From positions 62,001-126,000 of the forward strand of contig NZ_PVZF01000004.1 in NCBI RefSeq assembly GCF_003002055.1: DNA of 64,000 nt, given 5' to 3'. The position numbers were made by a program, and so were the translations under genes. This document shows positions 1-64,000 of this stretch, piece after piece. The notes under the pieces were generated by a model. It was given only the letters and a program-made list of their open reading frames with translations, was not told where the DNA came from and ran no database searches. The stretch comes from Kineococcus rhizosphaerae (GTDB taxonomy: Bacteria; Actinomycetota; Actinomycetes; Actinomycetales; Kineococcaceae). Each line of letters starts with the position of its first letter. Position 1 is the first letter of the stretch.

Positions 1-905
1 TGGTCGGCGACCGCCCGGCGCAGGCACTCCAGTTTCACGAGCGTTCCCAGCCGGTGCCCGCGGTGCTCCGCGACGACGAGGGTGTCCAGCTGGATCAGCC
101 GCTCGGGCTCGTCGTCGGAGACGACGAGCACCGTGTACGCCACGAGCTGCCCACCACCGTCGGCGGCCACCGCGACCCACTGGCGGCGGCCCTGCGCGGC
201 CCGCTCGGCCTCGACCTCGCGGACGCGGGCGCCGTCCCACACCTCCGGTTCGACGGTGAGGTCGTCCCGGGGCACGTCGGTGCTCATGCGGGCGTTCAGC
301 CGCGCCAGCGCCTCCAGGTCCTCCTCGGGGACCGGTCCCGCCCAGCTGCGGACCGCGTACCCCGCGGCGTGCGCGCGGGCGTCGGACTCCAGGGCGGCCA
401 GCCTCGTCGGGGGGACCGGCAGCGGCAGCTGCCGGCGCGCCGCCAGCTGGCCCCGGATGAACCCCCGGCGGCGCGCGGCGACCGACCCCGGCCAGCGGGT
501 CTCGTCCACGGCCGCCGGCCGGTCGACGCTGACGCGCACCGACGTGCGCCCCGCCGCCGCGACCACGTCCAGCGCGTGCGAGAGCAGGGCCGTGCCGACG
601 CCGCGGCGCCGGTGGGCGGGGTGCACGACGACGTTCACCCACGCGACGTGGGTGTTGTCCCGCAGGTAGAGCTCGACCTCGGCGACCGCGACGGGTTCGC
701 CGTGCTCCAGGGCCAGGACGTGGTGCCTGAGCTGCTCGGTGCTGCCCCGCTCCAGCGCCGCCCGCAGCTCACCCCGCCGCCACGTCGAGGGGTCGTCCCG
801 GCCGACCGCCTCGCCCGCGGCGAGGACGTCGTACCAGGGGTCGAACCACCGCCGCGCCCAGTCGCGGCGGTCGGGTGCGGCGTTGGTGGTGCCGGTGAAC
901 TCCAC
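1..905 (-). CDS. Double-domain GNAT family N-acetyltransferase, C-terminus cut by window edge
   Basis: The minus-strand frame is open from a GTG at 905 to the window edge, giving about 301 residues. Two GNAT acetyl-CoA-binding signatures are visible: HRRRGVGTALL in the first half and HRGHRLGTLVK near the truncated end, so this is a tandem-GNAT protein expected to transfer an acetyl group from acetyl-CoA to an unknown amine. It begins 25 bases after the glmM stop in the same direction and may be co-transcribed with it. No convincing ribosome binding site precedes the GTG, so the start is uncertain. The substrate cannot be told from the sequence. Confidence 0.8.
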   Translation of the reverse strand, partial: MEFTGTTNAAPDRRDWARRWFDPWYDVLAAGEAVGRDDPSTWRRGELRAALERGSTEQLRHHVLALEHGEPVAVAEVELYLRDNTHVAWVNVVVHPAHRRRGVGTALLSHALDVVAAAGRTSVRVSVDRPAAVDETRWPGSVAARRRGFIRGQLAARRQLPLPVPPTRLAALESDARAHAAGYAVRSWAGPVPEEDLEALARLNARMSTDVPRDDLTVEPEVWDGARVREVEAERAAQGRRQWVAVAADGGGQLVAYTVLVVSDDEPERLIQLDTLVVAEHRGHRLGTLVKLECLRRAVAD

Positions 906-930
906 CGGACCAGTCAGGCAGAACCGCCCG

Positions 931-2295
931 TCACAGCGCCAGTCGTTTGAGGACGACCCCGGCCAGCCGGTCGGCCACGGCCTGCGCGTGCTCGGTGTGG
1001 GCGGCCTCGACCATGACCCGCACGAGCGGTTCGGTCCCGCTGGGGCGCAGCAGGACCCGGCCGGTCTCGCCCAGCTCGCGCTCGGCGTCGGCGACGGCCG
1101 CCAGGAGGTCCTCGTCGCTGCCCGCGCGGGACTTGTCGACCCCGCGCACGTTGACGAGCACCTGCGGCAGCCGCTCGACGACGCCGGCGAGGTCGGCCAG
1201 GCCGCGGCCCGTCTCGGCCATCCGGGCCAGGAGCTGCAGACCCGTCAGGACGCCGTCGCCCGTGGTCGCGTGCGCTGGCAGGACGACGTGGCCGCTCTGC
1301 TCGCCGCCGATGCTCCAGCGCCCGGCGTTCAGCGCCTCCAGGACGTAGCGGTCCCCGACGCCCGTCTCGACCACCGTCACGCCCTCGCGCTGCATGGCGA
1401 GCTTGAGCCCGAGGTTGCTCATGACGGTGGCGACCAGGGTGTCCTCGACGAGCTGACCGCGCTCACGCAGACCCAGGGCGAGGACGGCCATGATCTGGTC
1501 GCCGTCGACGGTGTCGCCCGCGGCGTCCACCGCCAGGCACCGGTCGGCGTCGCCGTCGTGGGCGATGCCGACGTCGGCGCCGTGCGTCACGACCGCCGCG
1601 CTGACCGGGCCGAGGTGGGTCGACCCGCAGCCGTCGTTGATGTTCAGGCCGTCGGGGGCCGCGTACAGCGTCGTCACCCGGGCGCCCGCCTCCCGCAGGA
1701 CGCGCGGGGAGATCGCGCTGGCCGCGCCGTTGGCGCAGTCGACGACGACGTGCAGGCCCTTCAGCGACCCCGGTCCGCCCGGCAGCGTCGACAGCAGGTG
1801 CTCGACGTAGGTGTCCTGGGCGTCCTGCTCGACGTCCGGCCCGGCGTGCAGCCGCCCGACCCCGGCTCCCGTGGGCCGGCGCGCGTCGCGGGCGCCGAAC
1901 GCGGCCTCGATGCGGTCCTCGACGTCGTCGGGCAGCTTCGTGCCGCCCCGGGCGAAGATCTTCAGCCCGTTGTCCGGCATGGCGTTGTGCGAGGCGGACA
2001 GCATCACGCCGAAGTCCGCGCCGGAGGTCGCGACCAGGTGGGCCAGGGCCGGGGTCGGCACCACCCCCAGGTGGAGGACGTCGACCCCCGAACTGGCCAG
2101 GCCGGCCACGACCGCCGCGGTCAGGAACTCCCCCGAGGCGCGCGGGTCACGGGCGACCAGGGCCCGCGGCCGCGCCGCTGCGCCCCCGCCGTCGAGGACG
2201 GTCGCCGCGGCAGCGGCCAGCCCCAACGCCATCTCGGCGGTCAGGTCGACGTTCGCCAGCCCCCGCACCCCGTCGGTCCCGAACAGCCGCCCCAC
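931..2295 (-). CDS. glmM: Phosphoglucosamine mutase GlmM
   Basis: Cytoplasmic enzyme that converts glucosamine-6-phosphate to glucosamine-1-phosphate for UDP-GlcNAc and hence peptidoglycan synthesis. The 454 residues match the family length. Visible marks are the N-terminal [11 protein letters not shown], the phosphoserine loop SASHN at about residues 100-104, the metal-binding DGDADR in the middle, and the C-terminal phosphate-binding RPSGTEP. It lies downstream of rplM-rpsI, the usual actinobacterial neighbourhood, but a strong hairpin separates it from rpsI, so expression by readthrough or from its own promoter is likely. Confidence 0.96.
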
Positions 2296-2340
2296 CCTGT
2301 GTTCCTCTCCCCCACTCGGCCGAACCCGGCCCCAGACACC

Positions 2341-2374
2341 ACGACGGCCCCGGGAGGTGTCCCGGGGCCGTCGT
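2341..2374 (-). terminator. Intrinsic terminator after rpsI
   Basis: A perfect 15 bp inverted repeat (2341-2355 with 2360-2374) with a 4-base loop lies 26 bases beyond the rpsI stop on the minus strand. It has no clear U-tract, as is common in high-GC actinobacteria. Confidence 0.8.
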
Positions 2375-2400
2375 GACGGTACTCGCTGCGGTGCGCTGGA

Positions 2401-2901
2401 TCAGCGCTTGCTGAACTGCGGCGCCTTGCGGGCCTTCTTCAGACCGGCCTTCTTGCGCTCGATGGCGCGCGGGTCGCGGGTCAGGAAGCCGGCCTTCTTC
2501 AGGGACGGGCGGTTCGCCTCGAGGTCCACGGCGTTCAGCGCGCGGGCCACGCCCAGGCGCAGCGCACCGGCCTGGCCGGAGGAGCCACCGCCGTGGATGC
2601 GGGCGATGACGTCGAACGAACCCTCGAGCGCGGTGACGCGGAACGGCTCGTTGACGAGCTGCTGGTGCACCTTGTTCGGGAAGTAGTCGTCCAGGTCGCG
2701 GCCGTTGATCTTCCACTGGCCGGAGCCGGGGACGATGCGGACGCGGGCGACGGCCTCCTTGCGGCGGCCGGTGGCCCCGCCGGGGGCGATGATGCTGTTG
2801 CCGCCGGTGGCCGGGGCGGACGATTCCGACGTGTAGGACCCGTCGAACTCGTCGGTCTCGGTGATGTCCTCGACGACGTCTTCAGTCGTGTACTCGCTCA
2901 C
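2401..2901 (-). CDS. rpsI: 30S ribosomal protein S9
   Basis: Small-subunit protein whose C-terminal tail reaches the P-site. The 166 residues carry an acidic N-terminal extension of roughly 40 residues, then the S9 core with [11 protein letters not shown] and [15 protein letters not shown], ending in the basic QFSKR that contacts tRNA. Actinobacterial S9 proteins often have such an extension. It follows rplM by 38 bases, the conserved L13-S9 pair. Confidence 0.97.
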
Positions 2902-2939
2902 GATGCTCCTCGTTCAGTTCGCCGTGTGGGTGCCGCGGC

Positions 2940-3383
2940 TCACTGCGCGACCTGGGTGATCGTGAAGGGCACGGGCTGCTGCGCGCCGTGCGGGTGCTCC
3001 GGGCCGGCGTAGACCTTGAGCTTGCTCAGGACCTGACGGCCGAGGGCGTTCTTGGGGATCATGCCGCGGATGGCCTTCTCGACGGCCTTCTCCGGGTTCT
3101 TGTCGAGCAGCTCGACGTAGGAGGTGGCCTTGAGGCCGCCCGGGTAGCCCGAGTGGCGGTAGGCGACCTTCTGCTCGCGCTTGGAGCCGGTCAGGGCCAC
3201 CTTGGAGGCGTTGACGATGATGACGTAGTCGCCACCGTCGACGTGCGGGGCGAACGTCGCCTTGTGCTTGCCTCGCAGGAGGGTCGCGGCCTGGACGGCC
3301 AGACGGCCCAGAACGACGTCCTCCGCGTCGATGACGAGCCAGCGGCGGTCGATGTCGCCCGGCTTCGGGGTGAACGTGCGCAC
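2940..3383 (-). CDS. rplM: 50S ribosomal protein L13
   Basis: Early-assembly large-subunit protein. I place the start at a GTG ([15 protein letters not shown]) at 3383, giving 147 residues, the normal length; a GAGGAG sequence sits about 14-19 bases upstream. A longer in-frame ATG at 3476 would add 31 non-conserved residues. Core motifs ID..D.VLGRLA and the [10 protein letters not shown] region are present. It is first in an operon with rpsI, with a readable promoter at 3499-3528. Confidence 0.96.
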
Positions 3384-3498
3384 GGGGGTTGCCCATCTCC
3401 TCGAGACGAATTGCGGACTGGGCCCGCGCTCGAGTCCTCCGGCGCCGGGAGAATCCGGCACGTGTTCGGGAGGCACTGCGTGGGCACAACGACCCCTG

Positions 3499-3528
3499 AC
3501 GTTACCCGCCGGTCGCCGGGTGGGTCAA
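3499..3528 (-). promoter_or_regulatory. Promoter of rplM-rpsI
   Basis: On the minus strand a TTGACC -35 (3523-3528) and a TAACGT -10 (3499-3504) are separated by 18 bases. The predicted start near 3491 leaves an untranslated leader of about 108 bases. The -35 context CGTTTTGACC and the spacer end GGCGGG recur in the rpsL promoter. Confidence 0.7.
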
Positions 3529-3546
3529 AACGGCGGCGGGACCGGG

Positions 3547-5244
3547 TCAGCGCACCCGCTCGACGCGGGTGACGTCCCACACCGGCTCCGGCGTCTCGAC
3601 CACCCGCCCGTCCTCACCGAAGAGCAGGAACCGGTCGAAGCCGCGCGCGAACCACCGGTCGTGGGTCACGGCCACGACCGTGCCCTCGAACGCCTCCAGC
3701 GCCTGCTCCAGCGCCTCCGCCGAGTGCAGGTCGAGGTTGTCGGTGGGCTCGTCCAGGAGCAGCAGGGTCGCCCCGGACAGCTCCAGGAGCAGGATCTGCA
3801 GGCGCGCCTGCTGCCCCCCGGACAGGTGCTCGAACAGCTGCTCGGCGGCCGCGGACAGCCCGTAGCGGTCCAGGGCCCGTCCCGCGGCCTCGCGGTCCAG
3901 CCCGTCGCGGTGGGAGTTGCCCCGGTGCAGGACGTCGAGCAGCGTGCGGCCCACCAGCGCGGGCTGCTCGTGGGTCTGGGCGAACCAGCCCGGCCGCACG
4001 CGCGCGCCCAGCCGCACGGACCCGGTGTGCCGCACGGGGTCGGGCACGTGCTCGTCGACGGGCAGGTGCTCGCGGTCGGGGTCGGTGCCGCCGGCGGCCA
4101 GCAGCCGCAGGAAGTGCGACTTGCCGGACCCGTTGGCCCCCAGGACGGCGACCCGGTCCCCCAGCCACAGCTCGGCGTCGAAGGGTTCCATCAGGCCCGT
4201 CAGCTCCAGGCCCTCCACCACGACGGCCCGCTTGCCGGTCCGCCCCCCGCGCAACCGCATCCGCACGTCCTGGGCCGCGGGCGGGGCCTGCGGCGGGCCG
4301 GCCTCCTCGAACTTGGCCAGCCGGGTCTGGGCGGCGGCGTAGCGCGAGGCCATGCCGTCGTTGAACTTCGACTTCTCCCGCAGGGTGACCACGAGGGTCC
4401 GCAGCTTGACGCGTTCCTCGTCCCAGCGCCGGCGCAGCTCCTCGAGGCGTTCGCCGCGGGCCTGCCGGGCGGCGCCGTAGTCGGCGAACGAACCGCCGTG
4501 CGTCCAGGCGACCGCGCCCAGCGCCCCCGGCTCCAGCGTCACGATCCGGTCGGCGGCCGCCGCCAGCAGCTCGCGGTCGTGGCTGACGAGCAGCACCGAC
4601 TTGGACGTGGCCCGCAGCTGCTCCTCCAGCCAGCGCTTGCCCGGGACGTCGAGGTAGTTGTCGGGCTCGTCGAGCAGCAGGACGCCCTCGGGCCCGCGCA
4701 GCAGGGCCTCCAGGACCAGGCGCTTCTGCTCCCCGCCGGACAGGGTCCGCACCAGGCGGTGCCGGCAGGAGTCGAAGGACACCCCCAGGGCGGCGTGCGT
4801 GCACTCGTCCCAGACGACCTCCTGCTCGTAGCCGCCGGCGTCGCCGAAGTCGGCCAGGGCCTGGGCGTAGCGCAGCTGGGAGCGCTCGGAGTCCTGCTCG
4901 ATCATCGCCGTCTCGGCCTCCTCGACGGCGAGGAAGGCCTTGCGCAGCGGCTCGGGGGCCACCGAGGCCAGCAGGTCCGCGACGGTCGTCTCGTCGCGCA
5001 CCGAGCCCACGAACTGGCGCATGACGCCGAGCCCGCCGCTGCGGGCGACCGCCCCCTCCTGGACCGGCTCGTCGCCGGCGATGAGCCGCAGCAGCGTCGT
5101 CTTGCCCGTCCCGTTGGGGCCGACGAGGGCGGTCGTGCGCCCGTCGGCGACCCGGAAGGCGATCTCGTTCAGCAGGGGGCGCCCGTCGGGCAGCTCGTGG
5201 GACAGCCCCGAGACGTCGACGTGCCCACCGTTGGTTCCAGCCAC
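3547..5244 (-). CDS. ABC-F family ATPase (duplicated ATP-binding cassettes, no membrane part)
   Basis: A 565-residue soluble protein with two ABC cassettes. The first has Walker A GPNGTGKTT at about 42-50, signature LSGGEQKR at about 168-175 and Walker B LLLDEPDNYLD; the second has GANGSGKS, LSGGQQARLQ and LLLLDEPTDNLD. No transmembrane segment is seen, and a charged linker of about 80 residues joins the cassettes. This is the ABC-F layout; members act on the ribosome as translation factors, and some protect it from antibiotics. The first Walker B reads DEPDNYLD instead of the common DEPTNHLD. Start is GTG with a weak ribosome site. It lies 25 bases after a sixA-like gene. Whether it is a housekeeping or a resistance member cannot be told here. 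Confidence 0.88.
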   Translation of the reverse strand: MAGTNGGHVDVSGLSHELPDGRPLLNEIAFRVADGRTTALVGPNGTGKTTLLRLIAGDEPVQEGAVARSGGLGVMRQFVGSVRDETTVADLLASVAPEPLRKAFLAVEEAETAMIEQDSERSQLRYAQALADFGDAGGYEQEVVWDECTHAALGVSFDSCRHRLVRTLSGGEQKRLVLEALLRGPEGVLLLDEPDNYLDVPGKRWLEEQLRATSKSVLLVSHDRELLAAAADRIVTLEPGALGAVAWTHGGSFADYGAARQARGERLEELRRRWDEERVKLRTLVVTLREKSKFNDGMASRYAAAQTRLAKFEEAGPPQAPPAAQDVRMRLRGGRTGKRAVVVEGLELTGLMEPFDAELWLGDRVAVLGANGSGKSHFLRLLAAGGTDPDREHLPVDEHVPDPVRHTGSVRLGARVRPGWFAQTHEQPALVGRTLLDVLHRGNSHRDGLDREAAGRALDRYGLSAAAEQLFEHLSGGQQARLQILLLELSGATLLLLDEPTDNLDLHSAEALEQALEAFEGTVVAVTHDRWFARGFDRFLLFGEDGRVVETPEPVWDVTRVERVR

Positions 5245-5269
5245 GGGGGGCCAGTCTGCCGTGCGCGGG

Positions 5270-5779
5270 CTACTCCTCGCCCCCGGTTTCCGCGCGGGCG
5301 GTGTGCAGGACGCGCAGCGAGGCGCTGGTGGAGTCGACGTCGGCCCACTCGCCCTCGACGTCCAGGACGGCGATGCCGGACGTGCGCAGCTGCGCGACCT
5401 CCCCCGTGAGGGACTCGACCAGGGCGCTCGCGCCCGGGTTGTGGGCGACCAGGACGACCGTGGCGTCGGCGGTCTCGGTGTCCAGGCCGCGCACGATGCG
5501 CAGCAGGTCCCCCAGGGAGGCCTCGTAGAGGCGCTCCTCGTCCACGACGACGGGGGTGGCGCCCCAGCCGTCGAGGAGCCGCGCGGTGGTCTCCTCCGTG
5601 CGCCGGGCCGGGGAGGTCAGCAGCAGGTCGCACCCCCCGACGTTCTCGGCCAGCCACCGGCCCGCCTCGACGGCGTCGGCCCTGCCGCGCTCGGCCAGGG
5701 GGCGGGCGATGTCCTGCAGTCCGACGGGCGAGTCCGCTTTCGCGTGGCGGACGACGACGAGCGTGGGCACGGTCCCCAA
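5270..5779 (-). CDS. SixA-like histidine phosphatase
   Basis: A 169-residue histidine-phosphatase-superfamily protein. The catalytic RHAKA motif is near residue 11-15 (VVVRHAKADSP); LLTSPARRTEET supplies the second arginine region and VAHNP the second catalytic histidine. The size and the RHAKA form resemble the SixA branch, known for removing phosphate from phosphohistidine, but the target is unknown here. It is immediately upstream of the ABC-F gene and probably shares its transcript. Confidence 0.85.
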   Translation of the reverse strand: MGTVPTLVVVRHAKADSPVGLQDIARPLAERGRADAVEAGRWLAENVGGCDLLLTSPARRTEETTARLLDGWGATPVVVDEERLYEASLGDLLRIVRGLDTETADATVVLVAHNPGASALVESLTGEVAQLRTSGIAVLDVEGEWADVDSTSASLRVLHTARAETGGEE

Positions 5780-5832
5780 GACTGCCCCACGGACCGCCGC
5801 CGGGCCGAACCGCCCCTCCCCCGTCCGGCCGA

Positions 5833-5883
5833 AGGCACACCTCCCGCCCTCCCGGGTCCCCCGGGCGGGCGGGAGGTGTGCCT
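5833..5883 (-). terminator. Intrinsic terminator after truA
   Basis: A 16 bp perfect inverted repeat (5833-5848 with 5868-5883) lies about 30 bases past the truA stop, with additional pairing possible inside the loop. It closes the alpha operon before sixA. Confidence 0.85.
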
Positions 5884-5914
5884 CCAGCGGGACCGGGGCG
5901 GGTGGGAAGCAGGG

Positions 5915-6805
5915 TCAGGGCAGGGTGCGGACGGCGCGGGACTGCTCGACGCGGGCGGCCAGGTCGGCGTCGGCGGGGTAGACGACCTCCTCGAGGGTCA
6001 GCCCGTGCGGACCGACGACCACGACCCCGGGGTCGCGCACGCCGCCGTCCTGCACGAGCCTCGGCCAGTCCACGTCGCGCCGGCCGTCGCCGACGGCGAG
6101 GGCCGCCCCAACGAGGGCGCGGACCATGGAGTGGCAGAACGCGTCGGCCTGGACGTCGGCCACGAGCAGGCCGTCGTCGTCGCGGCGCCAGGAGTAGGCC
6201 AGCAGCGTGCGGACCGTCGTGGCGCCCTCGCGGGGCCGGCAGAACGCCGCGAACTCCCGCAGCCCCACGAGGCTGCGCGCGGCGAGGTCCATCGCCTGCA
6301 CGTCGAGCGGGCGGCGGTGGTGCAGGACGTCGAAGCGGCGCAGGGGCGGCACCCCCGCGGGGTCGTCGCTGACCCGGTAGGCGTAGCGGCGGCGCAGGGC
6401 GCCGAAGCGGGCGTCGAAACCGGCCGGGGCGGGGGCGGCGCCGTGGACCCGGACGTCGGGGGCCAGGACGCCCGCCAGGCGCCGCAGGAGCGCCACCGGG
6501 GGCGGGGCGTCGGACCGGCCCGGCAGGGCCCGCCAGAGGGCCTCGGGGACGTCGACGTGGGCCACCTGGCCGCTGGCGTGGACCCCGGCGTCGGTGCGGC
6601 CGGCCACCGTCAGGCGCGGCGGGGGGTCCAGGCGCAGGACGCGCCCCAGCGCGGCGGTCAGCTCGCCCTGGACGGTGCGCAGACCGGGCTGCTCGGCCCA
6701 GCCGGAGAACGCGGTCCCGTCGTAGCCGAGGTCGAGGCGGACGCGGACGAGCCCGCCCTCCCCGGTGGGGAGGACGGGCTCGTCGGTGGGACGGGAGGCG
6801 CTCAG
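5915..6805 (-). CDS. truA: tRNA pseudouridine(38-40) synthase TruA, apparent CTG start
   Basis: Makes pseudouridine at positions 38-40 of tRNA anticodon arms. The catalytic-aspartate motif is GRTDAGVH. Coding similarity continues 66 codons upstream of the first standard start codon (GTG at 6607): [16 protein letters not shown] and TVQGEL are typical TruA N-terminal sequence. No ATG, GTG or TTG occurs in frame between there and well inside rplQ. A CTG at 6805-6803 overlaps the rplQ stop as CTGA, with AAGGA six bases before it, giving 296 residues. I take this CTG as the start, coupled to rplQ translation. Confidence in the gene is high, in the start moderate. Confidence 0.9.
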
Positions 6806-7374
6806 GCCTGGTCCTTCTTCTCGTCCGAGGGGTCGGCCTCGGCGGCGTCGACCTCGACCGCGTCCGAGGTGGTGTCCTCGGCGGGGGTCTCCTCGGTCGC
6901 CTCGGCGGCCGGGGTCTCCTCGGTGGTCGCGGTCTCCTCGACCGGGGCCTGCTCGGCCGCAGCGGTCGCGGCGGTGGCCTGCTCGGCCTCGCGGACGACG
7001 CCCTGCTTGGCGCTGACCGGCTCCATGACGAGCTGGATCACGGCCATGGGGGCGTTGTCGCCCTTGCGGGGACCGATCTTGACGATGCGCGTGTAGCCAC
7101 CGTTGCGCTCGGCCATCGCCGGGGCGATCTCCGTGAAGAGGAAGTGCACGACGGACTTGTCGCGCACGGTCTTCATGACCTGGCGGCGGGAGGCCAGGTC
7201 ACCCTTCTTGGCGATGGAGATGAGCTTCTCCGCGTGCGGACGCAGGCGCTTGGCCTTGGCCTCCGTCGTGGTGATGCTGCGGTGTTCGAAGAGCTGCGTC
7301 GCCAGGTTGGCGAGGATGAGCTTCTCGTGGGCCGGCCCGCCGCCGAGCCGCGGACCCTTGGTGGGGGTGGGCAT
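6802..7374 (-). CDS. rplQ: 50S ribosomal protein L17 with long acidic tail
   Basis: L17 of the large subunit near the exit tunnel. The first ~120 residues are the conserved core ([16 protein letters not shown]-like [11 protein letters not shown]). A tail of about 60 residues rich in Ala, Glu and Thr follows (repeats such as [15 protein letters not shown]), making 190 residues against about 120-130 in most bacteria. It follows rpoA, and its stop overlaps the truA start. Confidence 0.96.
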
Positions 7375-7394
7375 TGTGTTGTCTCCTCGGATGT

Positions 7395-7425
7395 GCCCCT
7401 GCCCCGCGTCAGCGGAGGCGGGGGC
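7395..7425 (-). terminator. Hairpin between rpoA and rplQ (possible attenuator)
   Basis: An imperfect stem of about 9 pairs (7395-7403 with 7417-7425) with a possible extension lies in the 60-base gap between rpoA and rplQ. No U-tract follows. It may only partly reduce readthrough. Confidence 0.4.
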
Positions 7426-7434
7426 TGCGGGTGG

Positions 7435-8448
7435 TCAGAGCTGCTCGTCCTCGGCGAACGACTGGTCGTCGTCCTCGAAGTCGTTGACGACGGCGCTCGG
7501 GTCGAACCCGGGCGGGGAGTCCTTGAGGTGCAGGCCCATGCCGACCAGCTTGGCCTTGACCTCGTCGATGGACTTCTGCCCGAAGTTGCGGATGTCGAGC
7601 AGGTCGGCCTCGCTGCGCGAGACCAGTTCGCCGACGGAGTGGATGCCCTCGCGCTTGAGGCAGTTGTAGGAGCGGACCGTCAGGTCCAGCGCCTCGATCT
7701 CGAGCGCGAGGTCGGCCGCCAGCGCGGCGTCGGTCGGCGAGGGGCCCATGTCGATGCCCTCGGCCTCGACGTTGAGCTCGCGCGCCAGGCCGAACAGCTC
7801 GACCAGGGTCTTGCCGGCGGAGGCGACGGCGTCGCGCGGGGAGATGGCGTGTTTGGTCTCCACGTCCACGACGAGGCGGTCGAAGTCCGTCCGCTGCTCG
7901 ACGCGGGTCGCCTCGACCTTGTACGTCACCTTCAGGACCGGGGAGTAGATCGAGTCGACCGGGATGCGGCCGATCTCCTGCTCGCCGGACTTGTTCTGCG
8001 CGGCCGAGACGTAGCCGCGGCCGCGTTCGACCGTCAGCTCCAGCTCGAGCTTGCCCTTGCCGTTGAGCGTCGCGATGTGCAGGTCGGGGTTGTGGACCTC
8101 GACCCCGGCCGGCGGGGCGATGTCGGCCGCGGTGACCGCGCCCGGGCCCTGCTTGCGCAGGTACATCACGACGGGTTCGTCGTGCTCGGAGGAGACGACG
8201 AGGTTCTTGACGTTGAGGACGATCTCGGTGACGTCCTCCTTCACGCCCGGCACGGACGTGAACTCGTGGAGCACGCCGTCGATCCGCAGGCTGGTGACCG
8301 CCGCGCCCGGGATGGACGACAGCAGGGTCCGGCGCAGCGAGTTGCCGAGCGTGTACCCGAAACCGGGTTCGAGGGGTTCGATGACGAAGCGCGAGCGGTA
8401 CTCGTCGACGACGTCCTCGGTGAGGGTGGGGCGCTGTGCGATCAGCAC
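7435..8448 (-). CDS. rpoA: DNA-directed RNA polymerase alpha subunit
   Basis: Alpha subunit, scaffold for polymerase assembly and binder of upstream promoter DNA and activators. I choose the GTG at 8448 ([15 protein letters not shown]), 337 residues, because AAGGA lies seven bases before it and related proteins start here; an ATG at 8478 would add ten residues without a good ribosome site. The N-terminal domain has [19 protein letters not shown]; the C-terminal domain has [14 protein letters not shown] and [17 protein letters not shown] strong hairpin separates it from rpsK upstream. Confidence 0.97.
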
Positions 8449-8553
8449 GGAGGTTTCCTTCCCGCGGGCGTCCGCCATATGACGCCCCGCACGCCCGTCA
8501 GCATCGGTCCACCGACGGGGTCTGACTCGATCAGAGAACTGGTCCGATCAGGC

Positions 8554-8583
8554 GTCGTCCCGGGCGGGTGGGCCCGGGACGAC
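8554..8583 (-). terminator. Hairpin between rpsK and rpoA
   Basis: A perfect 12 bp stem (8554-8565 with 8572-8583) with a 6-base loop begins 7 bases after the rpsK stop. The 142-base gap here is where rpsD stands in some actinobacteria; nothing resembling rpsD is present. Confidence 0.7.
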
Positions 8584-8590
8584 ACCTTCG

Positions 8591-8998
8591 TCAGACGCGC
8601 CGACGCTTGGGCGGACGGCAGCCGTTGTGCGGGCTGGGGGTGACGTCCTGGATCGCGCCGACCTCGAGGCCCGTGGCCTGCAGGGAGCGGATCGCGGTCT
8701 CGCGGCCCGAACCCGGGCCCTTGACGAAGACGTCGACCTTGCGCATGCCGTGCTCCTGCGCACGACGCGCGGCCGCCTCGGCGGCCATCTGCGCGGCGAA
8801 CGGGGTCGACTTGCGGGACCCCTTGAACCCGACCTGACCGGCCGACGCCCACGCGATGACCGCGCCCGTCGGGTCGGTGATCGAGACGATCGTGTTGTTG
8901 AACGTCGACTTGATGTGCGCGTGGCCGTGCGCGACGTTCTTCTTCTCCTTGCGACGCGGCTTGCGCGTCGCCGTGGCCTGACGGCTCTTGGGAGGCAT
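8591..8998 (-). CDS. rpsK: 30S ribosomal protein S11
   Basis: Platform protein of the small subunit. The 135 residues show a basic N-terminus, then [32 protein letters not shown] and the C-terminal [16 protein letters not shown], all diagnostic for S11. It follows rpsM by 89 bases in the alpha operon. Confidence 0.97.
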
Positions 8999-9087
8999 GC
9001 TCTCCGGACTCCTGGTGGACTGCGACGAGTGGCTTCGAGGGCGAACCGGTGGGTTCGCGAGGCGGCCCGGTCAGGACCGCGCACTGC

Positions 9088-9468
9088 TTACTTGCGACCG
9101 GCCTTCTTCTTGCCGGCCACGGTGCGCTTGGGGCCCTTGCGGGTGCGCGCGTTGGTCTTGGTGCGCTGCCCGCGCACGGGCAGGCCGCGACGGTGCCGCA
9201 GGCCCTGGTAGGTGCCGATCTCCACCTTGCGGCGGATGTCGGCGGCCACCTCGCGGCGGAGGTCACCCTCGACGCGGTAGTTGCCCTCGATGTGGTCGCG
9301 CAGGGCGACCAGGTCGTCCTCGGAGAGGTCGCGGACCCGGACGTCCGGGCTCACGCCCGTCGCGGCCAGGGTCTCCTGGGCGCGGGTACGACCGACGCCG
9401 TAGATGTACGTGAGCGCGATCTCCAGCCGCTTCTCGCGGGGGAGGTCGACGCCGACGAGACGTGCCAT
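9088..9468 (-). CDS. rpsM: 30S ribosomal protein S13
   Basis: Head protein that bridges to the 50S subunit and contacts P-site tRNA. The 126 residues begin [21 protein letters not shown] and include [13 protein letters not shown] and the basic tail [15 protein letters not shown]. It stands between rpmJ and rpsK, the standard order. Confidence 0.97.
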
Positions 9469-9631
9469 GCGGGATGGTCCCTCTTCTGTCGCGGAGGTCT
9501 GCCGCAGGACCGGTCCCGCCGTCTCGAGCGGGTCCCCGGCCTCCGACCGGGGGTGTCACCAGCGGTGCTGGCGGGTCCTGCGAATGGGTGGTGCGTCCTT
9601 CGGTGGAGCTGCGGGGGTGCGGACCCCTGCG

Positions 9632-9745
9632 TCAGCCCTGGCGCTGCTTGTGGCGCAGGTTGTCGCAGATGATCATGACCCGGCCGTGACGGCGGATCAC
9701 CTTGCACTTGTCGCAGATCTTCTTGACGCTCGGCTTGACCTTCAT
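9632..9745 (-). CDS. rpmJ: 50S ribosomal protein L36, zinc-binding form
   Basis: A 37-residue protein reading [19 protein letters not shown] then [19 protein letters not shown]. Cysteines in CDKC plus the later C and H form the zinc-ribbon ligand set of the C+ type L36. It lies between infA and rpsM. Too short for most automatic gene lists but unambiguous. Confidence 0.95.
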
Positions 9746-9806
9746 CGTGTCTCCGGTCGTGCAGAACCCGCCCCGCGCACGGGAGGGGCCGGCGGCCAGT
9801 GGGTGG

Positions 9807-10028
9807 TCACTTGTAGCGGTAGACGATGCGCCCGCGGGACAGGTCGTAGGGGCTGAGTTCGACCACGACCCGGTCCTCGGGGAGGATGCGGATGTAGTGC
9901 TGCCGCATCTTCCCGGAGATGTGGGCGAGCACCTTGTGACCGTTGCTGAGCTCCACGCGGAACATCGCGTTCGGCAGGGCCTCGATCACGGTGCCTTCGA
10001 TCTCGATGACGCCGTCCTTCTTCGGCAT
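9807..10028 (-). CDS. infA: Translation initiation factor IF-1
   Basis: Seventy-three-residue OB-fold factor that occupies the ribosomal A-site during initiation. It begins [20 protein letters not shown] and ends [16 protein letters not shown], the expected full length. GGAGG lies four bases before the ATG. First gene of the infA-rpmJ-rpsM-rpsK unit, with a candidate promoter at 10114-10142. Confidence 0.97.
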
Positions 10029-10113
10029 GTCCTCCGCTTTTCATCAAGTGTCTGTTGAAGCCCGGTGGCCTCCTCCGGAAGTCCCGACAGGAGGCATGGC
10101 GGACCGACGGTCA

Positions 10114-10142
10114 AGCTTACGCGACGGCGTGCCGATGACGAA
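10114..10142 (-). promoter_or_regulatory. Candidate promoter of infA operon
   Basis: On the minus strand a TTCGTC -35 (10137-10142) and TAAGCT -10 (10114-10119) are 17 bases apart, giving a leader of about 80 bases before infA. The -10 is good, the -35 weak. Confidence 0.45.
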
Positions 10143-10167
10143 ATCGAGCGATCATGCCGTCGGGGTG

Positions 10168-10182
10168 GGTTGCGGCGCAACC
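10168..10182 (-). terminator. Small hairpin after map
   Basis: A 6 bp stem GGTTGC/GCAACC with a 3-base loop, 26 bases downstream of the map stop. It may end the secY-adk-map transcript. The same short palindrome core occurs beside the rplA terminator at 37173-37187. Confidence 0.4.
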
Positions 10183-10208
10183 GAAGACGCGGGCGGAGCG
10201 GGCCGGGC

Positions 10209-11021
10209 CTACTCCGAGGGGACCGTCACGCCGAACGCGGCGAGCTCGGCCGCTCCCCCGTCGGGCGCCGTCAGCACCCACAGGCCCTCGTCGAGGACCG
10301 CGACGGTGTGCTCCCAGTGCGCGGCCCGGGTGCCGTCGGACGTCACGACCGTCCAGTCGTCGGCGAGGGTGTCGGTCTCGATCCCCCCGCGCGTGCACAT
10401 CGGCTCGATGGCGAGCACGAGGCCGGGCTTGACCTTCGGCCCCTTCTCGCGCACGCGGTAGTTCAGGACCTCGGGCGCCATGTGCATGGCCGTGCCGATG
10501 CCGTGACCGGTGTAGCCGTCCACGATCCCCAGGCGGCCGTCCACGGCGTCCTCCACGGCGGCGCCGACGTCCCCCACCCGGCCGCGGGCGTCCAGGGCCG
10601 CGATGCCGGCCCACATGGCCTTGCGGGTGATCTCGACGAGGTCGACGTCACCGGCGTCCTTCGGCTCCCCGACGATCTCGGTGAAGGCCGAGTCCCCGTG
10701 CCAGCCGTCGACGACGCAGCCGCCGTCGACGGAGACGACGTCACCCTCGGCCAGCACCCGGTCCCCCGGGATGCCGTGGACGACGACCTCGTTGACCGAG
10801 ATGCAGAAGGTCTTCGGGTAGCCGTGGTAGCCGAGGAAGTTCGAGGTCCCGCCCCCGGCGCGGATGACCTCCGCGCCGATCGCGTCCAGCTCCTCCAGCG
10901 CGATCCCCGGGCGCAGGGCCGCGCGCACGCTCTCCAGGGCCGCGTGCGTCAGCAGCCCCGCCGCGCGCATGGCGCGCACCTGCTCGGGTGTCTTGTACTC
11001 GACCCGTTCCCGTCCGAACAC
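10209..11021 (-). CDS. map: Type I methionine aminopeptidase
   Basis: Removes the initiator methionine from nascent proteins; two-metal cytosolic enzyme. The 270 residues contain the family features VNEVVVHGIPG, the metal aspartates in SVDGGCVVDGWHGD, HGIGTAMH (metal histidine) and the C-terminal EHTVAVLDEG glutamate region. GTG start 12 bases after adk. Placement after secY-adk is standard. Confidence 0.96.
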   Translation of the reverse strand: MFGRERVEYKTPEQVRAMRAAGLLTHAALESVRAALRPGIALEELDAIGAEVIRAGGGTSNFLGYHGYPKTFCISVNEVVVHGIPGDRVLAEGDVVSVDGGCVVDGWHGDSAFTEIVGEPKDAGDVDLVEITRKAMWAGIAALDARGRVGDVGAAVEDAVDGRLGIVDGYTGHGIGTAMHMAPEVLNYRVREKGPKVKPGLVLAIEPMCTRGGIETDTLADDWTVVTSDGTRAAHWEHTVAVLDEGLWVLTAPDGGAAELAAFGVTVPSE

Positions 11022-11033
11022 GAGCGGGCCGCC

Positions 11034-11609
11034 TCAGGCGTGCGGGAGGTCGAGCGCGGCGAGCAGGCGGTCGGTGACCGCGGCGATCTCGCCGAGACCG
11101 TCCACCGAGCGCAGCAGCCCGCGCTCGGCGTAGACCTCCACGAGCGGGGCCGTCTGGTCCAGGTAGACCTGCTGGCGGGTGCGGATGACGTCCTCGGTGT
11201 CGTCCGAGCGGCCCTGGTCGGCGGCACGGCCGGCGAGGCGGCGCACCAGCTCGTCGGTGTCCGCAGTGATCTCCAGGACGTGCTCGAGCTTGGCGCCGGC
11301 CTCGCCCAGCATGTCGTCGAGCTCGCGGACCTGGTCGGTCGTGCGCGGGTAGCCGTCGAGGATGAAGCCCTCGGCCGCGTCCGGCTGCTGGAGGCGGTCG
11401 CGGACCATCGCGTTGGTCACGGTGTCCGGCACGTACTTGCCGGCGTCCAGGTACTCCTTGACCGTCTGGCCCAGCTCGGTCTGCTCCGCCACGTTCGCGC
11501 GGAAGATGTCGCCGGTGGAGATGGCGGGGACGCCGAGGCGGGCGGACAGGAGCTTGGCCTGGGTGCCCTTGCCCGCGCCGGGCGGACCGAGCAGGACGAG
11601 ACGTGTCAT
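11034..11609 (-). CDS. adk: Adenylate kinase
   Basis: Interconverts AMP and ATP with two ADP. The 191 residues have the P-loop GPPGAGKGTQ at about 8-17, the AMP-binding ISTGDIFR and the GYPRTTDQ motif. The LID is the short form without zinc cysteines, as is usual in actinobacteria. Its ATG overlaps the secY stop as ATGA, which implies translational coupling. Confidence 0.97.
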   Translation of the reverse strand: MTRLVLLGPPGAGKGTQAKLLSARLGVPAISTGDIFRANVAEQTELGQTVKEYLDAGKYVPDTVTNAMVRDRLQQPDAAEGFILDGYPRTTDQVRELDDMLGEAGAKLEHVLEITADTDELVRRLAGRAADQGRSDDTEDVIRTRQQVYLDQTAPLVEVYAERGLLRSVDGLGEIAAVTDRLLAALDLPHA

Positions 11610-12907
11610 CGCAAGAACCCTTCGTAGTTTCGCTGCTGGAGCTGGGACTCGATCTGCTTCACGGTCTCCAGCCCGACCCCGACGATGATCAGGATCGAGG
11701 TGCCGCCGAAGGGGAAGTTCGTGTTCGCGTTGAAGAGCACGAAGGCGATCAGCGGGAGCAGCGAGATGAGCCCCAGGTACAGGGATCCTGGCAGGGTGAT
11801 GCGCGTGAGGATGTAGTCGAGGTACTCCGCGGTCGGCCGCCCCGCCCGGACCCCGGGGATGAAGCCACCGTACTTGCGCATGTTCTCGGCGACCTCGTCC
11901 GGGTTGAACGTGATCGCGACGTAGAAGTACGCGAAGAAGATGATGAGCAGGAAGTAGGCGGCCATGTAGATCGGGTGGTCGCCCTTGACCAGGTGGTCGT
12001 TGATCCAGGCCACCCAGGCCGAGTTGGAGTCGTTGAACTGCGCCACCAGGGCCGGCAGGTACAGCAGCGACGAGGCGAAGATCACGGGGATGACCCCGGC
12101 CATGTTGACCTTCAGCGGGATGTACGTGGACGTGCCCCCGTACATGCGCCGCCCGATCATGCGCTTGGCGTACTGGACGGGCACCCGGCGCTGGGACTGC
12201 TCGACCGCCACGACGGCGGCGACCACCACGAGACCGATGACGATGACGCCGGCGAAGGTCAGCCAGCCGCGCTCGCGGCCGATGGCCAGCAGCGACGTCG
12301 GGAAGGTCGCCGCGATCTGGGCGAAGATCAGCAGCGACATGCCGTTGCCGACGCCGCGCTCGGTGACGAGCTCACCCAGCCACATGATCAGCCCGGTGCC
12401 GGCGGTCATGGTCAGCACCATGAGCAGGATGGTGGTGATGCTCTGGTCGGGCAGGACGGCGGCGGTGCAGGAGGTCCCGAAGAGCCGGGAGGGCTCACGG
12501 GCGATCGTCACGTAGGTGGTCGACTGCAGGACCGCCAGGCCGATCGTGAGGTACCGCGTGTACTGGGTCAGCTTGGTGGTGCCCTGCTGACCCTCCTTCT
12601 TGAGGTCCTCGAAGCGCGGGATGACCACCGTGAGCAGCTGGATGATGATGCTCGCCGTGATGTACGGCATGATCCCGAGCGCGAAGATGCTCAGCTGGAG
12701 CAGCGCGCCGCCGGAGAAGAGGTTGGCCAGGCCCAGCAGGTCGTTGCCCTTCTGGGCCACGTCGATGCACTGCTGCACGGCGGAGTAGGACACCCCCGGC
12801 GCGGGCACGAAGGAGCCCAACCGCACCAGGACGATGATCCCGATCGTGAAGAGCAGCTTGCGGCGCAGGTCGGGCGTCCGGAAGGCGCGACCGATCGCTG
12901 TGAGCAC
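11606..12907 (-). CDS. secY: Preprotein translocase subunit SecY
   Basis: Ten-helix core channel of the Sec export system in the plasma membrane. I place the start at GTG 12907 (VLTAIGRAFRTPDLRRK), 433 residues, because GGAGG lies five bases upstream; an open frame continues to an ATG at 13066 but that stretch is not SecY-like and includes the rplO terminator. Hydrophobic helices such as LLFTIGIIVLVRLGSF and the plug region follow. Coupled to adk downstream. Confidence 0.96.
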   Translation of the reverse strand: MLTAIGRAFRTPDLRRKLLFTIGIIVLVRLGSFVPAPGVSYSAVQQCIDVAQKGNDLLGLANLFSGGALLQLSIFALGIMPYITASIIIQLLTVVIPRFEDLKKEGQQGTTKLTQYTRYLTIGLAVLQSTTYVTIAREPSRLFGTSCTAAVLPDQSITTILLMVLTMTAGTGLIMWLGELVTERGVGNGMSLLIFAQIAATFPTSLLAIGRERGWLTFAGVIVIGLVVVAAVVAVEQSQRRVPVQYAKRMIGRRMYGGTSTYIPLKVNMAGVIPVIFASSLLYLPALVAQFNDSNSAWVAWINDHLVKGDHPIYMAAYFLLIIFFAYFYVAITFNPDEVAENMRKYGGFIPGVRAGRPTAEYLDYILTRITLPGSLYLGLISLLPLIAFVLFNANTNFPFGGTSILIIVGVGLETVKQIESQLQQRNYEGFLR

Positions 12908-13042
12908 TACGACCTCCTGCACCGCACTCCCCTGTCGAGGAGGAGACGGGTTCGTCACTGACTGGTCGGACGGTTGAGCCGAACGAAGGAAAACGTGCAA
13001 GGGCTGGGGAGCCCTGGTAGACCCTACCTCCCCGCAAACGCA

Positions 13043-13085
13043 CACGCGGCGGTAGCGGGCGATCACTCGCCGCTACCGCCGCGTG
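13043..13085 (-). terminator. Intrinsic terminator between rplO and secY
   Basis: A perfect 16 bp stem (13043-13058 with 13070-13085) with an 11-base loop, 20 bases after the rplO stop, ends the S10/spc transcript before secY. Confidence 0.8.
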
Positions 13086-13104
13086 GGCAGTGCGTCTCGC
13101 TGGG

Positions 13105-13563
13105 TCAGCGGACGGTCGTCGAACCGCCCGCAGCCGCGATCTTCTCGGCCGCCGAGGTCGAGAACTTGTCGGCCGTCACCTGCAGGGCCACGGTGATCTC
13201 ACCGGTGCCGAGCACCTTGACGGGCTGGCCCTTGCGGACCGCGCCCTTGGCGACGAGCTCGTCGACACCCACGGTGCCGCCCTCGGGGAAGAGGGTCCCG
13301 AGCTTGTCGAGGTTGACGACCTGGAACTCGACGCGGAACGGGTTCTTGAACCCGCGCAGCTTCGGCAGGCGCATGTGCAGGGGCATCTGGCCGCCCTCGA
13401 AGGCCTCGGGCACCTGGTAGCGGGCCTTGGAACCCTTGGTGCCGCGACCGGCGGTCTTGCCCTTGCTGCCCTCACCGCGGCCGACACGGGTCTTCGCCGT
13501 GTTCGACCCCGGGGCGGGGCGCAGGTGGTGCAGCTTCAGGACGTGCTCACCCTGGTTGGGCAT
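13105..13563 (-). CDS. rplO: 50S ribosomal protein L15
   Basis: Late-assembly large-subunit protein. The ATG at 13563 ([19 protein letters not shown]) gives 152 residues and overlaps the rpmD stop by one base. Glycine-rich [19 protein letters not shown] and the [18 protein letters not shown] section are typical. An open frame extends upstream through rpmD but is not coding. Confidence 0.96.
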
Positions 13564-13745
13564 CAGTCGACCTCCTCCACGGTCACGAGGTGCGCGACGG
13601 TGTTGGCCATGCCACGGAACTCGGGCTTGTCGTCCTTGACGACCGACTGCCCGATCTTGTGGAGCCCGAGGCTGCGGAGCGTGTCGCGCTGGTTCTGCTT
13701 GCCGCCGATGCCGGACTTGGTCTGCGTGATCTTCAGGCGTGCCAT
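13563..13745 (-). CDS. rpmD: 50S ribosomal protein L30
   Basis: Sixty-residue protein beginning [20 protein letters not shown], the expected size for bacterial L30. The ATG at 13745 overlaps the rpsE stop by one base, and its own stop overlaps the rplO start. An apparent longer frame upstream runs through rpsE in another phase and is not real. Confidence 0.96.
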
Positions 13746-14410
13746 CAGGAGGCCACCCCCGCCGCCTGGGCGCGCAGGAGCGCCACCGGCGCCACGTCCT
13801 CGACCGCCAGGCCACGGCGCGCCGCCACCTGCTCGGGACGCTCGAGGCCGCGCAGGGCCTCGATCGTCGCGTGCACGATGTTGATCGCGTTGTCGCTGCC
13901 GAGGGACTTCGACAGGACGTCGTGGACACCCGCGCACTCGAGCACGGCGCGGACCGGACCACCGGCGATCACACCGGTACCCGGGGAGGCCGGGCGCAGC
14001 ATGACCACGCCGGCCGCCTTCTCACCCTGGATGGGGTGCGGGATGGTGCCCTGGATGCGCGGGACGCGGAAGAAGTTCTTCTTCGCCTCCTCGACACCCT
14101 TGGCGATGGCCGCGGGGACTTCCTTGGCCTTGCCGTAGCCGACACCGACGGTGCCGTCGCCGTCGCCCACGACCACGAGGGCCGTGAAGCTGAAGCGACG
14201 ACCGCCCTTGACGACCTTGGCGACGCGGTTGATGGTCACGACGCGCTCGACGAAGTTGCCGCGGTCGCCCGCGTCGCCCCGTCCACGGTTGTCGCGGCCG
14301 CCGTCGCGACCGCCACGCCCGCCGCCGCGGTTGTCGTTGCGGTTGTCGCCGCCGCCGCGGTTGTCGCCGCCGCCGGCCGCACCGGCGCCTCGGCGCTGGG
14401 GTCCAGGCAT
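13745..14410 (-). CDS. rpsE: 30S ribosomal protein S5 with Gly/Asn/Arg/Asp-rich N-terminal extension
   Basis: Decoding-fidelity protein at the mRNA entry site. The S5 core begins about residue 50 ([20 protein letters not shown]) and includes [14 protein letters not shown]. Before it lies a low-complexity stretch of about 50 residues made of Gly, Arg, Asn and Asp, with runs such as [19 protein letters not shown]. Total 221 residues against about 165-200 in relatives. The tail is probably disordered and RNA-binding; that is inference. Confidence 0.96.
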
Positions 14411-14444
14411 CAGACGTTCCTCATCTCATCGACTTCGTGGGTCA

Positions 14445-14828
14445 TCACAGGGCCAGGCCCGCCTCACGGGCGCCGTCGGCGATCGCCGCGACGCGCCCGG
14501 CGTACCGGTTGCCACCGCGGTCGAAGACCACGGCCTCGATGCCGGCCGCCTTGGCCCGCTCGCCGACGAGGACGCCGACGGCCTTGGCCTTGGCCGACTT
14601 GTCGTCGCTGCTGGCGCGCAGGTCCGCCTCCATGGTCGAGGCCGACGCGAGGGTGTGACCCGCGGCGTCGTCGATGACCTGGACGAAGACGTGGCGCGTG
14701 GACCGCGTGACCACGAGACGAGGACGCACGGCGGTGCCGACGACCTTCTTGCGCACACGGGTGTGACGGCGCTTGCGCGCAGGCGCAGTGCCCTTCTGGG
14801 TCTTCTGGGTGGAGAGTCCCATCGTCAC
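14445..14828 (-). CDS. rplR: 50S ribosomal protein L18
   Basis: Binds 5S rRNA. Core motifs [34 protein letters not shown] and the C-terminal [21 protein letters not shown] are clear. The listed GTG at 14828 overlaps the rplF stop as GTGA; an ATG two codons later (14822) is an equally reasonable start. Confidence 0.96.
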
Positions 14829-15364
14829 TTACCAGCCTTTCCGACCTTGCGGCGGATCTGCTCGCCGGCGTAGCGCACGCCCTTGCCCTTGTACGGGTCG
14901 GGCTTGCGGAGCTTGCGGATGTTCGCAGCGACCTCGCCGACCTGCTGCTTGTCGATCCCGGCGACGGAGAACTTGGTGTTGCTCTCCACCGCGAAGGTGA
15001 TGCCGGTCGGCGCCTTGATGACGACCGGGTGGCTGAAACCGAGGGCGAACTCGAGGTCGGAGCCCTTGGCCGTGACGCGGTAGCCCGTGCCGACGATCTC
15101 GAGCTTCTTTTCGTAGCCCTTGGTGACGCCCTCGACCATGTTCGAGATCAGCGTGCGGGTGAGGCCGTGCAGCGAGCGCGAGGTGCGCTCGTCGTCGGGA
15201 CGGGTGACCTGGAGGGTCCCCTCCTCGGTGCGCTCCACCGCGATGGGCGAAGCGACGGTGTGGTTCAGCTCGCCCTTGGGGCCCTTGACCGTGACGGCGG
15301 AGCCGTCGATGGTCACGTCCACGCCCGCGGGGACGGAGATCGGGAGTCGACCGATGCGCGACAT
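14825..15364 (-). CDS. rplF: 50S ribosomal protein L6
   Basis: Large-subunit protein near the factor-binding site. The ATG at 15364 ([17 protein letters not shown]) is preceded by GGAGGA and gives 179 residues, the usual length; an in-frame ATG 14 codons upstream is less likely. The C-terminal [20 protein letters not shown] is the family signature. Confidence 0.97.
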
Positions 15365-15377
15365 GAGTTCTCCTCCC

Positions 15378-15776
15378 TCACCAGACGTAGGCGAGGACTT
15401 CCCCACCCACGCCTCTCTTGTTGGCCTGCTTGTCGGTCAGGAGACCCGAGGAGGTGGACAGGATCGCCACGCCCAGGCCGCCCAGCACGCGGGGCAGGTT
15501 CGTCGACTTCGCGTAGACCCGCAGACCCGGCTTGCTCACGCGGCGCAGGCCGGCGATCGCACGCTCGCGGTTGGGGCCGAACTTCAGGTTCAGCGTCAGC
15601 TTCTTGCCCACCTCGGCGTCCTCGACCGTCCAGGAGGCGATGTAGCCCTGCTCCTGGAGGATCTCGGCGATGTGGGACTTCAGCTTGCTGTACGGCATGG
15701 AGACGCTGTCGTGGTACGCCGAGTTGGCGTTCCGCAGACGCGTCAGCATGTCCGCGATGGGGTCGGTCATCGTCAT
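15378..15776 (-). CDS. rpsH: 30S ribosomal protein S8
   Basis: Central-domain 16S rRNA binder. The 132 residues begin [17 protein letters not shown] and end with the characteristic [20 protein letters not shown] and LAYVW. The start could also be the second ATG two codons in. Standard spc-operon position between rpsN and rplF. Confidence 0.97.
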
Positions 15777-15870
15777 CGGGCTCGTCCGCCCTTCCTCGCC
15801 GGGGTTTCCCCACCGCGGAGCGCGGTGCGGACCTTCGGCGTCTTGGTCATCAGGGTCGTGAAGAAAGAGG

Positions 15871-16056
15871 TCACCAGCTGGACTTGGTCACACCGGGCAG
15901 CTCGCCGCGGTGCGCCATGTCGCGCACGCAGATGCGGCACAGGCCGAACTTGCGGTACACGGCGTGCGGGCGACCGCAACGCTGGCAGCGGGTGTAGGCG
16001 CGCACCTTGAACTTCGGCTTGCGCGCGGCCTTGTGGATCAGGGAGGTCTTCGCCAC
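15871..16056 (-). CDS. rpsZ: 30S ribosomal protein S14, zinc-binding type Z
   Basis: Sixty-one residues from a GTG at 16056 preceded by AAGGAG: it begins [20 protein letters not shown] and has the zinc pair CQRC and CRIC, ending GVTKSSW. This is the short four-cysteine S14 found in the spc operon of Gram-positives. An open frame extending upstream to 16314 belongs to rplE in another phase. Confidence 0.96.
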
Positions 16057-16058
16057 GG

Positions 16059-16628
16059 TCAGTTCTCCTTGAACGGGAAGCCCAGAGCACGCAGCAGCGC
16101 ACGGCCTTCGTCGTCGGTCTTCGCCGTCGTCACGACCGTGATGTCCATGCCGCGGACGCGGTCGATCCGGTCCTGGTCGATCTCGTGGAACATGGACTGC
16201 TCGTTGAGACCGAAGGTGTAGTTGCCGTTGCCGTCGAACTGCTTCGGCGACAGACCGCGGAAGTCGCGGATGCGCGGGAGCGCCAGCGACAGCAGACGGT
16301 CCAGGAACTCCCACATCCGGTCCCCGCGCAGGGTGGTGTGGCAGCCGATCGGCATGCCCTCGCGCAGCTTGAACTGGGCGATGGACTTGCGGGCCTTGGT
16401 GATCTGCGGCTTCTGACCGGTGATGGCCGTGAGGTCGCGGACGGCGCCGTCGATCAGCTTCGAGTCGCGAGCGGCCTCGCCGACACCCATGTTCACCACG
16501 ACCTTGACCAGGCCGGGGATCTGCATGACGTTCGGGTAGGAGAACTGGGTGTTCAGCTCACCCTTGATCTCGTCGCGGTAGCGCTGCTTCAGACGCGGAA
16601 GGGCGCGCGCTTCAGTGGTGGTGGTCAT
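16059..16628 (-). CDS. rplE: 50S ribosomal protein L5
   Basis: 5S rRNA-binding protein of the central protuberance. The 189 residues include [30 protein letters not shown] and [20 protein letters not shown]. Its ATG overlaps the rplX stop by one base, and rpsN follows at once. Confidence 0.97.
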
Positions 16629-16999
16629 CAGATGTCCTTGCCGGAACGCTTGGCGACGCGGATGCGGTTGGTCTTGGTGCGACCGTCGCGCTCGACCTTC
16701 TCCTCGCGGATGCCGACGCGGGTCGGCTTCTTGGTCTCCGGGTCGACGAGCTGCACGTTGCTGATGTGGATCGGGGCCTCGCGCTCGACGATGCCGCCCT
16801 CCACACCGGGACGGGCCTTGGTGTGGCGCTTGATGCGGTTCACACCCTCGACCAGGACGCGCTGCGTCTCGGCGTTCACCTCGAGCACCTTGCCCTGCTT
16901 GCCGAGGTCGGACGTCTTGGTGCCGTCCTCGTTCTTGCGCCCGCGCACGCGGGTGATGACCTGCACGAGGTCACCCTTCTTGATGCGCAACTTCGCCAT
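16628..16999 (-). CDS. rplX: 50S ribosomal protein L24
   Basis: Assembly initiator with an N-terminal KOW motif: [20 protein letters not shown] then [20 protein letters not shown]. Between the two halves of the KOW motif is an inserted loop (about residues 21-33, [12 protein letters not shown]) longer than in most L24 proteins. 123 residues; the stop overlaps the rplE start. Confidence 0.96.
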
Positions 17000-17001
17000 G
17001 G

Positions 17002-17370
17002 TCAGAGCACCTCCGGAGCCAGCGAGATGATCCGCATGAACTTCTTCTCGCGCAGTTCACGACCGACGGGCCCGAAGATGCGGGTACCGCGGGGGTCACC
17101 GTCCGCGCGGAGGATCACCGCGGCGTTCTCGTCGAAACGGATGTAGGAACCGTCGGCGCGCCGACGCTCCTTCTTGGTGCGGACGATGACGGCCTTGACC
17201 ACATCGCCCTTCTTGACGTTCCCACCGGGGATGGCGTCCTTGACCGTGGCCACGATCACGTCACCGATGCCGGCGTAGCGGCGGCCGGAGCCACCGAGAA
17301 CGCGGATGCACAGGATTTCCTTGGCACCCGTGTTGTCGGCGACCTTGAGCCGCGACTCCTGCTGGATCAC
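17002..17370 (-). CDS. rplN: 50S ribosomal protein L14
   Basis: Large-subunit interface protein. Starts [20 protein letters not shown], contains [20 protein letters not shown] and ends [10 protein letters not shown]; 122 residues is the exact family size. It is separated from rpsQ by a 130-base gap holding a hairpin. Confidence 0.98.
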
Positions 17371-17445
17371 TCTCTACTCCTTCGTCGCGCCGGTTCTCGT
17401 CCACCCGTGAGGGGGCGAGCCTGGCCGAACGGACATGGAATCTGG

Positions 17446-17471
17446 GGGTGGGCCGCACCTGCGGCCCACCC
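17446..17471 (-). terminator. Hairpin between rpsQ and rplN (possible attenuator)
   Basis: A perfect 11 bp stem (17446-17456 with 17461-17471) with a 4-base loop, about 30 bases after the rpsQ stop, without a U-tract. It divides the S10 cluster from the spc cluster and may reduce downstream readthrough or accompany a new promoter. Confidence 0.5.
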
Positions 17472-17500
17472 TCGGTCGAACGCGCCCGAGAGCGCGCGCA

Positions 17501-17782
17501 TCACTTCGCGCGTTCGAGGACCTCGACGACGCGCCAGCGCTTGGTCGCCGACAGCGGCCGGGTCTCGGCGATGAGGACGAGGTCGCCCACACCGGCCGTC
17601 TCGACCTCGTCGTGCGCCTTGACCTTGGTCGTGCGGCGGATGACCTTGGCGTAGAGCGGGTGCTTCACGCGGTCCTCGACCTCGACGACGACGGTCTTCT
17701 GCATCTTGTCGCTGACGACGTAACCGCGACGCGTCTTGCGGTAGCCGCGCTCGGTGGTCGCGGCGGTCTCCTGCTCGCTCAC
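17501..17782 (-). CDS. rpsQ: 30S ribosomal protein S17
   Basis: 16S rRNA 5' domain binder with OB fold. 93 residues including [42 protein letters not shown] start overlaps the rpmC stop as GTGA. Confidence 0.97.
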
Positions 17783-18030
17783 TTCGCAGCCTCCTTCGTG
17801 ATCGGCGCCTCGGTGATGCCGAGCTCGCGCTCGCGCATCGTCGTGTAGATGCGGGCGATGTCCCGCTTGACGGCCTTCAGCCGGGAGTTGTTCTCCAGCT
17901 GGCCGGTGGCGGACTGGAAGCGCAGGTTGAACAGCTCTTCCTTCGCCTTCTTCAACTCCTCGACGAGCTTCGTGTCGTCGAACTCGCGGAGCTCGTCAGC
18001 GCCCAGGCCCTTGGTCCCGATCGCCATCAT
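17779..18030 (-). CDS. rpmC: 50S ribosomal protein L29
   Basis: Two-helix protein at the exit tunnel and docking site for nascent-chain factors. 83 residues containing [20 protein letters not shown] and [20 protein letters not shown]. The ATG overlaps the rplP stop as ATGA; a second ATG one codon on is an alternative start. Confidence 0.96.
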
Positions 18031-18443
18031 TCACCACCCTCGCGACGCACGATCTTGCACTTGACCGGAAGCTTGTGGATCGCACGGGTCAGGGCCTCGT
18101 GCGCGATCTTCTCGGTCGGGAACGACAGTTCGAACATCACGCGACCCGGCTTGATGTTCGCGATCCACCACTCCGGCGAACCCTTGCCGGAACCCATGCG
18201 GGTCTCGGCAGGCTTCTTCGTGAGGGGGCGGTCCGGGTAGATGTTGATCCAGACCTTGCCGCCACGACGGATGTGACGCGTGATGGCGATACGAGCGGAC
18301 TCGATCTGCCGGTTGGTGACGTAGCCACCCTCGACGGCCTGGATCCCGTACTCACCGAAGGTGACGCGGGTGCCGCCGGAGGCCGCACCACGCCGCGTGG
18401 GGTGGTGCTGCTTGCGGTGCTTGACTCGACGCGGGATCAGCAC
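18027..18443 (-). CDS. rplP: 50S ribosomal protein L16
   Basis: A-site tRNA contact on the large subunit. Begins [19 protein letters not shown] with a GTG start; [20 protein letters not shown] and the PGRVMFEL region are diagnostic. 138 residues, the normal size. Confidence 0.98.
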
Positions 18444-18446
18444 GAC

Positions 18447-19253
18447 TCAGGCCTCCGATCCGGTTGCCGCCGGCGCTGCAGCAGCCGCCGGAGCGGCCGC
18501 GGGCGCGGCGTCGGTGGTGGGACGGGTGCGGCGGGCCCCGCGGTCGGGGCGGTCGCCGCGCTCACCACGACGCGGGGCGCGCGGAGCGGCGGCCTGCGAC
18601 TGGGCGAGCTCACGGCTGGTGACGTCGCCGTGGTAGATCCAGACCTTCACGCCGATGCGGCCGAAGGTCGTGCGGGCCTCGTAGAAGCCGTAGTCGATGT
18701 TCGCGCGCAGCGTGTGCAGCGGAACGCGACCCTCGCGGTAGAACTCCGAGCGCGACATCTCCGCACCGCCGAGGCGGCCGGCGCACGCGACACGGATGCC
18801 CTTGGCCCCCGAGCGCATGGTCGTCTGCATCCCCTTGCGCATGGCGCGACGGAACGAGACGCGGCTCGCGAGCTGCTCGGCGATGCCCTGGGCGACCAGC
18901 TGGGCGTCGGTCTCGGGGCTCTTGACCTCGAGGATGTTCAGCTGGACCTGCTTGCCCGTGAGCTTCTCGAGCTCGGTGCGGATGCGGTCGGCCTCCGCAC
19001 CGCGACGGCCGATCACGATGCCCGGGCGCGCGGTGTGGATGTCCACACGCACGCGGTCACGGGTGCGCTCGATCTCGACCTTCGAGATGCCCGCGCGCTC
19101 CATGCCCTTGGACATGAGGCGACGGATCGCGACGTCCTCCTTGACGTAGTCGGCGTAGCGCTGACCGGTCTTGGTGGAGTCGGCGAACCACCGGCTGCGG
19201 TGGTCGGTGGTGATGCCCAGTCGGAACCCGAAGGGGTTGACCTTCTGTCCCAT
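18447..19253 (-). CDS. rpsC: 30S ribosomal protein S3 with Ala/Pro-rich tail
   Basis: mRNA-entry helicase-site protein with an N-terminal KH domain ([17 protein letters not shown]) and the C-terminal S3 domain ([11 protein letters not shown]). After about residue 215 there is a low-complexity basic then Ala/Pro tail ([34 protein letters not shown]), giving 268 residues against about 230 in most bacteria. Overlaps the rplV stop by one base. Confidence 0.96.
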
Positions 19254-19633
19254 CAGCGGGTCCTCCTCGTCTTCTTGGCGCCGGCGACGGCGGGAGCCAC
19301 GACCACCGTGATGTGGCTCGTGCGCTTCAGGATCCGTCCGGCGCGGCCCTGGGCCCGCGGACGGAAGCGCTTCATGGTCGGACCTTCGTCGACGTGGATC
19401 GCCTTGACGACGTAGTCGTTCGGGTCGAACGCCTCGGAGTGCTTGTCCGCGAGGAACTTCGCATTCGCGATGGCGCTCTCGACGAGCTTGCGCACGGGCT
19501 CGGCCGCCGCCTGCGGGGCGAACGAGAGCACGGCGACGGCTTCAGTGGCCTGCTTGCCCCGGACGAGGTCGACGACTCGGCGCGCCTTCTGGGGCGTGAC
19601 GCGGAGGTGCCGCGTCTGCGCCTTGGCTTCCAT
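19253..19633 (-). CDS. rplV: 50S ribosomal protein L22
   Basis: Lines the exit tunnel. The ATG at 19633 ([19 protein letters not shown]) gives 126 residues; the open frame runs further upstream through rpsS in another phase but is not L22. [20 protein letters not shown] is the signature beta-hairpin region. Its stop overlaps the rpsC start. Confidence 0.96.
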
Positions 19634-19689
19634 CCCTGTCCTGCTTCCTGGTTTCGGTCTCGAAAGGTTGTGTCGCGTGAGCCGGTGGC

Positions 19690-19971
19690 TCAGCGGCGAC
19701 GACCCTTGCGGTCGTCCTTCTCGTGGCCCTTGAACGTCCGCGTGGCGGCGAACTCGCCGAGCTTGTGCCCCACCATCGCCTCGGTGACGAAGACGGGGAC
19801 GTGCTTGCGGCCGTCGTGCACCGCGAACGTGTGACCCAGGAAGTCCGGGGTGATGACCGAACGGCGGGACCACGTCTTGATGACGTTGTGCGTGTTGGCC
19901 TCGTTCTGGGCGTCCACCTTCTTCTGGAGGTGGTCGTCGACGAACGGGCCCTTCTTCAAGCTGCGAGGCAT
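19690..19971 (-). CDS. rpsS: 30S ribosomal protein S19
   Basis: Head protein, partner of S13. Begins [20 protein letters not shown] and includes [20 protein letters not shown] and [16 protein letters not shown]. 93 residues, standard size and position between rplB and rplV. Confidence 0.98.
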
Positions 19972-19986
19972 TGCCTTAGCTCCCTA

Positions 19987-20823
<837 letters not shown>

Positions 20824-20881
20824 TGCAGCGATTCCTCGGGTTCGAAGGTGTCTACGGCAGTCGTGCGAGCCCTGGTGGGGC

Positions 20882-21193
20882 TCAGGCGACCGAGCCGCCG
20901 AAGATGTCGATCGTGCCCTCGCGCAACGTCACGATGGCCCGCTTGGTGTCCTTGCGCTTACCAGTACCGAACTTGGTGCGCCGGCTCTTGCCCTGACGGT
21001 TGGCGGTGTTCACCGCGGAGACCTTGACGCCGAAGACCTGCTCGACCGCGATCTTGATCTCGGTCTTGTTGGCCCGCGGGTCCACCAGGAAGGTGTACTT
21101 GCCCTCGTCGATGAGCCCGTAGCTCTTCTCGGAGACGACCGGCGCGAGCAGGATGTCGCGCGGGTCCTTCTGGGTTCCGCCGATGGCGCTCAC
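20882..21193 (-). CDS. rplW: 50S ribosomal protein L23
   Basis: Exit-tunnel protein that docks trigger factor and SRP. 103 residues with [20 protein letters not shown] and [20 protein letters not shown]. Overlaps the rplD stop by four bases, indicating coupling. Confidence 0.97.
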
Positions 21194-21891
21194 AGGGTGT
21201 TCCCTTCGGACTCGGCCGCCACCGCGGTCGCGCTGCGACCCTTCGGCGGGCCCGCGACGAAGGCGTCGAGCGCCGCGCGGGTGAAGACGACGTCGTCGCT
21301 CTTCAGCACGTCGTAGGTGTTCAGCTGGTCCTGCGGCAGGACGTGCACGTTGTCGAGGTTGCGCAGGGACTTCTGCGAGACCTCGTCGTCGCGGGTCAGG
21401 ACGACCAGCACGTTCTTGCGGCCGGACAGGGCCGAGATCAGCGTGCGCGCCGTCTTGGTCGAGGGGGCGTCGCCGGCGGCGAGACCCTCCACGACGTGGA
21501 GGCGGTCGTGACGCACCCGGTCGGAGAGCGCACCGCGCAGGGCGGCGGCGATCATCTTCTTGGGGGTCCGCTGGGAGTAGTCGCGCGGCTTGGGGCCGTG
21601 CACGATCCCACCACCGGTGAACTGCGGGGCGCGCAGCGAACCCTGACGGGCGCGGCCGGTGCCCTTCTGCTTGTAGGGCTTCTTGCCGCCACCGCGGACC
21701 TCACCCCGACGCTTGGTCGAGTGGGTCCCCTGACGGGCCGCCGCGAGCTGGGCGGTCACGACCTGGTGGATCAGCGCGATGTTCGCCTGACGGGCGAAGT
21801 CCTTGGCCGGCAGCTCGACGGTGCCGTTGGTGCCGCCGTCGGCGGTGCGCAGCGGGACGGTGATCGCCTCGGTCTGGGTTTCGGTCGACAT
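21190..21891 (-). CDS. rplD: 50S ribosomal protein L4
   Basis: Early assembly protein reaching into the exit tunnel. 233 residues; [20 protein letters not shown] and [20 protein letters not shown] are the L4 loop signatures. In other bacteria L4 can autoregulate the S10 operon; nothing here tests that. Confidence 0.97.
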
Positions 21892-21896
21892 CAGAC

Positions 21897-22556
21897 TCAG
21901 GCCTCCTTCACGCGCGCCTTGGACGCGCTCTTGACGAGCACGAGGCCGCCGCGGGGACCGGGGATCGCGCCCGTGATGAGCAGCAGGCCCTTCTCCGCGT
22001 CGATCGCCTGCACGGTCAGGTTCTGGGTGGTCTGGCGGGCGGCACCCATGCGCCCGGCCATCCGCATGCCCTTGAACACGCGACCCGGGGTGGCGCAGCC
22101 GCCGATCGACCCGGGCTTGCGGTGGTTGCGGTGCGCACCGTGGGAGGCGCCGACGCCGGAGAAGCCGTGACGCTTCATGACCCCGGCGAAGCCCTTGCCC
22201 TTGGTGGTCCCGACGACGTCGACCGTCGTGCCGGTCTCGAAGACCTCGGCGGTGACTTCCTGGCCGAGCTCGTAGGAGCCGGCGTCGGTCGTGCGCAGCT
22301 CCACCAGGTGACGGCGGGGGGCGACGTTCGCCTTCGCGAAGTGCCCGGCAGCGGGCTTGTTCGCCTTGCGCTGCGCGATCGCCGTGGTGGCCAGCTGGAC
22401 GGCTTCGTAGCCGTCGGCGGTAGTGGTGCGGACCTGGGTGACGACGTTCGGCTCGACCTTGACCACGGTCACCGGGACGATGCGGTTGTCCGCGTCCCAG
22501 AGCTGGGTCATGCCGAGCTTGGTGCCGAGCACACCTCGCACTTGCCTGTCGCTCAT
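21897..22556 (-). CDS. rplC: 50S ribosomal protein L3
   Basis: Assembly initiator near the peptidyl-transferase centre. 219 residues; [39 protein letters not shown] and the glutamine-methylation-type loop [19 protein letters not shown] are present. Confidence 0.98.
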
Positions 22557-22570
22557 GGTGTTGGAATCCC

Positions 22571-22879
22571 TCAGAGCTTGATCTCGATGTCGACGCCGGC
22601 CGGGAGGTCGAGACGCATGAGCGAGTCGACGGTCTTCGGGGTCGGGTCGATGATGTCGATGAGACGCTTGTGCGTCCGCATCTCGAAGTGCTCGCGGCTG
22701 TCCTTGTACTTGTGCGGCGAGCGGATCACGCAGTAGACGTTCTTCTCGGTCGGCAGCGGCACGGGGCCTGCGACCGACGCACCGGTACGGGTCACCGTGT
22801 CGACGATCTTGCGCGCCGAACTGTCGATGACCTCGTGGTCGTAGGCCTTGAGCCTGATGCGGATCTTCTGTCCCGCCAT
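22571..22879 (-). CDS. rpsJ: 30S ribosomal protein S10
   Basis: Small-subunit head protein and NusE partner in antitermination. 102 residues beginning [19 protein letters not shown] with [20 protein letters not shown] and the C-terminal [11 protein letters not shown]. First gene of the S10 operon, with a long leader (22880-23251) that carries an element shared with rpsL. The ribosome site is weak (GAGAGAG about 14 bases upstream). Confidence 0.98.
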
Positions 22880-23251
22880 GGCGTCGTCTGACTCTCTCTC
22901 TTCGTACCGCTACTGACTCGCGCGCGGCGCGAGGCTCCGGTCGGAGCCCCGACCCCCGAGGTCGGGCGTGTCGCGCTCTCGCACGTTCTGCACCCTCGCC
23001 CGGTTGCCCGGTGTGGTCCTGTCGTCCTGTTCAGGTTGCCCTGGAGGTCCAGGTGAACCGTCCGCCGCCCGTACGAGACGTTCGACGTTCGCGGTCACCG
23101 CTCCGGTGGTCTGGCCCGGTCCCCGGATCGGGTGGAATCGTGATCCAGGCGCGGTCCAGCGGCGCGGCAACCCCGACAGTCTGCCAGACGGACCGGGTGC
23201 TTGGCGAATCGAGCAGCGGGCGTACGGACGGTGAACGCCTTGCTCACGACG
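22880..23251 (-). other. rpsJ leader and promoter region, no gene
   Basis: About 370 bases without a credible coding frame. It must contain the S10-operon promoter: a CAGACT-like -10 within a GGCAGACTGTC stretch about 300 bases upstream of rpsJ is the best candidate, but the -35 is weak. Near its 3' end (22948-22972) is a short hairpin element almost identical to one in the rpsL leader. Confidence 0.6.
22948..22972 (-). promoter_or_regulatory. Shared leader element, rpsJ copy
   Basis: A hairpin CCCGACC/GGTCGGG (22948-22954 with 22960-22966) followed on the plus strand by GCGTGTC. The core GAGGTCGGGCGTGTC (plus strand, 22958-22972) is identical to 27793-27807 in the rpsL leader, and 23 of 24 surrounding positions match. 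It begins about 70 bases upstream of the rpsJ start. Function unknown to me; a cis-acting leader RNA or protein-binding site is likely. Confidence 0.7.
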
Positions 23252-23283
23252 GAGGGGGTGGGTCCTGGTGGACCCACCCCCTC
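23252..23283 (-). terminator. Second terminator downstream of tuf
   Basis: A perfect 14 bp stem (23252-23265 with 23270-23283) with a 4-base loop. It stands 50 bases past the tuf stop, in tandem with the hairpin at 23299-23327. Confidence 0.8.
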
Positions 23284-23298
23284 TGCGCGGCGAGCGAC

Positions 23299-23327
23299 CC
23301 GCTGCGGGAGACCAGCTCCCGCAGCGG
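23299..23327 (-). terminator. First terminator downstream of tuf
   Basis: A perfect 12 bp stem (23299-23310 with 23316-23327) with a 5-base loop starts 6 bases after the tuf stop. Two hairpins in a row insulate the highly expressed tuf gene from rpsJ. Confidence 0.8.
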
Positions 23328-23333
23328 TTCAAC

Positions 23334-24527
<1,194 letters not shown>

Positions 24528-24641
24528 TGGGGTCCTCCTCGGACTGTCGTTTCTTCCCGCCCGGTCGACGGGTGGGTGGGTGACCTGGCTGGTCACTGGC
24601 CCACACGGGGTGGTCCAGGGGTCGTGCTGCGGAGGGGCGAT

Positions 24642-24663
24642 CCCCGAGGCGATCACCTCGGGG
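24642..24663 (-). terminator. Hairpin between fusA and tuf
   Basis: Stem CCCCGAGG/CCTCGGGG (24642-24649 with 24656-24663), extendable by flanking GGGG/CCCC pairing, about 29 bases after the fusA stop. Confidence 0.65.
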
Positions 24664-24691
24664 CCGCTCCCCCACGGTCTTCAGGAGCGGG

Positions 24692-26794
24692 TCACTCCCC
24701 GCGGACCTTCTTGACGATCTCGTCCGCCACGTTGCGCGGGACTTCCGCGTAGTTGGAGAACTGCATCGAGTAGACCGCGCGGCCCTGGGTCTTGGACCGC
24801 AGGTCGCCGACGTACCCGAACATCTCCGACAGCGGGACGGCGGCCTTGACGAGCTTGGCCCCGCTGACGTCCTCCATGGACTCGATCTGCCCGCGGCGAG
24901 CGTTCAGGTCGCCGATGACTTCACCCATGTAGTCCGCCGGCGTGCGCACCTCGACGGCCATGACCGGCTCGAGGAGCACGGGCTGCGCCTTGCGGACGGC
25001 CTCGCGCAGGACCATCTTGCCGGCGATCTTGAAGGCCATCTCGGAGGAGTCGACGTCGTGCGCCGCACCGTCGATGAGGGAGGCCTTGATGCCGACGAGC
25101 GGGTACCCCGCGACGACACCCTCCTGCATGGCCTCCTGGATGCCGTTGTCCACGGAGGGGATGTACTCGCGCGGGACACGGCCGCCGGTGACGGCGTTGA
25201 CGAACTCGTAGAACGTGCCGTCCGTGGTGTCCAGGGGCTCGATCGAGACCTGGACCTTCGCGTACTGGCCCGAACCACCGGTCTGCTTCTTGTGCACGTA
25301 GTCCTCCTTGAGGACTGCGCGACGGATGGTCTCGCGGTAGGCGACCTGCGGCTTGCCGACGTTCGCCTCGACCTTGTACTCGCGACGCATGCGGTCGACG
25401 AGGATGTCGAGGTGGAGCTCGCCCATGCCCTTGATGATCGTCTGACCGGTCTCCTGGTCGAGCTCGACCTGGAAGGTCGGGTCCTCTTCCGCGAGACGCT
25501 GGATCGCCGTGCCGAGCTTCTCCTGGTCGCCCTTCGTCTTCGGCTCGATCGCGACCGAGATGACGGGCTCGGGGAAGGTCATCGACTCGAGGACGACCTG
25601 CTGCGCCGGGTCGGACAGGGTGTCCCCCGTCGTCGTCTCCTTGAGGCCGATCATCGCGTAGATGTGGCCCGCACGAGCTTCGTCGACCGGGTTCTCCTTG
25701 TTGGAGTGCATCTGGAAGAGCTTCCCGATGCGCTCCTTCTTGCCCTTGGTCGAGTTCACGACCTGCGAGCCGGCGGAGACGACGCCCGAGTAGACGCGGA
25801 CGTAGGTGAGCTTGCCGAAGAACGGGTGCGCCGCGACCTTGAACGCCAGGGCCGAGAACGGCTCGTCGGCGTCGGGCTTGCGGATGATCTCGACGGACTC
25901 GTCGCCGACCTTGTGGCCGATCATCGGCTTCACGTCGAGCGGCGAGGGCAGGTAGTCGAGGACCGCGTCGAGCATGGGCTGCACGCCCTTGTTCTTGAAC
26001 GCGGAGCCGCAGAAGATCGGGTAGACCTCGGAGGCGATCGTCAGCTTGCGGACCGCGGCCTTGATCTCCTCGGGGGTGATGTCCTCCCCGCCGAGGTACT
26101 TCTCGAGCAGCGCCTCGTCGGTCTCGGCGACGCGCTCGAGGAGCTTGGTGCGGTACTCCTCGGCCTTCTCGAGCAGGTCGGCCGGGATGTCCTCGCGCTC
26201 GTACGCCTCGCCCTTGGCCGTGTCACCGCGCCACGTGAGGGCGCGCATGTAGACCAGGTCGATGACGCCGACGAAGTCGGACTCGGCGCCGATCGGGAGC
26301 TGCATGACGAGCGGCTCCGCACCGAGGCGGTCGATGATCGTGCCGACGGTGAAGTAGAAGTCGGCGCCGAGCTTGTCCATCTTGTTGACGAAGCAGATGC
26401 GCGGGACGTCGTACTTGTCCGCCTGCCGCCACACGGTCTCGGACTGGGGCTCGACACCCTCCTTGCCGTCGAAGACGGCGACGGCACCGTCGAGGACGCG
26501 CAGCGACCGCTCGACCTCGACCGTGAAGTCGACGTGGCCGGGCGTGTCGATGATGTTGATCTGGGATCCCTCCCAGAAACAGGTGGTCGCAGCGGAGGTG
26601 ATGGTGATCCCCCGCTCCTGCTCCTGCTCCATCCAGTCCATCGTGGCCGCGCCGTCGTGGACCTCGCCGATCTTGTAGTTGATCCCCGTGTAGAAGAGGA
26701 TCCGCTCCGTCGTCGTGGTCTTGCCGGCGTCGATGTGCGCCATGATGCCGATGTTGCGGACCTTGGTCAGGTCCGTCAGCACGTCCTGTGCCAC
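24692..26794 (-). CDS. fusA: Elongation factor G
   Basis: Translocase GTPase of 700 residues. GTG start. Motifs: [13 protein letters not shown] at about 19-31, [13 protein letters not shown], and domain IV with GGSGQYAKV. Downstream of rpsL-rpsG as in the str operon, 62 bases after rpsG. Confidence 0.98.
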
Positions 26795-26856
26795 GGTTTA
26801 CTGCCTCTTCCCTGGGATCGAGGGGGTGAAACGGCGAGCGCTGCTCACCGCCGGGG

Positions 26857-27327
26857 TCACCAGCGGTAGTGCGCGAAGGCCCGGTTCGACTCGGCCATCT
26901 TGTGCGTGTCCTCGCGGCGCTTGACCGCGGCACCGAGACCGTTCGACGCGTCGAGGATCTCGTTGAGCAGACGCTCGGTCATGGTCTTCTCGCGGCGCTG
27001 CCGGGCGTAGCCGACGAGCCAGCGCAGGGCCAGCGTCGTGGAACGGCTCGGGCGCACCTCGATGGGGACCTGGTAGGTCGACCCACCGACGCGACGGGAC
27101 TTGACCTCGATCGCGGGCTTGACGTTGTCGAGCGCGCGCTTCAGAACGACGACGGGGTCGCCACCGGTCTTGTCGCGGGCACCCTCGAGGGCGCCGTAGA
27201 CGATCGACTCGGCGACGGACTTCTTGCCGTCGAGGAGGATCTTGTTGACGAGCTGCGTCACCAGCGGGGACTGGTAGACGGGGTCCACCACGAGGGGACG
27301 CTTGGGTGCGGGGCCCTTGCGCGGCAT
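26857..27327 (-). CDS. rpsG: 30S ribosomal protein S7
   Basis: Head assembly initiator and str-operon regulator in other bacteria. 156 residues beginning [20 protein letters not shown], with [20 protein letters not shown] and YQVPIEVRP. One base after rpsL. Confidence 0.98.
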
Positions 27328-27328
27328 G

Positions 27329-27703
27329 TCAGCTCTTCTCCTTCTTCGCGCCGTAGCGGCTGCGCGCCTGCTTGCGGTTCTTCACGCCCTGCGTGTCGAG
27401 CGACCCGCGGACGATCTTGTAGCGGACACCGGGGAGGTCCTTCACACGGCCACCACGGACGAGGACCATCGAGTGTTCCTGCAGGTTGTGGCCCACGCCC
27501 GGGATGTACGCGGTGACTTCGATGCCGCTGGTGAGCTTCACGCGGGCGACCTTGCGCAGTGCCGAGTTCGGCTTCTTCGGCGTGGTCGTGTACACGCGCG
27601 TGCACACGCCGCGGCGCTGCGGGCTCCCCTTGAGCGCGGGCGTCTTGGTCTTGACGACCTTGTCCTCCCGGCCCTTGCGGACCAGCTGCTGGATGGTGGG
27701 CAC
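27329..27703 (-). CDS. rpsL: 30S ribosomal protein S12
   Basis: Decoding-centre protein. 124 residues with a GTG start, [38 protein letters not shown] and [17 protein letters not shown]. The two lysines whose change gives streptomycin resistance (in TPKKPNS and RVKDLPG) are wild type. First gene of the str operon, with a good promoter at 27888-27917. Confidence 0.98.
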
Positions 27704-27783
27704 CCTGTCTCCGTCTGTCTCGATCTTGTGTGTCGGCTGTCCTGGGAACGCGCCACCCGGTCTGGGCCGGCGCTCGACCCCCG

Positions 27784-27807
27784 CCGACCCACGAGGTCGG
27801 GCGTGTC
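27784..27807 (-). promoter_or_regulatory. Shared leader element, rpsL copy
   Basis: Hairpin CCGACC/GGTCGG (27784-27789 with 27795-27800) with the same flanking GCGTGTC as in the rpsJ leader. It begins about 81 bases before the rpsL start. The 24-base core differs from the rpsJ copy at one loop position. Confidence 0.7.
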
Positions 27808-27887
27808 TTCCGGTCGAGGTCCCGCGGGGATGACGTCCTGTCGCCAGGTCATCACGGTTGCGGGCGCGCTCGTGTCAAGCGGACACG

Positions 27888-27917
27888 AGACTACCCGCCG
27901 CGCTGTTGAGTGGTCAA
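27888..27917 (-). promoter_or_regulatory. Promoter of rpsL-rpsG-fusA
   Basis: On the minus strand TTGACC (27912-27917) and TAGTCT (27888-27893) are 18 bases apart, with CGTTTTGACC around the -35 and GGCGGG before the -10, as in the rplM promoter. The TTTT run also forms the U-tract of the rpoC terminator. A second TTGACA (27873-27878) nearer the gene lacks a good -10. Confidence 0.7.
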
Positions 27918-27922
27918 AACGA

Positions 27923-27944
27923 GCCCGTCGCGCTGCGGACGGGC
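27923..27944 (-). terminator. Intrinsic terminator of rpoC (distal)
   Basis: A 7 bp stem (27923-27929 with 27938-27944) followed on the minus strand by TCGTTTTG. This is one of the few hairpins here with a real U-run. Confidence 0.7.
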
Positions 27945-27951
27945 CCGCGGA

Positions 27952-27991
27952 CGGGTCGCCCCGCTCCCCCGGAGGGGAGCGGGACGACCCG
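27952..27991 (-). terminator. Intrinsic terminator of rpoC (proximal)
   Basis: A 17-pair stem with one mismatch (27952-27969 with 27974-27991), 10 bases after the rpoC stop, in tandem with 27923-27944. Confidence 0.85.
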
Positions 27992-28001
27992 GATCAGCAG
28001 G

Positions 28002-31883
<3,882 letters not shown>

Positions 31884-31970
31884 CGTGATCTTCTTTCTCT
31901 AGGTTCTTCCGAGGTCTGACTGATCCGAGGGACCCGCGCCTGAGCGCCGGCCCCGTTGTCCATCCGGGCC

Positions 31971-31997
31971 CCGGTGGGGGACCTGGTCCCCCACCGG
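31971..31997 (-). terminator. Hairpin between rpoB and rpoC
   Basis: A 12 bp stem (31971-31982 with 31986-31997) and a 3-base loop, 9 bases after the rpoB stop. It could act as a partial terminator, RNase processing site or mRNA stabiliser; rpoC must still be made in step with rpoB. Confidence 0.5.
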
Positions 31998-32005
31998 AAC
32001 GTCCG

Positions 32006-35515
<3,510 letters not shown>

Positions 35516-35838
35516 GAGGGGTCCTTCCACGGGCCTGCGAACGTTGTGCGCTCCCCGTCCCACTCGGTCGTTCCCACGGCGACGACCGGCCATATGACAG
35601 TGGGCAGCGCAAAACAACAGGGTACCCATCCTGGGCGCACCTGTCCAGCCCTCGGCTCCGGGGGAGCCTGGGCCGCAGACCCCCGGGACCGACGACGACG
35701 CTGTCGAGCGGAGCTGGGAGTCGAGGACAACCGGTGATGAGGATGCTCCGCCGCGACCACCGCGTCAAGGCGACTCCCCGAGCTGTGGACGGCGACGTCA
35801 CCCGCTCGGCCCCCGCCGAGCCCGCCGCCGAACGCGAC
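35516..35838 (-). other. rpoB leader and upstream region, no gene
   Basis: No credible coding frame. It holds the promoter at 35619-35647 and possibly a second one further upstream (TTGACG near 35764-35769 with a CATCCT -10). The untranslated leader from the proximal promoter is about 97 bases. Confidence 0.6.
35619..35647 (-). promoter_or_regulatory. Promoter of rpoB-rpoC
   Basis: TGGACA (35642-35647) and TACCCT (35619-35624) on the minus strand are 17 bases apart. Predicted start near 35612. Confidence 0.7.
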
Positions 35839-35870
35839 AGGGGCGGCCGGACGCGTGTCCGGCCGCCCCT
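35839..35870 (-). terminator. Intrinsic terminator after rplL
   Basis: A perfect 14 bp stem (35839-35852 with 35857-35870) and a GCGT-type 4-base loop, 34 bases past the rplL stop, extendable by flanking CGCCGC/GCGGCG. Confidence 0.85.
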
Positions 35871-35904
35871 GCGGCGAGCTGCCCCGGTCAGACCGGGGCG
35901 GTGA

Positions 35905-36294
35905 TCACTTGAGCTCGACGGTGGCGCCGGCGCCCTCGAGCTGCGCCTTCGCCTTCTCGGCGGTCTCCTTGTTGACCTTCTCGAGGACGGGCTTGGGGGC
36001 GCCGTCGACGAGGTCCTTGGCCTCCTTGAGGCCGAGGGAGGTCAGCGCGCGGACCTCCTTGATGACGCCGATCTTCTTGTCACCGGCGGCGGTGAGGACG
36101 ACGTCGAACTCGTCCTTCTCCTCCTCGGCCGGGGCGGCAGCGCCGCCCGCAGCGCCACCGGCGGCCGCGACGGCCACGGGGGCCGCAGCGGTGACGTCGA
36201 AGGTCTCCTCGAACTGCTTCACGAACTCGGAGAGCTCGATCAGGGTCAGTTCCTTGAACGCGTCGATGAGCTCTTCGGTGCTGAGCTTCGCCAT
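35905..36294 (-). CDS. rplL: 50S ribosomal protein L7/L12
   Basis: Stalk protein that recruits translational GTPases. 129 residues: N-terminal dimer domain [20 protein letters not shown], Ala-rich hinge, and the C-terminal domain with [20 protein letters not shown] and [15 protein letters not shown]. Follows rplJ by 90 bases. Confidence 0.98.
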
Positions 36295-36384
36295 GGTGGC
36301 GGTCCTTCCTGTGCTGGGGTGATCCGCAGGTGTGCGCCTGCGGGCGGGTGGTGTGGTCGGAGCGAGGCTGCGCTGATCCGGGGA

Positions 36385-36912
36385 TCAGGCGGCTTCGGCG
36401 CCGGCCTGCTTCTCCCGCAACGCTTCCACGGTGCGGACGGTCTTCGACAGCGGGGCCTGGAACAGGGCCGCGGCCTTGGACTGGGACGCCTTGAGCACAC
36501 CGGCGACCTTGGCGAGGAGGACCTCGCGGCTCTCCAGGTCGGCCAGGGCGTTCACGTCGGCAGCGCTGATCGCGCGACCGTCGAGCACGCCGCTCTTGAC
36601 GATCAGCTGGGGGTTGGACTTCGCGAAGTCACGCAGACCCTTGGCCGCCTCCACCGGGTCACCGGTGATGAAGGCGATCGCGGAGGGGCCGGACAGCTGC
36701 CCCTCGAAAGCCGTGACGCCGGCTTCCTTCGCAGCGATGCTGGTCAGCGTGTTCTTGAGGACCGCGTAGGTCGTGTCAGGACCCAGCGCCGTGCGCAGGT
36801 TGGTGATCTGCGCGACGGACAACCCCCGGTACTCGGTGAGCACGGCGGCGTTGGACGCCTTGAACAGAGCCGTGATCTCCTTCACGGCCGCGATGTTCCT
36901 GGGCTTCGGCAC
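36385..36912 (-). CDS. rplJ: 50S ribosomal protein L10
   Basis: Anchors the L7/L12 stalk. 175 residues with GTG start preceded by GGAGG: MPKPRNIAAVKEITALFKAS, LTEYRGLSVAQITNLR. The C-terminal helix ends AEAA. Preceded by an L10 leader that is a likely autoregulatory target. Confidence 0.97.
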   Translation of the reverse strand: MPKPRNIAAVKEITALFKASNAAVLTEYRGLSVAQITNLRTALGPDTTYAVLKNTLTSIAAKEAGVTAFEGQLSGPSAIAFITGDPVEAAKGLRDFAKSNPQLIVKSGVLDGRAISAADVNALADLESREVLLAKVAGVLKASQSKAAALFQAPLSKTVRTVEALREKQAGAEAA

Positions 36913-36967
36913 GAGTGCCCTCCTTCCTTCGTCTCGGGGGAGGCCGGTCGGGCCCCGAACGCACGAA

Positions 36968-36994
36968 ACGCCCCGGCGCAGGTGCGCGGGGCGT
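36968..36994 (-). terminator. Attenuator-like hairpin at end of L10 leader
   Basis: Stem ACGCCCC/GGGGCGT (36968-36974 with 36988-36994) plus an inner 5 bp stem, followed on the minus strand by TTCGTGCGTT. It lies 55 bases before rplJ and is the natural candidate for leader-controlled termination. Confidence 0.5.
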
Positions 36995-37110
36995 CGACAG
37001 CAGCCACGGAGGGCGGCGATCAGAGCTCTGGCTCACCTGCGCTGGTCGTCCGCGGTGCGGAACCTTCTGCCGCTCCCGAAGAGGAGTGGCGACCGGCGGT
37101 CTTCGGTACT
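36995..37110 (-). ncRNA. Ribosomal protein L10 leader
   Basis: The minus-strand RNA between the predicted start near 37109 and the hairpin at 36968-36994 contains CCGAAGACCGCCGGTC (about 37092-37107) and GCGCAGGTGAGCC (37030-37042), the conserved pieces of the actinobacterial L10 leader as I remember it. L10 (with L7/L12) binds such leaders to repress rplJ-rplL. Exact boundaries are not certain without a covariance search. Confidence 0.65.
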
Positions 37111-37115
37111 GAACA

Positions 37116-37121
37116 AGCGTA
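37116..37121 (-). promoter_or_regulatory. -10 element of rplJ-rplL promoter
   Basis: TACGCT preceded by TG on the minus strand (extended -10 form), just upstream of the L10 leader and downstream of the rplA terminator. No good -35 is seen, so confidence is modest. Confidence 0.45.
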
Positions 37122-37187
37122 CACGCGTCGGCGGGCCCTCGACGCCACCGCAGCGCCCCGGGGACCGGGAGTCGTTGCGCCGCAACG

Positions 37188-37227
37188 CCGCAGGGGCGGG
37201 ATCTCGTCCGAGATCCCGCCCCTGCGG
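37188..37227 (-). terminator. Intrinsic terminator after rplA
   Basis: A 19 bp perfect inverted repeat (37188-37206 with 37209-37227) starting 16 bases after the rplA stop. The strongest hairpin in the window. Confidence 0.9.
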
Positions 37228-37243
37228 TCAGTGCGCGCCCAGG

Positions 37244-37960
37244 TCAGGCGCTGGTGGCCTCGCCCGTCAGGTTGCGGGTGAGGGCCGGGTCCACCGGGAT
37301 GCCGGGGCCCATCGTCGTCGTGATCGTGGCCTTCTTCAGGTAGCGACCCTTGGACGCCGACGGCTTCAGGCGCAGCACCTCGTCGAGGGCGGCGGCGTAG
37401 TTCTCGACGAGCTGGTCGTCGGCGAACGAGGCCTTGCCGATGATGAAGTGCAGGTTGGCGTGCTTGTCGGTGCGGAACTCGATCTTCCCGCCCTTGATCT
37501 CCGTGACGGCCTTGGCGACGTCCATGGTCACGGTGCCGGTCTTCGGGTTCGGCATCAGGCCGCGGGGGCCCAGCACCTTGCCCAGACGACCGACCTTGCC
37601 CATGAGGTCCGGCGTCGCGACCGCGGCGTCGAAGTCGAGGCGGCCCTTGGCCACCTCGTCGATGAGCTCGTCGCCACCGACGATGTCGGCGCCGGCGGCC
37701 TCGGCCTGCGCGGCGCGGTCACCGACGGCGAAGACCAGCACGCGGGCGGTCTTGCCGGTGCCGTGCGGCAGGTTGACGGTGCCGCGGACCATCTGGTCGG
37801 CCTTGCGGGGGTCGACGCCGAGGCGGAACGCGACCTCGACGGTCGCGTCGTACTTGACGGTCGACGTCTCGCGGGCCAGCTTGACGGCGTCCAGCGGGGC
37901 GTACAGCTCGTCGGTGTCGATCTTCTCGACGGCTGCGCGGTAGGCCTTGCTGCGCTTCAC
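37244..37960 (-). CDS. rplA: 50S ribosomal protein L1
   Basis: L1-stalk protein. 238 residues with [34 protein letters not shown] and [20 protein letters not shown]. Paired with rplK as usual. Confidence 0.98.
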
Positions 37961-38039
37961 TTCAGCTCCTCCTGGTGGGAGTTCGTGGTCGGACGGGCCG
38001 CGCGGGCCCTGCCACTGGGTGGACCGGCCGAGCGGGAGC

Positions 38040-38471
38040 TCAGTCGGAGACGGTGATGCCCATGGAACGGGCGGTGCCGGCGATGATGCGCGCGGCCATG
38101 TCGACGTCCTTGGCGTTGAGGTCCTGGAGCTTCTGCTCCGCGATCTCGCGGACCTGCGCGGTGGTCAGGTTCGCGACCTTCTTCACGTGGGGCTCGCCGG
38201 AGCCCTTCTCCACGCCCGCAGCCTTCTTGATGAGCTCGGCGGCCGGCGGGGTCTTGGTGATGAAGGTGAACGAGCGGTCCTCGTAGACCGTGATCTCGAC
38301 CGGGATGACGTTGCCGCGCTGGGACTCGGTCTGCGCGTTGTACGCCTTGCAGAACTCCATGATGTTCACGCCGTGCTGACCGAGCGCGGGGCCGATCGGC
38401 GGGGCCGGGGTCGCCTGGCCGGCCTTGATCTGGAGCTTGATGAGACCGGCGACCTTCTTCTTGGGGGGCAT
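38040..38471 (-). CDS. rplK: 50S ribosomal protein L11
   Basis: GTPase-associated-centre protein needed for stringent response sensing. 143 residues: [41 protein letters not shown] start at 38471. Confidence 0.98.
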
Positions 38472-38550
38472 GCGCCATCCCTTTCGCTTCGACGTGAACG
38501 GCCCTTCGGTGCCCGCGGATCGGGCGACGAGTGGTTGGAGGCCGCCGTCC

Positions 38551-38556
38551 AGTCTA
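38551..38556 (-). promoter_or_regulatory. -10 element of rplK-rplA promoter
   Basis: TAGACT on the minus strand about 80 bases upstream of rplK and beyond the nusG terminator. The -35 is poor (TTCGGG at 17 bases). Confidence 0.45.
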
Positions 38557-38591
38557 CGGGCGCAGGGCGCAGGCCCGAAATCCAGGACGCA

Positions 38592-38626
38592 GCAACCCCC
38601 CGACCCGTTGCGGGTCAGGGGGTTGC
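38592..38626 (-). terminator. Intrinsic terminator after nusG
   Basis: A 15-pair stem with one mismatch (38592-38607 with 38611-38626) and a 3-base loop, 17 bases after the nusG stop. Confidence 0.85.
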
Positions 38627-38643
38627 GCGCGGAGCCCGAGGAC

Positions 38644-39549
38644 TCAGATCTTGGCGACCTGGTTGAAGTTGAGCTCGACCGGGGTCTCGCGGCCGAAGAT
38701 CGAGACCAGCACGGTGAGCTTCTGGCGGTCGGCGGAGATCTCCGAGATGGTCGCCGGGAGGGTCTCGAAGGGGCCCTCCATGACCGTGACGGACTCGCCG
38801 ACCTCGAAGTCCACGACCCGGGCCGGGGCCGCCGTCGCGGTGCCGCCGGACGCGGTCTTCTCCCCCGCCTTGGCGGGCTTGGGCGCCAGCGTCGGGGCGA
38901 GCATCGAGAAGATCTCGTCCTGGGACAGCGGGACGGGCTGGTGCGTGTTGCCGACGAAGCCGGTGACGCCCGGGGTGTGCCGGACGGCGCCCCACGACTC
39001 GTCGGTCAGGTCCATGCGGACGAGGACGTAGCCGGGGATGCGGACGCGGCGGACGTTCTTGCGCTGCCCGTTCTTGACCTCGACGACCTCTTCCATGGGC
39101 ACCTCGACCTGGAAGATGTAGTCCTCCATGTTGAGGGAGGTCATGCGGGTCTCGAGGTTGGTCTTCACGCGGTTCTCGTACCCGGCGTAGGAGTGGATGA
39201 CGAACCACTCGCCGGGCAGGCGCCGCAGCTTCTTGCGGAACTCCTCGGTCTCGTCGACGTCGCCCTCACCGGGGTCGAGCGCCTCGTCGTCGCCGGCTGC
39301 CGCCCCGTCCTCGGGGGCGTCCTCGGCGGACCCGTCCTCCAGCGGAGCGTCGACGTCACCGGCCTCGTCCCCTTCGGGCGCGCCCAGGACGTCACCGACG
39401 GGAGCGTCGGGGGTGTCGGCAACCTGCTCGTCGGCAGCTTCGGCGTCGGCCTCCACGTCGGCGGCCACGTCCTCGGCGTCGTAGGACCGGGTCGCGACGA
39501 ACGGGTCGTCCGACTGCTCGTCGTCCGAGGGACCCCACTGCTCCGACAC
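38644..39549 (-). CDS. nusG: Transcription elongation/antitermination factor NusG with acidic N-terminal extension
   Basis: Binds RNA polymerase and couples it to ribosome or Rho. The GTG at 39549 ([16 protein letters not shown]) gives 301 residues. The first ~110 are strongly acidic and Ala-rich; the NGN domain then begins [19 protein letters not shown], and the KOW domain is [16 protein letters not shown]. Actinobacterial NusG proteins carry such extensions but this is on the long side. An open frame extends upstream through secE in another phase. Confidence 0.95.
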
Positions 39550-39614
39550 GTGCTGACCTGCTTCCTTCGGGGTTCGGGATTCGGGCGCACCAGGCCGGTG
39601 CGCGCCGACGCTCG

Positions 39615-39848
39615 TCAGGACCCGAACACCAGCAGGATGAGCTTGCCGATGCCGTAGTCCAGCAAGGAGACGAAGAGCATCATGACCACGACGAAGACGA
39701 GGACGACTCCGGTGTAGCTGAGCAGCTCGCGCCGGCTCGGCCACACGACCTTGCGCAGCTCCTCCACGACCTGGCGCAGGAACAGCAGCAGGCCGGTGCG
39801 CTTCCTGGCCTCGGCGGGGTCCGCCACGGCCTTCGTCGTCTGGCTCAC
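39615..39848 (-). CDS. secE: Preprotein translocase subunit SecE
   Basis: Single-helix SecY partner. 77 residues: the amphipathic [20 protein letters not shown] then the transmembrane segment [23 protein letters not shown] start. Lies between tRNA-Trp and nusG, the universal actinobacterial order. Confidence 0.97.
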
Positions 39849-39921
39849 CTCGGCTGCCCCGCTCCTGTGTGCTCACCGTCTACGGACGTGCGCCGGGAGT
39901 CCCGGAGCACGGTGGTGCTCG

Positions 39922-39994
39922 CAGGGCAGGAGGGACTCGAACCCACAACCGCCGGTTTTGGAGACCGGTGCGCTACCAATTGCGCCACTGCCCT
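39922..39994 (-). tRNA. tRNA-Trp (CCA)
   Basis: 73 bases; acceptor AGGGCAG pairs with CTGCCCT, anticodon loop TCTCCAAAA reads CCA, T-loop GGTTCGAGTCC. The 3' CCA is not encoded. Upstream of secE. Confidence 0.96.
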
Positions 39995-40122
39995 TCAGCG
40001 GATCCACGCTCCCCCGGGGGCGCGCGTCACCACAGCGGCACGGTGGCCGCCTCGACCACCATAGGTGACAGGTGGGGCGCGAGTCGAACCAGTCCCGCGC
40101 CGGGGGTGGGAGGATGGCCTCC

Positions 40123-41352
40123 GTGACCGCCACGACGAGTCCCAGGACCACCCGCAACCGCGTCTCCGCCCGCATCGCGGGGATCGCCGAGTCCGCCACC
40201 CTCGCGGTGGACGCCAAGGCGAAGGCCCTCAAGGCCGCCGGTCGTCCGGTCATCGGGTTCGGCGCCGGCGAGCCGGACTTCCCGACCCCGCAGGCCATCG
40301 TCGACGCGGCCGTCGCCGCCTGCCAGGACCCGGCCAACCACCGCTACACCCCGGCCGGCGGGCTGCCGGCCCTGAAGGAGGCCATCGCGGCGAAGACGCT
40401 GCGCGACAGCGGGTACGAGGTCTCCCCCGGCCAGGTCCTGGTCACCAACGGCGGCAAGCAGGCCGTCTACGAGGCGTTCGCCGCCCTCCTCGACCCGGGC
40501 GACGAGCTGCTGCTGCCCGCGCCGTTCTGGACCACCTACCCCGAGGCCGCGCGACTGGCCGGCGGGGTGGCCGTCGAGGTCTTCGCCGGGCTCGAGCAGG
40601 GCTACAAGGTCACCGTCGAGCAGCTGGAGGCCGCGCGCACCCCGCGCACCAAGGCCCTGCTGTTCAACTCCCCGTCCAACCCGACCGGGGCGGTCTACTC
40701 CCCCGAGGAGGTCCGCGCGATCGGGCGGTGGGCGCTGGAGCACGGCGTGTGGGTCGTCACCGACGAGATCTACGAGCACCTCGTCTACGACGGCGTGCGC
40801 GCGGCCCCCGTCGTCGCCGAGGTCCCCGAGCTGGCCGACACGACGATCGTCCTCAACGGGGTCGCCAAGACGTACGCCATGACGGGCTGGCGGGTGGGCT
40901 GGATGATCGCCCCCGCCGACGTCGTCGCGGGGGCGGCCAACCTGCAGTCGCACCTGACCTCGAACGTCTCCAACGTCTCCCAGCGCGCGGCGCTGCAGGC
41001 CCTGACGGGCGACCTGACCGCCGTGGCGCGGATGCGCGAGGCGTTCGACCGCCGCCGCCGGCTGATGGTGTCGATGCTCGACGCGATCGACGGGGTGGAC
41101 TGCCCGCTGCCGCAGGGCGCGTTCTACGCCTACCCGAGCGTGGAGAAGCTCATCGGCCGGACGCTGCGCGGGCGCGAGATCACCGACTCCGCCACCCTGG
41201 CCGAGCTGATCCTCACCGAGGCCGAGGTCGCGGTCGTGCCGGGCGAGGCCTTCGGCCCGAGCGGGTTCCTGCGCCTGTCGTACGCGCTGGCCGACGCCGA
41301 CCTCGTGGCCGGCGTGGAGCGGATCCAGCACCTGCTCGCCGAGGTGCGCTGA
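40123..41352 (+). CDS. Pyridoxal-phosphate-dependent aminotransferase (class I, AspC/AspB type)
   Basis: A 409-residue cytosolic aminotransferase of the aspartate/aromatic type I fold. [12 protein letters not shown] is the N-terminal signature, [12 protein letters not shown] and [12 protein letters not shown] bind the cofactor, and the Schiff-base lysine is in [23 protein letters not shown] carries the carboxylate-binding arginine. I choose GTG 40123 because GGGAGG lies nine bases before it; an ATG at 40114 is immediately after that site and less likely. Aspartate aminotransferase is probable but the amino acid cannot be fixed. Confidence 0.92.
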
Positions 41353-41391
41353 CCGCTCCCGCCCGGGCGACCCGCACGGCACGATGGGTGC

Positions 41392-42606
41392 GTGCCCACC
41401 CCCCGTGAACGCTGGTCGCCCGGTGCCACCGGGGCGACGTCGCTGTGGGTGCGCACCGTCCCCGGCTGGCACGTGGCGTTCGCCCTGTTCGTGGTCATCG
41501 CCGGGGTGGTCCTGCTCCTGTCGCACGCCCCGCACCGGGGGTGGGCGGCCGTGGCCGTCGCGGTCGTGGCGCTCGCCTACGTCCTGCTGGGTGCCCCCGG
41601 CGCCCGCAGCCGGGGGCGGGGCACCCGCGTCTACCTGGCGGTCGTCGTGGTGGCCCTGGGGGTGGCCTACGCCTGCGAGCCGAGCCTGAACTTCCTGCTC
41701 TTCATCGCCTTCCCGCAGGGCTGGTTCCTCACCGACACCCGCCGGGAGGGGACGGCGTGGACGGTCGCCACCGCCGTCTCGGGCCTGGTGGGCATGTCGC
41801 TCGGCTACGGCGACGCGGCCCGCACGACGGACATCGCCGTCTCGATGCTCGTGTCGGTGGCGTTCACGTGCGCGCTCGGCTTCTGGATCTCGCGGGTCAT
41901 CGCCCAGAGCGCCGAACGGGCCGAGCTGATCTCCCAGCTGGAGAGCACCCGCGCCGAACTGGCTGCGGCGCACCACGAGGCCGGCGTCGCCACCGAGCGC
42001 GCCCGGCTGGCCGCGGACATCCACGACACCCTCGCGCAGGACTTCACCGGCATCGTCCTCATGGCGCAGACGGCGGCCGCGGCGGCGGGCGAGGACGCGC
42101 TCCGCCGGCGGTTGGCCGTCATCGAGGACGCCGCCCGCGCCGGTCTGGCCGAGGCCCGCACGCTGGTCGCGGCGATGAGCCCGGTGGGTCTGGAGGACGC
42201 CGGGACGCTGGCCGAGGCGCTGCACCGGCTGGCCGAGCGCGTCTCGCGCGAGAGCGGGGTGTCCGTCGACGTCGTCGTGCGCGGCCAGGACCCGCTGGCC
42301 CTGCCGAAGGCGCAGCAGGTCGTCCTGCTGCGCGCCGCCCAGGAGGCGCTGGGCAACGTCCGCAAGCACGCCGGGGCCCGCAGCGCGCACGTCGTGCTGG
42401 CCGCCGCCGACGGCAGGGCCACCCTGGAGGTCCACGACGACGGCGTGGGCATCAGCGCCGAGGCCGTGAGCGGTGCGACGGGGTTCGGGCTGGCGGGGAC
42501 GCGACGGCGGGTCGAGGAGGCCGGCGGGGTGTTCGAGGTCGTCGGGGAACCCGGCGGCGGCACGCGCCTGCGGATCGACGTGCCGTCCGAGCCGGTGCGC
42601 GCGTGA
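41392..42606 (+). CDS. NarL-type sensor histidine kinase (HisKA_3)
   Basis: 404 residues. Five to six hydrophobic helices occupy about residues 25-170 and form a membrane sensor with little outside the membrane. The phosphoacceptor histidine is at about 211 in ARLAADIHDTLAQDFTG, the HisKA_3 form. The ATPase domain has NVRKHA (N box), VHDDGVGIS (G1) and GFGLAGTRRRV (G2). Its stop overlaps the next gene, the cognate response regulator, by four bases. The signal is unknown. Confidence 0.93.
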   Translation: MPTPRERWSPGATGATSLWVRTVPGWHVAFALFVVIAGVVLLLSHAPHRGWAAVAVAVVALAYVLLGAPGARSRGRGTRVYLAVVVVALGVAYACEPSLNFLLFIAFPQGWFLTDTRREGTAWTVATAVSGLVGMSLGYGDAARTTDIAVSMLVSVAFTCALGFWISRVIAQSAERAELISQLESTRAELAAAHHEAGVATERARLAADIHDTLAQDFTGIVLMAQTAAAAAGEDALRRRLAVIEDAARAGLAEARTLVAAMSPVGLEDAGTLAEALHRLAERVSRESGVSVDVVVRGQDPLALPKAQQVVLLRAAQEALGNVRKHAGARSAHVVLAAADGRATLEVHDDGVGISAEAVSGATGFGLAGTRRRVEEAGGVFEVVGEPGGGTRLRIDVPSEPVRA

Positions 42607-43235
42607 GGACCCGGGTCCTGGTCGTCGACGACCACCCCGTCGTGCGCGGCGGGCTCGAGGGACTGCTCCGCGCCGCGGGGGACCTCGAGGTCGTCGGGAC
42701 GGCCGGTGACGGGCACGAGGCGGTCGAGCTGGTGGGACGGCTGCACCCGGACGTCGTCCTGATGGACCTGCGCATGCCCGGGATGGACGGGGCGACGGCC
42801 ACGGGCAGGATCCGTCGCGAGCACCCGTCGGTGCACGTCCTGGTGCTGACGACGTACGAGACGGACGCCGACATCGTGCGGGCCGTGGAGGCCGGTGCGA
42901 CGGGGTACCTGCTCAAGGACACCCCGCTGGCGCAGCTGGCCGAGTCGGTGCGGGCCGCCGCCCGCGGCGAGACGGTCCTGGCCCCGCTCGTGGCGGCCCG
43001 GCTGACGGCCCGGTTGCGCTCACCCGGGCACGAGGGCCTCACCCGGCGTGAGCTGGAAGTGCTGGCGGCGGTCTCGCGCGGGTCGACGAACGCGGAGATC
43101 GGCCGGGAGCTGTTCATCGGGGAGGCCACGGTCAAGACGCACCTGCTGCGGGCCTTCGCCAAGCTCGGCGTCGACGACCGCACGCACGCGGTGACCGTGG
43201 CGATCCAGCGGGGACTGCTGCCCCCGCCCGCGTGA
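42603..43235 (+). CDS. LuxR/NarL-family response regulator
   Basis: 210 residues. Receiver domain with the acidic pair DD at 9-10, phospho-aspartate at about 55 (VVLMDLRMPGMDG) and the conserved Lys in LLKDTPL. The C-terminal LuxR helix-turn-helix is LTRRELEVLAAVSRGSTNAE through VKTHL. GTG start overlapping the kinase stop as GTGA. Targets unknown. Confidence 0.95.
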   Translation: MRTRVLVVDDHPVVRGGLEGLLRAAGDLEVVGTAGDGHEAVELVGRLHPDVVLMDLRMPGMDGATATGRIRREHPSVHVLVLTTYETDADIVRAVEAGATGYLLKDTPLAQLAESVRAAARGETVLAPLVAARLTARLRSPGHEGLTRRELEVLAAVSRGSTNAEIGRELFIGEATVKTHLLRAFAKLGVDDRTHAVTVAIQRGLLPPPA

Positions 43236-43282
43236 GCGTCGCGCCTGCGGCGGGGAGGGGCGGGCAGGACGAGGAGCGGGGC

Positions 43283-44350
43283 GTGCTGGCAGACTCACGG
43301 AGCGTGACGCGCGCGGTCGAGACGTTGCCGAAGGCCCACCTGCACCTGCACTTCACGGGCTCGATGCGGCCCAGCACGCTCGTCGACCTCGCCGAGCGCC
43401 ACGGCACCCGCCTGCCGGCGTCGCTCAGCTCGCCGTCGATGATCACCCTCTCCCCCGACGAACGCGGCTGGTTCCGCTTCCAGCGCCTGTACGACGCCGC
43501 GCGCGCCTGCGTCCGGACGGCCGACGACATGCGGCGCATCGTCCTGGAGGCCGCCGCCGACGACGCCGCCGAGGGGTCGCGGTGGCTGGAGCTGCAGGTC
43601 GACCCGACGTCCTACGCCGTGCACGTGGGCGGCATCACGCCGGCGCTGGAGATCGTGCTGCAGGCCGCGCGCGACGCGACGGCCCTGACGGGGACCCACG
43701 TCGCGGTCGTGGTCGCCGCCAGTCGCACCCGGCACCCCCTGGACGCACGCACGCTGGCCCGGCTGGCGGCCCGGCACGCCGACCAGGGGGTCGTGGGCTT
43801 CGGCCTGTCCAACGACGAGCGGCGCGGGGACACCGCCGAGTTCGCCGGCGCCTTCGACATCGCCCGGGACGCGGGCTTGGCCTGCGTGCCGCACTCGGGG
43901 GAACTGCTCGGGCCGGACCACGTCGCGACGACGCTCGACGCGCTGCACCCCGACCGGCTCGGGCACGGGGTCCGCAGCGGGGAGGACCCCGCGCTGCTGC
44001 AGCGGCTCGTCGAGCGCGGCACCGCCCTGGAGGTCTGCCCCACGAGCAACGTCTCCCTCGGCGTCTACCCCGACCTGGCGCGGGTCCCGTTGCGGCAGCT
44101 GGTGTCCGCGGGGGCGACAGTGGCCCTCGGCGCCGACGACCCCCTGCTGTTCGGGCCGCGGCTGGCGGCGCAGTACGTCAGCGCCCGCGAGGACCACGGG
44201 TTCGACGACGCGGGCCTGGCGGCGCTGGCGAAGGCGTCGATCAGCGCCTCCCGGGCCCCGGCGGAGGTGAAGCGGGCGCTGCACGCCGAGGTGGACGACT
44301 GGCTGGCGGCTCCTGCGGCGGAAACGGGGACGGGACGGGTCACTGTGTGA
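43283..44350 (+). CDS. Adenosine deaminase family protein
   Basis: 355 residues of the metal-dependent adenosine/adenine deaminase family. The N-terminal metal motif is KAHLHLHFTGSMRP (H at about 21 and 23), followed by HSGEL, DRLGHG, CPTSNV and the aspartates in LGADDPLLFG, the full catalytic set. Expected to deaminate adenosine or a related purine. GTG 43283 has GAGGAG at seven bases; an earlier GTG at 43232 overlaps the response-regulator stop and is an alternative. Specificity between adenosine and adenine is not settled. Confidence 0.88.
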   Translation: MLADSRSVTRAVETLPKAHLHLHFTGSMRPSTLVDLAERHGTRLPASLSSPSMITLSPDERGWFRFQRLYDAARACVRTADDMRRIVLEAAADDAAEGSRWLELQVDPTSYAVHVGGITPALEIVLQAARDATALTGTHVAVVVAASRTRHPLDARTLARLAARHADQGVVGFGLSNDERRGDTAEFAGAFDIARDAGLACVPHSGELLGPDHVATTLDALHPDRLGHGVRSGEDPALLQRLVERGTALEVCPTSNVSLGVYPDLARVPLRQLVSAGATVALGADDPLLFGPRLAAQYVSAREDHGFDDAGLAALAKASISASRAPAEVKRALHAEVDDWLAAPAAETGTGRVTV

Positions 44351-44376
44351 TTGACTCAATGAGTTGATTCATTGAT
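44351..44376 (+). promoter_or_regulatory. Palindromic operator of the membrane-protein/GntR operon
   Basis: TCAATGA (44356-44362) and TCATTGA (44369-44375) form an inverted repeat with a 6-base spacer, preceded by TTGACT at 44351, in an AT-rich island unlike its surroundings. It lies just upstream of the ribosome site of the next gene, so a bound GntR protein would block transcription of its own operon. Confidence 0.65.
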
Positions 44377-44392
44377 CCCCCGGGAGGTCACC

Positions 44393-45310
44393 GTGTTCGG
44401 ACCCGTGGTCGCAGTCCTGCCCCTGTCGCTCTTCCTCCTCGCCGGCCTCGCCGTGGGCGGGGTGCTGCTCGTCCGGCGGGTCCCGTCGACGGACCTGACG
44501 GCACCCGTCGTGCGGGCCAGGCGGCGGGGCACGACGGTGGCGGTCCTCGCGGTCGCACTGGCCGTGGCGCTCTTCGTGCTCGGGACCTCGCTCCCCCAGA
44601 CCAGCCTGCGGCGGACCCAGCTGATCGCCGTCGTCCCCCTGGCCGCCGCGGCCCTGCACGCCGCGGTGCTGCTCGTCGGGGAGCTGAGCTGGCCGCGACC
44701 GGCCCAGCGGGTGCGCTCGGCACGCCTGGCCGTGCGGTCCGTGCGGCAGGACGCCCCCCGCGGGATGCTGACCCTCTTCACGCTCGCGTGCGCCCTGACC
44801 TGGGCGGTGTGCGTGGCCGGGACCGCGATGGCCGCCGACGACGGCAGGTCCTACGAGCTCGTCCAGGGCCCGATGACCAGCGCGCACGGCCCGTTCCCCG
44901 GAGCCTTCTACGCCGGGCCGATCGCCCTCGCGGCCGCCGCCGTCGTCGCCGTGACCTGGGCGGTCCTGCTCCGCGTCCCGCAGCGCCCGGCCGTCACGGG
45001 TGCCGACGCCGTCACCGACGGGGCTCTGCGACGAGCCGCGGCCCACCGCGCCCTGCGCGTCTCCACCGCCGGTCTGCTGGGCACCAGCGCCGCGATGCTC
45101 GTCCTGGGCGGACTGGCCGTGCACGGCGTGGGGGGGTCCTGGGGGGAGTACGTCGGGGGCACCCTCGTCGAGCACGAGGTGAGCGTCCCCGCGTGGGCGG
45201 ACGGACTGGCGGCCGCGGTCGCCTGCGGCGGGGGGCTGCTCGCCCTGTTCGCCCTCGCCGTCCTGCTCGTCCCCGCCCGCGGGATCCGCCGACTGGAGAC
45301 CGTCCGGTGA
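44393..45310 (+). CDS. Seven-helix membrane protein of unknown function
   Basis: 305 residues with about seven hydrophobic segments (for example VVAVLPLSLFLLAGLAVGG, TLFTLACALTWAVCVAGTA and LAAAVACGGGLLALFALAVL). No enzymatic motif was recognised. Between helices four and five there is a polar loop of about 30 residues. The GTG at 44393 has GGGAGG five bases upstream; a TTG at 44372 lies within the operator. Its stop overlaps the following GntR-type regulator as GTGA, so the two form a regulated pair. Function not assigned. Confidence 0.8.
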   Translation: MFGPVVAVLPLSLFLLAGLAVGGVLLVRRVPSTDLTAPVVRARRRGTTVAVLAVALAVALFVLGTSLPQTSLRRTQLIAVVPLAAAALHAAVLLVGELSWPRPAQRVRSARLAVRSVRQDAPRGMLTLFTLACALTWAVCVAGTAMAADDGRSYELVQGPMTSAHGPFPGAFYAGPIALAAAAVVAVTWAVLLRVPQRPAVTGADAVTDGALRRAAAHRALRVSTAGLLGTSAAMLVLGGLAVHGVGGSWGEYVGGTLVEHEVSVPAWADGLAAAVACGGGLLALFALAVLLVPARGIRRLETVR

Positions 45311-45711
45311 CCGAGCTGCGCGTCGTCGTCGACACCGGCTCCCCCGTCCCCGCCTACGAGCAGCTGCGCGAGCAGGTCACCACCCTGGTCACCACCGGGG
45401 CGCTGACCGACGGCGACCGGCTGCCCGCGGCCCGCGCCCTGGCCGCCGACCTCGGGCTGGCCGTCGGGACGGTCCAGCGCGCCTACCGCGAGCTGGAGCT
45501 CGCCGGGACCGTGGTGTCCCGGCGCCGCACGGGGACGGTCGTGACCGCCCGGGTCTCGGTCGAGGAGGACGTGCGGTGGGCGGCGGAGGGGTTCGCCGAA
45601 CGGGCCCTGAGCTCGGGGCTGTCCACCGACCAGGCCCTCGACGTCGTCCGCGCCGCCCTGGACCACGTGGCCCGTTCTAGAGAGACGCCCCGACGAGCAC
45701 CGGCTCGTTGA
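45307..45711 (+). CDS. GntR-family regulator, YtrA-like (short effector region)
   Basis: 134 residues. The N-terminal winged helix has PAYEQLREQVTTLVTTGAL, GDRLPAARALAADLGL and VGTVQRAYRELELAGTVVS, typical GntR. The remaining ~60 residues are too short for the usual effector domains, as in the YtrA branch. Start GTG overlaps the membrane-protein stop. The last 35 bases lie opposite the 3' end of murB. It probably binds the palindrome at 44351-44376. Confidence 0.9.
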   Translation: MTELRVVVDTGSPVPAYEQLREQVTTLVTTGALTDGDRLPAARALAADLGLAVGTVQRAYRELELAGTVVSRRRTGTVVTARVSVEEDVRWAAEGFAERALSSGLSTDQALDVVRAALDHVARSRETPRRAPAR

Positions 45712-46735
45712 CCAGGCGGATCCCGAACTCGCGCTCGACCCCGGCCACGACGGTCCGGGCGAGGTCGAGCAGGTCGGCGGCGTGCGCGCCGCCGCGGTTG
45801 GTCAGCGCGAGGGTGTGCTTGGTCGACAGCGTCGCCGGACCCGGGGCGCCGTAGCCCTTGCCGAAGCCCGCGCGGTCGATGAGCCACGCCGCCGACGTCT
45901 TGACCAGCCCGTCACCCGCCGGGAACCGGGGGGCGTCGGCGGGCAGCTCCTGCGCCTGGGCGGACGTGAGCACCGGGTTGGTGAAGAACGACCCGGCGCT
46001 CCAGGTGTCGTGGTCGCTGCGGTCGGCCGGGTCCCAGACCATGCCCTTGCCCGCGCGCAGCTCCAGCACGGCCTCGCGGACCGCGGCGGCGGGGGCGACG
46101 TCGCCGACCTCGACGCCGAGGCGGCGCGCGAGCTCGGGGTAGCGGACCGGCGGGGTGCGCAGCGGGAACTGGAACGTCACGTCCAGCACGACGTAGCGGC
46201 TCTCGGGGTGCTCACCGGCGAGGGCCGTGCGGGACGTCTTCAGCACCGACGAGCGGTACCCGAACTCCAGCTCGGCGGCGGCGAACGTCCGCTGCCGCCG
46301 CTCGACGCGGTCCCAGGTGCGGACGGTCTCGACGGTCTGAGCGACCTCCTGCCCGTACGCCCCGACGTTCTGCACCGGCGTCGCGCCGACGCTGCCGGGG
46401 ATCCCGGACAGGGCCTCGACGCCGCCCCAGCCCCGCTGCACCGCCGTGGCGACGAAGTCGTCGAACCGGTGACCGGCGGCGACCGTCACGACGCCACCGC
46501 CGCAGGCGTCCTCGGAGGCCACGCTCAGGCCGGACGTGGCGACGTGGACGACCGTGCCGGGGAAGCCCTCGTCGGCGACGAGCAGGTTCGACCCGCCCGC
46601 GACGAGCAGCAGCGGTTCGCCGGCGGCGTCGGCCGCCGAGACGGCCTCCACCAGCTCGGCGTCGGTCGTGGCCTCGACGAGGCGGCGGGCGGGGCCACCG
46701 ACGCGCAGGGTGGTCAGGTCAGCCAGGGACGTCAC
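45677..46735 (-). CDS. murB: UDP-N-acetylenolpyruvoylglucosamine reductase MurB
   Basis: FAD enzyme of peptidoglycan precursor synthesis. From GTG 46735 (VTSLADLTTLRVGGPARR), 352 residues. FAD-binding LLVAGGSNLLVADEGFPG, SGIPGSVGATPVQNVGAYGQ, catalytic GSFFTNP and the C-terminal HTLALTNRGGAHAADLL are visible. Start overlaps the upstream MFS gene stop as GTGA. An open frame upstream through that gene is not coding. Confidence 0.96.
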   Translation of the reverse strand: MTSLADLTTLRVGGPARRLVEATTDAELVEAVSAADAAGEPLLLVAGGSNLLVADEGFPGTVVHVATSGLSVASEDACGGGVVTVAAGHRFDDFVATAVQRGWGGVEALSGIPGSVGATPVQNVGAYGQEVAQTVETVRTWDRVERRQRTFAAAELEFGYRSSVLKTSRTALAGEHPESRYVVLDVTFQFPLRTPPVRYPELARRLGVEVGDVAPAAAVREAVLELRAGKGMVWDPADRSDHDTWSAGSFFTNPVLTSAQAQELPADAPRFPAGDGLVKTSAAWLIDRAGFGKGYGAPGPATLSTKHTLALTNRGGAHAADLLDLARTVVAGVEREFGIRLVNEPVLVGASL

Positions 46736-47946
46736 GAGGACAGCTTGCCCCGCCCCAGGGCCGCACCCGCGTGGTGGGGCGCGGTCGCGGCGGCGACGAA
46801 CAGCGCGACGACGGCGGCCACGGCCGCCGCGGTGACGGCGTGCACGACCCCCACGTGGTCGGCCAGCAGCCCCAGCACCGGGGGGCCGGCCAGGAAGGCG
46901 GTGTACCCGACGGAGGAGACGACGCTGACGCGCACGGCGGCGTTGACCTCCTCGTCGCCCGCGGCGCTCATGCCCGTCGGGAAGCCCAGCGCCGTGCCCA
47001 GGCCCCACAGCAGGGCACCGGCCACCGCGACCGCGACGCCGGGCGACAGGACGAAGACGACGACCCCCACCGCGGCGACGGCCGCGCTGAGGCGCAGCGC
47101 GACGACGCGGCCGAGCCGGTCCAGCACCACCGGCCCGCCGACGCGCCCCAGGGTCATCGCCACCACGAACACGGTGAACCCCGCGACCCCCGTGGAGTGC
47201 GAGGCATCGTGCCCGTCGACGATCCCCAGGGCCAGCCAGTCGTTCGCGGTGCCCTCGACGAAGGCCATGCACAGCACCAGGACGCCGATGACGAGCGTGC
47301 GCGGTTCGCGCCAGGCCTGGCCCAGGGTGATGGACCCGGCGGGGCGGTCCTCGTCGGTGGCGGGAGCGGCTGCGGGCAGGAAGGAGCGGGTGGCGACGGC
47401 GGCCCCGGCCACGCCCAGCAGCGCGATCGCCCCCAGGTGGGCCCACGTGGGCACGTCGAGGCGCAGGAGCAGCACCGCCAGCCCCGCGGACAGGACGCTG
47501 CCCAGGCTCCAGGCCGCGTGGAAGCGGGACATGATCGAGCGGTCCAGGCGCCGTTCGACGGCGGAGCCCTCGACGTTCATCGCGACGTCCCAGCTCGCCG
47601 TGCCGGCCCCGGTGAGGAACAGGCCGACCGCGGCCGGGGCCACGAGCCCGAAGCCGTCGACGGACGTGGAGACGAGCAGCAGCCCCAGGGCCACGGTGCA
47701 CGCGCCGGCGACCACCGTGCGGGCGGGGCCGATGCGCAGCACGACGGCACCGGCCAGGGGCATGGTGACGACCGATCCGACGGCCATCGCCAGCAGCAGG
47801 ACGCTCATGCCGCCGTTCGACAGGCCCAGGGTGTCGCGGACGGAGGGGATGCGGGAGATCCAGGCGGAGGTGACCGCCCCGTTGAGCACGAAGGCCGCGT
47901 AGACGGCCGTCCTCGCTCGCAGCGCCGCCAGCGAGGGACCGCTCAC
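46732..47946 (-). CDS. MFS transporter (YbjJ-like)
   Basis: 404 residues with about 12 hydrophobic segments. Starts VSGPSLAALRARTAVYAAFV; the ISRIPSVRDTLGLSNGG motif and SWDVAMNVEGSAVERR with RFHAAWSLGSV resemble the YbjJ-type major facilitator branch. Substrate unknown. It sits between hadB and murB with four-base overlaps on both sides, so it is tightly coupled to them. Confidence 0.85.
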   Translation of the reverse strand: MSGPSLAALRARTAVYAAFVLNGAVTSAWISRIPSVRDTLGLSNGGMSVLLLAMAVGSVVTMPLAGAVVLRIGPARTVVAGACTVALGLLLVSTSVDGFGLVAPAAVGLFLTGAGTASWDVAMNVEGSAVERRLDRSIMSRFHAAWSLGSVLSAGLAVLLLRLDVPTWAHLGAIALLGVAGAAVATRSFLPAAAPATDEDRPAGSITLGQAWREPRTLVIGVLVLCMAFVEGTANDWLALGIVDGHDASHSTGVAGFTVFVVAMTLGRVGGPVVLDRLGRVVALRLSAAVAAVGVVVFVLSPGVAVAVAGALLWGLGTALGFPTGMSAAGDEEVNAAVRVSVVSSVGYTAFLAGPPVLGLLADHVGVVHAVTAAAVAAVVALFVAAATAPHHAGAALGRGKLSS

Positions 47947-48350
47947 CGGAGCCTGACGACCGCTCGGGCCCGGGTCAGGACCTTCGCGCCGGCGCTGGTG
48001 ACGACCAGGTCGACCTCGGCGGTGCCCGCCTCGGCGTCGACCGCGACGACCGTGCCCGCGACCTCGACGACGGCCGGCTCGTCGGCGCTCACCACGACGG
48101 GGGCGGTGAACTTCGTGCCGTAGGACAGGACGCGGCTCGGGTCCCCCGCCCAGTCGGCGACGACGGTCCCGGCCAGGCCCATGGTCAGCATGCCGTGGGC
48201 GATGACGTCGGGCAGGCCGACGGCCCGGGCGGTCGCCTCGTCGAGGTGGATCGGGTTGCGGTCCCCCGAGGCCTCGGCGTAGGTGGCGAGGTCGGCCCGG
48301 GAGAGCTCGTAGCGCGCGACGGGCAGTTCGGTGCCGACCTCGACGGTCAC
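47943..48350 (-). CDS. MaoC-like hydratase, HadB type
   Basis: 135 residues of the MaoC hot-dog fold. The hydratase motif ASGDRNPIHLDEATARAVGL then HGMLTMGL contains the catalytic Asp and His. In mycobacteria the neighbouring HadA and HadB form a (3R)-hydroxyacyl-ACP dehydratase for mycolate elongation; here no mycolate genes are in view, so only general fatty-acyl chemistry can be proposed. Overlaps MFS and hadA genes by four bases each. Confidence 0.88.
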   Translation of the reverse strand: MTVEVGTELPVARYELSRADLATYAEASGDRNPIHLDEATARAVGLPDVIAHGMLTMGLAGTVVADWAGDPSRVLSYGTKFTAPVVVSADEPAVVEVAGTVVAVDAEAGTAEVDLVVTSAGAKVLTRARAVVRLR

Positions 48351-48808
48351 GGTTCCTCCGGGGCGCGCACGACGAGCATCGACGTGACGGTCGTCACGGG
48401 GGTGCCGTCGGCGAGGGTGAGCTCGGTGCGGGTGGTCACCATGGCGTTGCCGCGCACGACGCGGACGCGGTCCACGTGGACCTCGGCGGCGAGCTCGTCC
48501 CCGGCGACGATCGGGCGGTGGTGGGTGAACTGCTCCTCGCCGTGGACGACGCGGGAGAAGTCGATGCCGGCGGCCGGGTCGGAGATGAACTGGGCCTCGG
48601 CGGCCTGGGCGAGCGTCACCGCGAACGTGGGCGGCGCCACGACGTCGGCGAAGCCGAGCTCGTTGGCCGCGGCGGTGTCGTGGTGGCTGGGGTGGGCCGC
48701 CCGCACGGCCCGGGCGAAGGCCCGGACCGCGTCGGCGGTCACCGTGGTCGTGCCGTTCGGGGGGTACACGCGCCCCGCGAAGGACTCGTCGACGCTGACG
48801 GTCGTCAC
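48347..48808 (-). CDS. MaoC-like N-terminal dehydratase, HadA type
   Basis: 153 residues from GTG 48808 (VTTVSVDESFAGRVYPPNG). FAS1_DH region-like hot-dog domain with VVAPPTFAV and VHGEEQFTHHRPIVAGDELA. It lacks the catalytic hydratase loop of its partner HadB, as expected for the structural HadA/C-type subunit. Located between rpmG and hadB as in mycobacteria. Confidence 0.85.
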   Translation of the reverse strand: MTTVSVDESFAGRVYPPNGTTTVTADAVRAFARAVRAAHPSHHDTAAANELGFADVVAPPTFAVTLAQAAEAQFISDPAAGIDFSRVVHGEEQFTHHRPIVAGDELAAEVHVDRVRVVRGNAMVTTRTELTLADGTPVTTVTSMLVVRAPEEP

Positions 48809-48840
48809 AGTGGCGTGCGCTCCCCGGGTCGGTGCGAGGG

Positions 48841-49008
48841 TCAGCGGGTCTCGCGGTGCGTGGTCTTCTTGCCGCAGCGCGGGCAGAACTTCGCCAGGTC
48901 GAGACGGTCGGGGTCGTTCCGACGGTTCTTCTTGGTGATGTAGTTCCGCTCCTTGCACTCGGTGCAAGCCATGGTGATCTTCGGGCGGACGTCGGTGCTC
49001 TTGGCCAC
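48841..49008 (-). CDS. rpmG: 50S ribosomal protein L33, zinc-binding form
   Basis: 55 residues from GTG 49008: [20 protein letters not shown], then [19 protein letters not shown] and CPRC are the zinc ligands of the C+ L33. It lies between a tRNA group and hadA. An open frame extends upstream to 49122 but without L33 sequence. Confidence 0.96.
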
Positions 49009-49158
49009 GGCCGGGTGCCTCTTCCTCAGTGTCGTGAAACGCGGGCGGTCGAGTGCGCCGCCGATCCGCGTACCAGGGTACGCGACCAGCGCGCCGCGCC
49101 CGAACGTGCGACGAGCGGCCACCCGTGGGGGCGACCGCTCGGGGCGTGTCGTGCGCTG

Positions 49159-49232
49159 TAGCGAGGGCCGGACTCGAACCGGCGACCTAACGATTATGAG
49201 CCGTTCGCTCTAACCAACTGAGCTACCCCGCC
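49159..49232 (-). tRNA. tRNA-Met (CAT)
   Basis: 74 bases; acceptor GGCGGGG with CCTCGCT (two G-T pairs), anticodon CAT in GGCTCATAATC, T-arm GCCGGTTCGAGTCCGGC. A CAT anticodon can also be tRNA-Ile2 if modified, but the position next to rpmG fits elongator Met. Confidence 0.9.
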
Positions 49233-49260
49233 GTGCGTCCGGCGGAGACCGCCGGCTGCG

Positions 49261-49332
<72 letters not shown>

Positions 49333-49382
49333 ATTACGTCTTGCAGTGCCGCGTGCGCGGCCTGTGACGACCTTACACGCCA

Positions 49383-49413
49383 CGACCCGGTGCTCGGGAC
49401 GAGCACCGGGTCG
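49383..49413 (-). terminator. Terminator after tRNA-Tyr
   Basis: A perfect 13 bp stem (49383-49395 with 49401-49413) and a 5-base loop, 13 bases downstream of tRNA-Tyr, separating it from the tRNA-Thr-Met unit. Confidence 0.8.
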
Positions 49414-49425
49414 CGACTCGCGACG

Positions 49426-49507
49426 TGGCGGGTGATGGATTCGAACCAACGTAGGCTACGCCGGCGGATTTACAATCCGCTCCCTTTGGCCGCTCGGGCA
49501 ACCCGCC
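49426..49507 (-). tRNA. tRNA-Tyr (GTA)
   Basis: 82 bases with a long variable arm; acceptor GGCGGGT with ACCCGCC, anticodon GTA in GGATTGTAAATCC, T-loop GGTTCGAATCC. Confidence 0.95.
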
Positions 49508-49536
49508 AGTGCCACCAGCGAGCTGGTGACGGTGAG

Positions 49537-49564
49537 ACCATAGCAAGACCGAGGCGGTGCCCAA
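49537..49564 (-). promoter_or_regulatory. Promoter of tRNA-Tyr
   Basis: TTGGGC (49559-49564) and TATGGT (49537-49542) on the minus strand with a 16-base spacer, about 30 bases before the tRNA. Confidence 0.6.
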
Positions 49565-49613
49565 AACCGGACTCGGGACCGACACCCCACCCCCGTCCCC
49601 AGGAGGACCCCGC

Positions 49614-50105
49614 GTGCCCAGCGACTCGTCGTTCGACGTCGTCAGCAAGGTCGACCGCCAGGAGGTCGACAACGCCCTCAACCAGGCCGCCAAGGAGATC
49701 GCCCAGCGCTACGACTTCAAGGGCGTGGGCGCCGACGTCCGCTGGAGCGGCGAGCAGATCCTCATGGTCGCCAACTCCGAGGACCGCGTGAACGCCGTCC
49801 TCGACGTCCTGCAGACCAAGCTGATCAAGCGCGGCGTCTCCCTCAAGGTCCTCGACCTGTCCGACCCGGTGCAGTCGGGCAAGGAGGTCAGGATCACCGC
49901 CGACCTCAAGGAGGGCCTGGCCCAGGACGTCGCGAAGAAGATCGGCAAGATCATCCGCGACGAGGGCCCCAAGGGCGTCAAGACGCAGATCACCGGCGAC
50001 GAGATGCGCGTGACGTCCAAGAGCCGCGACGAGCTGCAGGAGGTCATCGCCCTGCTCAAGGGCGCCGACCTCGACGTGGCGCTGCAGTTCGTGAACTACC
50101 GCTGA
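49614..50105 (+). CDS. YajQ family nucleotide-binding protein
   Basis: 163 residues from GTG 49614, with AGGAGG seven bases before it. [28 protein letters not shown] and [20 protein letters not shown] are YajQ signatures. The family binds nucleotides (cyclic di-GMP in some Gram-negatives) but its role in actinobacteria is unclear. The stop overlaps the next gene as TGATG. Confidence 0.93.
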
Positions 50106-51046
50106 TGCGGCGACGGGACCTGCTCGGGCTCACCCTGGCCGGCGGGCTGCTGGCCGGGTGCGGGGACGGGGACGGGGAGGCCACCCCCTCCGCCACGGAC
50201 ACCCCGACCGGAGCCGCGAGCGGGTCCCCGTCCGGGCCACCGGACCCCGCCACGGACGACTCGTTCGTCCCCGAGGGCCTGTCCCGCGACCAGCTGACGG
50301 TCTTCCGCTACGGCGAGCACTACCGGCAGGTCTCGGACCTGTGGGTGCCGGTGGGCGAGCACGCGGGCTTCCTCGTCGTCGCCGTGCACGGCGGCGGCTG
50401 GGACGACACCAACGACCGCCGGGACCTGAACGTCCTCGTGGCCGACCTCGTGGGCCGCGGCTACCCGACGCTGAACGTCGACTACCGGGGCTTCGGGGAG
50501 AACGGCGGGTGGCCGGGGACGTTCACCGACACCGGTCAGGCCGTCGACCTCGCCGCCGACGCCGCGGCGAAGGCCTCCGTGCCCGCCGACCGGATCGCCT
50601 TCGTCGGGCACTCCGCCGGCGGTCACCTCGCGATGTGGGCCGCGGCCCGGCACACCCTGGCCGCCGACCAGCCCGCCGCGAACCCCCGGGTCACCCCGGC
50701 GCTGGCGGCCTCGCTGGCGGGGGTCCTGCACCCGTCGGTCGACTACGGCGAGAACGACCTCGTGGAGGCGCTGTTCGGCGGCCTGCCCGACCAGCAGCCC
50801 GACCGGTTCGCCTACGGCGACCCGTCGCTGCGCGTGCCGTACGGCATGCCGCTGTTCGCCGGGGCCGGGCTGGCCGACGAGGTCGTCCCGGTCTCCCAGA
50901 CGCAGTTCTTCGCCGACGCGGTGACGCGGGCCGGGGACACGATCGACGTGCAGCTCCTCGACGGGGCGACGCACGACGACGCGAAGGCCCCGGACGGGCC
51001 GGTCGTGCCGCTGTTCCGCGACTGGCTGGAACAGCACTTCGCCTGA
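50105..51046 (+). CDS. Alpha/beta-hydrolase lipoprotein (BD-FAE/esterase type)
   Basis: 313 residues. The N-terminus [19 protein letters not shown] has a twin-arginine-like start and a lipobox LAGC with the lipidated cysteine at 19, so the protein is exported, perhaps by Tat, and anchored. A Pro/Thr/Ser-rich linker follows. The hydrolase domain has oxyanion motif HGGGW at about 95-99, nucleophile Ser170 in GHSAGGH, and a C-terminal GATHDD likely holding the histidine. The substrate is unknown; a small ester or carbamate is plausible. Confidence 0.87.
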   Translation: MRRRDLLGLTLAGGLLAGCGDGDGEATPSATDTPTGAASGSPSGPPDPATDDSFVPEGLSRDQLTVFRYGEHYRQVSDLWVPVGEHAGFLVVAVHGGGWDDTNDRRDLNVLVADLVGRGYPTLNVDYRGFGENGGWPGTFTDTGQAVDLAADAAAKASVPADRIAFVGHSAGGHLAMWAAARHTLAADQPAANPRVTPALAASLAGVLHPSVDYGENDLVEALFGGLPDQQPDRFAYGDPSLRVPYGMPLFAGAGLADEVVPVSQTQFFADAVTRAGDTIDVQLLDGATHDDAKAPDGPVVPLFRDWLEQHFA

Positions 51047-51059
51047 GCGTCGCAGGGCG

Positions 51060-51941
51060 TCAGCGCCGGTAGCCCGCCAGCGCCTCCAGGCGCGCGATGC
51101 GCTCGGCCATGGGCGGGTGGGTGGAGAACAGCTTCGCCACCCCCTGCCCGCGGAACGGGTTCGCGATCATCATGTGGCTGGAGTTCACGAGCTCTCGCTC
51201 GGGCGGCAGCGGCAGCTCACGGGTGCCCAGCTCCAGCTTGCGCAGCGCCGAGGCCAGCGCGAGCGGGTCCCCCGTCAGCTTCGCGCCGTCCTCGTCGGCG
51301 TCGTACTCGCGGGTGCGCGAGATGGCGAGCTGGATGACGGTCGCGGCCAGCGGCGCCATCAGGGAGAGCAGCAGCACCGCCAGCGGGTTCGGCCGGTCCT
51401 CGTCGCGGCCGCCGCCGAGCATCGAGCCGAAGAGCGCCCCGAACTGCGCGATCGAGGTGATGACCCCGGCGAGCGCCCCCGCGACCGAGCTCGTGAGGAT
51501 GTCGCGGTTGTAGACGTGCATGAGCTCGTGGCCGAGGACGCCGCGCAGCTCCCGCTCGTCGAGCATCTGCAGGATGCCCTCGGTGCAGCACACGGCGGCG
51601 TTCTCGGGGTTGCGGCCCGTCGCGAAGGCGTTGGGCGCCATGGTCGGGGAGACGTAGAGCCGGGGCATGGGCTGGCGGGCCGTCGTCGACAGCTCCCGCA
51701 CGATCCGGTACATGCCGGGCTGCTCGGCCTCGGAGACGGGCCGCGCGCGCATCGAGCGCAGGGCGAGGGCCGCGGAGTTCCAGTACCCGTAGGCCGAGGT
51801 GCCGACACCGAGGACGACGAAGACGAGCAGAATCACGGGCGCTCGGAAGGACGAGGCCAGCAGGGCGCCGATGAGGAGCAGGACGGCCCAGATCGCGCCG
51901 AACAGGACGGCGGTCTTCAGGCCGTTGTGGTGCCGGTGCAT
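51060..51941 (-). CDS. htpX: Zinc metalloprotease HtpX
   Basis: Membrane-bound M48 protease for membrane-protein quality control. 293 residues: two N-terminal helices (residues about 10-30 and 33-50), zinc motif HELMH at about 138-142 within [14 protein letters not shown], a second hydrophobic pair, and the glutamate ligand region [12 protein letters not shown]. The C-terminal [15 protein letters not shown] is typical. Convergent with the hydrolase lipoprotein. Confidence 0.95.
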
Positions 51942-52005
51942 CCAGTCCCTTCCCCCGTGCGAGGTTCCCCAGGGCTGAACGCCCCGGGCCCCCCGCGCGT
52001 TCCGG

Positions 52006-52653
52006 TCAGCGGTGCCGGCCCGTGACGGCCGTCACGACACCCAGCGCGATCATCGAGGCGCCGCCGACGCGGGTGACGGTCCGCAGCCGGGCGGGCCGGC
52101 CGAGGAAGGCCGAGCGGACCCGGGCGGCCAGCAGTCCCCAGCCGCTGTCGCAGACGAGGCCGATGAGGACGGGGACGAGGCTGAGCAGGGCCATCTGCAC
52201 GGGGACCGGACCCGCCGCGGGGTCGACGAACTGGGGCAGGACCGCCGCGAAGAGCACGAAGACCTTGGGGTTGCTGACGCCGACGAGGACCCCGGCGCGG
52301 ACCGCCCGGCCCGCCGACCGCTCCGGCCCACCGGCGGGTCCGGGGGCCGTCCCGGGGGTGTGGCCGGCCCCGCGCAGGGCCTGCACCCCGAGCAGGACGA
52401 GGTAGGCGGCCCCGGCCAGCTTGACGACCTCGAGCGCGACGTCCCAGCGCTGCAGCACCGGCCCGAGCCCGACGGCGATCACGAGGGCGGCGCCGAGGCT
52501 GCCGAGGGAGTTGCCGAGCACGCTGGCCAGCGCCGCCGCGCGGCCGTGGGCCAGGGCGCGCCCGACGACGAACAGCACGCTGGGACCGGGCACGAGGATG
52601 ATCACGGCGCTGGTGGCGGCCAGCGCGAGGACCTGCTCGAGCGTCAGCGGCAC
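52006..52653 (-). CDS. LysE/RhtB family exporter
   Basis: 215 residues from GTG 52653 ([20 protein letters not shown]). The signature [18 protein letters not shown] and [15 protein letters not shown] together with about six hydrophobic segments identify a LysE-type amino acid or small-metabolite exporter. Substrate not determinable. The minus frame remains open for 2.7 kb upstream, which is only a high-GC artefact. Confidence 0.9.
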
Positions 52654-52746
52654 CCCGTCAGCGTAGGCGTCCGACGGTTGCGTGATGCATGTGGACTGTG
52701 AGTGACTTCGCTGAGACGCCAGGACGGGTGGACACGGGAGGTGCGG

Positions 52747-53982
52747 GTGACGACGGGCACCGACCGGCGGGCCGGGACCCTGCTCGCGCTGGCCACCGCC
52801 CTCGCCGCGACCGACAGCGTGGAGGACGTGGCGCTCGCCGTGCGGGACGTCGCGCGCGCGGACCTCGACGCCTGCTACGCGGCCGTGTCCATGATCGAGG
52901 GGCCCTGGCTGACGACCCCCGCGCTGGGCCAGCTCGACGACGACACCGAGCAGCGCTGGCTGCGGTTGCCCCTGGACCTCGACTCCCCCGCCCACCGCGT
53001 GGCCCGCTCCGGCCGGCCCCTGGTCTTCGCCACCCGCGACGAGCTCCTGGGGGCCTTCCCCGGCATCGCCGACCCGCTGCGCCGCACCGGCTTGCGCGCC
53101 GGCTACGTGCTGCCGCTGCTGATCTCGGGCGGGTTCCGGATCGGGGCGCTGAGCATCGCGTGGGACGAGGACCGGCCCCTCGTCGAGGAGGACCGGCAGC
53201 TGGTGACGGCCTTCGCCGGCGCGACGGCGCAGGCGGCCCGGCGGGCCCAGCTGTACCGCGAGCGCCGCGACGTCGCGCACACCCTGCAGGCCGCGATGCT
53301 GCCCGAGCTGCCGACGCTGCCGGGCCTGGAGCTGGCGAGCCGGTACCTGCCGTGGTCCCCGACCGACGAGCAGGTCGGCGGCGACTGGTACGACGTCATC
53401 CCGGTGCCCGACGGCGGGGTCCTGCTGCTCATCGGGGACGTGGCGGGACACGACATCGAGGCGGCGGCCCGGATGGGCCGGGTGCGCTCGATGTTCCGGG
53501 CCCTGGCCGTCGACCACCCCGAGGAGGACCCCGCCGCGCTGGTGAGCCGGCTCGACCACGTCCTCGACGTCCTGCACGACCAGACGCTGGCGACGATGGC
53601 CGTGGTGCGGCTCGACCCGCCGGGGACGCCGCGGACGGTGCGGTGGACGACGGCCGGGCACCCCCCGCCGCTGCTCGTGGACCCCCGCGGGCGCAGCTCG
53701 GCGCTGCTGCGCGAACCGGACCTGCCGCTGGGGGTGGCCCCGGACCGCCCCCGGCACGACCACGAGCTGCCGTGGCCGGCGGGCGGTTCCCTCGTCCTGT
53801 ACACCGACGGGCTCGTCGAGCGGCGCGGGCGGGACGTGGGTGAGGGGATCCGGGACCTGCGCAGCAGGCTCGAGCGGACGCACACCGAACCCCTGGAGGC
53901 GCTGCTCACCGAGCTGGTCGCCGAGCACGCCGCCACCAGCGAGGACGACTGCGCGGTCCTGGCCGTGCGCGACCTGCCCTGA
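52747..53982 (+). CDS. GAF domain plus SpoIIE-type PP2C serine phosphatase
   Basis: 411 residues from GTG 52747, chosen because GGGAGG lies five bases upstream (an earlier GTG at 52702 is possible). The first ~170 residues look like a GAF sensor. The phosphatase domain starts with LQAAMLPELPTLPGLELASR and YLPWSPTDEQVGGDWYDVI; metal aspartates are in GGDWYD, IGDVAGHD, YTDGLVE and EDDCAVL. Such proteins usually dephosphorylate anti-sigma-factor antagonists, though no partner gene is adjacent. Confidence 0.9.
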   Translation: MTTGTDRRAGTLLALATALAATDSVEDVALAVRDVARADLDACYAAVSMIEGPWLTTPALGQLDDDTEQRWLRLPLDLDSPAHRVARSGRPLVFATRDELLGAFPGIADPLRRTGLRAGYVLPLLISGGFRIGALSIAWDEDRPLVEEDRQLVTAFAGATAQAARRAQLYRERRDVAHTLQAAMLPELPTLPGLELASRYLPWSPTDEQVGGDWYDVIPVPDGGVLLLIGDVAGHDIEAAARMGRVRSMFRALAVDHPEEDPAALVSRLDHVLDVLHDQTLATMAVVRLDPPGTPRTVRWTTAGHPPPLLVDPRGRSSALLREPDLPLGVAPDRPRHDHELPWPAGGSLVLYTDGLVERRGRDVGEGIRDLRSRLERTHTEPLEALLTELVAEHAATSEDDCAVLAVRDLP

Positions 53983-53999
53983 CCCCCCGGCCCGCGGGG

Positions 54000-55358
54000 T
54001 CAGGGACGCCGGTGGGAGGCGCCGACGTGGTCGGCCGGCAGCCGCGGGCCGGCCCCGAGCCGTTCGCGCAGGGTCGTGCCCGGCGCGACCCGCGGGGCGA
54101 TCCGGCCCCGGCGCTCCAGCTCGGGCACGAGGTGGTCGACGACGTCGGCGAAGGTGCCCGGCAGCGTGGCGTACATGAGGTTGAACCCGTCGACGTCGGC
54201 CTGCTCGGCGAACTCCTCGAGCTGGTCGGCCACGGTCTGCGGGGACCCGGCCAGCACCGGCCCGCGCCCGCCGACGGTGACGAACCGCGCGAGGTCGTCG
54301 ATCGTCCACTCGCGGTCGGGGTCGTCGGTGAAGCTGCGCAGCGCGGAGCGGTTGGCGTCGGTGGTGACGTGCTGCAGCGTCTCGCCGGGGTCCAGACCGG
54401 CGAGGTCGACCCCGGTCCAGCCGCCGAACAGCGCGAGGGCCCCCTCGCGGCTGGCGTGCTCGCGGTAGTCGGCCAGCAGGGCCCGCGCCTCGGCGTCGGT
54501 GCTGCGCACGACGGCGGTCAGGCCGGCGTACACGGCGACCGAGCGGGGGTCGCGACCGGCTTCGGAGATCTTGCGGCGCAACGAGTCCACCGACCGGCGG
54601 GCGATCGCGGCGGTGGGCGCGATGACGAAGACGCACTCGGCGTGCCGGGCGGCGAACTCCTGCCCGCGCGGGGAGGACCCCGCCTGGAAGATCACGGGCG
54701 TGCGCTGCGGGGACGGTTCGCACAGGAACGCGCCGGGCACGTCGAAGTAGCGGCCGTGGTGGTCGATGTCGTGGACCTTGGCGGGGTCGGCGTAGACGCC
54801 GCGCGCGGTGTCGCGCACGACGGCGTCGTCCTCCCAGGACCCCTCCCACAGCTTGTAGCAGACCTCGAGGTACTCCTCGGCGACGTCGTACCGCTCGTCG
54901 TGGGCGACCTGCGCGGAGAAACCCAGGTTCCTGGCGGCGGAGTCGAGGTAGCCGGTCACGACGTTCCACGCGACGCGGCCGTCGGTGAGGTGGTCCAGCG
55001 TCGTCAGCCGCCGGGCCAGCGAGTACGGCTGCTCGTAGGTCGTCGTGACGGTCAGCCCGAAGCCGAGGGTCCGCGTGACGGCCGCCATGGCCGAGACCGC
55101 GGCCAGCGGGTCGTTGACGGGCACCTGCACGGCGCCGCGCACGGCCGCGTCGCGCGAGCCGGCGTAGACGTCGTAGGTGCCGAGGACGTCGGCGAGGAAC
55201 AGCGCGTCGAACCCGCCGCGCTCGAGGAGCTGGGCGAGGTCGGTCCAGTGCCGCAGCGTGCGGTAGTCGGCGCTGCGGTCCTCCGGGCGCGACCACAGGC
55301 CGGCGGCCTGGTGCCCGACGCAGGCCATCGTGAAGGCGTTCAGCCGCAACGGGTTCAC
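54000..55358 (-). CDS. Flavin-dependent monooxygenase, NtaA/SnaA/DszA/DmoA family
   Basis: 452 residues from GTG 55358 (VNPLRLNAFTMACVGHQAAG). The luciferase-like fold has family marks DALFLADVLGTYD, VTTTYEQPYSLARRLTTLDH, GRVAWNVVTGYLDSAARN and VIFQAGSSPRGQEFAARHAE. Members are FMNH2-dependent two-component enzymes acting on organosulfur compounds, nitrilotriacetate and similar substrates; the reductase is usually separate and none is adjacent. The start overlaps the MFS transporter stop as GTGA. The S-box upstream of the pair points to a sulfur substrate. Confidence 0.9.
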   Translation of the reverse strand: MNPLRLNAFTMACVGHQAAGLWSRPEDRSADYRTLRHWTDLAQLLERGGFDALFLADVLGTYDVYAGSRDAAVRGAVQVPVNDPLAAVSAMAAVTRTLGFGLTVTTTYEQPYSLARRLTTLDHLTDGRVAWNVVTGYLDSAARNLGFSAQVAHDERYDVAEEYLEVCYKLWEGSWEDDAVVRDTARGVYADPAKVHDIDHHGRYFDVPGAFLCEPSPQRTPVIFQAGSSPRGQEFAARHAECVFVIAPTAAIARRSVDSLRRKISEAGRDPRSVAVYAGLTAVVRSTDAEARALLADYREHASREGALALFGGWTGVDLAGLDPGETLQHVTTDANRSALRSFTDDPDREWTIDDLARFVTVGGRGPVLAGSPQTVADQLEEFAEQADVDGFNLMYATLPGTFADVVDHLVPELERRGRIAPRVAPGTTLRERLGAGPRLPADHVGASHRRP

Positions 55359-56686
55359 CGGGCACCCGCGTCCAGGGGCGCGTGCGCGGTCTCGCGGGTG
55401 AGCGCGGCCGAGACGGTCGTCAGGACCGCCAGGAGCGAGAGGTAGCCCGCGACCAGCCACGGGCGTCCGCCCCCGGCCGCCAGCAGCGAGGCGGCGATGA
55501 GGGGCGTCAGGCCACCGCCGAGGACGGCCCCGATCGAGTACCCCAGCGACGCCCCGCTGTAGCGGGTGCGGTCGTCGAACTGCTCGGCGAAGAACGCGCC
55601 CTGCGCGCCGTACTGGCTGTCGTGGCCGAGGTTGATCGCGATGACGACCGCGCCGACGATCAGGACCGTCGACCCCGTGTCGAGCAGCAGGAAGGCGGGG
55701 ACGGTGAACACCGCGGTGAGCACCGCCCCGAACAGGTAGACGGGCCGGCGGCCGATCCGGTCGGACAGCAGCCCCCACAGCGGGGTCGCGGCCAGGCTCA
55801 GCACCGAGGCCACGAGGACGGCGAGCAGGCCGACGTCGGCGCCGTCGGAGCGGACGTGGTTCGTCAGGTAGCTGAGGGCGAAGACGGTGTAGAGGACGTA
55901 CGCGCCGTTCTGCCCCAGCCGCATGCCGGTGGTCAGGAGCACACCGCGCCGGTTGCGCCGCAGCACCTCCGCGACGGGCCGGTGGGCCGTGGCGTCGGCC
56001 TCGCGCAACGCCGTGAAGGCCGGGGAGTCGGTGACCTTCAGGCGGATCAGCAGGCCGACGACGACGAGGACGGCGCTGGCCAGGAAGGGGACGCGCCAGC
56101 CCCAGGCCAGGAAGGCGTCGTCGCTGGTCAGGGCGCGGGCCAGCCAGAACCCGCCGCTGGCCAGCACCATCCCGGCGGCCGAGCCCATCTGCGGGATCGC
56201 CCCGAACAGCCCGCGGCGCCCGGGCGGGGCGTGCTCGACGGACAGCAGGACGGCCCCGCCCCACTCCCCGCCGGCGGAGAAGCCCTGCAGGAGCCGGCAC
56301 AGGACGAGCAGGACGGGCGCCCAGACCCCGACCTGGGCGTGGGTGGGCAGCACGCCGATCGCGGCCGTCGAGACGCCCATGGTCAGCAGCGAGGCGACGA
56401 GGACGACCTTGCGGCCCAGGCGGTCGCCGAGGTGGCCGGCGACGGCGCCGCCGAGCGGGCGGGCCACGAACCCGACGGCGTAGGTGGCGAAGGCGGCGAT
56501 GACGCCGACCGCGCCGCCGACGGTCGGGAAGAACAGCGGCCCGAGGACGAGGGCGGCCGCGGTGCCGTAGAGGTAGTAGTCGTACCACTCGATCGTGGTG
56601 CCGACGAAGCTGCCGAGGGCGGCTCGGCGGCGCGCCAGGCGGGCGCCGGGGCGCACGAGGACGTCGGAGGACTGCGTGGTGCTCAC
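55355..56686 (-). CDS. MFS transporter, metabolite:H+ symporter (MHS) family
   Basis: 443 residues from GTG 56686, with GGGAG before it. The MHS signature GSFVGTTIEWYDYYLYGTAA is at the N-terminus, DRLGRKVVLVASLLTMG in the second loop, and GFSAGGEWGGAVLLSVEHAP in the middle. Twelve hydrophobic segments. Likely imports a small organic acid or organosulfur compound. Its ribosome site overlaps the 3' strand of the preceding riboswitch, so translation should fall when SAM is plentiful. Confidence 0.9.
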   Translation of the reverse strand: MSTTQSSDVLVRPGARLARRRAALGSFVGTTIEWYDYYLYGTAAALVLGPLFFPTVGGAVGVIAAFATYAVGFVARPLGGAVAGHLGDRLGRKVVLVASLLTMGVSTAAIGVLPTHAQVGVWAPVLLVLCRLLQGFSAGGEWGGAVLLSVEHAPPGRRGLFGAIPQMGSAAGMVLASGGFWLARALTSDDAFLAWGWRVPFLASAVLVVVGLLIRLKVTDSPAFTALREADATAHRPVAEVLRRNRRGVLLTTGMRLGQNGAYVLYTVFALSYLTNHVRSDGADVGLLAVLVASVLSLAATPLWGLLSDRIGRRPVYLFGAVLTAVFTVPAFLLLDTGSTVLIVGAVVIAINLGHDSQYGAQGAFFAEQFDDRTRYSGASLGYSIGAVLGGGLTPLIAASLLAAGGGRPWLVAGYLSLLAVLTTVSAALTRETAHAPLDAGAR

Positions 56687-56690
56687 GGGG

Positions 56691-56777
56691 CTCCCATCGG
56701 TCCCGGCGGTAGCACCTGCCCTCGCGGGTGGTTGCTGCGACGTCGACGAGCCGGGTCTCTCGGTCGCTCTGGATGGC
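56691..56777 (-). ncRNA. SAM-I (S-box) riboswitch
   Basis: The minus-strand RNA contains CCAUCCAGAGCGACCGAGAG, GACCCGGCUCG, GUCGCAGCAACC, AGGUGCUACCGCC and GAUGGGAG in order, matching the S-box core (AGAG...GAGGGA, GCAACC, AGGUGC). P1 is CCAUC with GAUGG (56772-56776 with 56694-56698), P2 is GCGAC/GUCGC, and P3 is a CCC-GGG hairpin. The 3' P1 strand carries the GGGAG ribosome site of the next gene, so regulation is probably at translation. Recognised by eye without a covariance search. Confidence 0.8.
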
Positions 56778-56878
56778 TGCGCCGAACCTACGACGGGATG
56801 ATCGGGTGGGCAAACCGCGTCCCGGGGAGCCCGGGACCACGTGCGGTTCAGAGGTTCGTCACAGGCGGGGGTGGGACG

Positions 56879-57688
56879 GTGCGCCGTGTGAGGGGATCGA
56901 CACGCTTCGGAGCCGTCTTCGTCCTCCTGCTCGGCTGCGTCGCCGCCGCCGTCCCCGCGGACCCCACCTCCCCGCGCGCCGCCGCCGGACCCCCCGGCGT
57001 CCCCGGCGCGGCCACCGCGCAGGGCGTGGCCACGGCGAAGGTCGTGGCCCTCGGCGACTCCGTGCCCAGCGGCGCCCACTGCGACTGCGACCCCTACCCC
57101 GCCCTCGTCGCGCAGGCGCTCGGCCCGGCCTGGTCCCTCGACCAGCTCGCCGAGGACGGGGCGACCTCCACCGACACCGCGCAGACCGCGCAGGACAGCC
57201 TGGCGACCATCGGCGGCGGCGACCTCGTCCTGCTCGAGACCGGGGCCAACGACCTCGCGCCGTTCGTCGACGCCGACCCGCTGCCCACGCCCGCCCAGGT
57301 CGACACCGCGGTCGACGACGCCGTGGACCGGGTGACCGCGACGCTGGACCGGCTCGGCCCCACGGGCGCCCGCGTCGTCGTCCTGGACTACTGGGCCGTC
57401 GGGCTCGACGGGGACGTGGCCGCCCGGACCTACACGGGCCCGCAGGAGCAGGTGCAGGACGAGCTGACGGACGCGTTCGACGACCGCCTCGCGGCCGTCG
57501 TCGGGCCGCGCGCCACCGTCGTGGGCCTGCGGCCCGTCTTCCACGGCCCCGACGGCGCGCAGGACCCGACGGCCCTGCTGGCCGACGACGGCGACCACCC
57601 CGACACCGCCGGCCACGAGGCCATCGCCGCCGCCGTGCTGGCCGCCCTGCACCGGGAGAACGCCACAGGTTCACCGAACATCCCCTGA
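56879..57688 (+). CDS. Secreted SGNH/GDSL-family hydrolase
   Basis: 269 residues from GTG 56879 (VRRVRGSTRFGAVFVLLLGC). A signal peptide of about 25-30 residues is followed by a short Pro/Ala region. Block I is VVALGDSVPSGAHCDCDPYP with the catalytic Ser, block III ETGANDLAPF with Asn, and block V DDGDHPDTAGHEAIA with Asp and His. Extracellular ester hydrolase. Substrate unknown. It is divergent from the riboswitch-controlled operon, with which it shares a 180-base gap. Confidence 0.88.
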   Translation: MRRVRGSTRFGAVFVLLLGCVAAAVPADPTSPRAAAGPPGVPGAATAQGVATAKVVALGDSVPSGAHCDCDPYPALVAQALGPAWSLDQLAEDGATSTDTAQTAQDSLATIGGGDLVLLETGANDLAPFVDADPLPTPAQVDTAVDDAVDRVTATLDRLGPTGARVVVLDYWAVGLDGDVAARTYTGPQEQVQDELTDAFDDRLAAVVGPRATVVGLRPVFHGPDGAQDPTALLADDGDHPDTAGHEAIAAAVLAALHRENATGSPNIP

Positions 57689-57771
57689 GAACGACCGCCG
57701 GTGCGCCCGCCCGGATCGATGATCGGTGCAGGCACGCACTCGTGCCCGCGTCCGGCTCGGGGGGAGTCGCA

Positions 57772-58884
57772 GTGAGCCTGTCCAGCACGACCACTCAGGG
57801 GGTGGCCATCGGCGTCGCCGCCCTGGCCCTGGTGGCGGTCATCGTCTTCTGGCGCGGCCTCGCGCGCCGCGGCGTCCTGGGCCTGCTGGCCCGCACGGCG
57901 TCCCTGGTCGGCGTCAACGCGACCGTCCTGGTCGCGGTCTTCCTCGTCGTCAACAGCCAGTTCGGCCTGTACTCGTCCTGGTCGGACCTGCTGGGCCTCG
58001 AGCACGCGACGACCACGACCACGACCACCGCCGCCGGCGGGACGACGCAGGGCTCGACCCCCGTCGACGACGTCCACCCCCGGCCCCTGGACGGCTACGA
58101 CGGCCGCGTGGTCAGCGTCGACGTCCCCGGCCCGGCGTCCGGGACCACCGGCCAGGTCCTCGTCGTGCTGCCGAAGGACTACGGGAAGGTGAAGGCGCCC
58201 GCGGGCGGCTACCCCGTCCTGGAGGCCTTCCACGGCTGGCCCGGCACCCCCCAGCAGTGGCTGGACGCGATGAAGGTCCTGCCAGCCCTCGACGGGGCCG
58301 TGGCCGACCACCAGCTCGCCGAGTCGATCGTCGTCGTCCCCGACCTGGAGATCCCCGCGGGCCGCGACACCGAGTGCGTCGACGGCCCGGCGGGCGAACC
58401 GCAGCTGGAGACGTGGCTGGCGCGGGACGTGCCCGCCTACGTCGAGAGCCACTGGACGACCAGCCGGAACGCGGACGGCTGGGCGAGCATCGGCCTGTCG
58501 ATGGGGGGCTGGTGCGCCAACGAGGTGACGATGCTGCACCCGCAGCAGTTCGGTGCCGCGATCACCTTCGGCGGCTACGCCCGGCTGAACCTCGGCTCCT
58601 GGCGCCCCTTCGCCGCGGGCAGCCCGCAGGCCAAGCGGTACGACCTCGTCGCCCTGGCGAAGACCGACCCGCCCGCGGTGAAGCTGTGGGCGCTGGCCTC
58701 CAAGAGCGACGGCCTGGCCTGGCCCTCGACCTCGGCCCTGGCCGACGCCGCCCACGGCCCGCTGCAGGTCACGCTCGTGACCCAGCAGCAGGGCGGTCAC
58801 CGCACGAGCATCTGGGCCGGGTTCGTGCCCCAGGCGCTGCAGTGGCTCGGGGCGAACGAGGAGGGGTTCGCCCCGACCGCCTGA
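57772..58884 (+). CDS. Membrane-anchored esterase (antigen 85/EstA-like alpha/beta hydrolase)
   Basis: 370 residues from GTG 57772 with GGGGGAG upstream. Two hydrophobic helices (about 9-27 and 46-61) anchor the protein, then a threonine run (80-86) and linker lead to an outward-facing hydrolase domain. Nucleophile Ser243 is in SIGLSMGGWCAN; the AFHGWPGTPQQW motif is the oxyanion region; QQGGHRTSIW carries the probable catalytic histidine. Resembles the esterase D/antigen 85 group. Substrate unknown. Confidence 0.85.
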   Translation: MSLSSTTTQGVAIGVAALALVAVIVFWRGLARRGVLGLLARTASLVGVNATVLVAVFLVVNSQFGLYSSWSDLLGLEHATTTTTTTAAGGTTQGSTPVDDVHPRPLDGYDGRVVSVDVPGPASGTTGQVLVVLPKDYGKVKAPAGGYPVLEAFHGWPGTPQQWLDAMKVLPALDGAVADHQLAESIVVVPDLEIPAGRDTECVDGPAGEPQLETWLARDVPAYVESHWTTSRNADGWASIGLSMGGWCANEVTMLHPQQFGAAITFGGYARLNLGSWRPFAAGSPQAKRYDLVALAKTDPPAVKLWALASKSDGLAWPSTSALADAAHGPLQVTLVTQQQGGHRTSIWAGFVPQALQWLGANEEGFAPTA

Positions 58885-58892
58885 TCAGGGGA

Positions 58893-58936
58893 TGGTCGGA
58901 GGGTGGTCAGAGGTTGGTCGGGGGGTGGTCAGCCGC
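58893..58936. repeat. Short 11-bp tandem repeat
   Basis: TGGTC recurs at 58893, 58904, 58915 and 58926, an 11-base unit such as TGGTCGGAGGG repeated about four times with small changes. It fills the 44-base gap between the convergent esterase and etfA genes and includes the etfA stop codon. Confidence 0.75.
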
Positions 58937-59900
58937 GGCGGGCGCGCAGGGCCGCGGTGAGCGCGGGCAGGACCTCGGTGAGGTCGCCCACGACCCCGTA
59001 GTCGGCGAACTCGAAGATCGGCGCGTCCGGGTCGTTGTTGATCGCGACGATCGTCTGCGCGGCGGCCATCCCACCCTTGTGGTGCACGGCCCCGGACACC
59101 CCGGCCCCCACGTACAGCCGCGGCGAGATCGTCACACCGGTCTGCCCGACCTGCGCCTCGTGCCCGATCCAGCCCTCGTCGGTCGCGACGCGGGTCGCGC
59201 CCACGGCCGCCCCGAGGACGTCGGCGAGCTCCTCGACCCCGGAGAAGTCGCCCTCGACCCCGCGGCCGCCGACGACGACGACCTCCGCCTCGGCCAGCGC
59301 GGGCCGCTCGCTGCGCGGGCGCGGCTCGCGGGAGACGACGCTCACGGCGCGCGCGGCGGCCGAGGCCTGCACGGCGTGCTCGACGAGCCGCGTCTCGGCC
59401 GGCACCGCCAGCGGGGCCGCCTGCACGGCGTGCGGGGCGAGCGCGACCACCGCCAGGGAGGACGCCGCGGCGCAGGCGGTGTCCCACGTCCCGGCCAGGA
59501 CGGTCTTGCGGGCCGTCCAGTGCCCGTCGGCGAGCTCCACGCCCGAGGCGCCCGTGACGACCCCGGCGCCGGTCCGCACCGCCAGCCGCGCGGCGACCTC
59601 CTTGCCCTCGAAGGTCGAGGCAACCAGCAGCAGCGACACGTCGCCCAGGGCGGTCAGGACCGTCTGCAGCCCGTCGACGACCGAGGTCGTCAGGTGCTCG
59701 TCGGCGCCCTCGACCCGGACGACGTGCAGCGCGTCCGCGCCGTGGGCGGCCACCACCTCGGCCTGCGGGTCCGCGCCGGTCCAGACGGCGTGCACCGGCA
59801 GACCGGTGGTCGAGGCCAGCTGGCGGGCCAAGGTGAGCAGCTCCAGCGAGGTGCTGCGGACGTGGCCGTCGGTGTGGTCGACGAGGACGGCGATGCTCAC
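58929..59900 (-). CDS. etfA: Electron transfer flavoprotein subunit alpha
   Basis: FAD-binding subunit of ETF, an electron carrier between acyl-CoA dehydrogenases and the membrane. From GTG 59900 (VSIAVLVDHTDGHVRST), 323 residues. The FAD domain has GQTGVTISPRLYVGAGVSGA, VHHKGGM and AINNDPDAPIFEFADYGVVG. The start overlaps the etfB stop. Confidence 0.95.
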   Translation of the reverse strand: MSIAVLVDHTDGHVRSTSLELLTLARQLASTTGLPVHAVWTGADPQAEVVAAHGADALHVVRVEGADEHLTTSVVDGLQTVLTALGDVSLLLVASTFEGKEVAARLAVRTGAGVVTGASGVELADGHWTARKTVLAGTWDTACAAASSLAVVALAPHAVQAAPLAVPAETRLVEHAVQASAAARAVSVVSREPRPRSERPALAEAEVVVVGGRGVEGDFSGVEELADVLGAAVGATRVATDEGWIGHEAQVGQTGVTISPRLYVGAGVSGAVHHKGGMAAAQTIVAINNDPDAPIFEFADYGVVGDLTEVLPALTAALRARRG

Positions 59901-60712
59901 GCGAAACCCTTCTCGGACAGGTAGTCCACCAGCGCGGGGACGGTCTCGGCGTCCCCGGTGACGAGCACGCGGTCGGAGCGCTCGGGACGTTCGGCGGCCT
60001 GCGCGACCCACGTCGCGGACCCGGCGGAGCCCACGGTCGCCGGGTCCACGCCGAGGTCGGCCAGCGACCAGGTCGCGACCGGCTTCTTGCGCGCGGCCAC
60101 GATCCCCTTGAAGTTCGGGAAGCGGGCGCGGAAGGCCTGGTCGGTCACCGACAGCACCGCCGGGGCGGGCGCGGTGAGCACCTCGACGTCGGTGGAGGTC
60201 TCCCGGCGCACCGTGACGAGCCCGTCGGTGACCTCGATGCGGTCGGCCAGCGTGAGCTGGGGCCAGCCCAGGACCTCGGCCAGCGCGGCCGGGACCAGCG
60301 ACGTCAGCCCGTCCAGGGCCGCCATGCCCGCGACGACGAGGTCGACGGGCTGCTCGGCGTGCAGCTTCGCCACCGCGGCCGCCAGCACGCGGGCCGTGGC
60401 GATCGCGTCGGAGCCCGCGAGGGCCTCGTCGCTGACGTGGACGGCGGTGGACGCGCCCATCGCCAGCCCGCGGCGCAGGGCCTCCACGGCCGGGGCCGGG
60501 CCGACGGTCAGGACCGTCACGTCGTGGCCCTCCCCCCCGTCGTCCTTCCCGAACCCGGCGGCCTCGGCGGTGCGCAGCCCGGCCTCGAGGGCGTCCTCGT
60601 CCAGCTCGTTGAGGGTGTCGTCGTCCCCGCCGCGGACGAGCCGGCCATCCTCCCCCAGGGACCGGGCCGACTGCAGGTCGGGGACGTGCTTGACGCAGAC
60701 GACGACGCGCAC
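59897..60712 (-). CDS. etfB: Electron transfer flavoprotein subunit beta
   Basis: 271 residues: [50 protein letters not shown] and the C-terminal TVRRETSTDVEVLTAPAPAV. AMP-binding partner of EtfA, overlapping it by four bases, and one base past the fprA-type gene. Confidence 0.95.
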   Translation of the reverse strand: MRVVVCVKHVPDLQSARSLGEDGRLVRGGDDDTLNELDEDALEAGLRTAEAAGFGKDDGGEGHDVTVLTVGPAPAVEALRRGLAMGASTAVHVSDEALAGSDAIATARVLAAAVAKLHAEQPVDLVVAGMAALDGLTSLVPAALAEVLGWPQLTLADRIEVTDGLVTVRRETSTDVEVLTAPAPAVLSVTDQAFRARFPNFKGIVAARKKPVATWSLADLGVDPATVGSAGSATWVAQAAERPERSDRVLVTGDAETVPALVDYLSEKGFA

Positions 60713-60713
60713 G

Positions 60714-62135
60714 TCAGCCGACCCTGCGGGAGGCCTTGATCATGTCCTCGCGGGACACGACCTTGACGCGCTCGCGGCCGTGGGGCTCGCCCAGGGCCCG
60801 CTCGAACGCGTCGAGGACCTCCCAGTCGGTCCAGGTCAGGACGTCGACGCCCTTGTCCCGCAGGAAGTCCAGGATCGCCTGCGGGTCCGGCTCGCTCGCG
60901 CGGGAGAACCGCGCGGCGTCGGCCACGAGGTGCTTGACGGTCTCGGAGGCGTCGGACTTGGTGTGCCCGATGAGCCCGACGGGACCGCGCTTGATCCAGC
61001 CCGTCACGTAGACGCCGTCCACCGGCTCGCCCTCGGGGGACACGACGCGGCCCTCGTGGTTGGAGATGACGCCCGCGAGCTCGTCGAACGGCAGGCCCGG
61101 CAGCGGGGAGCCGAAGTACCCGACCGCGCGGTAGACGGCCTGCACGTCCCAGTCGTGCAGGTCGCCGGTGCCCTCGACGGTGCCGTCGCCCACCAGGCGG
61201 GTGCGTTCGGTCCGCAGGCCCGTGACGTGGCCGTCGGCGCCGGTGACGATCTCGGCGGGGGCGTGCAGGAAGTGCAGGTGGATGCGGCGCGAGGCCGTCG
61301 ACTCCCCCTCCTTCAGCGTCCAGTCCGTCAGCGTCTTGACGACCTGGCGGGTCTGGTTGGACTTCGCGATGGCCGCCTCGGAGCCCTCGTCGAACTCGAA
61401 GTCCTCCGGGTCGACGATGACGTCGACGTCGGGGACGTGACCGAGCTCACGCAGCTCCAGCGGCGAGAACTTCACCTGCGCGGGACCGCGACGGGCGAAG
61501 ACGTGCACGTCGGTGACCTTCGAGGCCTTCAGGCCCTCGTACACGTTGGCCGGGATCTCGGTGGGGAGCAGGTCGTCGGCGTGCTTGGCCAGCACGCGCG
61601 CCACGTCGAGGGCGACGTTGCCGGCCCCGAGGACCGCGACGGAGGCGGCGTCCAGCGGCCACTCGCGCGGGTAGTCGGGGTGGCCGTCGTACCAGGAGAC
61701 GAAGTCGGCCGCGCCGAAGCTCTCGGGGGCGTCGACCCCGGGGATCGTCAGCGGGGCGTCCTTGATCGCGCCGGTGGAGAAGACGACGGCGTCGTAGTGG
61801 CGCCGCAGGTCCTCCAGGGTGACGTCGGTGCCGAAGTCGACGTTCGTCAGCAGCCGGATGTCGCCGCGCCCCAGCACCTTCTGCAGGGCCACGATGATCT
61901 GCTTGATGCGCGGGTGGTCGGGCGCGACGCCGTAGCGCACGAGCCCGAACGGCGCGGGCAGGCGCTCGAACAGGTCGATGCCGACGCCGTCGAAGCCCGT
62001 GGCCGACAGGTCGGCCTTGGAGAGGATGTCCGAGGCGTAGATCCCGGCCGGTCCGGCTCCCACGACGGCGACGCGCAGCGGACGGTTCGAATCGGTCACA
62101 GCTCTCGGTGTCCCTGTCTCTCGAGGAGGATTCAT
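60714..62135 (-). CDS. fprA: Ferredoxin/adrenodoxin-type NADP reductase (FprA-like)
   Basis: 473 residues. FAD motif VAVVGAGPAGIYASDIL at about 23-36, active-site region FGLVRYGVAPDHPR, and NADP motif VAVLGAGNVALDVARVL. ESTASRRIHLHF and VYVTGWIKRGPVGLIGHTKS are typical of the adrenodoxin-reductase family (FprA). It supplies electrons to ferredoxins. The ATG at 62135 or a GTG at 62099 (VTDSNRPLRVAVV) could be the start; a TAGGCT -10-like box nine bases before the ATG would make a leaderless mRNA. Next to etfBA. Confidence 0.92.
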   Translation of the reverse strand: MNPPRETGTPRAVTDSNRPLRVAVVGAGPAGIYASDILSKADLSATGFDGVGIDLFERLPAPFGLVRYGVAPDHPRIKQIIVALQKVLGRGDIRLLTNVDFGTDVTLEDLRRHYDAVVFSTGAIKDAPLTIPGVDAPESFGAADFVSWYDGHPDYPREWPLDAASVAVLGAGNVALDVARVLAKHADDLLPTEIPANVYEGLKASKVTDVHVFARRGPAQVKFSPLELRELGHVPDVDVIVDPEDFEFDEGSEAAIAKSNQTRQVVKTLTDWTLKEGESTASRRIHLHFLHAPAEIVTGADGHVTGLRTERTRLVGDGTVEGTGDLHDWDVQAVYRAVGYFGSPLPGLPFDELAGVISNHEGRVVSPEGEPVDGVYVTGWIKRGPVGLIGHTKSDASETVKHLVADAARFSRASEPDPQAILDFLRDKGVDVLTWTDWEVLDAFERALGEPHGRERVKVVSREDMIKASRRVG

Positions 62136-62138
62136 CCG

Positions 62139-62151
62139 TAGGCAAGCCTAA
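62139..62151 (-). promoter_or_regulatory. DtxR/IdeR-like palindrome upstream of fprA
   Basis: TTAGGCTTGCCTA on the minus strand; TAGGC and GCCTA form an inverted repeat around TT, close to the core of iron boxes (TTAGGTTAGCCTAA). It overlaps the possible -10 of fprA. Only a partial match, so tentative. Confidence 0.4.
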
Positions 62152-62189
62152 ACGCCGGGCGCCACCACCACGAACGCGACGATGACCCC

Positions 62190-63161
62190 GTGACCCCCGT
62201 GGACCAACCCCCCGCCGGCCCTGCACGAACCGTCCACACCCGCAGCGGGGTCCTCGCCGGGGCGGCCGCCTACGGGCTGTGGGGGCTGTTCCCCTTCTAC
62301 TTCCACGCCCTGCGCTCGGCCGGCGCCCTGGAGATCCTCGCCTGGCGCGTCGTGTTCTCCCTCGCGCTGTCCGCGGTCCTCGTCACGGCGCTGCGCCGCT
62401 GGGGGCGCGTCGCCGCCGTCGCGCGCTCGCGCGAGCAGCGCACCCTGCTCGCGGCGGCCGCCGTCGCCGTGGCCGTCAACTGGGGCGTCTACGGCCTGGC
62501 CGTGGTGGACGGGCACGTCCTGGAGGCCGCGCTGGGGTACTTCGTCAACCCGCTGCTGACCGTCCTGCTCGGGGTCCTCGTCCTGCGCGAACGGCTGCGG
62601 CCCGGGCAGTGGGCCGCGGTCGGCGTCGGGCTCGCGGCCGTCGTCGTCATCACCGTCGACCTGGGCCGGCTGCCGTGGATGGCGCTGACCGTGGCGGTCT
62701 CCTTCGCCGCCTACGGGCTGCTGAAGAACCAGCTCGGCCGCCGCGGCGGCGGGGTGGACCCGCTGACCGGGCTGACGGTGGAGACCACCGTCCTCGTCGT
62801 GCCCGCCGTCGTGGCCCTGCTCGTGCTGGGGCCGCGGGTGACGTTCGCCACCGAGGGGCCGCTGCACGCGGGCCTGCTCGTGCTGGCCGGCCCCACGACG
62901 CTGGTGCCGCTGGTCCTGTTCGCCACCGCCGCCTCCCGGGTGCCGCTGACCGTCATCGGGATGCTGCAGTACGTCACCCCCGTCCTGCAGTTCGTGGCGG
63001 CGCTGCTGCTCGGGGAGACCATGCCGGCCTCGCGCTGGATCGGCTTCGGGCTCGTCTGGCTGGCCCTGGCCGTGCTCACCGTCGACGTGGTGCGCCACCA
63101 GCGGCTGGGAGCGCGCCGGGAGTCCGCCGGGAGCACACCCGTCACGGTGCACGAGCGGTGA
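62190..63161 (+). CDS. rarD: EamA-family transporter RarD
   Basis: 323 residues with about ten hydrophobic segments. GAAAYGLWGLFPFYFHALR, ILAWRVVFSL, NWGVYGLAVVDGHVLEAALG and GYFVNPLLTVLLGVLVLRER are RarD signatures. Membrane carrier of unknown substrate. Start GTG; divergent from fprA. Confidence 0.92.
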   Translation: MTPVDQPPAGPARTVHTRSGVLAGAAAYGLWGLFPFYFHALRSAGALEILAWRVVFSLALSAVLVTALRRWGRVAAVARSREQRTLLAAAAVAVAVNWGVYGLAVVDGHVLEAALGYFVNPLLTVLLGVLVLRERLRPGQWAAVGVGLAAVVVITVDLGRLPWMALTVAVSFAAYGLLKNQLGRRGGGVDPLTGLTVETTVLVVPAVVALLVLGPRVTFATEGPLHAGLLVLAGPTTLVPLVLFATAASRVPLTVIGMLQYVTPVLQFVAALLLGETMPASRWIGFGLVWLALAVLTVDVVRHQRLGARRESAGSTPVTVHER

Positions 63162-63183
63162 TCCACCCGGCAGACTGCTGAGA

Positions 63184-64000
63184 GTGCTGCCCCCGCTCCT
63201 GGCCCGGCGCGCCCGACGGGCCCGCACCCGCCGCCTCGGCGCCGTCTTCGTCGTCGTCCTCGCGGTCGTCGGTGTCCTGTCCGCGGTGACCCCGCCGTTC
63301 CGGGAGCGCTTCGGCCCCCTCCTGGAGGTCCTGCCCCTCGGGGTCCCGCTGCTGACCAAGACGGTCCTGGTCCCCGTCTCCATCGCGCTGCTGCTGCTGG
63401 CCCGCGGGCTGCGGCAGGGGCAGCGGCTGGCGTGGGTCGTCACGCTCGTCCTGCTCGCCACCTCCGCCGTCCTGCACCTGCTGAAGGGCATCGACGTCGA
63501 GGAGGCCGTCCTCGACGTCGTCCTGCTCGTGTGGCTGTCCGCCAACGCCCGCTCGTTCCCCGTGCTGCCCAGCGCCGCCCGCACCCGGCGCGCGGCGCGC
63601 GTCCTGACCATCGGCGCCGTCCTCACCCTCGCCGTCAGCGCCGCCCTCGTCGTCGCCGTCGGGGAGGAGCGCCACCCGCGCGAGACGACCGCCGCCGTCG
63701 TCGAACGGCTCGTCGGGGACAGCAGCCGCCCGCTGCCGGTGCTGCGCGGGGACGAGAGCCACGTCTTCCTGCCGCTGCTCAACCCCTCGCTGCTGGCCCT
63801 GGGCATCACCCTCGTGGTGGTCCTGGGCTGGGTGCTGTTCAGCCCGCACCGCCCCGAGACCCTCAGCCCCGAGCAGCGGCTGGCCGAACGCGAACGCGCC
63901 CGCGCCGTCGTCCTGGCCCACGGCGGCGACACCCTCGACTACTTCGCGCTGCGCGACGACAAGGACTTCTTCTTCGTCACCTTCCCCGAGGGCGAGGGGG
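63184..64000 (+). CDS. MprF/LysX-like phosphatidylglycerol lysyltransferase family protein, cut by window end
   Basis: Open from GTG 63184 to the edge (272 residues). An N-terminal membrane region with several helices (for example LLTKTVLVPVSIALLLLARG, TLVLLATSAVLHLLKG and LLVVVLGW-like TLVVVLGWVLF) is followed by the start of the DUF2156 catalytic domain, with GGDTLDYFALRDDKDFFF, its usual opening sequence. Full-length members attach lysine to phosphatidylglycerol and lower surface charge. It may be co-transcribed with rarD, 22 bases upstream. Confidence 0.8.
   Translation, partial: MLPPLLARRARRARTRRLGAVFVVVLAVVGVLSAVTPPFRERFGPLLEVLPLGVPLLTKTVLVPVSIALLLLARGLRQGQRLAWVVTLVLLATSAVLHLLKGIDVEEAVLDVVLLVWLSANARSFPVLPSAARTRRAARVLTIGAVLTLAVSAALVVAVGEERHPRETTAAVVERLVGDSSRPLPVLRGDESHVFLPLLNPSLLALGITLVVVLGWVLFSPHRPETLSPEQRLAERERARAVVLAHGGDTLDYFALRDDKDFFFVTFPEGEG

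Follow-up and report, generated by a model that had tools for sequence, protein, structure and literature searches.

An S-box upstream of a transporter and a flavin-dependent monooxygenase gene was identified in a 64,000-nucleotide stretch of the Kineococcus rhizosphaerae genome (the window, meaning the whole stretch of DNA analyzed here). This element very probably acts as a translational SAM-I OFF switch over organosulfur uptake and a C-S-cleaving monooxygenase, two activities that would together supply the cell with sulfur.

The S-box and the transporter ribosome site

An earlier note, made from the letters alone, had placed an S-box on the minus strand at 56691-56777. The covariance search recovers it as a full-length match to RF00162 (model positions 1-108) that starts two bases further out and scores 52.0 bits against a gathering cut-off of 44.4 (E 4.4e-9 for the window). 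In a permissive rescan of 56600-56900, RF00162 was the sole significant match, two chance-level others falling far below their own cut-offs; SAM-IV and other riboswitch classes are therefore ruled out at this site. Energy folding of the aptamer, a method blind to its pseudoknot, gave no support (z 0.43), and a pattern search of 56500-57000 returned neither an intrinsic terminator nor a sigma-70-type promoter.

Table 1. Features of the S-box operon (window coordinates)
Feature	Position	Strand	Basis or nearest family
SAM-I (S-box) aptamer	56691..56779	minus	RF00162 covariance match
P1 5′ strand CCAUC (CCATC)	56772..56776	minus	sequence
P1 3′ strand GAUGG (GATGG)	56694..56698	minus	sequence
Transporter Shine-Dalgarno GGGAG	56691..56695	minus	sequence
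MFS transporter gene, GTG start, 443 aa	55355..56686	minus	nearest families TIGR00883, shikimate transporter
NtaA/DmoA-type FMN-dependent monooxygenase gene, GTG start, 452 aa	54000..55358	minus	TIGR03860

The overlap of the closing stem (P1) with the ribosome site of the transporter, also described earlier, is confirmed: the 3′ strand of P1 and the Shine-Dalgarno sequence have two bases (GG) in common, and the GTG start codon (56686-56684) lies close by, which places the window aptamer among those whose P1 governs a gene directly. The two P1 strands are identical at all 90 Kineococcaceae S-box sites and the 3′ end of P1 carries GGAG or GGGG at 86 of them, while P2 shows compensating pairs across the same sites (C-G to U-A in 8, G-C to A-U in 7). 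A ribosome site within P1 is a published rule for SAM-I, Actinobacteria included, in the available text of PMC2258182. The window copy joins this known kind, sharing with RF00162 the aptamer core and a P1 3′ strand that bears the ribosome site; its targets, an MFS transporter and a DmoA-like monooxygenase, are new.

The arrangement is conserved within the genus. An ortholog of the transporter is present in 6 of 11 Kineococcus genomes (our own plus five more with 82-94% identity), and all six keep the order S-box, transporter, monooxygenase, with the transporter start 5-12 positions past the last S-box base; in G008 the gene caller placed the start further upstream, and the GTG matching the other orthologs is at position 6. 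The five other leaders retain both the S-box and the overlap of P1 with the ribosome site, and GATGGGAG stands at the 3′ end of P1 in all six.

With SAM plentiful, the aptamer would close P1, whose 3′ strand holds part of the transporter ribosome site, and neither the transporter nor the monooxygenase, predicted to be translationally coupled to it, would be made. When SAM, and hence methionine and reduced sulfur, runs low, P1 would open, allowing production of the uptake system and an FMNH2-dependent, C-S-cleaving monooxygenase that may release sulfur from an organosulfur compound. We consider it very improbable that the aptamer instead turns the genes on, or that it controls transcription and not access to the ribosome site through P1. 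In the free fold of the window RNA the start region can pair with the P4 strand, an arrangement compatible even with an ON switch, and across 36 direct sites the mean openness of the Shine-Dalgarno sequence was nearly unchanged when the aptamer was imposed (0.41 free, 0.36 imposed), with 21 of the 36 shifting as expected; for at least one of the leaders, G001, the imposed structure was not realized and the two folds were the same. The conserved 3′ end of P1 in the six orthologous leaders and across the family, the published P1 rule and the leader's freedom from any terminator pattern argue against both variants.

The operon, its enzyme and the sulfur regulon

The transporter stop and the monooxygenase start overlap by 4 bases (GTGA), and the monooxygenase belongs to the NtaA/DmoA family (TIGR03860, 535.8 bits, cut-off 279.7), both as the earlier note had claimed. 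Its description of the transporter as MHS-type holds in part: the protein is an MFS transporter resembling the metabolite/H+ symporters of TIGR00883, and the narrower label is likely, rather than certified, because the score (409 bits) falls under the family cut-off of 443.45. The shikimate transporter family, the other nearest match, is likewise under its cut-off.

The best solved relative of the monooxygenase is dimethyl-sulfide monooxygenase (DmoA, 6ak1), an almost full-length match of 532 bits, followed by the alkane monooxygenase LadA (3b9n, 478 bits). Sixteen of the 20 DmoA binding residues, as far as the available text of PMC9259527 gives them, are kept in the window enzyme, the other four being changed (S137G, A229S, G231P and L367R). 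Unlike DmoA, the window enzyme is paired with an MFS transporter and has no adjacent reductase gene; the absence of a reductase partner had been noticed before, and the flavin reductase families PF01613 and PF03358, with four matches each in the genome, have none on the contig of the window (C4). Dimethyl sulfide is a small volatile and should need no transporter.

The K. rhizosphaerae genome contains 12 S-boxes. Genes behind them encode SfnG (588 bits, cut-off 383), an SfnB-family protein (456 bits, cut-off 431), MetE (1007 bits, cut-off 541), a MetF-like protein under its family cut-off, O-succinylhomoserine sulfhydrylase (738 bits, cut-off 618), and other products; in a sister genome, an SsuA family match above cut-off also lies behind an S-box. 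Given these targets, which comprise SfnG, the SfnB family and genes for methionine and cysteine, the best interpretation is that SAM represses the acquisition of sulfur. In its favor, four of the 12 have a same-strand NtaA/DmoA match no more than 5 kb downstream, for which a simple density estimate puts the chance probability at about 2.6e-5; against it, only 6 of the 35 NtaA/DmoA matches in the genome lie behind an S-box. A paralog of the monooxygenase (58% identical) is found behind another S-box, beside SfnB-family genes. Kineococcaceae genomes hold 4-13 S-boxes each, compared with 0-3 in the other genomes of the class sampled, for which a stricter filter was used and 9 candidates were scored per genome.

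In a wider comparison, 80 homologs of the enzyme were fetched and 79 loci scanned for S-boxes (L166 was left out, and the Kineococcus locus L147, which begins 43 bases before the gene, has its upstream region missing from the scan). S-boxes were found at only seven Firmicutes loci and one Kineococcus locus, and at no scanned homolog outside these two groups, so an S-box upstream of the enzyme is not a general rule. Of the eight Firmicutes homologs (52-61% identical), seven have a same-strand S-box about 0.1-2.5 kb upstream. Among Pseudomonas homologs, 12 of 13 have a same-strand SfnB-like gene within about 2 kb, 40-43% identical to the Kineococcus SfnB-family protein. The same transporter and monooxygenase pair occurs at 16 loci in other actinobacteria, with no Rfam riboswitch above cut-off; at two of these, both from Pseudonocardia, an SsuA-like gene lies beside the pair.

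The sulfur role proposed in the earlier note thus gains support from conservation in the genus, the regulon and the Firmicutes loci. The comparison of neighbors that it suggested gave a divided result: the Firmicutes homologs share the S-box and the 16 actinobacterial pairs do not. It had named homologous operons with neither S-box nor link to sulfur as evidence against its reading; those 16 pairs lack the S-box, and the two from Pseudonocardia have the SsuA-like neighbor. A genuine riboswitch over an operon that does not serve sulfur, for example one encoding a LadA-like hydroxylase of alkanes or other carbon compounds under SAM control for another reason, seems improbable. Such a reading could draw on the LadA score, the four altered site residues and the homologs without S-boxes, against which stand the higher score of DmoA, the paralog beside SfnB-family genes, the SfnB-like neighbors in Pseudomonas and the S-boxes of the Firmicutes loci.

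Short reading frames behind S-boxes

Across the family, the ribosome site in P1 serves one of three things: a gene directly, a short open reading frame (ORF) preceding metF, or a leader peptide of the cysteine type; the 90 S-boxes in 12 family genomes include 38, 10 and 41 sites of these kinds, respectively. The leader-type ORFs have 24-51 codons and are of the actinobacterial cysteine-leader type. In our own genome, 6 of the 12 S-boxes stand over tiny cysteine-containing leader genes, not enzyme genes, and four further sites combining an S-box with a leader-type ORF were found outside Kineococcaceae. Within the window, no cysteine leader ORF was located. The Shine-Dalgarno strength in P1 averaged -8.9 at 37 direct sites and -7.8 at 48 long ones, the direct sites being the stronger (P 0.007), but the contrast is ill-posed, as the long sites hold short ORFs, and carries no weight here.

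In 39 of the 41 leader-type peptides a cysteine follows the motif near the end; the other two keep the RRHVDL motif without cysteine. The leader-peptide family NF042934 was the best NCBIfam match for six of eight peptides scanned (two above the cut-off of 27, four below), the remaining two, one of them a metF ORF, having no match to it; across our whole genome it has two matches above cut-off, one of which is behind an S-box. Like the cysteine leader peptides of other actinobacteria (NF042934; the Ms4527A and Ms5788A families; Canestrari 2020, as cited by another paper), the Kineococcus peptides carry RR-[HV]VDL-R..S..C before sulfur genes; they differ in having their ribosome site inside P1 of a SAM riboswitch. 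Literature searches found no report of a SAM riboswitch driving an ORF of this type.

High-GC DNA does contain long chance frames, and the motif pattern was composed after the peptides had been viewed. A chance origin of the short ORFs is nevertheless scarcely credible and is rejected on two grounds. Codon differences among 25 related ORFs number 211 synonymous and 208 non-synonymous in frame, compared with 88/331 and 39/378 in the other frames, and the pattern, applied to 8134 start-to-stop frames (15-60 codons) at the same loci, matched 53 distinct stops, of which 46 are behind S-boxes and the other seven are also leader-peptide-like.

At the metF sites the stop of the short ORF overlaps the metF start in nine of ten cases by a scripted rule (the tenth, G007:C143, was placed by eye). 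These sites seem similar to ppe2 of M. tuberculosis where, according to the available part of PMC11260477, a B12 riboswitch controls a translated upstream ORF with its stop codon overlapping the start of the gene; Kineococcus uses SAM instead of B12. The 41 leader-type sites differ from ppe2 in their cysteine leader type and, at the 28 sites measured, in a spacer of 43-187 bases with no overlap between leader stop and gene start. Folding those 28 sites in three states, without a ribosome, with one at the first cysteine after the motif and with one at the stop, did not consistently free the main gene's ribosome site, and its sequestration downstream of the leader peptides was rejected as a mechanism; the values are unreliable where two starts were misplaced (in G004, the SBP1-type by 4 bases and the FAD-type by 1). 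In five groups of leaders, consensus folding revealed no shared intrinsic terminator by eye, and the spacer is C-rich, which fits Rho.

That the leader-type ORFs merely relay ribosomes, with no sensing of cysteine, is rather unlikely. The relay-like metF sites, the two peptides without cysteine and the inconsistent effect of a cysteine stall all favor a relay, whereas the placement of cysteine in 39 peptides, the spacer and the matches to NF042934 tell against it. The leader-type sites suggest a gate with two inputs, SAM and cysteine, and on balance we lean toward an RNA AND gate in Kineococcaceae and some other actinobacteria, in which a SAM riboswitch gates a cysteine-sensing leader peptide and of which the window operon would be the SAM-only version. 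The leader ORF, with its ribosome site in P1, would be translated only at low SAM, and the operon would be on only if the ribosome then stalled for lack of cysteine, perhaps shielding the C-rich spacer from binding by Rho.

Implications for sulfur scavenging

Through the S-box, flavin monooxygenases and transporters with poor functional assignments become linked to the scavenging of sulfur, and the S-box-linked operons form a short list with testable substrates. If the leader-peptide arrangement is as we propose, it would be a natural two-input switch that joins a riboswitch to a ribosome-stalling sensor, built by placing the leader peptide's ribosome site within P1, so that the riboswitch would decide whether the stalling sensor is read at all.

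A SAM-I riboswitch ahead of the transporter and monooxygenase genes

The S-box (SAM-I riboswitch) that the earlier note placed at 56691-56777 on the minus strand was borne out by covariance search of the window against all of Rfam: RF00162 matched at 56779-56691 (minus) over the full model length, with 52.0 bits (E 4.4e-9) against a gathering score of 44.4 bits. It is the sole riboswitch match in the window; the remaining four matches are tRNA genes (minus strand, 39922-39994 and 49159-49507), and a permissive Rfam rescan of 56600-56900 gave no match above chance besides RF00162. The closing stem (P1) overlaps the ribosome site and the transporter stop overlaps the monooxygenase gene, by four bases, both as previously read from the sequence. 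The region 56500-57000 showed neither a terminator pattern nor a sigma-70-type promoter pattern.

Features of the window operon, and cysteine leader-peptide ORFs of the K. rhizosphaerae genome (G000; C, contig)
Feature	Position	Strand	Basis
P1 5' strand, CCATC	56776-56772	-	sequence
P1 3' strand, GATGG	56698-56694	-	sequence
Ribosome site, GGGAG	56695-56691	-	sequence
GTG start of transporter gene	56686	-	sequence
MFS transporter gene	55355-56686	-	
Monooxygenase gene	54000-55358	-	
Cysteine leader-peptide ORF driven by P1 ribosome site, not first operon gene (also in relatives)	G000 C2:172596, C14:5341, C14:12883, C14:15841, C9:266215, C12:151886		

The best reading of the window S-box is a predicted translational OFF switch: SAM binding would close P1 and hide the ribosome site, and translational coupling would transmit repression from the transporter to the enzyme gene. 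Energy folding favoured neither polarity. Direct overlap of riboswitch base stems with the translation start is described for Actinobacteria in an earlier paper (PMC1262725), which also reports no conserved RNA structure upstream of methionine operons in a set including K. radiotolerans. The window S-box is a further example of this already known SAM-I arrangement. A transporter ortholog occurs in 6 of 11 genus genomes (K. rhizosphaerae and five others at 82-94% identity), in all six with the S-box directly before it and the monooxygenase behind; no RF00162 match lies near the weaker transporter matches (43-49%) of genomes G005, G006, and G008.

The enzyme is of the NtaA/DmoA type, as claimed (TIGR03860, 535.8 bits; cut-off 279.7). 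Its closest solved relatives are dimethyl-sulfide monooxygenase (6ak1, 532 bits) and then the alkane monooxygenase LadA (3b9n, 478 bits), and alignment indicates that 16 of 20 DmoA binding residues, as listed in PMC9259527, are kept. The family name is no proof of substrate, because that paper detected no methanethiol with the recombinant DmoA enzymes it tested. The transporter belongs to the MFS (Pfam Sugar_tr and MFS_1); the narrower "MHS-type" label is likely, the top NCBIfam match (metabolite/H+ symporter, TIGR00883) scoring 409 bits, under the cut-off of 443.45, and no PDB chain matched by sequence at 1e-5. About 2 kb from the operon (58929-62099), an EtfA/EtfB-like pair and a ferredoxin-NADP reductase-like gene, recognized by eye, are a candidate link to reduced flavin supply.

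Homologs of the monooxygenase in other bacteria

A scan of named genomes (K. siccus and K. rubinsiae among them) supplied the enzyme's 80 best relatives, and 79 of these loci, all except L166, were scanned with Rfam at gathering scores. An S-box turned up at eight of them, seven in Firmicutes and one in K. rubinsiae (L153). The transporter lies directly upstream of the enzyme in 16 of the 80 (Mycobacterium and kin, Nocardia, Amycolatopsis, and Pseudonocardia), none with an S-box (0/16), and at both Pseudonocardia loci it is preceded by an SsuA-like gene. Loci L110-L122 and L125 (Mycobacterium and other actinobacteria) carry the pair without a riboswitch; several GTG starts at the mycobacterial loci look near-leaderless by eye. 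Among the Firmicutes, a strong S-box (85-104 bits) stands upstream on the same strand at 7 of 8 loci, in two cases approximately 90-115 bases ahead of the enzyme gene; at two Bacillus loci (L164 and L176) the order is S-box, a gene resembling FMN reductase, and monooxygenase, whereas the window lacks such a partner. An SfnB-like gene is close by on the same strand at 12 of 13 Pseudomonas loci.

S-boxes of the genome and the family

The K. rhizosphaerae genome holds 12 RF00162 matches, all above cut-off. With genes called by our own script and families taken from NCBIfam matches, some by eye, the genes behind the 11 outside the window encode three NtaA/DmoA-like enzymes (two above cut-off); a putative FAD/NAD(P)-binding protein (no NCBIfam match) with a cystine-like ABC system; a cystathionine beta-synthase-like protein; sulfurtransferase-like and aminotransferase-like proteins; two ABC systems with nickel/peptide-type binding proteins; MetF-like protein and MetE; an ABC-type system (by eye; binding protein without NCBIfam match) with an NtaA/DmoA enzyme and an SfnB-family pair, one above cut-off and the other, SfnB/DszC-like, below; a rhodanese-like protein (by eye), O-succinylhomoserine sulfhydrylase, and a MetE-like protein; SfnG (above cut-off); and a homocysteine-synthase-like protein with an NtaA/DmoA-like enzyme just under cut-off. 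For 4 of 12 S-boxes, the 5 kb downstream contain a TIGR03860 match in the same orientation (chance approximately 2.6e-5 by a simple density estimate); only 6 of the genome's 35 such matches (26 above cut-off) stand behind an S-box. Ten cluster densely at G000 C14:141948-159618 with no RF00162 match nearby.

Across the 12 Kineococcaceae genomes there are 90 matches (87 above cut-off); P1 is CCATC/GATGG in all 90, with GGAG or GGGG at its 3' end in 86. The 78 sites outside K. rhizosphaerae were fetched and the ORF driven by the P1 ribosome site was read. Sorting by rule gave 36 direct, 37 leader-peptide, and 9 coupled sites; the eight left over comprised, by eye, two leader peptides with ATG in P1, two peptide motifs without cysteine, a tenth metF site, two in-frame SsuB-type genes, and one unclear case. 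After curation, 38 sites count as direct and 41 as leader-peptide sites (39 of these with cysteine), 10 have a short ORF ahead of metF, and 1 is unclear; K. rhizosphaerae contributes four direct (the window included), one metF, and seven leader-peptide sites (six with cysteine). At the metF sites (G000 C9:280460 and nine relatives) the short ORF begins just behind P1, and nine of the ten such ORFs, under the rule used in the script, overlap the metF start with their stop.

Leader peptides and their distribution

With lengths of 24-51 codons, the leader ORFs encode a motif resembling RR.[HV]VDL.R..S..C. Six of eight typed peptides matched the NCBIfam family NF042934 ("putative leader peptide"), two above cut-off; of the other two, one gave only a weak match to another Cys-rich leader family, and the metF peptide had no match. 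Comparison of 25 ORFs (four groups; not independent of one another) gave 211 synonymous and 208 non-synonymous codon differences in frame, versus 88/331 and 39/378 when either other frame was read; this is the pattern of coding sequence. The motif pattern, composed after the peptides had been seen, occurred at 53 distinct stops among 8134 start-to-stop frames (15-60 codons, same loci), 46 of them following S-boxes (with loci that overlap counted twice) and seven elsewhere, six of which are one conserved leader-like peptide. Two NF042934-type peptides without an S-box occur at G000 C2:113121 and C2:141573 (27.4 and 25.4 bits; cut-off 27), the former just ahead of two NtaA/DmoA-like matches.

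No simple sequestering switch was seen behind the leader peptides. Rho loads on C-rich, G-poor RNA, and the 30 spacers from leader stop to gene are C-rich (C 0.54, G 0.27), with C-G positive in every one and averaging 0.276 versus 0.021 across 40 control gaps (P 3e-11, a value too good because the sites are related). Rho was offered in a 2005 paper for mycobacterial cys leaders without terminators.

RF00162 matched in 263 of 394 genomes of the class, nearly always once and outside K. rhizosphaerae never more than three times, under stricter filters with nine candidates scored per genome. Sixteen selected genomes were searched again, and 27 loci outside the family were read (two further matches had no locus). 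Several long matches stand before a threonine synthase-like protein (by eye), in agreement with S. lividans annotation in PMC8079986. Among short matches (108 bases or fewer), 4 of 17 have a leader peptide of the type described above, 5-8 positions past the aptamer, preceding MetN-like genes (two), a nickel/peptide-type binding protein, and a cystine-like ABC gene; two were missed by the pattern and recognized by eye. In another actinobacterium (G363:C30:25690, L261) an S-box lies ahead of a flavin reductase-like gene, divergent from a MetN-like gene with an S-box of its own.

For B12 in M. tuberculosis, riboswitch control of a short ORF that is itself coupled to a gene is known (PMC11260477); no report of a cysteine leader peptide under a SAM riboswitch was found in the open-licence literature, which excludes most subscription journals. 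The S-box leader-peptide sites may follow a two-input logic, responding to both SAM and cysteine.
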